Shown one piece after another: positions 1-38,762 of a DNA stretch of 38,762 bases (position 1 is the first letter of the stretch; each line of letters begins with the position of its first letter). The stretch lies in assembly GCA_005885035.1 (NCBI GenBank), contig VAXZ01000115.1:1-38762 (forward strand), in the 5' to 3' direction. The position numbers and the translations under genes were made by a program. The stretch comes from Actinomycetota bacterium. GTDB lineage: Bacteria; Actinomycetota; UBA4738; HRBIN12. The notes under the pieces were generated by a model. That model worked only from the letters and a program-made list of their open reading frames with translations. It ran no database searches and was not told where the DNA came from.

Positions 1-257
1 AGGCGACCGGTGTCCAAGGTGAAGACGCGGACGTCCGGGTTGATGCGCCACGCCATGTCCATCAAGGCCAAGCCGTCGATGCCGCCCGCGGCACTGATCG
101 CGATCCGAGGGTGGAAGGTGCCCAGTGCCCAGGCGAGCAGCTCCTCGGCGCGCGCCCCTTCGAAGCGGTCGGCAGCGTCACGGACCCAGCCGGCCTCCTC
201 GCCGAGGAAGGGAACGGCGGGCTCGTGGATAGGTTGGATCGGGTCGGTGTCTGCCAT
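1..257 (-). CDS. cysH: Phosphoadenylyl-/adenylyl-sulfate reductase, N-terminal part (runs off left edge)
   Basis: Hand translation from ATG at 257: MADTDPIQPIHEPAVPFL...GTFHPRIAISAAGGIDGLALMDMAWRINPDVRVFTLDTGR; the 'RVFTLDTGRL' block and preceding PP-loop region fit the PAPS/APS reductase family. Confidence 0.75.
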   Translation of the reverse strand, partial: MADTDPIQPIHEPAVPFLGEEAGWVRDAADRFEGARAEELLAWALGTFHPRIAISAAGGIDGLALMDMAWRINPDVRVFTLDTGR

Positions 258-294
258 GGGTCGTCCCTCGAACGCCTGGACGTCGGAGCCGGAC

Positions 295-324
295 AAGAGA
301 AAGGCCGCCTGCGCGGCGGCCCTT
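295..324 (-). terminator. Intrinsic terminator/attenuator hairpin in cysH leader
   Basis: Minus strand AAGG GCCGCC-GCGCA-GGCGGCC TTTCTCTT: 7-bp GC-only stem (321-315 / 309-303), 5-nt loop, followed by T-rich tract; 38 nt before cysH ATG. Confidence 0.7.
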
Positions 325-346
325 GAGGTCGATTGCGAGCGAGGAG

Positions 347-415
347 CTACCGCACGGGGTGGCCGGCGCGCAGCGGCGCCGTCGCGGTACAACAGCACAG
401 GCGACTGGGGATCAT
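347..415 (-). CDS. Putative poly-cysteine leader peptide (uORF), MIPSRLCCCTATAPLRAGHPVR*
   Basis: 22-codon ORF with three consecutive Cys codons (TGC TGT TGT), between a predicted promoter and the terminator hairpin upstream of cysH. Confidence 0.6.
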   Translation of the reverse strand: MIPSRLCCCTATAPLRAGHPVR

Positions 416-473
416 GGCCCCGACCTGGCCGACCGTTCGTGTGCGGATCATCGCGGAACGTGGCTCCCTCGAA

Positions 474-487
474 GTTGCAGGTGCAAC
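474..487. promoter_or_regulatory. Palindromic operator GTTGCA-GG-TGCAAC
   Basis: Perfect 6+2+6 inverted repeat immediately downstream of the predicted -10 of the cysH leader promoter. Confidence 0.5.
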
Positions 488-516
488 AGGCTACCGACGG
501 CTCCCGAACCCGTCAA
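488..516 (-). promoter_or_regulatory. Predicted sigma70-like promoter for cysH leader
   Basis: Minus strand TTGACG (516-511), 17-nt spacer, TAGCCT (493-488); lies just after the cyclase stop codon. Confidence 0.5.
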
Positions 517-523
517 GGGAAGA

Positions 524-2272
524 TCACACCCCGGGAGGGGCGAATGAACCCACCCAGAGGGCGCCGTCGGCGAACTCGAGGGACTGCACTGTTGACGAGA
601 TGGGGATCGTCTGGATCGCGAGGTTCGCGTTCGGGTTGACTTCGGTGACGGTTCCGTTCCCATGGTTCGCCACCCAGACGGATCCGCCTCCGATCGCGAC
701 GGCGGTAGGCTCCTGACCGACGCTGACGTCTTGGATCCCGGAGGGATGGTGAGGAGCGATCCGGAGCAGCTGGTCGTCCTGACCATCACTCACCCACACG
801 GATCCCGCTCCCACGGCGATGCTGGTCGGATCGCCCTGCAGGGGGATCGGGGGCTCGGCGCGATCCGTGCCGGGGTCGATCGCGGTTAACGTCCCGCCGA
901 ACCGATCGACAACCCACAAGGAGCCTTCCCCGTAGGCGAGGAGATCGATGGTGACGCCTGCGCCGAGTCGGATCGTGTCGATCGGACGGCCGGTGGACGG
1001 ATCGACCCGGTAGATCGTGCCGGAGGATCCGTTCGCGAGCCAAACGCTCCCCGCCCCCCACGAGACGGGAGCGTTGAACGATAGGAACTCGCCTCCTGGC
1101 CGCGTGACACTAGGGTCCACGATCGTCGCCTTTGCCGACAGGCCTGTCGTAGCGTCGATGCGCTCGAGGCCGAGTCCCTCGGGCACGAGGACCGAGACCC
1201 ACACCGCGTGGGCGGAAGCAGCCATGCACGTCGCGGGAGAAAGGCACGCCCCGGGGGCGGGAATCTCTTTCGCGACCTGGGGCTCGGCGTATCCAGGATT
1301 GATCTGGAACACGCCGCCGCTTTCGAACGCGGTCGTCTCGGTCAAGGCCCAGATGGAACCTCCCGCAGACACGATCGGCCCGGCGCTGATCCGTTGGAGA
1401 TACACGGGCTGCACCTGGTCGACGGTTGTCGTTGGGTTGACCTTGAACAGTGTCGCGTAGCCGTTCGCTTGGGACGTTTGGGGCGACGGTGGACCGTTCG
1501 TTCGGCCCGACGAAGCCTCGCGCGCGATCGCGACCACCGCGACGGTGATCGCGATGACGCCAGCGATGAGGCCGACGAGGAGCGTCCGAGCTCGTGTTCT
1601 TCCGGTGGGCCGATCCGAGCTCGAACGCGTCCGGCGTTCGACGGCCTCAACCCGGTCAAGCGGCGGTCCGAGAGCCACCCCTTCCACCGCGTCGAGCGCG
1701 AAGAGACGCCACGAGCCCGGGATGCCTTTGAGCTCGTAGGTTCCCCGTTCATGGAAGTCGAGGCCGGAGCCGGAGACAAGGTCGACGATCGTCTGGGTCA
1801 CCAGCACCTCTCCCGGTGCAGCCAGGCTCGAGACGCGGGCCGCGGTGTGCACGGCGATCCCGCCCGCTCCGCCGGCAGACAGCTCCGTCTCCCCGAAGTG
1901 GAGTCCCGCCCGCACCTCGAGGCCGATCGACCGCGTCGCAGGCAAGATCGCTGCCGCGCATCGGACTGCGTCCTGGGGGATGCGGAACCGCGCGAAGAAC
2001 GAATCGCCGGCCGTGTCTATCTCGTGGCCACCGAAACGGCGGAGCTCTCGGCGGATCAGGTCGTGGTGGGCGGCTTGGAGCTCGCGCCATCGACGGTCAC
2101 CGACCTCCACGGCGATCTCCGTGGAGCCCACGATGTCGGTGAAGAGCAACGCTGCGAGGTTCCGGCCCGCAGCACGCCGCGACATAGCCAGATTGTCCGC
2201 GGTCTCGCTCGAGCGAACAAGGCGCCCCGCCGCCAGTGGGGACGGGCTGTCACAAGGAGGCGACGCGGCCAC
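524..2272 (-). CDS. Class III adenylate/guanylate cyclase, TM helix, C-terminal beta-propeller repeats
   Basis: ORF 582 aa; 'LAALLFTDIVGSTEIA...GGHEIDTAGDSFFARF' cyclase motifs, TM 'LLVGLIAGVIAITVAVVAIA', then repeated 'GxGSVWVxDxxxxxLxRIDPxT' units. True start may be the internal MSRRAAG. Confidence 0.85.
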   Translation of the reverse strand: MAASPPCDSPSPLAAGRLVRSSETADNLAMSRRAAGRNLAALLFTDIVGSTEIAVEVGDRRWRELQAAHHDLIRRELRRFGGHEIDTAGDSFFARFRIPQDAVRCAAAILPATRSIGLEVRAGLHFGETELSAGGAGGIAVHTAARVSSLAAPGEVLVTQTIVDLVSGSGLDFHERGTYELKGIPGSWRLFALDAVEGVALGPPLDRVEAVERRTRSSSDRPTGRTRARTLLVGLIAGVIAITVAVVAIAREASSGRTNGPPSPQTSQANGYATLFKVNPTTTVDQVQPVYLQRISAGPIVSAGGSIWALTETTAFESGGVFQINPGYAEPQVAKEIPAPGACLSPATCMAASAHAVWVSVLVPEGLGLERIDATTGLSAKATIVDPSVTRPGGEFLSFNAPVSWGAGSVWLANGSSGTIYRVDPSTGRPIDTIRLGAGVTIDLLAYGEGSLWVVDRFGGTLTAIDPGTDRAEPPIPLQGDPTSIAVGAGSVWVSDGQDDQLLRIAPHHPSGIQDVSVGQEPTAVAIGGGSVWVANHGNGTVTEVNPNANLAIQTIPISSTVQSLEFADGALWVGSFAPPGV

Positions 2273-3095
2273 GCTCTTCGGGAGTCAACCCGCGGAGCGG
2301 CAACCGGACGTCGGCGTGAGCCAGCACACCTTCGTTCAGGAGCACCTGTTTCGCGACCGCGGGCAACGACAGGTCGCGGAGGGCTTCGCGAAGGGCTTTG
2401 ACGCGAGCATCGGCGGCGTCGGTCTTCCGGTGCACCAGCTCGGCGGTGACCTCGGGCCACGCCGACGCCAGACCGGACACCGCCCCGACCGCTCCCGCGG
2501 CGAGCCCTTCCAACACGAGCGGCTCGAAGCCGATGAAGACGTCCAGACCGTCCAACAGGTAAGGCTTCACCGCTTCGAACGGCGTGTCCGACACCTTCAG
2601 CCCCGCCAGGTTCGGCACCTCGTCGCGCAGCCGTTCGATCACGGGGATCGGGACCGGGTAGCCGCTCCGCCCGACGAACTCGTAGATGTAGAACGGCAGC
2701 GGGTCACACGCGACGGCGGCGTTCCGGAAGTGATCGAACAGCTCCCTTTCGTCCAGCGGGAAGTACGGGGGAGCGATCACGGCGACGGCGTCGGCTCCGG
2801 CCTCCCGCGCGTGCGACGCGAGCGCGACCGTATCCGCGGTCGTCTGCGCGCCGGCGTGGACCGCGACCGCGAAACCGGACGGGCGCGACTCCAGACAGAG
2901 CTCCGTCATCCGGCGCCGCTCCGGCACCGAGAGCAGCACGCCCTCGCCCGTGGTGCCGCACGTGAGGACCCCGTCCATGCCGCCCTCGGCGAGGAAGCGG
3001 ACCAACGGAGCCACGCTGGCCTCATCCAGGGAGCGGCCGCCGTCACGCAGCGGCGTGACGGTGGCCGCGATCGCACCGTGGAGCTTCCCGAGCAT
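2250..3095 (-). CDS. Dihydrodipicolinate synthase/N-acetylneuraminate lyase-family aldolase
   Basis: 281 aa; 'GVLTCGTTGEGVLLSVPER' and Schiff-base Lys region 'NLAGLKVSD'. Confidence 0.85.
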   Translation of the reverse strand: MLGKLHGAIAATVTPLRDGGRSLDEASVAPLVRFLAEGGMDGVLTCGTTGEGVLLSVPERRRMTELCLESRPSGFAVAVHAGAQTTADTVALASHAREAGADAVAVIAPPYFPLDERELFDHFRNAAVACDPLPFYIYEFVGRSGYPVPIPVIERLRDEVPNLAGLKVSDTPFEAVKPYLLDGLDVFIGFEPLVLEGLAAGAVGAVSGLASAWPEVTAELVHRKTDAADARVKALREALRDLSLPAVAKQVLLNEGVLAHADVRLPLRGLTPEERGRVASL

Positions 3096-3112
3096 CCGCT
3101 CAGGGTACGTGG

Positions 3113-4396
3113 TCAGAACTGGCCGGTTTCGGTCGAGCCGTCGAGCGCGAGGGTCGAGGACTGCCCCTGGCTGATCGTCTTCGACACGAGATCGAACCAG
3201 CCCGTGCCGACCTCCCGTTGATGCTTGACCGCCGTGTAGCCGGCTGATTCGAGTGCGAACTCACGCTCCTGAAGACGCACGTAAGCCGTCATGCCCTCGT
3301 CGGCGAACCCCTTCGCCAGTTCGAACATGCTCGCGTTGAGGGCGTGGAAGCCCGCGAGCGTGATGAACTGGAACCGGTAGCCCAGGGCGCCGAGCTCCTT
3401 CTGGAAGGCGGCGACCTGCTGGTCATCCAGCCGCCGCTTCCAGTTGAACGACGGGGAGCAGTTGTACGCGAGGAGCTTCCCGGGGAACTCTGCGTGGACG
3501 CCCTCGGCGAACGCCCGTGCATCGTCGAGGTCCGGTGTGGCGGTCTCGCACCAGAGCATGTCCGCGTAGGGCGCGTACGCCCGCGCGCGGGCGATCGCGG
3601 CGTCCAGCCCGCCGTGAACGCGGAAGAACCCCTCCTCGGTCCGCTGTCCGTCGAGGAACGTCCGGTCCCGCTCGTCGATGTCGGACGTGAGCAGGCTCGC
3701 GCTGAGCGCGTCGGTCCGCGCCATCAGCACGGTCGGAGCGTCCAGGACGTCCGCGGCCAGGCGAGCCGCGACGAGCGTCCGGATGAACTGGCCGGTGGGG
3801 ACGAGCACCTTTCCCCCCAGGTGTCCGCACTTCTTCTCGGACGAGAGCTGATCCTCGAAGTGCACCCCCGCCGCGCCGGCTTCGATCATCGCGGTCATCA
3901 GCTCGAACGCGTTGAGGGGGCCGCCGAAGCCGGCCTCGGCATCCGCCACGATCGGGAGGCAGAACTCTGCCTCATCCCCTTCGGCCCAGGCGACCTGGTC
4001 GGCGCGACGAAGGGCGTTGTTCAGACGACGGACGACCGTGGGGACCGAGCTCACGGGGTAGAGCGACTGGTCGGGATAGGTGTGCTGCGCCGTGTTCGCG
4101 TCGGCGGCTACCTGCCAGCCGGACAGGTAGATCGCGCGGAGACCCGCCCGCGCGCACTCCACCGCCTGGCCACCCGTGAGGCAACCGAGCGCTGGCACGT
4201 AGTCGTCGGCGTTCACGAGCCGCCACAGCGCGGCGGCCGAGGTCTCCGCGATGACGTGACGCTCCCGGATCCTTCCCCGGAGCCGGACCACGTCCTCGGC
4301 GGTGTAGGGGCGGGTGATCCCGCGCCAGCGCTCCTCGTTCCGCCACCGGGCTCGCAGCTCGTCGGCTTCGCCGCGGATCCGCTCGGTGATCGTCAT
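3113..4396 (-). CDS. aceA: Isocitrate lyase
   Basis: 427 aa; signature '[14 protein letters not shown]', '[12 protein letters not shown]', 'YNCSPSFNW'. Confidence 0.95.
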
Positions 4397-4456
4397 CGGT
4401 CTCCAGCCTTCCCTTGGGCGCCGGTCGCTTCCGGCGCATCCCTGCGGGATAACGAA

Positions 4457-4479
4457 ACCTCCCGGGGTGGCCGGGAGGT
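4457..4479 (-). terminator. Hairpin between his locus and aceA (terminator or aceA leader element)
   Basis: Perfect 9-bp inverted repeat ACCTCCCGG-GGTGG-CCGGGAGGT; on the minus strand followed by TTTCGTT. Confidence 0.5.
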
Positions 4480-4532
4480 CGGGTGCGCACGACGGCCCCG
4501 TGGGCCGCGGCGCGGGTCAGCTGGCTACGTTC

Positions 4533-4548
4533 TTGAACGGTCGTTCAA
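4533..4548. promoter_or_regulatory. TetR-type palindrome TTGAACG-GT-CGTTCAA upstream of aceA
   Basis: 7+2+7 inverted repeat, about 137-152 bp upstream of the aceA ATG. Confidence 0.45.
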
Positions 4549-4611
4549 TCATCGACCTCATCCTGCCAGACGCCGATGGTTCGGGTCAACCGGTGTGGCG
4601 CAGCTGGGGGA

Positions 4612-4727
4612 TCAGGCGATGATCTTCGAGATCGAAAGCTCCAGGATGTCGGTGGCGCCGGCGGTCTTCAGCTCCGGGAGCAGCGGTTGACGCCTCGCTT
4701 GTCGACCACCGTCTCGAGTCCATCGCC
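4612..4727 (-). pseudogene. Frameshifted remnant of a HisG (ATP phosphoribosyltransferase) C-terminus
   Basis: Minus strand reads GDGLETVVDKRGVNR (frame 1), then LLPELKTAGATDILELSISKIIA* (frame 2) after an apparent 1-nt deletion near 4684; resembles long-form HisG C-terminal tails. Confidence 0.55.
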
Positions 4728-4762
4728 GCTCGCTTCGCCGGATCCGTTCCGCGAGCCGGCGT

Positions 4763-5464
4763 CTATCCCCGGATGACCTGCGACAGCTTGAGGGTCTTCT
4801 CGTAGAGCGCCTTGCCGGTGACCGCCGCCTCGCAGCCGGCATCGCGCAAGGCCCAGATGTCGTCGGCGGATCGCACGCCGCCGCTCGCGATGATGGGTCG
4901 GTCGGTCAGACCGAGCACCTGTCGGTACAGACGCAGGTCGGGACCGTCGAGCGTCCCGTCCCGCGCGATCGCCGTGACGAGGTAACGGGGCGTGCCCGCG
5001 TCGTTGAGCGCCGGGATCACCTCTTCGACGGGGGGACCTTCCTCACGCCAGCCCTTCACCATGGCGTGACCGCCGCGCACGTCCACGGCCACCAGGATCC
5101 GCTCGGCGAACTCCTCGACGGCCCGGGCGACGAAGCCGGGGTCGAGCGCCGCGGAGGTGCCGAGGATGGCCCGGCCGGCCCCGATCTCGAGCACCGCGGC
5201 GACGTCCTCGAGGGTGCGGACGCCCCCGCCGACCTGGACGGGGAGCACCACCGAACGGCAGATGTCGCGGATCGTGTCGCGGTTGGCGCCCTCGTCGAGC
5301 GCGGCGTCCAGGTCGACCACGTGGAGTCGACGTGCACCTTCCTCTTGGAAGCGCACCGCCACCTCCACGGGATCGTCGTCGTACGCGGTCTCCTCGTTGG
5401 GGTCGCCGCGCAGCAGCCGCACCGCCCTCCCGGCTCGGACGTCGATCGCGGGGATCACGATCAT
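4763..5464 (-). CDS. hisA: Phosphoribosylformimino-AICAR-P isomerase (HisA/PriA)
   Basis: 233 aa; 'MIVIPAIDVRAGRAVRLLRGD', 'VQVGGGVRTLEDV', 'AVDVRGGHAMVKGW', 'IASGGV'. Confidence 0.92.
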   Translation of the reverse strand: MIVIPAIDVRAGRAVRLLRGDPNEETAYDDDPVEVAVRFQEEGARRLHVVDLDAALDEGANRDTIRDICRSVVLPVQVGGGVRTLEDVAAVLEIGAGRAILGTSAALDPGFVARAVEEFAERILVAVDVRGGHAMVKGWREEGPPVEEVIPALNDAGTPRYLVTAIARDGTLDGPDLRLYRQVLGLTDRPIIASGGVRSADDIWALRDAGCEAAVTGKALYEKTLKLSQVIRG

Positions 5465-5562
5465 GCTGCCCGGACCCCCTCGAGGAAGCGCTCGGACCGC
5501 TCGAGCTGCGGTGACACGTACGGCGTCGTGTCGCGGAGCCCCTCGCGAGGCTCGGCGGTCAT
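5461..5562 (-). pseudogene. 33-codon remnant ORF: hisC N-terminus, possibly fused to a hisH C-terminus
   Basis: MTAEPREGLRDTTPYVSPQLERSERFLEGVRAA*; start overlaps hisD stop (ATGA), stop overlaps hisA start (ATGA). 'LRDTTPYVSPQL' resembles histidinol-phosphate aminotransferase N-termini. Confidence 0.5.
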
Positions 5563-6845
5563 CGGTCGCCGGCCTCGTCCGCGCGGGCCTCCATCGCCTT
5601 CGCGTGTCCGACCAATCCCTCGGCCCGGGCGAGCGTCGAGGTGCCGGGACTGAAATGCGCGGTCGCGGCCGGCGACATCCGCATCACCGAGGTGATGGTC
5701 ACGTAATCCGCGGCGCGTAGCCCGCTCGAGAACCGGGCGGTTCCCGCGGTGGGGAGCACGTGGTTGGACGCGAGTCCGTAATCTCCGAAGGGCACGGCCG
5801 ACCACGACCCGAGGAAGATGGCTCCGGCGTTGCGGACGCTCGGGAGGAAGTCCTCGGGCTCACCCAGCAGGAGCAGCAGGTGCTCGGCCGCCACGTCGTT
5901 CACCGCCGCCGCCGCGTGCACCAGGTCGCGCACCAGCACCAGCTTCGTGTGGCGGATCGCGAGGTCGATGATCTCCCGACGACCGACGAGCGCCAGCTCC
6001 TGCTCGAGGGCGGCGTCGACCTTCTCGGCGAGCGCGGCATCCGGCGTGACGAAGAACGTGCGGGCCTCGGGATCGTGCTCCGCCTGCGCGATCAGATCGA
6101 GCGCCGCCATCCGCGGATCGACGTCGCCGTCGGCGACGATCGCGAGCTCCGACGGGCCCGCCAGGCCGTCGATCCCGACGAACCCGGCCACCTGTCGCTT
6201 GGCCTCGGTGACGTAGACGTTGCCCGGACCCACGATGCGGTCGACCGACGGGATCGACTCCGTCCCGTAGGCCATCGCTGCCACGGCCTGCGCGCCGCCG
6301 GTCCTGGCGACGTCGGTCGCTCCGGCTCGCTTCGCCGCGTACAGCACGGCGGCGTGGATCGACCCGTCGCGTTGCGGCGGCGTGCACACGACGATCTCCT
6401 CGACGCCGGCGACGGTCGCCGGGACCACGGTCATCGCGACGGTCGACGGGTACTTCGCCCGGCCGCCCGGCACGTAGCACCCGACCGATGCGAGCGGACG
6501 CACGATCTCACCGAAGCGGATCCCATCGTGTTCGTCCCACCACTCGCGAGGGATCTGCCGGTCGCAGAAACCGCGGAGCCGGTCGATCAACGCGTCGATC
6601 TCGGCGCGCAGCTCGCGCGGTGTCTCTCGTTCGGCGTGCGCGAACTCGCGCTCGGTCACCAGGATCCCGGAACGGGAGAGGTCGGCTCCGTCGAACTGCT
6701 TCGACAGCTCGATCAGCACGTCGTCGCCCTCGACGAAGACGCGTTGGAGGATCTGCCGGACCGTTTCCGTGGTGGCGGGATCGATCTCGAGCTTCGAGGG
6801 CTCGAGCCGCCCGCCCCGCTCACGCAGGTCGAGGAGCTCGAGCAT
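5559..6845 (-). CDS. hisD: Histidinol dehydrogenase
   Basis: 'YVPGGRAKYPSTVAMTVVPA', 'VDRIVGPGNVYVTEAKRQV', 'GPSELAIVAD', 'AEHLLL', 'SNHVLPTAGTARFSSGL'. Start taken at MLELLDL. Confidence 0.95.
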   Translation of the reverse strand: MLELLDLRERGGRLEPSKLEIDPATTETVRQILQRVFVEGDDVLIELSKQFDGADLSRSGILVTEREFAHAERETPRELRAEIDALIDRLRGFCDRQIPREWWDEHDGIRFGEIVRPLASVGCYVPGGRAKYPSTVAMTVVPATVAGVEEIVVCTPPQRDGSIHAAVLYAAKRAGATDVARTGGAQAVAAMAYGTESIPSVDRIVGPGNVYVTEAKRQVAGFVGIDGLAGPSELAIVADGDVDPRMAALDLIAQAEHDPEARTFFVTPDAALAEKVDAALEQELALVGRREIIDLAIRHTKLVLVRDLVHAAAAVNDVAAEHLLLLLGEPEDFLPSVRNAGAIFLGSWSAVPFGDYGLASNHVLPTAGTARFSSGLRAADYVTITSVMRMSPAATAHFSPGTSTLARAEGLVGHAKAMEARADEAGDR

Positions 6846-7000
6846 CAGCGCTCCTCGACGACCTCGGGCTGAGCTGCGGCGCTCGCCGCCTTCGCGAGCC
6901 GGTGATCGCGGGCCCACAAGACCCATCCGCTCGCGCCCACGGCGAGCGCCGCCGCGGCGAACAGGATGAGCGCGAGCAGGAACGTGGCGTCGCGGTCCAT
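6845..7000 (-). CDS. Small single-pass membrane protein (51 aa)
   Basis: MDRDATFLLALILFAAAALAVGASGWVLWARDHRLAKAAS...; stop overlaps the hisD start (TGATG). Confidence 0.55.
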   Translation of the reverse strand: MDRDATFLLALILFAAAALAVGASGWVLWARDHRLAKAASAAAQPEVVEER

Positions 7001-7041
7001 GAAGGCGCCAGGGTACCGAACGAACGCAACCCCCGACCCGG

Positions 7042-8100
7042 TCAGACGCCGTGGAGCGTCTGGTCGGCGTGGGGCGCGTTCGGATCCAGCGAATCGGCGA
7101 GGATGTGGTCCGCCACCTCGAAGGTGAGCGAGGACACGTCCAGCTCCTGGCTGTTCGCCAGACAGATGAACGTGGCTCGCTGCTCGGGGAAGACCACGAG
7201 CTTCGACTCCCACCCCGGGAAGCTCCCTCCGTGGCTCACGATCGGCTGGCCGCGATGCGTCCGCACGGAGACACCCCACGCGTAGTGGATCGGTCTGCCG
7301 TCAGCCAGTCGGCCCGGCGTGGTCAGGGTCTCCGCGAGCCATCCACCGGTCAGCCGGTCGTCCAGGAGGTTCGCGCTCCATCGGGCGAGGTCGTCGGCCG
7401 TCGTCCAGAGCCCACCCGACCCGACAGCGTGGAACCGAGCCGGCTCGACGTGCAGGCGGCCGTCGGTGGCGCGGAAGTGCCCGCGCGCTGCGCGCGCGGG
7501 CAGTTCCGTTTCCGCATCGCGGAAGAAGGTGTCGTACATCGCGAGCGGCTCGAAGAGCCGCTCGCGTGCGACGTCGGCCAACGGCGCGCCGGAGGCCCGG
7601 GCGATCGCCTCCGCCAGCAGGAGATACCCGTCGCCCGTGTACAGATGGCGCGTTCCCGCCTCCTCGCCCGAGTCGGGGATCGTCCGGATCTCCTCCATGA
7701 GCTCCTCGTTCCCCCACCCCGGGACGCCCGAGGGGTCGATCCCGCCGCTCGGCCGGTAGACGTGTGGCAAGCCCGCGGTGTGGTGGACCAGATGCTGCAG
7801 GTGCACGCGCTCTCCCCACGACGGGAGCCCAGGGACGTACGTGGCGATCGGTCCATGGAGATCGAGCACGCCATCGCGCCACAGAAGTGCGACGCACGCG
7901 GCCACGAACTGCTTCGCGAGCGACCCCACGTAGAAGATCGAGTCACCGCGGAGCGGCCGTCCGGTCGTGATGTTCGCGGTGCCCATCCCGTGGCCGAGCC
8001 AGTCGTGTGGTCCCGGCCCGCGAACCTGGATCATGACTCCGGGTTGCCGTTGGGGAAGCTCGGGAAGGATCCCTGTCTCCTCGATGCCGTCGAAGCGCAT
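7042..8100 (-). CDS. Beta-lactamase-family (class C-like) serine hydrolase
   Basis: SxxK 'SLAK' in 'FYVGSLAKQFVAACVALL', 'YTGDGYLLL', 'SHGGSFPGWES'. Start at MRFDGIEE. Confidence 0.85.
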   Translation of the reverse strand: MRFDGIEETGILPELPQRQPGVMIQVRGPGPHDWLGHGMGTANITTGRPLRGDSIFYVGSLAKQFVAACVALLWRDGVLDLHGPIATYVPGLPSWGERVHLQHLVHHTAGLPHVYRPSGGIDPSGVPGWGNEELMEEIRTIPDSGEEAGTRHLYTGDGYLLLAEAIARASGAPLADVARERLFEPLAMYDTFFRDAETELPARAARGHFRATDGRLHVEPARFHAVGSGGLWTTADDLARWSANLLDDRLTGGWLAETLTTPGRLADGRPIHYAWGVSVRTHRGQPIVSHGGSFPGWESKLVVFPEQRATFICLANSQELDVSSLTFEVADHILADSLDPNAPHADQTLHGV

Positions 8101-8102
8101 CG

Positions 8103-9593
8103 CTAGCCGGGCTCGACGGACCCGCGTCTCCGTTCGGTTCGCCGTTCCGCCTCCAGGCGCTCCAGGTCCACGTCGTCGTGGCTCATGAACGTGAACGCTT
8201 CGCCGATCGCCGGGTGCACCGCGGCGATCTCCCGGTGGATCGCCTGCGCGACGCGGCGATACGTCGGATGGCCTTGCGGTTGCGAGCGGAGCTCCGCCAG
8301 GTGCATCGCCTCGCGAGCCGTCATCTGCAGCACGAACCGGATCCGGTACCCCATCGCGACCGCGTACTGGGCGGCGTCCAGCAACCCTCCGGCCGCGATC
8401 TGGTCGTGCGTCTCCTTCGAGCGCTCCATCAGGCGCTCCCATCCGTCGCGGAGGCCGGCAGCGTCGACGTCGACCGGAACCTCGTAGCCGAACGATGGCG
8501 AGAGTCGTTGCCATTCGATCGTGAGGGGGCGGTGGCGCTGCAGATCGCGGAAGGCGCCGTAGTCGCACAGGATGTCGAAGCGATACTGCGTCCGTTCCCA
8601 TGCACGGCCGGGCTTGTGCCGCCGGTTCGTCCGCATGCCGATGCTCGCGGCCAGCACGGCGTCCCGGTCGCCGGGCTGCATGCCACGGACGAACTGGAGG
8701 AGCTGGTCGTCGGGCAGATCGCTCGCGGCGTAGAGCGCCGCGGCGGTTACCTTTAGCTCGCCCTCGGGATCATAGTCAACCAGGTTGACTTCTTCGCGCA
8801 GCTCGGGCTCGACGTCACCGGTGAGCTTCGCCGCAAGCTCCTGCGTGCGCTCGCGGACGTCGCGCCAGTAGCTCGACCAGGCCACGCCCCGATCGTCCAC
8901 ATCGACACGCTTGAGGAACTCGGGGATGACCTTCCGCAGCTCGACCTTCATCAGGTCGCCGTACTCGCGCGCCTCGACGAGCGGGTGCTGCGCCAGACGC
9001 ATCAGCAGTTGCTCGTACGACTGCCCGGTCGCGTAGATCCCGAGGTTCGAGCGCGTCCCGGCCGGGAGGATCAAGCGGAGCGTGTCGCAGGTCTTCGCCA
9101 GGATCGTTTGTCGATAGACGAAGTCAGAGTCACCGGGTTCCTGCGGGAACCGCTCGCGGTACCAGGCATCCAGGGTCTCGTACATCCTCCCGTACGTCGT
9201 GAAGACATCGTCCAGGAGTCCGACGTAGCGCTGCTCGAGTTGGGTGTCGACGATCTCGGGCGGAACCGTCGCGCGCCAGCGTCCATCGGGACGGCTGTCG
9301 TAGCGCATGTACCGCGTCGATTGTTCGAGGTACGCCGCGAGCCTGCCCCACTCCAACGCCTTCGCCAGGAGCTGCGACGACTGCTCGCACGCCAGGTGGA
9401 CGCCCCCGAGCTGCGCCACCGAATCGTCGCCGTACTCCACGAAGACACGGTCGTACAGCTTCTCGGCCCGCGCCGATCCCATCGACGATCCGACGCTCGC
9501 TCCCGCGACGTCCTCGGCGAACTCGTCGAGGAACAGGCGGCGGAGCGACTTCGTGCTTCGTGAGTAGCGAGCGGTCGCGTACCAGGTGCTCAC
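8103..9593 (-). CDS. ThyX-like protein, apparent two-domain (about 495 aa) FAD-dependent thymidylate synthase family
   Basis: GTG start (VSTWYATARYSRS) overlaps the pknB stop; N-half 'EWGRLAAYLEQSTRYMRYD', C-half 'FRDLQRHRPLTIEWQRLSPSFGY' and 'MTAREAMHLAELRSQPQGHPTYR'. Confidence 0.8.
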   Translation of the reverse strand: MSTWYATARYSRSTKSLRRLFLDEFAEDVAGASVGSSMGSARAEKLYDRVFVEYGDDSVAQLGGVHLACEQSSQLLAKALEWGRLAAYLEQSTRYMRYDSRPDGRWRATVPPEIVDTQLEQRYVGLLDDVFTTYGRMYETLDAWYRERFPQEPGDSDFVYRQTILAKTCDTLRLILPAGTRSNLGIYATGQSYEQLLMRLAQHPLVEAREYGDLMKVELRKVIPEFLKRVDVDDRGVAWSSYWRDVRERTQELAAKLTGDVEPELREEVNLVDYDPEGELKVTAAALYAASDLPDDQLLQFVRGMQPGDRDAVLAASIGMRTNRRHKPGRAWERTQYRFDILCDYGAFRDLQRHRPLTIEWQRLSPSFGYEVPVDVDAAGLRDGWERLMERSKETHDQIAAGGLLDAAQYAVAMGYRIRFVLQMTAREAMHLAELRSQPQGHPTYRRVAQAIHREIAAVHPAIGEAFTFMSHDDVDLERLEAERRTERRRGSVEPG

Positions 9594-11293
9594 GGGACGA
9601 GACTCGCGCTCGGCGATGGGGATGGGGACGGCGACGACGGTTCTCCGGTGGAGAGCCTCACGGTGTCGCCCGGCTTCACTTGCGCCCCCGGCTGCGGGTC
9701 CTGCGCTGCGACCCGATTCAGGTTCGGGCATTGCGGGAGCGGGGGCACCAACGGTCCCGGTTGCACTTTCAACCCGAGGTGGTTCAGCTGGTTCTTCGCC
9801 TGGCTGTACGTCTCGCACGTGTAATCCCCGAGCGTGATGGACGACGGCCCCGACACCAGCGTGACGCCCACCAGCGAGCCGCGATCGACCTTGGTTCCAG
9901 CCGGAGGCGATTGGTCGATCACGGTGTCGACCGGGCACGTATCGCTCGGTGCTCGCTTCTGGGTGCCGAGCGTCAGGTGCATGGCCTCCAAGGTCGCCGT
10001 CGCGGCGTCGAGCGGCAGGCACGACGACGAGATGTCGGGGACCGTGACCTTGGGGAAGGGGGAGGCGACCGTCAGCGTGATCGTGTCTCCGGCGGCGACC
10101 GGCGTCCTCGGGTCCGGGCTCTGGAGCAGAACGGTGCCTTGGGGCTTCGCGCTGTGTCTCGTCGGCGGCGGGTCGACGACCACGAGACCGAGACCCTCCA
10201 GCTGGGACTTCGCCGCCTCGAACGTCTTGCCCGTGACGTCGGGCAGCTGGAACGCCTGCGCGGCGTTCTTGTTGCTGAGGACCTGGGCGAGGAGGTACCC
10301 GCCGGCCGCCAGCAGGGCGAAGACCAACAGACCGATCAGTACCCCCAGCCAGACCTTGCGCGATGAGCCCTCGGGCTCTGGCGGCGGCAGCACCTGGGTC
10401 GGCGCCGGCCGAGCGATCACCTGCGTCGCGTCCACGGCCCCGGCGCCGACGAGGATCGGCGTCGCCTCGACGTCCTGACCCTGCTTGACCCGTTCCAGAT
10501 CCGCCGCCAGCTCCTCCGCGCTCTGGTAGCGGTTGGCAGGGTTCTTCGCCAGGCATTTCATGACCACGGCATCCAGCTTCGGCGGCACGTCGGGGTTGTG
10601 CGCGGACGGGGGGACCGGCGCCTCGTTCACCTGCTTGTACGCGATCGCCACCGGCGTGTCGCCGGTGAACGGGGGCCGCCCCGCGAGCAGCTCGTACAAG
10701 ACGCACCCCAACGAGTAGATGTCCGATCGCGCGTCCACCGCCTGCCCCTGGGCCTGCTCGGGCGAGAGGTAGGTCGGGGTCCCGATCACCGACGAGGTCT
10801 GCGGTGCGGTGACGTCGGTCTGCATCCGCGCGATACCGAAATCCATCACCTTCACGAACCCGTCCCGGGTGACCATCACGTTCCCGGGCTTGATGTCCCG
10901 ATGGACGATCCCCTGCGCGTGCGCCGAGGCGAGTGCCTCGGCGATCTTCCGCGTCAGCTCGACCGCCTGCACCAACGTGGGGCGTCGGCCGCTCGCCAAG
11001 AAATCGGCGAGCGTCCGACCCTCCACGAACTCCATCACGATGTACTGCCGGTCGCCGTCGGATCCGGTGTCGTAGACGCCGACGATCGTGGGTTGGTTCA
11101 GCCGAGCCGCCGCCTGAGCCTCACGCCGGAACCGGGCGACGAACCCCGCGTCACGCGCGAACTGGGGGAGGAGGACCTTGATCGCGACCGTTCGATGGAG
11201 CACCGGGTCGAAGCCGCGGTAGACCTCGGCCATCCCGCCCGCACCGATCCGCGCTTCAACCCGGTAGCGCTCACCCAGCACGGAATCGCTCAC
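9590..11293 (-). CDS. pknB: Serine/threonine protein kinase with PASTA repeats (PknB type)
   Basis: 'VLGERYRVEARIGAGGMAEVYRG', 'IVHRDIKPGNVMV', 'MDFGIARM', TM, three PASTA-like repeats. Confidence 0.93.
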   Translation of the reverse strand: MSDSVLGERYRVEARIGAGGMAEVYRGFDPVLHRTVAIKVLLPQFARDAGFVARFRREAQAAARLNQPTIVGVYDTGSDGDRQYIVMEFVEGRTLADFLASGRRPTLVQAVELTRKIAEALASAHAQGIVHRDIKPGNVMVTRDGFVKVMDFGIARMQTDVTAPQTSSVIGTPTYLSPEQAQGQAVDARSDIYSLGCVLYELLAGRPPFTGDTPVAIAYKQVNEAPVPPSAHNPDVPPKLDAVVMKCLAKNPANRYQSAEELAADLERVKQGQDVEATPILVGAGAVDATQVIARPAPTQVLPPPEPEGSSRKVWLGVLIGLLVFALLAAGGYLLAQVLSNKNAAQAFQLPDVTGKTFEAAKSQLEGLGLVVVDPPPTRHSAKPQGTVLLQSPDPRTPVAAGDTITLTVASPFPKVTVPDISSSCLPLDAATATLEAMHLTLGTQKRAPSDTCPVDTVIDQSPPAGTKVDRGSLVGVTLVSGPSSITLGDYTCETYSQAKNQLNHLGLKVQPGPLVPPLPQCPNLNRVAAQDPQPGAQVKPGDTVRLSTGEPSSPSPSPSPSASLVP

Positions 11294-11303
11294 GCTCGTT
11301 CGT

Positions 11304-12845
11304 TCACCCCTTGAGGTATGCCTGCAGGACCTGTTTGGCGATCGGCGCGGCCACGCGACCGCCGGTCGCCTCGCTCCCGAGGTCCCCGCCGTCCAGCACG
11401 ATAACCGCAACCGCGATGGTCGGCGTCTGGCCCGAGCCGGCCGGTGCGAACGCCGTGAACCAGGCGTTCGGCGGAACGTTGCAGTTGGGGACCGGGCCGC
11501 AGTTCGTCGCCGTCCCGGTCTTGCCGGCCACGATCGTCCCCGGGATCTGCGCCGCAGTTCCGGTCCCGCTCGTGACGACGTTGATCATCATCTGACGCAT
11601 CTGGTCGGCCGTATGGGGAGTGATCGGACGTCCGTACTCCTGTTTGTCGAACAGCTTGATGGTCCGGCCGGCGCTGTCGCGCACCTCCGTCACCAACCTC
11701 GGCGCGTACAGCAGTCCTCCGTTGGCGATCGCGGCTGATTCGAGCGCGAGCTGCAGAGGGTTCTGCTTGTCGTTGTCGAGCCCGACCGCGGACAGGGCCA
11801 CCTTCGGCAGGTTCTCGTTGAAGTACGAGGACTCCGGGAACCGCCCGCTGTTCCACGGAAGGATGAACGGGATCGTCGGCTCCGCGCACGTGACCTGGTT
11901 CGGCGGCAGGATCGGGCAGAACCCGTAGCGATGCGCCTGTGCCGAGAGCCGCTCCGCGCCGAGGTGAAGACCGATCAGCCCGAACGTGACGTTGCACGAT
12001 TGCTCGAACGCTTGCGCCATCGTGACCGTCGTGGTGCCGACGTGGCAGATCTCGTTGCCGAAGTTCTGCAACGTGCTGGATGACTGCGGCAGGTCGAGGA
12101 CGTGGGGGTTCGGCCACGCCTTGTCCGGTCCCCAGCCGTTCTCCAGGGCCGCGGATGCCGTCACCAGCTTGAAGGTCGATCCGGGCAGGTAGAGCTCCTG
12201 GAACGCCTTGGAGACGAGCGGGCGCTGGGGGTCCGAGATCAACGCGTTCCACGCCGAGTTGATCTGCTGGTCGGTCCCCGTCGACAATGGGTTCGGGTCG
12301 TAGCCCGGGTTCGAATACATCGCAAGGACGTCGCCCGACCCTGGGTCGAGCGCGACGACCGCGCCCTGATGGCTCCCGAGCGCGGCGCGGGCGACCCGCT
12401 GCAGGGACGGGACGATCGTCGTGAGGACGGTTCCCCCGACCTTTGGCCGGCCGAGCAGGATGTCGGTGAGGTTCTGCGCCGTGAACTCGGGAGCCGTCCC
12501 GGACAGGTAGGGGTTCATCGCGTCCTCCAGGCCGCTGAGCCCGTAGATCCGCGAGTAGTACCCGGTGAGCTGCCCGTAGAGCTCCCGTCCCGGATACTTC
12601 CGGAGGAACCGATAGACGGAGTTCGGATCGGGGTTCTTGATGCTCTCGGCCAGCACGGTCCGTTCGTCGGCCGCGAGGATCTGGCCGCGCTCCACCGAGT
12701 ACTCCGCGCGTATCTGCCGAGCCGCGTTCGCCGGCTCGTCCGCGATCCGGTTCGCCGCGAAGACCTGGATGTAGGCGACCTGGGCGAACAACAGCGCGAA
12801 CAGCGCGACGAACGCGAACCCAAGCCGCCGGATCTGGCGATCCAT
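11304..12845 (-). CDS. pbpA: Penicillin-binding protein, transpeptidase (PbpA/FtsI type)
   Basis: 'LPGSTFKLVTASAALENG', 'SCNVTFG', 'GKTGTATN', N-terminal TM; position in cluster. Confidence 0.92.
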   Translation of the reverse strand: MDRQIRRLGFAFVALFALLFAQVAYIQVFAANRIADEPANAARQIRAEYSVERGQILAADERTVLAESIKNPDPNSVYRFLRKYPGRELYGQLTGYYSRIYGLSGLEDAMNPYLSGTAPEFTAQNLTDILLGRPKVGGTVLTTIVPSLQRVARAALGSHQGAVVALDPGSGDVLAMYSNPGYDPNPLSTGTDQQINSAWNALISDPQRPLVSKAFQELYLPGSTFKLVTASAALENGWGPDKAWPNPHVLDLPQSSSTLQNFGNEICHVGTTTVTMAQAFEQSCNVTFGLIGLHLGAERLSAQAHRYGFCPILPPNQVTCAEPTIPFILPWNSGRFPESSYFNENLPKVALSAVGLDNDKQNPLQLALESAAIANGGLLYAPRLVTEVRDSAGRTIKLFDKQEYGRPITPHTADQMRQMMINVVTSGTGTAAQIPGTIVAGKTGTATNCGPVPNCNVPPNAWFTAFAPAGSGQTPTIAVAVIVLDGGDLGSEATGGRVAAPIAKQVLQAYLKG

Positions 12846-12847
12846 CG

Positions 12848-14176
12848 TTACGGCCCCTTCCGTTCCCGGTACCACGCACCAGCGGACGCTCGGATCAGCA
12901 GTGCCAGGATCACGAAGGTCGCCACCCGGCTGGTGCCGCCGTAGGACACGAGCGGAAGGGGCACGCCCGTGAGTGGGATCAGCCGCAGCACGCCGGCCGC
13001 GATCGTGAAGACCTGCAAGCCGATCACCGTCGTGAGGCCGACGGCAAGGAGCTTGCCGAACGAGTCCTGGCGTTCCACCCCGATCCGCAGCCCTCGTCCG
13101 ATCAACACGAGATACAGGAGCAGGATGCCGGCAACCCCGAGCATCCCCAGCTCCTCACCGAACGCCGCGAGGATGAAGTCGCTCCCGACGTAGGGGATGA
13201 ACGTCGGCGAACCCAGGCCGAGACCCGTCCCGACCGTGCCGCCCGACGCGAACGCGAACCATCCCTGCGCCAACTGATAGCCGATCCCGTTCACGTTCTT
13301 CGGGTCGAGCGCGTGGAACCAGATCACGACCCGCTCCTGGATGTGCGGGAGCGCCAGCCACCCGATGTAGGCGCCGATCGCGAACAGGACGATCCCCAGC
13401 AGCAGGTACGACGATCGCCCGGTCGCGATCCATACCATCACGACGAACACGCCGAAGAGGAGCAGCGACGCGCCCACGTCGCGTTCGAGCAGCAACACCG
13501 CGAGCGAGGTTCCCCATGCGAGGAGCAGGGGCCCGAGATCTTTCACGCGGGGGAGCCCGAACCGCCCGACGCCGGCCGCCAGCAGCTCGCGGCGTTGCGA
13601 GAGGTAGGACGCGAGGAAGATCACGATCAGGACCCGGCCGAACTCAGCGGGTTGGAACTGCAGGAACCCGAAGTTCACCCACAGACGTGCTCCGTTGATC
13701 TCGTAACCGAGGCCGGGGACGATCGGCAGCAGGAGCAGCACGATGCCGGCCAGCCCGATCGTGTAGGTGAAGGCGTCGAGCTGCCGGATGTCCCGCACGA
13801 CCAGAAGCGTCAGCGCGAAGCAGGCGAGCCCGATCAGCAGCCAGATCGCCTGGTTCTGGGCGATGTCGACGCGGCCACGCTCGTCCATCAAGCGGTAGAG
13901 CATGGCCAGGCCCAAGCCACCGAGGAGCACGGCGACCGGGTAGAGGGCGGGATCGGCGGACCGCGCCGCGTACCGGATCACGAGCCACCCGCCGAGCGAG
14001 GCGCCCGTGAAGACCACGCCGTAGACGGCGAGGTTCCGAGGAACCTCGCCGTGCAGCCCGAGTCCCTGCAGGACGTAGGCCAGGAGCGAGCCCGCAACGG
14101 CGAGGATCAGCAGACCGAAGCCGGTGCGGGCTCGCCGTGTCTGCGCGGCGCCGGCCGGAACCGCGACGGCGCTCAC
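12848..14176 (-). CDS. rodA: FtsW/RodA/SpoVE-family SEDS glycosyltransferase
   Basis: 442 aa multi-TM; 'LQFQPAEFGRVLIVIFLASYL', 'GIGYQLAQGWFAFASGGTVGTGLGLG', 'PLTGVPLPLVSYGGTS'. Confidence 0.92.
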   Translation of the reverse strand: MSAVAVPAGAAQTRRARTGFGLLILAVAGSLLAYVLQGLGLHGEVPRNLAVYGVVFTGASLGGWLVIRYAARSADPALYPVAVLLGGLGLAMLYRLMDERGRVDIAQNQAIWLLIGLACFALTLLVVRDIRQLDAFTYTIGLAGIVLLLLPIVPGLGYEINGARLWVNFGFLQFQPAEFGRVLIVIFLASYLSQRRELLAAGVGRFGLPRVKDLGPLLLAWGTSLAVLLLERDVGASLLLFGVFVVMVWIATGRSSYLLLGIVLFAIGAYIGWLALPHIQERVVIWFHALDPKNVNGIGYQLAQGWFAFASGGTVGTGLGLGSPTFIPYVGSDFILAAFGEELGMLGVAGILLLYLVLIGRGLRIGVERQDSFGKLLAVGLTTVIGLQVFTIAAGVLRLIPLTGVPLPLVSYGGTSRVATFVILALLIRASAGAWYRERKGP

Positions 14177-15324
14177 GCGTGCCCTCCGGTTCCCCCGCGC
14201 GCAGCCTTGCGGACGTCCCGGCGGATCTGCTCAACGCGGGCATCGGCGTCCGCACGGCTGTCGACGTTGATGCCGCTGGCGAGCGACGAATACAGGGGGA
14301 GTGCCTCCGCCGCTGCCGCCGGGATGTCCGTCTCCTCCTCCACGACGTGCGAAAGGTGATAGCCGAACACGTCCGCAGGGATCCCCTGGTAGATCGCCAC
14401 GTGACCGTTGGCGACCCCGACGTACCAGCGCGTGTCGATCAGCACACGGGCCCCGGTGAACGCCGCCCCGAGCGCGACCACCACGATGCCGAGGATGATC
14501 GCGACGCGCCACCAGCGCCGGCGTGCTTCGCGTGTGCGCGCCGGTCCGTCGGCCTCCTGCTCCGCGTGGGTCGTGGCCGCCCTGGGGGGCGCCACGACGG
14601 CCGCACCCTCGTCCGCTCCATCATCCGGCAGGACGTCGAGCACGACCACGGTGATGTTGTCGACGCCGCCGGCATGGTTCGCTGCGGTCACCAGCCGGTC
14701 GGCGGCCTCCTGCGGGGCGCCTTCCGTGGCTCCGAGGATCGCCTGGATCTGTTCCTCGGTGATCATCCCGGTGAGCCCGTCGGAGCACAGGAGGAGTCGG
14801 TCACCGTCGAGGAGCCCGACGTCCTGCTCGTCGAGCGGGACGTCGGGCTCCGTCCCGAGCGCCCGGACCAGCACGTTGCGGTGCGGGTGGACCTCGGCTT
14901 CCGCCGCGGTGATCTCTCCAGCCTTCACCATCCGGTTCACCAACGTGTGATCGTCCGTGAGCTGCCGGAGGGACCCCGCCCGCAACAGGTAGGCGCGGGA
15001 GTCGCCCACGTGCACCAGGTGCGCCAGGTCGCCCCGGATCACCGCGGCCGTGAGCGTGGTTCCCATACCGGCGACGGCCCGGTCGGCTCCCGAGCGTTCG
15101 AAGACCGCTCGGTTCGCCGCCTGGACCTGCTCTGCGAACGGCTCTGCTCCCTTGCGGAACGACTCGGCGATCGTCGTGAGCGCCAGCTGCGAGGCGACCT
15201 CTCCACCGCGATGCCCGCCCATCCCGTCCGCGACGGCGTACAAGGGCGGCTCGATCAGGTAGGCGTCCTCGTTCCCCGAGCGCACCTGCCCGACGTGCGT
15301 CGCGACGCCGGCCTCGATCTTCAC
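14173..15324 (-). CDS. pstP: PP2C-family Ser/Thr phosphatase
   Basis: 'THVGQVRSGNEDAYL', 'AVADGMGGHRGGEVAS', 'LLLCSDGLTGMI', 'VDNITVVVLDV', C-terminal TM. GTG start overlaps the fhaB stop. Confidence 0.92.
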   Translation of the reverse strand: MKIEAGVATHVGQVRSGNEDAYLIEPPLYAVADGMGGHRGGEVASQLALTTIAESFRKGAEPFAEQVQAANRAVFERSGADRAVAGMGTTLTAAVIRGDLAHLVHVGDSRAYLLRAGSLRQLTDDHTLVNRMVKAGEITAAEAEVHPHRNVLVRALGTEPDVPLDEQDVGLLDGDRLLLCSDGLTGMITEEQIQAILGATEGAPQEAADRLVTAANHAGGVDNITVVVLDVLPDDGADEGAAVVAPPRAATTHAEQEADGPARTREARRRWWRVAIILGIVVVALGAAFTGARVLIDTRWYVGVANGHVAIYQGIPADVFGYHLSHVVEEETDIPAAAAEALPLYSSLASGINVDSRADADARVEQIRRDVRKAARGGTGGHA

Positions 15325-15800
15325 CGTGCGAGCTCCAGGATCGTCGTCCCTACACGGATCCGGTCGCCGGCCGTGAGCATCGCGGGGGCTGCCAATCGCT
15401 GTTCGTTCACGAAGGTTCCGTTCGTCGAGCCGAGATCCTCCACGTACCACGAGCTGTTCTTCGCGAATATCCTCGCGTGCTCCTGCGACACGTACGTGTC
15501 CTCCAGCCGCAGGTCGCACCCCATCGCTCGGCCGATCACCGTGTTGGCGGCGAGGCGGAGCGTTCGCGGCTTCTCCTTGCCTTCGACGTGCACCAGGACG
15601 TTCGCGGGCACGGGCTGACTCGGCGATCGATCCGAACCCGCGCGCGCGCCGGGACCGGGCATCGGTGCGGCCGGGCTGCGATCCACGTTCAACCCGCGGA
15701 CCACCCACCGCATCGAGCGCCACAGGAACAGGAAGAGCAACGCGAACAGCCCGTACTTGAGGGCCGAGAGCGCGAACGGCTCGACGGCGTCCGCGAGCAC
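15321..15800 (-). CDS. fhaB: FHA-domain membrane protein
   Basis: N-terminal TM, 'VIGRAMGCDLRLEDTYVSQEHARIF...LGSTNGTFVNEQRL'. Confidence 0.9.
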   Translation of the reverse strand: MLADAVEPFALSALKYGLFALLFLFLWRSMRWVVRGLNVDRSPAAPMPGPGARAGSDRSPSQPVPANVLVHVEGKEKPRTLRLAANTVIGRAMGCDLRLEDTYVSQEHARIFAKNSSWYVEDLGSTNGTFVNEQRLAAPAMLTAGDRIRVGTTILELAR

Positions 15801-16504
15801 TACACCCTCCGGTACTCGATCACCGTGGTGCCGACCGTGATCCGATCGCCGTCGGACAGCGGCCGCGACTGGACCTGCTGTCCGTTCAGCTTGGTCCCGT
15901 TCGTCGATCCGAGATCCGTCAGCGTGGAGCGGCCGTCTTTCGTCCGGATCTGCGCGTGTCGCCGGGACACGCCTTTGTCCTCGATCGTCACGTCGCTCTC
16001 GGGGAGGCGTCCGATCGTCACGATCTCCTTATCCAGCCGGACTCGGTGGACCGAGTCGGCCTCGTGCACCAGCAGCTCGCCGTGGTGCCCGGCTTCGGCG
16101 GCCTCGGCCACGGCCGCGGGAGGGACCTTCTCCTCCCCCTGGACGAGCGACGGCTCGACCTCCAGGTCGCCCTTCCGGAGGTCGTGACCGATGAACAGCT
16201 CGACCTCGGGCGCCCCGACGAGCCCCCATCCGCGCTCCGCGGCGGTCTCCAATACGACCTGCTTCAGCTCGGTGACGAGCGCCGACTCCATCTGTTGGAA
16301 GCGGGGCGCATCATCCTCCGAGAGCGAGATCTCGAAGCGGTTCGGCGCCCACACTTCGTTGATCGCGACCTGCTTGGCATCGTCCATCTCGCGGACCACG
16401 CGCTTGGCGATCTCGACCGGCTGAAGGCCGCTTCGGAACGTCTTGGAGAAGAGGCCTTCGACGAGGCCCCCGAGTCGCCGTTCGAAGTCGCGGAGGTTGG
16501 GCAC
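15800..16504 (-). CDS. fhaA: DUF3662 + FHA domain protein
   Basis: 'MPNLRDFERRLGGLVEGLFSKTFRSGLQPVEIAKRVVREMDD' plus C-terminal FHA 'IGRLPESDVTIEDKGVSRRHAQI...LGSTNGT'. Confidence 0.93.
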   Translation of the reverse strand: MPNLRDFERRLGGLVEGLFSKTFRSGLQPVEIAKRVVREMDDAKQVAINEVWAPNRFEISLSEDDAPRFQQMESALVTELKQVVLETAAERGWGLVGAPEVELFIGHDLRKGDLEVEPSLVQGEEKVPPAAVAEAAEAGHHGELLVHEADSVHRVRLDKEIVTIGRLPESDVTIEDKGVSRRHAQIRTKDGRSTLTDLGSTNGTKLNGQQVQSRPLSDGDRITVGTTVIEYRRV

Positions 16505-16520
16505 GATAGGCGGCGTATGC

Positions 16521-16539
16521 GCGGCGGCCGTTCCGCCGC
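16521..16539 (-). other. Hairpin in the fhaA operon leader
   Basis: GCGGCGG-CCGTT-CCGCCGC perfect 7-bp stem, 17 nt before the fhaA start. Confidence 0.45.
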
Positions 16540-16595
16540 AACGCCCCCAATCCTACCCTTGGGCTCGTGGCGCCTCGTGACGCCGCGGCGATCCG

Positions 16596-17159
16596 TCAGT
16601 TGTAGACGACGATCGTGCCGGCGACCTTGTCGTGCAGGGTCTGTCGCTGCCGGTCCCAGAGCATCCAGAGGTCGTCCAGCAACGTGATCAGCCCTGCGCC
16701 GGGGACGAACGATCCGAAGCTGACGATCAGCTGCAGGATCGGCCGGAGGAGCGCCTCGCGCCAACCGACGGCATTCCGTTCGGTCGTCCGGACCCTGATC
16801 CCGACCGCCAGCTTCCCGAGCGTCCCTCCGAAGAAGCGCACCAGCAGGGCCTGGTACGCGTACGTCGCGACGGCGACCCCGAGCGCCCAGCCTGCGTACC
16901 GCCCCATGTAGCGGGTCACGTCGACCCGCTGACCCGTGGCGATGGATCGGTCGATCTCGGTCGACATCCTGTTCCACACGGCGGCCAGGAACGGGATCCA
17001 GATCGGGATGAACACGAGCCCATCGATCAAGGTTGCGCCGACCCGTATCCAGAAGCTCGCGTACCGCGGCGCGGGCTGCGGAGGCGGCGGGGTCCAGGTC
17101 GCTTGGGGCGAGGCCGGTAACGGTGCGTCCGGCCGAGGCGGGAGGGGATGCTGATCCAT
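16596..17159 (-). CDS. RDD family membrane protein
   Basis: 'YASFWIRVGATLIDGLVFIP', 'TLGKLAVGIRVRTTERN', 'TLHDKVAGTIVV'. Confidence 0.88.
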   Translation of the reverse strand: MDQHPLPPRPDAPLPASPQATWTPPPPQPAPRYASFWIRVGATLIDGLVFIPIWIPFLAAVWNRMSTEIDRSIATGQRVDVTRYMGRYAGWALGVAVATYAYQALLVRFFGGTLGKLAVGIRVRTTERNAVGWREALLRPILQLIVSFGSFVPGAGLITLLDDLWMLWDRQRQTLHDKVAGTIVVYN

Positions 17160-17216
17160 GGTTGCGCACAGGCTACGGCCGCTCGGTGGCCACTGCTACG
17201 ATTCCCTTTTCCCCAC

Positions 17217-17305
<89 letters not shown>

Positions 17306-17346
17306 CGCTTCCGTGGCGAGACGGTAGCCACGCGCAGCGACTCGAC

Positions 17347-17707
17347 CTAGCTCTTCGCGAACTTCTCCGCGGTCTCGCTGTGGAACTCGAGGGCCGAGTA
17401 GGTGGCTTCCCCCGACCCATGCGTCGTGGCCGGGAAGGATCTCGTAGACGTCGCCGGCACCGATGTCGAACTCGTGGCCTTCGTCCGTGACGACGTGCAA
17501 GCTGCCCGAGACGCAGTAGCCGACGTGGTGGCCTTGACAGGAGTCGGTACCGACGATCGGCTTGAGGTCGGTGGACCAACGCCAGCCTGGTTCGAACGTC
17601 GCCTGAGCGGCGGTTGAGCCGGCCAAACGGACAACATCGACCCTTCCATGTTCGAAGTCTCGGGTCTCGTCGGGTGCCTCGAAACGCTTCGTCGTCGCAT
17701 CGCCCAT
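17347..17707 (-). pseudogene. Cupin-domain protein with an apparent frameshift
   Basis: Frame 1: MGDATTKRFEAPDETRDFEHGRVDVVRLAG...GAGDVYEILPGHDAWVG; C-terminus continues in frame 2: GEATYSALEFHSETAEKFAKS*. Break at the G5 run in GGTCGGGGGAAG. Confidence 0.6.
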
Positions 17708-17859
17708 CTGCGGATCCCTTTCCTCTGGTGGTCGGTCAGTCAACAACCTCTCGGGGCTGAAGGTCAATGCGGCCGATCCATATGTGGGGTCTGACGGGCC
17801 GCCGTCCCCTGATCCACCCATCCGCCGGCGACCCGCAGCCGGGGTAAGGTTCGCGTCAC

Positions 17860-18783
17860 ATGGGGGTGATCGAGCTCCACGGTCTCCGCAAGGAGTACCG
17901 GAGGATCCGCGGCGGGCGGACGGTTGCCGTCGATGGGCTCGACCTGGAGGTCCCCGATGGCGGTGTCTTCGGATTCCTCGGTCCGAACGGTGCCGGCAAG
18001 ACCACCACGATCCGATGCGTGCTGGGGCTGGTTCGGCCGAACGCCGGCAGCCTCATGTTGCTGGGGGCCGACGTGTCGGGCGGCCTCGCCAGCGTGATCG
18101 GCAAGGTTGGCTCGATCGTGGAGCAACCCGCGCTCTTCCCTCGATTCACCGGCCGCCGCAACCTGGAGATCCTGGGACGGATCCACCGCGTCGCGCGAAG
18201 CACCATCGACGACGTGCTCGAACGCGTGCGCCTGTCAGAGCGCGCCGACGACCCCGTGCGCACCTATTCCCTGGGGATGAAGCAGAGACTGGGGATCGCC
18301 GCCGCGTTGTTGAAGGATCCGTCGGTGCTGCTCCTGGATGAACCGGCGAACGGGCTGGACCCGGCGGGGATCGTCGAGGTGCGCGAGCTGATCCGCTCGC
18401 TCGGCGCCGAAGGGCGAACCGTCTTCGTGTCGAGCCACATCCTGTCCGAGGTGCAGCAGACGGCCGATCAGGTCGCGATCATCGCGCGCGGGCGGCTCGT
18501 GAAGGCTGGGCCCGTGAACGAGGTGCTTGCCGCCGGGCGCGCGCGAGGGCTCGTCGTCAGGCTCGCGGATCTTCCGGCCGGTGCGCGTGTCCTGGCGGAC
18601 GCGCAGATCCCCGCCGTCGTCGCGGGAGACACGCTCAGCGTGGAGCTCCCGCCCGACCAGGCGGAGCGGGTGACGCGCGTGCTCGCGGCCAAGGACCTGT
18701 ACGTGTCGGAGCTCCGGCCCCAGGAGGTCGATCTGGAGACCGTCTTCCTGGAGCTGACGAAGGACGAAGGGCTCGGGCCGTGA
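17860..18783 (+). CDS. ABC transporter ATP-binding protein
   Basis: Walker A 'GPNGAGKTTT', signature-like 'YSLGMKQRLGIA', Walker B 'VLLLDEP'. Confidence 0.93.
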   Translation: MGVIELHGLRKEYRRIRGGRTVAVDGLDLEVPDGGVFGFLGPNGAGKTTTIRCVLGLVRPNAGSLMLLGADVSGGLASVIGKVGSIVEQPALFPRFTGRRNLEILGRIHRVARSTIDDVLERVRLSERADDPVRTYSLGMKQRLGIAAALLKDPSVLLLDEPANGLDPAGIVEVRELIRSLGAEGRTVFVSSHILSEVQQTADQVAIIARGRLVKAGPVNEVLAAGRARGLVVRLADLPAGARVLADAQIPAVVAGDTLSVELPPDQAERVTRVLAAKDLYVSELRPQEVDLETVFLELTKDEGLGP

Positions 18784-19733
18784 TCCACCTGTTCCGGTCG
18801 GAATTCCTACGAGCGCGATCGCGCCGGATCCTCCCCATGATGCTCGTCGGCGGCGTCTTGCTGATCGTCGTGGCGATGGTGATCGCGGGGGCTCACTCGC
18901 ACAAGCCGACCCAGGCGGACATCGATACCGCACAGGCCCGCTTCCAGAAGCAGTTCGCGAGTTGCATGCAGGGTCGGGTCCTCGGACCCGGGGCGCAGCT
19001 TCCTCCCGGTTACACCTCGCTCGACCAGTTCTGCGCCGACGAGGCTGCGCCGAACGTCGACACGGCCCTACAGTTCCGCGATGTCGCGCTCGTGATCGAG
19101 CACACCTCGACGTTCGTCGTCCTGCTCGGCGTCGCCCTCGCGGCTTCGCTCGGAGGCGCCGACTGGTCGGCCGGCACGATGACCACGCTGCTCACGTGGG
19201 AACCACGGCGGATCCGCGTGCTGCTGATCCGCGCGATCGTCGTCGCGCTCGTGGTTGCGCTCGTCACGCTCTTCCTGCAAGGGGTACTGCTGGGAGCGTT
19301 CAGCCTCGCGGTCGCGCTCCGGGGGACCAGTCTCGGGGCTCCACCGGGACTGGTGGGCACCGCCGTGCGGACCGCCCTTCGGGTCTCGACCGTGGCCGCT
19401 GGATTCGGCTTGGTCGCGCTCTCGGTGGCGACGATCGGTCGTTCGACGGTCGCGGCACTCGGCGTCCTCTTCGGCTATCTCGTGCTCTTCGAGGGCGTGA
19501 TCGCTGGGTTCCGTCCGAGCATCCAGGACCGGCTCCTCGTTCGGGCCGGCGGGGTGATCGTGTCCCAACAGCCCATCTACGACCAGAGCCATGAGTCCTT
19601 CTCGTCGCTCGGTCCTCTCAGCTCGCCCCCGGTGTTGCTCGGGCTCACCGAAGCGTGGGTCGTCGCGGCCGCCTACGTGGCGGTGCTGATGGTCGTGGCG
19701 CTCCTCGTGTTCCGTGCGCGCGACGTGAACTGA
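18780..19733 (+). CDS. ABC-2-type transporter permease
   Basis: 317 aa multi-TM; start overlaps the ATPase stop. Confidence 0.85.
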   Translation: MIHLFRSEFLRARSRRILPMMLVGGVLLIVVAMVIAGAHSHKPTQADIDTAQARFQKQFASCMQGRVLGPGAQLPPGYTSLDQFCADEAAPNVDTALQFRDVALVIEHTSTFVVLLGVALAASLGGADWSAGTMTTLLTWEPRRIRVLLIRAIVVALVVALVTLFLQGVLLGAFSLAVALRGTSLGAPPGLVGTAVRTALRVSTVAAGFGLVALSVATIGRSTVAALGVLFGYLVLFEGVIAGFRPSIQDRLLVRAGGVIVSQQPIYDQSHESFSSLGPLSSPPVLLGLTEAWVVAAAYVAVLMVVALLVFRARDVN

Positions 19734-19808
19734 CCGCCGTATACTTCGGTCCCTCACGAAACCGCCTCTGACGTGCGGTTCCGCCCCGTCGAGAACATCC
19801 GGAGGCCG

Positions 19809-20297
19809 ATGCGGATGACGCTTTCCGCCCATACGCTGACGCTGGTCGCCCTGATCGCGATCGGGTTGTCGCTGCTGGCGATCGGCTTCGTGGTGTTCGC
19901 CGGCGGGTCGGGAGACCGGGAGCCGGCCAGCGTGTTGACGGGCGACGATGCCGTGGGCGCGCTCCTCGGGAAGATCGAGCGGCTCGAGCAAGCGGTCCGA
20001 GCGCTGAACGGCACCGACCGGCGCCAGCAGTTCCAGATCGAGGGCAGCGTGCGGCGGGTGGCGCTGCTGCGCTACGACGCGTTCGAAGATGTCGGCGGCC
20101 GGCTCTCCTTCTCGTGTGCGATGCTCGACGAGCACGGGACCGGTGTGGTCCTCACGTCCATCAACGGACGACAAGAGACGCGCGTCTATGCCAAACCCGT
20201 CACCGCAGGGACCAGCACGTACAACCTGTCGGCCGAAGAGGAAGAGGCGATCAGGCTGGCGATGACGGAGGATCACGAGGCGGCCGAGGCTCGATGA
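19809..20297 (+). CDS. DUF4446 family protein
   Basis: N-terminal TM, 'RRVALLRYDAFEDVGGRLSFSCAMLDEHGTGVVLTSINGRQETRVYAKPV'; SD GGAGG at 19801. ORF could extend to 19773. Confidence 0.85.
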   Translation: MRMTLSAHTLTLVALIAIGLSLLAIGFVVFAGGSGDREPASVLTGDDAVGALLGKIERLEQAVRALNGTDRRQQFQIEGSVRRVALLRYDAFEDVGGRLSFSCAMLDEHGTGVVLTSINGRQETRVYAKPVTAGTSTYNLSAEEEEAIRLAMTEDHEAAEAR

Positions 20298-20803
20298 TCT
20301 GGCGGCGCGACGATGCGGAGCCCGAACAAGCGGAACCACCGCGCGTGCCGGCTCCCCCGGAACGAAAGGACAGGGACATGGCCGAGAACGGCGAGGTCAC
20401 GATCGTCGGAACGGGTGCGCGTCTGGAAGGCAACGTGGTGTCAGCGGGCAACCTGCGGATAGACGGCCAGGTGAAGGGGCAGATCAACGCGGACGGCGAC
20501 GTCGTGCTGTCGCCGCAGTCACAGGTCGAGGCCGACATCCGCTCGCAGAACGTCAGCGTGGCCGGCCGGTTCAAAGGCAACATCCTCGTCAAGGGCAAGG
20601 CGCACCTCGCGCGCGGCGGGCGGATCGACGGGAACATCACGTCGAAGACCCTCGTCGTCGAGGAGGGCGGCATCTTCCACGGGCAGAGCAACATGGACGC
20701 CGGAGCCGGATCGGGCTCGCCGTCGACGCAGGCCTCGCAGCAGTCCGCTGGCGCGGCCGCGAAGGAGGGAGAGGAGAAGAAGCCCGACCAAGTGAAGGTG
20801 TGA
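20294..20803 (+). CDS. Bactofilin / polymer-forming cytoskeletal protein
   Basis: 'TIVGTGARLEGNVVSAGNLRIDGQVKGQINADGDVVLSPQSQVEADIRSQNVSVAGRFKGNI' beta-helix repeats. Confidence 0.9.
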   Translation: MIWRRDDAEPEQAEPPRVPAPPERKDRDMAENGEVTIVGTGARLEGNVVSAGNLRIDGQVKGQINADGDVVLSPQSQVEADIRSQNVSVAGRFKGNILVKGKAHLARGGRIDGNITSKTLVVEEGGIFHGQSNMDAGAGSGSPSTQASQQSAGAAAKEGEEKKPDQVKV

Positions 20804-20807
20804 CCGC

Positions 20808-22082
20808 ATGCTCGACATCAAGCTGATCCGGGAAGACCCGGAGCCGTTCCGCGAGGCGCTCGCCCGCCGGGGCTTGGCGGAGCGCGTCGATGAGCTGTTG
20901 AAGGCGGACGAGCGGCGGCGGGAGCTGACCCGGCGCGTCGAAGACCTGAGAGCGGAGCAGAACCGTTCGTCGAAGGCGATCGGTGGCGCGCAGGGCGACG
21001 AGAAGCAGCGGTTGATCGCGGAGGTCGCGAAGGTGAGCGCCGAGCTGAAGGAGCTCGATCCGCAGCTCGCCGAAGCGGAGACGGTTCTCACCCTGCTCCT
21101 TGCGGCCACCCCGAACCTCCCACACCCAAGCTCTCCCGACGGCTTCACCGACGAGGATGCCGTCGAGGTCCGGCGCAATCACGACGAGCTCCCCGCATTC
21201 GACTTCGAGCCGAAGGATCATGCCGAGCTCGGCGCGGCCCTCGGCGTGCTGGACGTGGAGCGCGGCGCGCGCACGAGCGGCTCGCGGTTCGTCTACCTGA
21301 TGAGGGACATCGTCTTCGTCCAGTTCGCGCTGATGCGGAGCGCCATGGACGTCCTCACCGACAAGGGCTTCATCCCGGTGATCCCGCCGGTCCTGGTCCG
21401 CGAGGAGGCGATGTACGGGACGGGGTTCCTCCCGACGGACGCCGTGAACATCTACCGAACGGCCGAGGACGATCTGTATCTGATCGGTACCGCCGAGGTG
21501 TCGCTGGCGGCGCTCCACCTGGGCGAGATCCTGGAGGAGGCGGATCTGCCGGCTCGCTACGCGGGGTACTCGACGTGCTTCCGGCGCGAGGCCGGCACCT
21601 ACGGTAAGGACACCGGCGGGATGTTCCGGGTCCACCAGTTCGACAAGGTGGAGATGTTCTCGTTCACCACACCGGAGTCCAGCTGGGACGAGCACGAGTA
21701 CCTCGTGAGCGTCGAGGAGGAGGTTCTCGGCAAGCTCGAGCTCCCGTACCGGGTCGTCAACATCGCCGCGGGCGATCTCGGCGGCGCGGCCGCGAAGAAG
21801 TACGACATCGAGGTGTGGCTCCCCGGTCAGCAGCGCTACCGGGAGCTGACGAGCTGCTCGAACACGACGGACTACCAGGCGCGCCGGATGCAGACCCGAT
21901 TACGCAGGAGCGACGGCACCGTCGAAACGCTGCATACGCTGAACGGAACCGCCACGGCGATCGGACGGACCCTGATCGCGATCATGGAGAACCATCAGCA
22001 GGCCGACGGCTCCGTCGTCATCCCCGAGCATCTGTGGCAGTACCTGCCGGAGCGGGCAAGGCTGCTGACGCCTCGCACGTAG
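20808..22082 (+). CDS. serS: Seryl-tRNA synthetase
   Basis: 424 aa; 'FRREAGTYGKDTGGMFRVHQFDKVEMF', 'ELTSCSNTTDYQARRM', 'TLNGTATAIGRTLIAIMENHQ'. Confidence 0.96.
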   Translation: MLDIKLIREDPEPFREALARRGLAERVDELLKADERRRELTRRVEDLRAEQNRSSKAIGGAQGDEKQRLIAEVAKVSAELKELDPQLAEAETVLTLLLAATPNLPHPSSPDGFTDEDAVEVRRNHDELPAFDFEPKDHAELGAALGVLDVERGARTSGSRFVYLMRDIVFVQFALMRSAMDVLTDKGFIPVIPPVLVREEAMYGTGFLPTDAVNIYRTAEDDLYLIGTAEVSLAALHLGEILEEADLPARYAGYSTCFRREAGTYGKDTGGMFRVHQFDKVEMFSFTTPESSWDEHEYLVSVEEEVLGKLELPYRVVNIAAGDLGGAAAKKYDIEVWLPGQQRYRELTSCSNTTDYQARRMQTRLRRSDGTVETLHTLNGTATAIGRTLIAIMENHQQADGSVVIPEHLWQYLPERARLLTPRT

Positions 22083-22103
22083 CGCGGACTGCGTAGGTTG
22101 GTC

Positions 22104-24269
22104 TCAGCCCTGCTGTTCCGCCTGGTCCTCGACCGGAGCACGGACCGGCTCCTCCGGAGCGTGCCGCGACGTCACGTCGATCGTGACCCCGTGCCAGGTC
22201 TCCGGCTCCCATCCTTGCGGCGTCACCCGGCGGCCAACGCTGTGGATCCACCGGACCGAACCATCACGATGGATCACTCGGTACTCGTCGTCCCATACGC
22301 CCGTGCGATCGGATGCCTCGTTCGCTCGTGTTACGCGCTCGCGGTCGTCCGGATGGACGAGCCGAGGGAAGTGGTAGGGCTCCGCAACCAGCTCCTCGGA
22401 CGTGTACCCCACGAGCTCGTACGCCTGCGCACCCATGAAGACGTACCGGGTCCATCCGGAGTCCGGGTCCTGGGTATGGGTCCACGGGATGGCGGGCATC
22501 CCGTCGATCAGATCGCGCAGGATCGCATGCTCGGCGGCGAGCGCGTCCTCGGTCGCCCGGCGGGTCGTCACGTCGAGCATCACGCCCTGGAATCGGATCG
22601 GCCGCCCGATCTGGTCGCGCTCGACGCAGCGGCCTCGATCGTTCAGCCAGACGATCCGGCCGTCCGCGGCGATCATCCGGTAGTCGACGTCCCACGGTTC
22701 CCCACCTTCGGCGTTGGCCCGCGTCTGCGCCACGACCTGGTCGCGATCATCCGGATGCATCAGCTCGAACCATCGTGCGGGCTCGTTCCACGCTTCGCGT
22801 GGCAGCTCGAGGATCTCGGACATCAGCGGTCCCATGTATCGGTGTTCGATCCGCAGCTGCTCTCCGTGGTCGACCTCGAAGGTGTACGGGACCACGGGGC
22901 CGAGCTCGGCGAGCTCGCGGAACCGCTGCTCCGCCTCCGCCGCCTTGCGCTCGGCGTCCAGGCGCGCCGTCAGGTCGATCAGGACCCCTTGGAACAGGAA
23001 CGGCGCGCCCGCCGCGTTGCGAGCGAGCATCGTGGCGCGGTCGAGCACCTGCACGATCCCGCCGTTCTTGTCGAAGTAGCGGTATCGCATCTCGAACGGT
23101 TCACCGGTTCTGCAGCTGTGTTCCCAGCCGTCCTCGACCCGGTCGCGGTCGTGCGGATGCAGTCGGCTCATCCGGATCCGGTCGTCCTGCCATTCGGTCG
23201 TCGTGAAGCCGAGGAGCTCCTCGATCTGCGGGCTCGAGTACGAGTGGTCGCGGCCGTCGTCCGACGCGGCGACCTGTCGCCGATACACGACGGCGGGCAG
23301 GTCCTCGACGAGGTGCCGGAATCGCTCCTCGGCGGACCGCAGCTCCCTTTCGACCCGGCGTCGCTCGTCGATCTCGAGCGTCATGACCTCGTTCGCGTCT
23401 TCCAGCTGCGCGGTCCGGGCCAGCACGCGGAACTCGAGGTCGTCGTTCGAGGTTCGCAGTCCCTCCTCCGCTTCCTTCTGTGCCGTGATGTCCACCATCA
23501 CGCCCTGCCAGTTGAGCGGGCGGCCGTCTTGATCGCGCAGCAGGACTGCCTGGTCACGGACCCAAACCACGCGTCCGTCTGCGGCGATCACCCGGTACTC
23601 CCGCGACCAAGGACCACCCGTGGCGCTGTGCAGATCATGGGCGGCGAGCTCGATCTCGCGGTCGTCTGGGTGTAGCAGCTCCACCCAGATGTCCTGCTGG
23701 TCGAGCCACTCCTCCCGGGTGTAGCCGAACAGGGCCTCGATGTGTGGACTCGCGTAGAGCGTGCGCCGCTGGTCGTCGAGGCCCATCTCGTAGACGACCG
23801 CGGGGATGCCCTCCACGAGTGCCCGGTACCGGGCTTCGCTGGTGGCAAGTTCGCGCTCCGCATGGACACGGTCCGTGATGTCGATGAGCACACCGCGCCA
23901 ATGGAGTCGGTTGCCGTCCGCGTCGCTGATCAGGACGGAATGATCGTGCACCCACACCTCGGTCCCGTCGGGGCGGAGGTGACGGAACTCTCGGTCGAAG
24001 GGGCCTCCCTGTTCCAAGGCCACCTTCCACGCCTCGAGCACGCCGGCCAGGTCGTCGGGATGAACCAGCCGAACCCAGTCCCGGCCGGCCTCGAGGAAGA
24101 ACGCCGGCGGGTATCCGAGGATCGCTTCAACGTTCGGGCTGATGTACAGGGTGTGCGGGAGCCTCTCGTCGGAGTCGATGTAGATCACGGCCGGGAGGTG
24201 GTCCACGATCGACCGCAGGTCCGCTTCAGGGTCGGACCCGTGAGGGATCCAAGAGACGTCGCTGGTCAC
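22104..24269 (-). CDS. Multi-PAS/PAC protein (five PAS domains) without recognisable output domain
   Basis: 721 aa; five repeats of 'LV..LPAVIY...HPDD...E.R....DG..VW..D......D..G.P....GV..DIT'. Confidence 0.88.
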   Translation of the reverse strand: MTSDVSWIPHGSDPEADLRSIVDHLPAVIYIDSDERLPHTLYISPNVEAILGYPPAFFLEAGRDWVRLVHPDDLAGVLEAWKVALEQGGPFDREFRHLRPDGTEVWVHDHSVLISDADGNRLHWRGVLIDITDRVHAERELATSEARYRALVEGIPAVVYEMGLDDQRRTLYASPHIEALFGYTREEWLDQQDIWVELLHPDDREIELAAHDLHSATGGPWSREYRVIAADGRVVWVRDQAVLLRDQDGRPLNWQGVMVDITAQKEAEEGLRTSNDDLEFRVLARTAQLEDANEVMTLEIDERRRVERELRSAEERFRHLVEDLPAVVYRRQVAASDDGRDHSYSSPQIEELLGFTTTEWQDDRIRMSRLHPHDRDRVEDGWEHSCRTGEPFEMRYRYFDKNGGIVQVLDRATMLARNAAGAPFLFQGVLIDLTARLDAERKAAEAEQRFRELAELGPVVPYTFEVDHGEQLRIEHRYMGPLMSEILELPREAWNEPARWFELMHPDDRDQVVAQTRANAEGGEPWDVDYRMIAADGRIVWLNDRGRCVERDQIGRPIRFQGVMLDVTTRRATEDALAAEHAILRDLIDGMPAIPWTHTQDPDSGWTRYVFMGAQAYELVGYTSEELVAEPYHFPRLVHPDDRERVTRANEASDRTGVWDDEYRVIHRDGSVRWIHSVGRRVTPQGWEPETWHGVTIDVTSRHAPEEPVRAPVEDQAEQQG

Positions 24270-24317
24270 CGCTGCAGCGTAGCGGACTTCCTCCGCCTTT
24301 CGCTCGTTCGCGGGCGA

Positions 24318-25181
24318 CTACGCCTTCGTGTACTTCTGAACGAACGCGAGCGCGATGTCGGCGACCTCTTGCCAGCCGTGGTCGATCGTGAGTGCGTGGC
24401 CACGGCCCGGGACCTTCATGATCTCGGTCACGCCTTCGTTGCGTCTCTGGCGCCTGTAGGACGCGTTCGCGATGGCCCACGGAACCACGTGGTCCTTCTC
24501 GCCGTCCAGGATCAGCATCGGGCCGCGCTTCGGGTTCCTCGTGTTGACCTTCGCCTCGGTCCACGGGTTGAGGTTCGCGGAAGCGGCCTGGAAGAGTGGT
24601 TCACCTGACGTCGGGACCGAGAAGGTCTCGTACAGCTCCTTGGCTTCCTCCTCGCTCACGGCGTTGGCGAACGAGTAGCGGAACTGCTCGTAGGTGAGCG
24701 GCACCGCGCGGTGGTAGTTCGCGGGGTTCTTGAGGACCGGCGAAGCGGACCGCAGCGACGAGATCGGCAACGGGAGCACGCCCCGGAACGGCGCTGGATC
24801 GATCGCCACGGACGCCTTGGCCAAACCGCGACCTGCGAGGATCTGGGCGAGCAACCCGCCGAAGGAGTGGCCGATGATGGCCGGCTTCTTCTTCAGTCCA
24901 CGGATGACGTCTTCGAAGTGATCCGCGACATCACCGACGGACTTGTTTGCGAACACCTCGGGATGTGCCTTGGCCTGGGCGACCGTGTCGGGGTCATCCG
25001 GCCAGCCGGGCGTCAGCGCGGTGTATCCGTTCTTCTCGAAGAGCTCCGCCCACCGATCCCAGCTGCTGGGGAGCAACCACAGTCCGTGAACGAACACGAC
25101 TGGCGTGCTCCCGACCGTGTTCGCACGATCCACCTGCTTCGCCTCGTGCTCGGTGATCGGCGCGTGCTCCTTGTCCTTCAT
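24318..25181 (-). CDS. Alpha/beta hydrolase
   Basis: 'VVFVHGLWLLPSSWDRW', nucleophile elbow 'IGHSFGG', C-terminal 'GRGHALTIDHGW'. Confidence 0.9.
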   Translation of the reverse strand: MKDKEHAPITEHEAKQVDRANTVGSTPVVFVHGLWLLPSSWDRWAELFEKNGYTALTPGWPDDPDTVAQAKAHPEVFANKSVGDVADHFEDVIRGLKKKPAIIGHSFGGLLAQILAGRGLAKASVAIDPAPFRGVLPLPISSLRSASPVLKNPANYHRAVPLTYEQFRYSFANAVSEEEAKELYETFSVPTSGEPLFQAASANLNPWTEAKVNTRNPKRGPMLILDGEKDHVVPWAIANASYRRQRRNEGVTEIMKVPGRGHALTIDHGWQEVADIALAFVQKYTKA

Positions 25182-25276
25182 GCTGCACCCCCCGCTGTCG
25201 TCGCGTCGGACCCGCTTCCGGGCGCCACCCTAGGCGGCACCTCGAGATCGGACAAACGCGGCGGTACGCTCCTCGC

Positions 25277-25363
25277 GGGAGGATGGCCGAGCGGACGAAG
25301 GCGACGGTCTTGAAAACCGTTAGCGGGGCAACTCGCTCCAGGGTTCGAATCCCTGTCCTCCCG
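25277..25363 (+). tRNA. tRNA-Ser (anticodon TGA)
   Basis: GGGAGGA acceptor pairs with TCCTCCC; GACGGTCTTGAAAACCGT anticodon arm; long variable arm; GGGTTCGAATCCC T-arm; CCA not encoded. Confidence 0.93.
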
Positions 25364-25386
25364 CAAAAGATCTCCGCGTTCGCCCG

Positions 25387-25893
25387 TCATTCATCGGTGA
25401 AGTCCCCGGCAAGCATCTCCATCAGCAAGCCGTCGTGCCATATCCCGTCCGTGCCGCGCTCGTATTCACGCATGACGCCCACTTCGCGGAAGCCCACGCG
25501 TCGATACGCTCGGATCGCTCGTTCGTTATCGACGGCGGGATCGATGGTAAGCCGATGGTGCCCACGTTCCTCGATCAGAAAGCGAGCGAGCGTTCGGACA
25601 GCGTCCGATCCCAGCCCCTGACCGTGACGAGCAGCCGTGATGAATACGTCGATGCCAGCGTGTCTGTACATCGGGTCGTTTTCCTCGTCGAACTGGATAG
25701 CCCCGATGACTTCGTCATCGACGACGATCACCGATGCGTTGTCTGCTTCCACGAACTCTTTGACGACATCATCCTCTGACCAGTGTGACCCCCAGCGTGC
25801 GGCGACCTCCGCCTCCCTGAGGATCGCGAGAAGACTCGGTACGTCTCCGGCTGCACCAGGCCGCAATACAACCTGCTTCCCCTGAAGGACCAC
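25387..25893 (-). CDS. GNAT family N-acetyltransferase (AAC(6')-like subgroup)
   Basis: 'GAIQFDEENDPMYRHAGIDVFITAARHGQGLGSDAVRTLARFLIEERGHHRLTIDPAVDNERAIRAYRRVGF'. Confidence 0.9.
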   Translation of the reverse strand: MVLQGKQVVLRPGAAGDVPSLLAILREAEVAARWGSHWSEDDVVKEFVEADNASVIVVDDEVIGAIQFDEENDPMYRHAGIDVFITAARHGQGLGSDAVRTLARFLIEERGHHRLTIDPAVDNERAIRAYRRVGFREVGVMREYERGTDGIWHDGLLMEMLAGDFTDE

Positions 25894-25942
25894 AGCGGGA
25901 ACATAGCCGACACGTCATCCCTGCAGAGGTGACCAAAACTGC

Positions 25943-27796
25943 TTAGGAGCGGGCGGACTTCCCGAGCATGTCGTCGAGCAGTGGCGGCCCACCGGCTTCG
26001 ATCAGCTCGAGCAGATGAGGGTTCTCCACGCCGACCGAGAGTACCCGGGCGGCTTCGGTCGCCGACTCGTCTCCCAAGTCTCGGCGGTAGAGGTATGCGC
26101 GCACGGATAGCTCCCGCATCCCCGACCTCCCTGAGATCGACGCGAGGTCGGTGACCCAACGAGCAGCCGTCGGGTGCTCGGCCGTGACGGCGACCGCACA
26201 AAGCGCGTCCATCACGTACGCGCGGAGCCACAGATGGGTGTCGCGTTGGCGGGCGCATCGCGTCAGTGCGTCGCCGATCGTCTTGACCGCGCCGGCGAGA
26301 TCACCTGAGGCGGCCTCGAGCAGCCCGAGCCCGCGGACGCCGTAGGCCTCCCAACAGGCGTCGTCCACCTGACAGCCGAGCGCGAAGGCGTGCTCGAACG
26401 CTTCCGTCGCGCGGCCGAGGTCACCGCCTCGGACCCAGACCTCGGCGAGGAGCGCCTCGGGGAATGCGGCGAACGTCGTCCACCGCTCTGCCGCGGTCAA
26501 CGCGATCGCGCGCTCCAGCGCCGCCTCGGCAGGCTCGAGCTCGTCCCGCAGGAGGTGCGTACGGCCGAGCATCGCCGTCGACCACGCCTCTTGCTTGGTC
26601 TGGTCAGTCTCGGCGGCGAGCTCGATCGATCGCCGCAACGCCTCCACCGCGAGGTCGTGCGCACCTGCGTCCGCGTATCGGGCTCCGCGCACGGCGTGGA
26701 TCTTGGACAGCTCGACCGGGTCGTCATCCGCAAGGTCCTCCGCCGTGCGGAACCAGGTTCCCGCGCGGACGTAGTCGCCGCGGAGGAGCTCGACGTAGCC
26801 GAGCTCTCGGTTCGCGGATGCGGCGACCGCGCGTTCGCCGCTCGCTTCTGCGGCCGTGATGCTCCGGTGGAGCGCGGCGGCTCCCTCCTCGTCCTTGCCC
26901 TTGGTCGCGTGGACCAGGGCGGCGCCGAGCGAGAGCAGGGCGGCGGCCTCGAGCGCTCGATCGCCGGACGCTCGGCTGCCGGCGACCGCGCTCCGGAGGC
27001 TGTCGACGCCCGCCTGGACCGCGCCGGCGCTCACGGCGGCCTCGCCGGACTCGAGGAGTGCCCGTAACGCCGCTAGCCTTCCGCCCGCGTCCGTGCGCGC
27101 GGCCGGGGCATCCATCCGCGCGGCCTCCGCGAGCTCGGGTCCGGGCTCGACCCCAAGCTCCCGCCGGAAGAGATCGATGGAGGCCGCGAGCTGGCGCTCC
27201 ACCGCGATCGTGTCGCCGCTGCCGGCGAAGGCGCGGATCAGAAGAGCGTGCGCGTCCTCGTCGAGGGGAGCCGCGGCCACCAGACGGGTGGCCAGGTCGA
27301 CCGCCGTCCGAGCGTTCCCCGACGCGAGCGCCCGCAACGCGCCTTCTCTGAGCACGGCCTCACCGAGCCCCGCGAGCCGGCGACGCTCGCCGAGGAGCCA
27401 TGCAGCGAACCCGGGGCTGGCCTCGATCTCGACGCCCTCGAGCAGCTCCCTGCCGAGACCGGGAAGTTCGACGGCCTCGAACGACGTCCCCGCCATCAGC
27501 ACCTGGACGTCAAGAAACGACCCCTCCGGGAGTCGAAGCCGCACGACGCTCCCGCTCCCGACCGTGTCCGGGCCGCCCAAGAGCCTTCGGAGTTCGGAGA
27601 GGTTCCAGCGCAGAGCGCCCGCGGGGTCCTCGGCGTCCGGGAACAGGAAGTCGATCAGCTGCTGCCTGGTCGGCGCCCGGTCGGAGAGCGCCAGATACGC
27701 GAGCAGCGCCCACGCCTTCCTGCCCTTGGGCGCCGCGTAGACCGTTCCGTCACGGACCACCACGGGTGCGCCGAGCAGGTAGGCGGCGACCGACAT
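25943..27796 (-). CDS. SARP/BTAD-type transcriptional regulator with C-terminal TPR-like array
   Basis: N-terminal winged-helix 'APKGRKAWALLAYLALSDRAPTRQQLIDFLFPDAEDPAGALRWNLSELRRLLG', BTAD 'LDEDAHALLIRAFAGSGDTIAVERQLAASIDLFRRELGVEPGPEL', helical repeats. Confidence 0.88.
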   Translation of the reverse strand: MSVAAYLLGAPVVVRDGTVYAAPKGRKAWALLAYLALSDRAPTRQQLIDFLFPDAEDPAGALRWNLSELRRLLGGPDTVGSGSVVRLRLPEGSFLDVQVLMAGTSFEAVELPGLGRELLEGVEIEASPGFAAWLLGERRRLAGLGEAVLREGALRALASGNARTAVDLATRLVAAAPLDEDAHALLIRAFAGSGDTIAVERQLAASIDLFRRELGVEPGPELAEAARMDAPAARTDAGGRLAALRALLESGEAAVSAGAVQAGVDSLRSAVAGSRASGDRALEAAALLSLGAALVHATKGKDEEGAAALHRSITAAEASGERAVAASANRELGYVELLRGDYVRAGTWFRTAEDLADDDPVELSKIHAVRGARYADAGAHDLAVEALRRSIELAAETDQTKQEAWSTAMLGRTHLLRDELEPAEAALERAIALTAAERWTTFAAFPEALLAEVWVRGGDLGRATEAFEHAFALGCQVDDACWEAYGVRGLGLLEAASGDLAGAVKTIGDALTRCARQRDTHLWLRAYVMDALCAVAVTAEHPTAARWVTDLASISGRSGMRELSVRAYLYRRDLGDESATEAARVLSVGVENPHLLELIEAGGPPLLDDMLGKSARS

Positions 27797-27808
27797 GCGG
27801 AAACCTTC

Positions 27809-27841
27809 TCACTCCCGCTCACACGGTGCGGGGCTAGCGTC
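27809..27841 (+). promoter_or_regulatory. Tandem heptamer direct repeat (CTCACTC...CTCACAC) upstream of a TAGCGT -10-like hexamer
   Basis: Heptamers at 27809-27815 and 27819-27825, -10 candidate at 27836-27841, in the 74-bp divergent intergenic region. Confidence 0.35.
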
Positions 27842-27870
27842 CGCCCAGCCGACCGAGGAGGACCGCCAAC

Positions 27871-29241
27871 ATGCCGACCACAACGCTCGACGAGCTCCGC
27901 ACGCAGGTGCGCGGCGATGTGATCGCAACCGACGACGAGGCGTACGAGGAGGCGCGGCACGTCTACAACGCGATGATCGACCGGAGGCCGGCGATGATCG
28001 TCCGGGCCGCGAACGTCGGCGACGTCATCGCTGCCGTGAACCTTGCACGCGAGAGCGGGCTCGACCTCGCCGTCCGCGGGGGAGGGCACAGCGTTCCGGG
28101 CTTCGGCACGTGTGACGGCGGCGTCGTGATCGACCTGTCCCGGATGCGCGGCATCCGGGTGGATCCCGCATCCGCGACGGCTCGCGCCGAGGGCGGGGCG
28201 ACGTGGGGGGACTTCAACGCCGCGACGTATCCGTTCGGATTGGCGACGACCGGAGGGATCATCTCGACGACGGGCGTCGCGGGCCTGACGCTCGGGGGAG
28301 GCATCGGCTACCTGGCACGTGGGTTCGGCCTCTCGTGCGACAACCTCATCTCGGCCGACGTCGTGACGGCCGACGGGCGGTTCCTGGTCGCCAGCGAGCG
28401 CGAGAACGACGATCTCTTCTGGGCGTTGCGAGGCGGGGGTGGGAACTTCGGCGTGGTGACCTCGCTCGAGTTCCAGTTGCATCCGGTGAAGGACATCTAC
28501 GGAGGGCCGATGTTCTTCGAGCTGAGCGAGGTGGAGAACGTCCTGCGCTTCTTCCGCGAGCACATCGCCGACGCGCCCGAGCAGCTCGGCGCGTTCCCCG
28601 CCTTCCAGATCGCGCCGCCGCTCCCCTTCATCCCGGAGGACCGCCACGGCGACACCTTCATCGCGATGGTCGCGTGTTGGGCGGGTCCGCTCGAGGAGGG
28701 CGAAAGGGCGCTGAAGCCCTTCCACGACGTGGCTCCCGTCGTCGCGGAGTTCGTCGGGCCCATGCCGTACCCGGCCCTGAACAGCGCGTTCGATGGTCTG
28801 GTGCCTCCTGGTCTCCAGCACTACTGGAAGGCGAACTTCGTCGAGCAGCTGACGGACGAGGCGATCGCCGCGCACGCGGTGCACGGACCGGAGGTGCCGG
28901 CAGTGAACTCGACCGTGCACATCTATCCGATCAACGGAGCCGCGCACCGCGTGGCGCCCGACGCGACGGCGTTCGCCTACCGGAACGCGAACTTCGCCAC
29001 CGTCATCGCTGGCATGTGGCCCGACGCGAGCCAGAACGAGGCCAACATCGCCTGGGTCCGCAACTACTACGAGGCCACGGCGCCCCACTCGGAGGCGGGC
29101 GGCTACATCAACTTCATGAGCGGCGACGACCAGGACCGGATCAAGGCCAACTACAGGGGGAACTACGACCGGTTGGTGGACGTCAAGCGCCGCTACGACC
29201 CGGGCAACCTGTTCCACCTGAACCAGAACATCAAGCCCTGA
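27871..29241 (+). CDS. FAD-binding oxidoreductase, berberine-bridge/6-hydroxynicotine-oxidase-like
   Basis: 456 aa; 'RGGGHSVPGFGTCDGGVVIDLSRM', 'GGGIGYLARGFGLSCDNL', 'YDPGNLFHLNQNI'. Confidence 0.93.
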   Translation: MPTTTLDELRTQVRGDVIATDDEAYEEARHVYNAMIDRRPAMIVRAANVGDVIAAVNLARESGLDLAVRGGGHSVPGFGTCDGGVVIDLSRMRGIRVDPASATARAEGGATWGDFNAATYPFGLATTGGIISTTGVAGLTLGGGIGYLARGFGLSCDNLISADVVTADGRFLVASERENDDLFWALRGGGGNFGVVTSLEFQLHPVKDIYGGPMFFELSEVENVLRFFREHIADAPEQLGAFPAFQIAPPLPFIPEDRHGDTFIAMVACWAGPLEEGERALKPFHDVAPVVAEFVGPMPYPALNSAFDGLVPPGLQHYWKANFVEQLTDEAIAAHAVHGPEVPAVNSTVHIYPINGAAHRVAPDATAFAYRNANFATVIAGMWPDASQNEANIAWVRNYYEATAPHSEAGGYINFMSGDDQDRIKANYRGNYDRLVDVKRRYDPGNLFHLNQNIKP

Positions 29242-29373
29242 ACCGGCATCCGCCCGAACGCCCCGAGCGCCCGACGCGATCCCTCCCGCCCGCGGGGGTC
29301 CCCCGTTCGCCCTGTTGAGGGGGCACCGACCGCCACCGATACGCACCACAGGAAGCGAGAGGAGCCCCCCGAA

Positions 29374-30264
29374 GTGCGGTTCGATCGCGACAAGGTTCCG
29401 GACGGCGACCGGCTGCGCCGAGAAGCGCGCGTGGCCGGGCTCCGCGAGTTCCGCACGCCGTCGCTCGAGGCGGTCGAACGTCGCCGCAAGCAGCTCTGGC
29501 TCGTGACGACGATCGTGATCGCTTCGGTCGCGGCCGGCGTCATGGTCGTGACGCGGCCGGCCGGTTCGTCGCCCCAGATGCTCTCGGAGCCCCTGCTCCG
29601 TCTGTCGGTGATCGTGCTCGCCGCCGCGTGTTGCGCGTACGCGATCGAGAAGGAGGTCCATCTCGGGCGCGCCACTCGGATGCTGACGGATGAGCGCGTC
29701 CTGACCGCGGCGCTCACGAACCGGCTGCATGAGGTCTCCCTGCTGCTCGATGCCGGGCGCGCCATGAACCAGCTCCTCGAGCTGCCCGAGCTGTTGGAGA
29801 CCGTCCTTCGCAGCGCGTGCGAGCTGCTCGATGCGAACGGCGGCTCGATGATGCTGGTGGAGGCCGACGAGCTCGTGACGCTCTGCGTGCGGGGCCGCGA
29901 AGAGGCGGTCGGCGCTCGGCTGCGGCTCGGCGAAGGTGTGGCCGGCCATGTGGCGCTCCGTCGCGAGCCAGTGCTGATCGAAGGCCACGTCGATCCGAAG
30001 GAGTTCCCCGGGCTCGCCGACCGGGAGCCGTACGTCGAGAGCGCGATGTCGCTGCCGCTCGTGCACCGCGACGAGGTGGTCGGCGTCCTCAACGTCAACG
30101 CGGCCGCGGACTACGCCTTCACCGAATACGACCTGCGCGCGGTCGCCGTGTTCGCCGAACAGGCGGCCGCCGCGATCGCCAACGCCCGCCTCTACGAAGC
30201 GGAGCGTGCCCACGTCGCGGAGCTGATCGAGCTGCGCCACCGGCAGCTGGGAGAGGCCGGATGA
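29374..30264 (+). CDS. Two-TM membrane protein with GAF domain, no kinase domain
   Basis: GTG start (VRFDRDKVPDG); two hydrophobic segments then GAF 'ACELLDANGGSMMLVEADELVTLCVRG...VAGHVALRREPVLIEG...AMSLPLVHRDEVVGVLNVNA'. Confidence 0.85.
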   Translation: MRFDRDKVPDGDRLRREARVAGLREFRTPSLEAVERRRKQLWLVTTIVIASVAAGVMVVTRPAGSSPQMLSEPLLRLSVIVLAAACCAYAIEKEVHLGRATRMLTDERVLTAALTNRLHEVSLLLDAGRAMNQLLELPELLETVLRSACELLDANGGSMMLVEADELVTLCVRGREEAVGARLRLGEGVAGHVALRREPVLIEGHVDPKEFPGLADREPYVESAMSLPLVHRDEVVGVLNVNAAADYAFTEYDLRAVAVFAEQAAAAIANARLYEAERAHVAELIELRHRQLGEAG

Positions 30265-30698
30265 TGGCGCCGACGCTGAAGCCGCGCGTGCTGATCGTGG
30301 AAGACGACCCGGATCTCCTGGTCGTCCTTCGTGTGAACCTGACGGCGATGGGCGTCGAGCCGATCCTGGCGGGCGACGGGCGGACCGCGATCTCACGGAT
30401 CCAGTCCGAGCGCCCCGACGCCGTGATCCTCGACGTGATGCTTCCGGGGATCGACGGCTGGTCGGTGCTCGAAGACCTCCACGCGATGGGAGATCCGGTG
30501 CCGATCGTAGTGTGCTCCGCGAAGAAGGACGCCCAGGACATGGAGCGTGCGCGACAGCTGGGCGCGACGGGCTACATCGTGAAACCGTTCGACATCGACC
30601 GGTTGATCGACGCGGTGCTGGAGGCGACCGGACGGAGCCGCACGGTGGAACCCGGACGCGCGACCGAGCTCGGCATCGAACGGCCCGAGCTCGCCTGA
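30261..30698 (+). CDS. Single-domain (CheY-like) response regulator
   Basis: 'VLIVEDDPDLLVVL', 'AVILDVMLPGIDGW', 'VVCSAK', 'GYIVKPFD'; ATGA overlap with the GAF gene. Confidence 0.93.
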   Translation: MMAPTLKPRVLIVEDDPDLLVVLRVNLTAMGVEPILAGDGRTAISRIQSERPDAVILDVMLPGIDGWSVLEDLHAMGDPVPIVVCSAKKDAQDMERARQLGATGYIVKPFDIDRLIDAVLEATGRSRTVEPGRATELGIERPELA

Positions 30699-30710
30699 CC
30701 GGCGTGCCGC

Positions 30711-30734
30711 GGCTCCCCCGTATCCTGGGGAGCC
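30711..30734 (+). other. Inverted repeat abutting the hemE start codon
   Basis: GGCTCCCC-CGTATCCT-GGGGAGCC perfect 8-bp stem; 3' arm contains the only G-rich SD-like sequence before GTG at 30736. Confidence 0.5.
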
Positions 30735-30735
30735 C

Positions 30736-31773
30736 GTGGCCCTTTCCGCCGAACGATTGCTCTGCGCACTGCGTCGAGAACCTGTCGACCGCACGCCGAT
30801 CTGGTTCATGCGCCAGGCCGGCCGCTACCTCCCCGAGTACCGCGACCTCCGGGGTGATCGCGACATCCTCGAGACGATCCGGATCCCAGACGAGGCCGTC
30901 GAGATCACGCTGCAGCCCCTCCGGCGGATGCCGCTCGACGCTGCGATCCTGTTCAGCGACATCGTGGTGCCGCTCGTCGCGATCGGGATCGCCTTTCGGA
31001 TCGAGGCCGGTCTCGGACCGGTGTTGGACGAGCCGTTCCGATCCCGGGCCGACATCGCGAGGCTCCGTGCGCTGGAGCCCGAGGCCGACGAGCCGTACAC
31101 GCTCGAGGCCGTCCGCGCCCTCGCGGGGGAGCTCCACGTGCCGTTGGTCGGCTTCGCGGGGGCGCCCTTCACCCTCGCGAGCTATCTGGTCGAAGGGGGC
31201 CCGAGCCGGGATCACGCCCGGACGAAGGCGCTGATGTTCGCCGATCCGCCCACGTGGGACGCCCTGATGGGGGCGCTCGTCGACGTGATCGTGCCCCATC
31301 TCCGGGCGCAGGTGGGGGCGGGCGCGAGCGCCCTGCAGGTCTTCGATCCGTGGGTCGGGGCGCTCGCGCCCGCTCCCTACCGCTCCGGCGTCCTGCCGTA
31401 CATGCGCCGATTGTTCGACGAGATCGCCGATCTTCCGGTCCAGGTGATCCATTTCGGTGTGGGAACGTCCGAGCTGCTCGAGCTGATGCGCGATGCCGGC
31501 GGCGACGCGATCGGGATCGATCACCGGATACCGCTGGACCGCGCCTGGGAGCGGCTCGGGCCCTCGATCGCGATCCAAGGCAACCTCGATCCCGCGGTGC
31601 TGTTGGCGCCGTGGGACGTGGTGGAACGCGAGGCGATCGACGTCCTCGAACGCGCCGGTGGTCGCCCGGGCCACGTCTTCAACCTCGGACACGGGGTCCT
31701 GCCGGACACGCCGGTCGAGTCGCTGCAGCGGCTGGTCGACCTCGTGCACGCGCGGACCGAACACGATGGGTGA
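30736..31773 (+). CDS. hemE: Uroporphyrinogen decarboxylase
   Basis: 345 aa; 'TPIWFMRQAGRYLPEYR', 'GFAGAPFTLASYLVEGG', 'FNLGHGVLPDTPVE'. Confidence 0.96.
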   Translation: MALSAERLLCALRREPVDRTPIWFMRQAGRYLPEYRDLRGDRDILETIRIPDEAVEITLQPLRRMPLDAAILFSDIVVPLVAIGIAFRIEAGLGPVLDEPFRSRADIARLRALEPEADEPYTLEAVRALAGELHVPLVGFAGAPFTLASYLVEGGPSRDHARTKALMFADPPTWDALMGALVDVIVPHLRAQVGAGASALQVFDPWVGALAPAPYRSGVLPYMRRLFDEIADLPVQVIHFGVGTSELLELMRDAGGDAIGIDHRIPLDRAWERLGPSIAIQGNLDPAVLLAPWDVVEREAIDVLERAGGRPGHVFNLGHGVLPDTPVESLQRLVDLVHARTEHDG

Positions 31774-33160
31774 CGCGCCGACCCGCGTCGCCGTCGTCGG
31801 CGCCGGCGTCACCGGTCTGACGGTCGTCTTCCGGCTGCAGGTGGCGGACCCGTCGATCGATGTCGTCGTGCTGGAGGCGTCGCAGCGTCCCGGCGGGACG
31901 CTGCGAACGGTGGAGGTGGCCGGCATCCCGTTGGATGCCGGCCCCGATTCGTTCCTCGGGCGGAAGCCCTGGGCGACGGAGCTCTGCCACGAGCTCGGGC
32001 TCGAGACGACGAGACCGGCCGCGACCGGCACGTGGCTGTGGACGCATACCGGGCTCGTTCCCTATCCGGTGGGCACGGCGTTCGGGATCCCGGGCGACCT
32101 CGGCGACCTCTTCCACTGGAGTGGCCTCTCCGGTCGCGGCCGTCGTCGCGCGCTCCGCGACCTGGTGATCCGGAAGCGACGCGAGGACGGGGACGAGACG
32201 CTCGGCGGGCTCCTTCGCCGACGGCTCGGGGATGAGGCCACCGACAGGGCGCTGGCTCCGATCCTCTCGGGGTTGTTCGGCGGCGACGTCGACACGCTGT
32301 CGGCCGACGCGACGTTCCCAGAGCTCCACCGGTGGGAACGGGCGCAGGGCTCGCTGATCCGGGGGGCGCAGGCCGCCCTTCGCGACGCGAAGGGCGGCGG
32401 GCCTCGGCCTCCCATGTTCGTGCGGCCCCGGGACGGGGCCGCACGACTCACCGACGAGCTCGCCGGACGAGCGGATGATCGCCTGCGCCTCGGCTCGCGC
32501 GTGGAAGCGATCGCGCGCGAGGACGACCGCTGGGTCCTCCGCACCGCATCCGGTTCCGTCCATGCGGATGCGGTCGTGTTGGCGGTCGGTCCCGCAACGA
32601 CGCGGCGGTTGCTCGAGCCGGTCGCTCGCGACGTGTCCGCCGATCTGGCCGAGATCCCCGTCGTGTCCGTCGGCGTCGTGCTGCTCGTCTACCGGGAGGG
32701 GAGCGCCGAGCAGCTCCCCGGCGGCACCGGCTTCGTCGTCCCGCGTGGCGAAGCCCCGATGGCCGCGTGCGGGCTCGTCTCGGAGACGTGGCCGGAACCG
32801 GCGTTCGGATCGCGTGCCGTCGTTCGATGCACGGTCGGCGGTGCCGGTGAGGAGGACATGCTCGATGCGGACGATGCTGACATCGTCCGCGCGTGCACCA
32901 GCCACCTCGCCGCCCTCCTCCCGTTACCGCAGGAGGCCGACGCCGCCGTCGTGGTCCGCTGGCCCGGCGCGGTGCCGCGCTACCTCCTCGGACACCTCGA
33001 GCGGGTCGCTCGCATCCGCGAACATCTGCCGCCGGGTATCTTCGTGACCGGACAGGCCTACGACGGGATCGACGTCGCCGGATGCGTCCGCGGCGCCACC
33101 GAGGCCGCCGAGGCCGCCCGGCACTTCGTCGATGCGACGCGCAAGGAGCGGACGGCATGA
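31766..33160 (+). CDS. hemG: Protoporphyrinogen/coproporphyrinogen oxidase (HemY/CgoX)
   Basis: 'VAVVGAGVTGLTVVFRL', 'LEASQRPGGTLRTVEVAGIPLDAGPDSFL', C-terminal 'GIFVTGQAYDGIDVAGCVRGATEAA'. Confidence 0.93.
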   Translation: MGDAPTRVAVVGAGVTGLTVVFRLQVADPSIDVVVLEASQRPGGTLRTVEVAGIPLDAGPDSFLGRKPWATELCHELGLETTRPAATGTWLWTHTGLVPYPVGTAFGIPGDLGDLFHWSGLSGRGRRRALRDLVIRKRREDGDETLGGLLRRRLGDEATDRALAPILSGLFGGDVDTLSADATFPELHRWERAQGSLIRGAQAALRDAKGGGPRPPMFVRPRDGAARLTDELAGRADDRLRLGSRVEAIAREDDRWVLRTASGSVHADAVVLAVGPATTRRLLEPVARDVSADLAEIPVVSVGVVLLVYREGSAEQLPGGTGFVVPRGEAPMAACGLVSETWPEPAFGSRAVVRCTVGGAGEEDMLDADDADIVRACTSHLAALLPLPQEADAAVVVRWPGAVPRYLLGHLERVARIREHLPPGIFVTGQAYDGIDVAGCVRGATEAAEAARHFVDATRKERTA

Positions 33161-33834
33161 CCGAGACGATCTACACGCTCTATCCGGTCTTCGCTGCGAC
33201 ACGGGAGCTGCGGGATCGGTTCGCCGACGAGAAGGACCGCGCCCGCGCGGTGAGCGAGCTCGAGGAGCTCTTCAAGCGTTGGGGGGACGACGTCCGGGTG
33301 CGTGGCACCTATTCGACCGTGGGGTTCCGATCCGACGCCAACCTGATGCTCTGGCTGTCGGCCGGCTCCGCCGAGGAGCTTCAGCGTGCCGTCGTCGAGT
33401 TCCGCCGGACCGAGCTGGGTGACGGGTTGACGCTCGCGTGGACGTTCATGGGGGTCGTCAAGCCTGCCGAGTTCGCCCCCGATCACCGACCCGCGTTCGT
33501 CAAGGGGGATCCTCCGCAGACGTACCTGTGCGTGTACCCCTTCGTACGCACGCCTGAGTGGTACCTCCTTCCGAAGGAGGAGCGGGCCGCCCTGCTCCGG
33601 GACCACGGGGCGGCGGGCCGCGAGTTCCCCGAGGTGCTCGGGAACACGACGAACGCCTTCGGGCTGGGCGACTGGGAGTGGATCTTGGCCTTCGAGTCCC
33701 CCACGCTCGACTCGATCGTGGAGGTGATCCGCCGGCTGCGGGAGACGGAAGCTCGGCGTTACGTGAAGGTGGAGGTCCCCTTCATCACCGGGATCCGCAA
33801 GTCCGTCGCGGACGTCATCGACGACCTGGTCTGA
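33157..33834 (+). CDS. hemQ: Coproheme decarboxylase, chlorite-dismutase-like family
   Basis: 'VRGTYSTVGFRSDANLMLWL', 'EWYLLPKEERAALLRDHGAAGREFPEVLGNTTNAFGLGDWEWILAFE', 'EARRYVKVEVPFITG'. Confidence 0.93.
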   Translation: MTETIYTLYPVFAATRELRDRFADEKDRARAVSELEELFKRWGDDVRVRGTYSTVGFRSDANLMLWLSAGSAEELQRAVVEFRRTELGDGLTLAWTFMGVVKPAEFAPDHRPAFVKGDPPQTYLCVYPFVRTPEWYLLPKEERAALLRDHGAAGREFPEVLGNTTNAFGLGDWEWILAFESPTLDSIVEVIRRLRETEARRYVKVEVPFITGIRKSVADVIDDLV

Positions 33835-33838
33835 GCGC

Positions 33839-34636
33839 TTAGCGCAGCAGCGAGGCGGTGTGATCGGGCACGTACCTGTACAGGTCCTTCGGAGGGCGGA
33901 GGTAGCCGTCGTCGGACTGCCGCGGCGGCAGCTCGATCTTGGGTTCCGGTTTCGGCTCCCACGGGATCCGTGAGAGGAGATGCGCGATGCAGTTGAGTCG
34001 CGCGCGCTTCTTGTCGTCGGCTTCCACGACGAACCATGGCGCCTCGGGGATGTCGGTGTGGACGAACATCTCGTCCTTCGCGCGTGAGTAGTCGACCCAC
34101 CGCGAGCGCGCGTAGAGATCGGTGTCGGAGAGCTTCCACCTCCGCACCGGATCGTCCACGCGCTTGCGGAACCGGCGCTCCTGCTCTTCGTCCGACACGG
34201 AGAACCAGTACTTGATCAGGACGATGCCGTCCTCCACGAGGAGCCGCTCGAAGATCGGGCATTGCCGGAGGAACCGCTGGTACTGCTGCGGGGTGCAGAA
34301 CCCGAGCACGTGCTCGATGCCGGCGCGGTTGTACCAGGACCGGTCGAAGAGGACGGTCTCGCCGCCGGTGGGCAGGTTGGCGATGTAGCGCTGGAAGTAC
34401 CACTCGCCCTGCTCGCGTTCGGTCGGCTTCGGTAGCGCAACGTGCTTCGTGATCCGGGGGTTCAGGTGCTCCGTGATCCTCTTGATCACGCCTCCCTTGC
34501 CGGCGGCGTCCCTTCCCTCGAACACGACGGCGACCCGCGCCTTCGTGTCGTAGATCCACTCCTCCATCTTCACGAGCTCTTCTTGGAGTCGTGCCAGCTC
34601 GCGTTCGTAGATCTTGTTCGGGATCTTCTCGACCAT
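33839..34636 (-). CDS. ppk2: Polyphosphate kinase 2 family protein
   Basis: Walker A 'FEGRDAAGKGGVIKRI', 'LFDRSWYNRAGIEHVLGFC', 'RRWKLSDTDLYARSRWVDYSRAKDEMF'. Confidence 0.95.
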   Translation of the reverse strand: MVEKIPNKIYERELARLQEELVKMEEWIYDTKARVAVVFEGRDAAGKGGVIKRITEHLNPRITKHVALPKPTEREQGEWYFQRYIANLPTGGETVLFDRSWYNRAGIEHVLGFCTPQQYQRFLRQCPIFERLLVEDGIVLIKYWFSVSDEEQERRFRKRVDDPVRRWKLSDTDLYARSRWVDYSRAKDEMFVHTDIPEAPWFVVEADDKKRARLNCIAHLLSRIPWEPKPEPKIELPPRQSDDGYLRPPKDLYRYVPDHTASLLR

Positions 34637-34647
34637 GGCAAGCGAGT

Positions 34648-35346
34648 CTACGCGTGAGAAGGGGGACGCTCTTCTCGGCCTTCGCTAGCCGATCCGAGCA
34701 GTGCCGCGAGATCCGTGATCACACGGTGACCGTTCGTCGATGGGGCGAACCCCTCCGGCGGATGCGCGTCGGGTCGGATGATCAAGCGCGTGTCGATCCC
34801 CAGCGCACGGGCGCCGTCGCAGTAGTCGGCCTGGTCGTCGACGAAGATCGCGTCCGCGGCCTGGCTCCCGACCGCATCGAGCGCGGCCCGATAGATCGCG
34901 GGCTGCGGCTTGCGGGCCCCCACCTCGAACGACAGGATCAGCGCGTCGAACTCCCGCTCCAGGTCGAGCCGGGCGACGACCGGTCGCGTGTTGTTCGAGC
35001 AGTTGCTCACGAGCACCGTTCGCACCCCCTCCGCTCGGAGCGCCCGAACGGTCGGGATCGAGTCCTCGAACAGACGGATACCGGTCGTCATGAACTCGCG
35101 CTCGATCCGGACCAGCTCCCGGATCTGTTCCGCATCGTGGGTGAGGCCGGCGGCCTCCAGCACGGCTCGCGTGTCCTCCTCTTCCGTCGCGAACGCCCCG
35201 ACGCTCCGGTCCGGCCGCGTCTGGTCGAACGCGCGCCCGAGCGTCGTCGGATCCATGTCCACGTGGCTGGCCAGCAGATCCCGCCACAGGTGCCAATCGC
35301 TCGCGACGAGCGTGTCGTAGAGATCGATCAGGACGGCGCGGGGCAT
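34648..35346 (-). CDS. HAD-superfamily hydrolase
   Basis: 'AVLIDLYDTLVAS', 'VLVSNCSNNTRPV', 'GARKPQPAIYRAAL', 'IFVDDQADYCDGARALGI'. Confidence 0.88.
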   Translation of the reverse strand: MPRAVLIDLYDTLVASDWHLWRDLLASHVDMDPTTLGRAFDQTRPDRSVGAFATEEEDTRAVLEAAGLTHDAEQIRELVRIEREFMTTGIRLFEDSIPTVRALRAEGVRTVLVSNCSNNTRPVVARLDLEREFDALILSFEVGARKPQPAIYRAALDAVGSQAADAIFVDDQADYCDGARALGIDTRLIIRPDAHPPEGFAPSTNGHRVITDLAALLGSASEGREERPPSHA

Positions 35347-35404
35347 GCAGCAAGGATAGGGGCGTCCGCGGGGCCCCCGTTCCGCCCTTCGTAGACTCGG
35401 CCCG

Positions 35405-36520
35405 ATGGCCCGCGCGGCGACCCTCACCGACGAACAGGTGCGCCGAGCGAGGACCGCTGCACAGCTCCTGCACCGGCCCGGTAGACGCTCCGTGGCCGAC
35501 CTCGTGTCCCATCTGACCGGTGTGCAGGCGCAGGTCCTCTCGGCCGCGAGCCTGGCGCTCCGAGCGCGCCGGGCGGGGCTCGCCGCGGCGGCCGTCGACC
35601 GCGCACGGGTCCGCGACCGCTCGATCGTGCTGTGCTGGGCGATGCGTGGCACGCTCCATCTGATCACTGCCGACGATCACGCGTGGCTGGTGCCGCTCGT
35701 GATCGAGCGACGGATCGCCAACGCCCACCGGCGTCTCCGCCAGGAGGGCGTCGGCGGGGACCAACCGAAGAAGGCGCTCCGAGCGATCGAGCGGATGCTC
35801 GATCGCGAGGGCCCGCTCCGGCGAGCGGAGATCGAGGAGCGGCTCCGGCGCCAGGGGATCCGCACCGAGGGCCAAGCGATCGCCCACCTCGTCTGGCTCG
35901 CTGCCGCAGAGGGCACGATCTGCTATGGGCCCGACCGTGATGGAGAGCGGTGCTTCGTGCTCGTCCGCGACTGGCTCGGGGGAGCGGCGACGGCGATGGA
36001 ACCGGGGTCCGCGCTCCACGAGCTCGTCGTGCGCTACCTGGGCGCGCACGCCCCCGCGGAGCCGGCGGACCTCACGACGTGGTCGGGGATCGCCCTCGCC
36101 GATGCGCGCCGCGGTTGGCGGGACGTCGAGGACCGCCTGGTCGAGGTTCCGACGGAGCGCGGGCCGCGGTGGGCGCTCCGGAGCGCGATCCCGCCGACCC
36201 CGGAGGAGGTGGTCAGGCTGCTACCCGCCTTCGACGAGTACCTGCTCGGGTGGAAGGACCGGAAGCTGATCGCGCCCGCCTCAGGCTGGAAGATGATCCA
36301 GCGCGGCGGAGGCTGGTTGCACCCGGTGGTCCTTCTCGACGGAAGGGCCGTGGGGACATGGACATCGGAGCGCACGGCCGACGGGCTCCGTGTGGACGTG
36401 AGCCCCTTCGGACCGTTGGCTCCTGCGCTCCGTCGCCGCATCGAGGAGGAGGCGCGAGACATCGGCAGGTTCCTGAAGGCCGAGATCAGGACGTCCTACC
36501 CGAAGAGGTCGGCGAGGTAA
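35405..36520 (+). CDS. Winged-helix DNA-binding protein, AlkZ-like DNA glycosylase family
   Basis: 371 aa; 'LTGVQAQVLSAASLALRARR' (QxQ motif), 'AMRGTLHLITADDHAWLVPL', 'LLPAFDEYLLGWKDRK'. Confidence 0.85.
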   Translation: MARAATLTDEQVRRARTAAQLLHRPGRRSVADLVSHLTGVQAQVLSAASLALRARRAGLAAAAVDRARVRDRSIVLCWAMRGTLHLITADDHAWLVPLVIERRIANAHRRLRQEGVGGDQPKKALRAIERMLDREGPLRRAEIEERLRRQGIRTEGQAIAHLVWLAAAEGTICYGPDRDGERCFVLVRDWLGGAATAMEPGSALHELVVRYLGAHAPAEPADLTTWSGIALADARRGWRDVEDRLVEVPTERGPRWALRSAIPPTPEEVVRLLPAFDEYLLGWKDRKLIAPASGWKMIQRGGGWLHPVVLLDGRAVGTWTSERTADGLRVDVSPFGPLAPALRRRIEEEARDIGRFLKAEIRTSYPKRSAR

Positions 36521-38409
36521 GCGTCGACCCCGGCAGACCCGGTGACGGGGGCGAGGAGGTCGTCGCGGACGTCGACGACCGGCCCACTCGCATCCAGGTG
36601 GGCGCGTACCTCCTCGGGATCGAGGAACCGCGACACCAGGCCGTACATATGGACGTCGTCGCGGGGCTTCTGCCGACGGTAGTAGCGCTGGGGGTACGAG
36701 ATCGTCAGGGCGTTGCGCGCACGGGTGAGGGCGACGTACAGGAGCCGACGCTCCTCCTCGAGCTCCTCGTCGTCACCGGCCGCCATGTCGCTCGGGATGT
36801 TGCCGTCGGACGCGTGGATCACGTGGACGACGTCCCACTCCAGGCCCTTCGCGGAGTGGATCGTGGACAGGATCAGGTAGTCCTCGTCCAACAGCGGCGC
36901 CCCGGCGAGGTCCGCCGTGGAGGCGGGCGGATCCAGGGTGAGCTCGGCGAGGAACCGGCCCCGTGACTCGTATCCGCGGGCGAGGTGCGTGAGCTGTTCG
37001 AGGTCGGCGGATCGGGAACCCGGCGAGTCGTACTTCCGGGCGATCACGGGCTCGAGGTACGCCCGGAGCCGTTCCAGCTGCGCGGCGGGGGCCATCGAGG
37101 CTTCGTCCCGGCAGCCGTCGAGTGCCGATCGGAGCTCGCGGATCCCATCGCCGGCGCCCTTCGGGACCGCGACCGGCTCCTCGAGGAAGTGGCGCAACGG
37201 CATGGACGGGTCGTCGGATCCGAGGAGACCCAGATCGTTCATCACGTTCCGCGCCGCCGTCGGTCCGATCCCCTCGGGGAGCTGGAGCACGCGGAACCAC
37301 TCCAGGCGATCGGAATGGTGCGCTGCGCGGAAGAGGACGGCCTGTTCCTTCAGCGGCACCCCGCGTTCGCGGTGCTCCAGGACCGATCGGCAGACGGCCT
37401 CGGCCTCGTCGGCATCGTCCACGCATGCGCACAGCGCGGGACGCTCGCCGTCGGTGCGCTCGGTCCAGAGGGACTTGTCGTGACGTTCCGCGGCGAGCGA
37501 GATCACCGCGTTCGACAACCGGAGGATCGCCGTGGTCGAGCGGTAGTTCCGTTCGAGCTTCACGACGGTGGCGCCGGGGAACCGGTCCGGGAAGTCCAGG
37601 ATGTTCCGGACGGTCGCGGCGCGGAACCCGTAGATCGCCTGGGCGTCGTCGCCCACCACCGTTAGGTTGCGGTCCGTCCCGCCGTGTCGCATGGCCGCGA
37701 GGATGTCTGCCTGGATCGCGTTCGTGTCCTGGTACTCATCCACGAGGACGTGGTCGAACAGCTGCGCGAGCTGCGATCCGGCGACCGGTGACGCCGCGAG
37801 CGCCTTCCAGAACAGGAGCAGGTCGTCGTAGTCGAGCGTCTGTTGGGCGCGCTTGCGCTCGACGTACGCGCGGAAGATCAGGCGGATCCCGTCCACGTCG
37901 TCGACGCACCACGGGTACCACCGTTGGACGACGTCGTCGAGCTTGACCCCCGCGTTGACGACGCGCGAATGGATCGCGGCGAGCGTGTCCTTCCGCGGGA
38001 AGCGCCGGCCGCGCGCCGCGAACCCGAGCTCTTCCCGCAGGAGGTTCATCACGTCTGCACCGTCGGCCTGATCGAGGACGGTGAACGCGGGGGACAGGCC
38101 GAGCGCGCGGCCGTTGATCCGCAGGAGCCGGTTCGCGACCGCGTGGAAGGTCCCGCCCCAGACGCGACCCGCGTCGGCGCGCCCGGTCATGCGCTGCGCC
38201 CGGTCGACGAGGTCCTTCGCCGCGCGCCGGCTGTAGGTGAGCAAGAGGATCCGTTCCGGCGGGACCGCGCGCTCGGTGACGAGCCAGGCCACCCGAGCGG
38301 CGAGCGTCGTCGTCTTCCCGGTGCCGGCGCCCGCCACGATCAGCAGTGGCCCGTCGCCGTGCGTCGCTGCCGCCCGCTGTTCCGGGTTCAGCTCACCCGT
38401 GTCGAACAT
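36496..38409 (-). CDS. UvrD/Rep-family ATP-dependent DNA helicase
   Basis: 'LNPEQRAAATHGDGPLLIVAGAGTGKTTTLAARVAWL', 'VLVDEYQDTNAIQ', 'TVVGDDAQAIYGFRAA', 'STIHSAKGLEWDVVHVIH', 'EEERRLLYVALTRARNAL'. Confidence 0.95.
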   Translation of the reverse strand: MFDTGELNPEQRAAATHGDGPLLIVAGAGTGKTTTLAARVAWLVTERAVPPERILLLTYSRRAAKDLVDRAQRMTGRADAGRVWGGTFHAVANRLLRINGRALGLSPAFTVLDQADGADVMNLLREELGFAARGRRFPRKDTLAAIHSRVVNAGVKLDDVVQRWYPWCVDDVDGIRLIFRAYVERKRAQQTLDYDDLLLFWKALAASPVAGSQLAQLFDHVLVDEYQDTNAIQADILAAMRHGGTDRNLTVVGDDAQAIYGFRAATVRNILDFPDRFPGATVVKLERNYRSTTAILRLSNAVISLAAERHDKSLWTERTDGERPALCACVDDADEAEAVCRSVLEHRERGVPLKEQAVLFRAAHHSDRLEWFRVLQLPEGIGPTAARNVMNDLGLLGSDDPSMPLRHFLEEPVAVPKGAGDGIRELRSALDGCRDEASMAPAAQLERLRAYLEPVIARKYDSPGSRSADLEQLTHLARGYESRGRFLAELTLDPPASTADLAGAPLLDEDYLILSTIHSAKGLEWDVVHVIHASDGNIPSDMAAGDDEELEEERRLLYVALTRARNALTISYPQRYYRRQKPRDDVHMYGLVSRFLDPEEVRAHLDASGPVVDVRDDLLAPVTGSAGVDAYLADLFG

Positions 38410-38459
38410 GTGTTCGAGGAGTATAGGACCCACGGGGGCGCTGAGGAAGGACCGGTCGG

Positions 38460-38762
38460 TCAGGCGGTGCGGAGGGCGCGGGCGGCCGCCGCCCGGTCGA
38501 ACCCGAGCTGTTCGGCACGCCGAAGGTAGGCGGCGGCCGCCCGCGCCAACGCCTCGTCGGGCGCGGCCGGGCGCTCGGGAAGTACGTCGCCGACGAACGT
38601 CCCCGCCCGGCCGCGCCCGACGATCCAACCTTCGTCCTCGAGCGCGCGGTAGGCACGGGCAACGGTGTTCGGCGACAATCCGAGCTGATCGGCGCAGACC
38701 CGGACCGGGGGGATCCGGTCGCCCGGAAGCAGCGAGCCGCGCCGGATCAGCGACGCGACTTG
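38460..38762 (-). CDS. GntR-family transcriptional regulator (partial, runs off right edge)
   Basis: 'VASLIRRGSLLPGDRIPPVRVCADQLGLSPNTVARAYRALEDEGWIVGRGRAGTFV' wHTH read from the minus strand to the window edge. Confidence 0.88.
   Translation of the reverse strand, partial: QVASLIRRGSLLPGDRIPPVRVCADQLGLSPNTVARAYRALEDEGWIVGRGRAGTFVGDVLPERPAAPDEALARAAAAYLRRAEQLGFDRAAAARALRTA

Follow-up and report, generated by a model that had tools for sequence, protein, structure and literature searches.

Cysteine-rich upstream ORFs have been described in mycobacteria 5' of cysA2 and nirA (PMC4633059), and cysteine-dependent attenuation has been reported for M. smegmatis (Canestrari et al., 2020, in the parts of PMC13236596 and PMC9031893 that cite it). 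As far as the literature found shows, mycobacteria are also the only organisms in which cysteine-responsive leaders have been tested experimentally. Among known kinds, the Ms5788A Cys leaders (NF042933), found in mycobacteria and streptomycetes, come nearest to the leader described here; that family, together with NF042934 (cis_reg_atten), shares with it a short ORF whose conserved basic N-terminal core is followed by Cys codons. Short ORFs with consecutive Cys codons 5' of sulfur genes were likewise described by Seliverstov et al. (2005; PMC1262725), who name acnes and B. longum; no conserved terminator is found there and Rho was proposed, whereas in the present family a terminator stands at cysH, at most sulfite-reductase and at about half of the rhodanese leaders. 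Two further kinds bear comparison. Attenuators of the trp/his type also combine codons for the pathway's amino acid with a subsequent intrinsic terminator and room for alternative pairing, and TnaC-like cis arrest peptides also carry conserved residues over ~18 positions before the stall site.

How does the present locus compare? Our window, that is, the whole stretch of 38,762 nucleotides that was analysed, holds a leader unit in front of a truncated cysH gene, with the following features.

516-488, minus strand: promoter by direct reading, with -35 TTGACG at 516-511, a 17-nt spacer and -10 TAGCCT at 493-488
486-475, no strand assigned: inverted repeat TTGCACCTGCAA, candidate operator at the predicted transcription start
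470-464, minus strand: probable Shine-Dalgarno sequence GAGGGAG of the leader ORF, purine-rich, here at a long spacing of ~12 nt
451-347, minus strand: leader-peptide ORF MIRTRTVGQVGAMIPSRLCCCTATAPLRAGHPVR with its stop codon, 34 codons, 45 homologous ORFs
397-389, minus strand: putative regulatory Cys codons 19-21, TGC TGT TGT, by direct reading
324-300, minus strand: terminator hairpin AAGGGCCGCC-GCGCA-GGCGGCCTTT, folding into a 10-bp stem
299-295, minus strand: T-rich tail CTCTT 3' of the hairpin, by direct reading, identical in the congeneric genomes G001 and G002
257-3, minus strand: 5' part of cysH (APS/PAPS reductase), ATG at 257, truncated by the contig end

Ahead of the unit, an adenylate-cyclase-domain gene has its end at 524, and the Shine-Dalgarno sequence of cysH lies between the hairpin tail and the cysH ATG. 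The cysH fragment matches NCBIfam PRK02090 at 1e-9; the intact copy in G002 exceeds the cut-offs of NF002537, TIGR02055 and TIGR00434, which identifies it clearly as an APS/PAPS reductase. In both congeneric genomes the whole leader unit also stands 5' of cysH, and the actinobacterial-type promoter TTGACG-17-TAGCCT is conserved, as are the hairpin, the core of the peptide and its CCC codons. Conservation of the unit in these genomes, the promoter at 516-488 and the inverted repeat at 486-475 are additions to the first-pass annotation. DNA 5' of the promoter is unrelated among the genomes (the end of a dapA-like gene in one congener, unrelated DNA in the other), which places the start of the conserved block at about the promoter. 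A generic sigma-70 scan did not pick up the cysH-leader promoter, since TAGCCT matches TATAAT at only 3/6 positions; a similar pattern, TTGAC...TANNNT, is found at most leaders of the sulfite-reductase (SiR) type. From the predicted start points, the 5' UTR at cysH measures ~30 nt (predicted -10 end at 488, start codon at 451), and the TusA-type leaders start ~12 nt past the -10 and are nearly leaderless; most leaders that have a 5' UTR carry a purine-rich stretch 5' of the start codon. Rfam returns just two tRNAs in the window, and a known RNA family at the leader was therefore rejected.

The ORF had originally been read as the 22-codon frame MIPSRLCCCTATAPLRAGHPVR at 415-347. As an ORF it is real, with Cys codons TGC-TGT-TGT at 397-389, but that reading began at the internal Met13. 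A start at 415 was rejected, the segment from 451 being conserved at 45/45 loci, where the codon at position 451 is ATG, GTG, TTG or CTG and most of residues 2-12 are conserved; the in-frame ATG at 451, giving 34 codons, is by this comparison the most likely leader start. A profile built from nine leaders yielded 45 credible ORFs, and the peptide core [MVL][IV]RTRxxGxVxxMIPxRxC correspondingly has 45 occurrences, spread over 20/27 genomes analysed from the class (8/8 of those of good quality) and in 0/371 other Actinomycetota. A 32-row profile matched 20/398 Actinomycetota genomes at E<=1e-4, all within the class; one weaker match (G000:C80:3100-3159, E = 0.008), inside a 467-aa open frame, was treated as false. 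No described family in NCBIfam, Pfam or Rfam matches the present leader, and on these comparisons it is a distinct, previously unnamed, class-wide family.

Substantiating a coding function is the pattern of substitution. At codons 3, 4, 5, 8, 10, 15 and 17, identity between genomes is 0.90/0.99/0.42 at codon positions 1/2/3, and Arg5 alone is written with six different codons across the leaders. Synonymous sites thus vary freely, which argues for selection at the level of the peptide and led us to reject an RNA-level cause for the conserved core. Residues T4, R5, G8, V10, M13, P15, R17 and C19 are invariant, and the part C-terminal to the Cys codons is unconserved. By this comparative measure, the leader ORF is a real coding ORF that is selected as a peptide. 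Statistics from the window itself are modest: no other ORF of <=60 codons in it has three Cys codons in a row (mean 0.13 in shuffled windows), and a search of 1.2 kb gave one terminator-like site where 0.4 would be expected. A 7-bp GC hairpin does arise easily in DNA of 69% GC, and one might suppose that ORF and hairpin are chance features of a GC-rich 5' region in which the promoter operator is the sole control. However, with 45 homologous ORFs, a protein-coding substitution pattern and 0/371 occurrences in other genomes of the phylum, a chance origin of the ORF is refuted and this explanation can for practical purposes be set aside; we regard the comparative evidence as decisive for the leader being real.

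The genes that follow the leaders are mainly those of sulfur metabolism: sulfite reductase in 7 cases, cysH in 3, a two-domain rhodanese in 15, TusA followed by a DsrE-like protein in 16, a DsrE-like locus in 1, DUF3303 in 2 and beta-carbonic anhydrase in 1. In genera of the family other than this one, cysH lies inside an operon that also has sulfite reductase and a small zinc-ribbon-like ORF, and the leader stands 5' of sulfite reductase. The genome of the window has three leaders, at cysH, at rhodanese (C4) and at TusA/DsrE (C35). Three leaders, L068 (G026:C79), L058 (G021:C276) and L063 (G020:C14), stand 5' of a beta-carbonic anhydrase or DUF3303 gene; their membership in the same leader family suggests that these two proteins are tied to sulfur or cysteine metabolism. 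With a selected ORF, conserved Cys codons and mainly sulfur-gene targets, the initial proposal of a poly-Cys leader acting as a cysteine-responsive attenuator, as in mycobacteria, appears well supported by the comparative data.

The weight given to the Cys triplet has to be shifted, though. While Cys19 is invariant (45/45), CC occurs in 36/45 and CCC in a minority of the leaders, four of which (two of sulfite reductase, two of rhodanese) have Cys19 alone with no Cys at 20 or 21, and conservation is higher in the residues that precede the triplet than in the triplet itself. Classical trp-type attenuation predicts no conserved leader peptide, and in this respect the present family, with its conserved peptide, departs from the trp/his type. 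The codons themselves carry a second signal: Cys codons 20 and 21 are TGT in 44/46 cases, against 5/92 at the other leader Cys codons, where TGC takes 87/92 (Fisher 7e-28, a value that overstates independence in sequences related by descent, although the contrast lies within the same molecules). TGT accounts for 16/302 Cys codons in identified genes of the class. Peptide-level conservation across 19 residues and the capacity of Cys clusters for metal binding would also suit a small peptide acting in trans, for instance as a metal- or thiol-binding Cys peptide, whose siting near sulfur genes would reflect mere co-transcription. We consider this very unlikely, as a TGT choice confined to Cys20/21 calls for a reason at the level of codons, that is, of decoding, the C-terminal half is unconserved, and a genome may have as many as three copies, every one of them in cis to an operon of its own.

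The same rare codon recurs in the Ms5788A kind. In Streptomyces-like genomes, the rhodanese leader MKRQADLTKRRAVDLCRVAAMLCRxx is recognised by NCBIfam as an Ms5788A Cys-rich leader (44 and 50 bits against NF042933, cut-off 45); it precedes an orthologous cysA2-type rhodanese gene, as do 15 of the leaders described here, and it ends its Cys codons with TGT in 24/24 cases. At these loci (L149-L178) the first (DLC) Cys codon is TGC in 23/24, a pattern unmentioned in the literature found. In sequence, the two families differ: the Ms5788A core TKRRAVDLCRVA..LC is unrelated to RTRxxGxVxxMIPxRxC, and at an hhalign profile probability of 1% homology was rejected. Neither NF042933 nor NF042934 matched the present peptides (two members, E<=10), and NF042933 matches 25/398 Actinomycetota genomes, 0 in the present class, with no overlap in genomes with the present leaders. 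They differ also in architecture, in that some of the present leaders have an intrinsic terminator and those of cysH and SiR are not leaderless. As two leader families without sequence relationship both place a rare codon where sensing would occur, we infer that the sensed quantity is decoding speed.

What follows the ORF is less uniform than the ORF itself. The first-pass annotation had pointed to a 7-bp GC-only hairpin with a T-rich tail 5' of cysH, and both are present at 324-295, ahead of the ATG at 257, the GC-only core being formed, by direct reading, by 321-315/309-303; the T tail at cysH is short and C-interrupted. Taking as a terminator any hairpin of >=7 bp with >=3 T in the tail, we find one 3' of 16/45 leaders, namely cysH 3/3, sulfite reductase 6/7, rhodanese 7/15 and TusA 0/16. 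These 16 hairpins have 14 distinct sequences, and their inner seven pairs can always form. The view that a clear terminator implies a trp-like mode thus holds for the cysH and most SiR leaders, where the hairpin is conserved, but it does not extend to the family: absence at the TusA leaders and at about half of the rhodanese leaders means that the terminator cannot be the general mechanism. All 16 terminator-bearing leaders have at least 11 codons between codon 20 and the stop, compared with 2 to 16 where there is no terminator, and the two hairpins that lack a T tail both follow short-tailed leaders. Read as an association among related loci, a tail of at least 11 codons would be the room needed for a trp-like decision between an early stall and finished translation.

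An alternative antiterminator helix, which the first-pass annotation had proposed to look for, did not emerge above chance: over 13 non-redundant loci, the summed pairing between the stop-codon region and the 5' arm of the terminator was 204.5 against 192.4 +/- 9.6 for shuffled sequences (p = 0.107). An antiterminator in the ORF tail or around the stop, to which single GCGGCC motifs seemed to point, is not significantly supported by this result, and compared with trp/his-type attenuators such a helix is only hypothetical here. Nor is a stable global leader structure supported, the ensemble fold of the leader being no more stable than shuffles (z = 0.4).

As many leaders have no terminator, an attenuation acting on translation comes into consideration, in which a stall on the Cys codons would open a structure hiding the downstream ribosome-binding site and the hairpin would be secondary. 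Such a mode is reported for the M. smegmatis Cys leaders (Canestrari et al., 2020, again in the citing parts of PMC13236596 and PMC9031893), and at cysH a short fold of 345-255 pairs the Shine-Dalgarno sequence with UCCUCG just past the leader stop. However, masking the footprint of a stalled ribosome at the 45 loci leaves mean Shine-Dalgarno accessibility unchanged (cysH 0.28 to 0.25, TusA 0.24 to 0.27, rhodanese 0.41 to 0.44), so that sequestration by the Cys-codon region has no systematic effect in folding, and a T-tailed hairpin is conserved at cysH. Translational attenuation is in our estimate improbable, if worth keeping in sight. Less probable still is a Rho-dependent mode, in which Rho would be recruited to an untranslated C-rich stretch past the leader stop whenever no stalled ribosome shields it. 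Seliverstov et al. (2005; PMC1262725) suggested Rho for the cys leaders of mycobacteria, and the gap from stop to Shine-Dalgarno sequence in the TusA leaders is indeed 51% C and 20% G, but the bias is weaker in the cysH gap (43% C, 28% G), which contains the conserved intrinsic terminator. A Rho mode may operate at the TusA and short-tailed rhodanese leaders; at the cysH locus, control is likely transcriptional.

For the segment 451-295 we therefore favour, and hold to be probable, the reading of a cis-acting cysteine sensor in the cysH 5' leader that combines stalling, read-through, nascent-chain tuning and an operator layer. Transcription would start near 480, and a ribosome would translate the 34-codon leader. 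If cysteinyl-tRNA is scarce, the ribosome would stall at the Cys codons, a stall that rare UGU at 20-21 would sensitise, and RNA polymerase would pass the hairpin at 324-295 into cysH; if cysteine is plentiful, the ribosome would complete the leader and the hairpin would end transcription. Inferred in this scheme are a response to cysteine, which way control runs and the route by which a stall blocks termination. The conserved nascent chain RTR..G.V..MIP.R.C would probably promote or tune the stall in the exit tunnel. The likeness to TnaC ends at its ligand-dependent arrest, which is without support here, the sensed event being probably the decoding of Cys-tRNA. A farther-reading version, which we put forward as a possibility somewhat short of even, takes the leader to be a cysteine-tuned ribosome-arrest peptide with varied outputs (intrinsic terminator, Rho, translation) that controls a class-wide sulfur regulon atop a Fur-family operator. 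As part of this joint reading, and no less tentatively, RTRxxGxVxxMIPxRxC would hold the ribosome and decoding of the next UGU would be the rate-limiting sensor.

The operator layer would add control of initiation at TTGCACCTGCAA, probably bound by a Fur-family repressor. The pattern TTGCASSTGCAA has 59 sites in 17 genomes of the family, versus 7 for the reversed control pattern; sites stand at 475-486 in the window and, in G000, at C110:11971-11982, C69:15647, C35:48527 and C4:42203. Leaders account for 23 of the 59; another 13 are no more than 90 nt 5' of one orthologous Fur-family gene, which is present in 16 genomes of the family, and 12 are 5' of a gene for a JAMM-domain peptidase. This gene adjoins, in the genome of the window, a ThiF-family gene, a locus that resembles the CysO/Mec route of cysteine synthesis. 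The position of the operator floats, from the -35/-10 spacer to the start point or right up to the leader ATG, and its central CC/GG occurs in both orientations, which suits an operator bound by protein better than an RNA element. Because the operator precedes its own gene, following the logic of autoregulation, the Fur-family protein is probably the regulator, and leaders, Fur-family gene and JAMM-peptidase/ThiF locus together form a candidate sulfur regulon under an autoregulated Fur-family repressor. At two further loci, L113 (G007:C29) and L121 (G003:C172), the final A of the operator (TTGCACCTGCAATG) is also the first base of a single-domain rhodanese gene, which is apparently nearly leaderless.

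Short Cys-containing ORFs were also seen 5' of cysH elsewhere. A distinct conserved one, (M/V)TATLLTRNRALDHGWVV[ST]CACPWARRSCRVT, lies ~130-280 nt 5' of a cysH match at L016 and L019, in another actinobacterial genus. In a further actinobacterial family, the very short ORFs at L018 (MSGSSARRCSVRC) and L015 (MSARMRCSA) have their Cys codons at the end or close to it and are possibly independent Cys leaders.

What would the leader family mean for sulfur assimilation in these bacteria? The shared operator and the Fur-family gene provide a candidate master regulator of the pathway. The most interesting point of the family is the conserved nascent peptide, whose conservation raises the question of whether the nascent chain, in addition to the codons, has a part in amino-acid attenuators. 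Elsewhere among actinobacteria, in a separate class, an unrelated leader precedes the same orthologous genes and has the same rare UGU at the sensing position; two unrelated leaders that share genes and codon suggest that ribosome-based cysteine sensing may be a general solution in the phylum.
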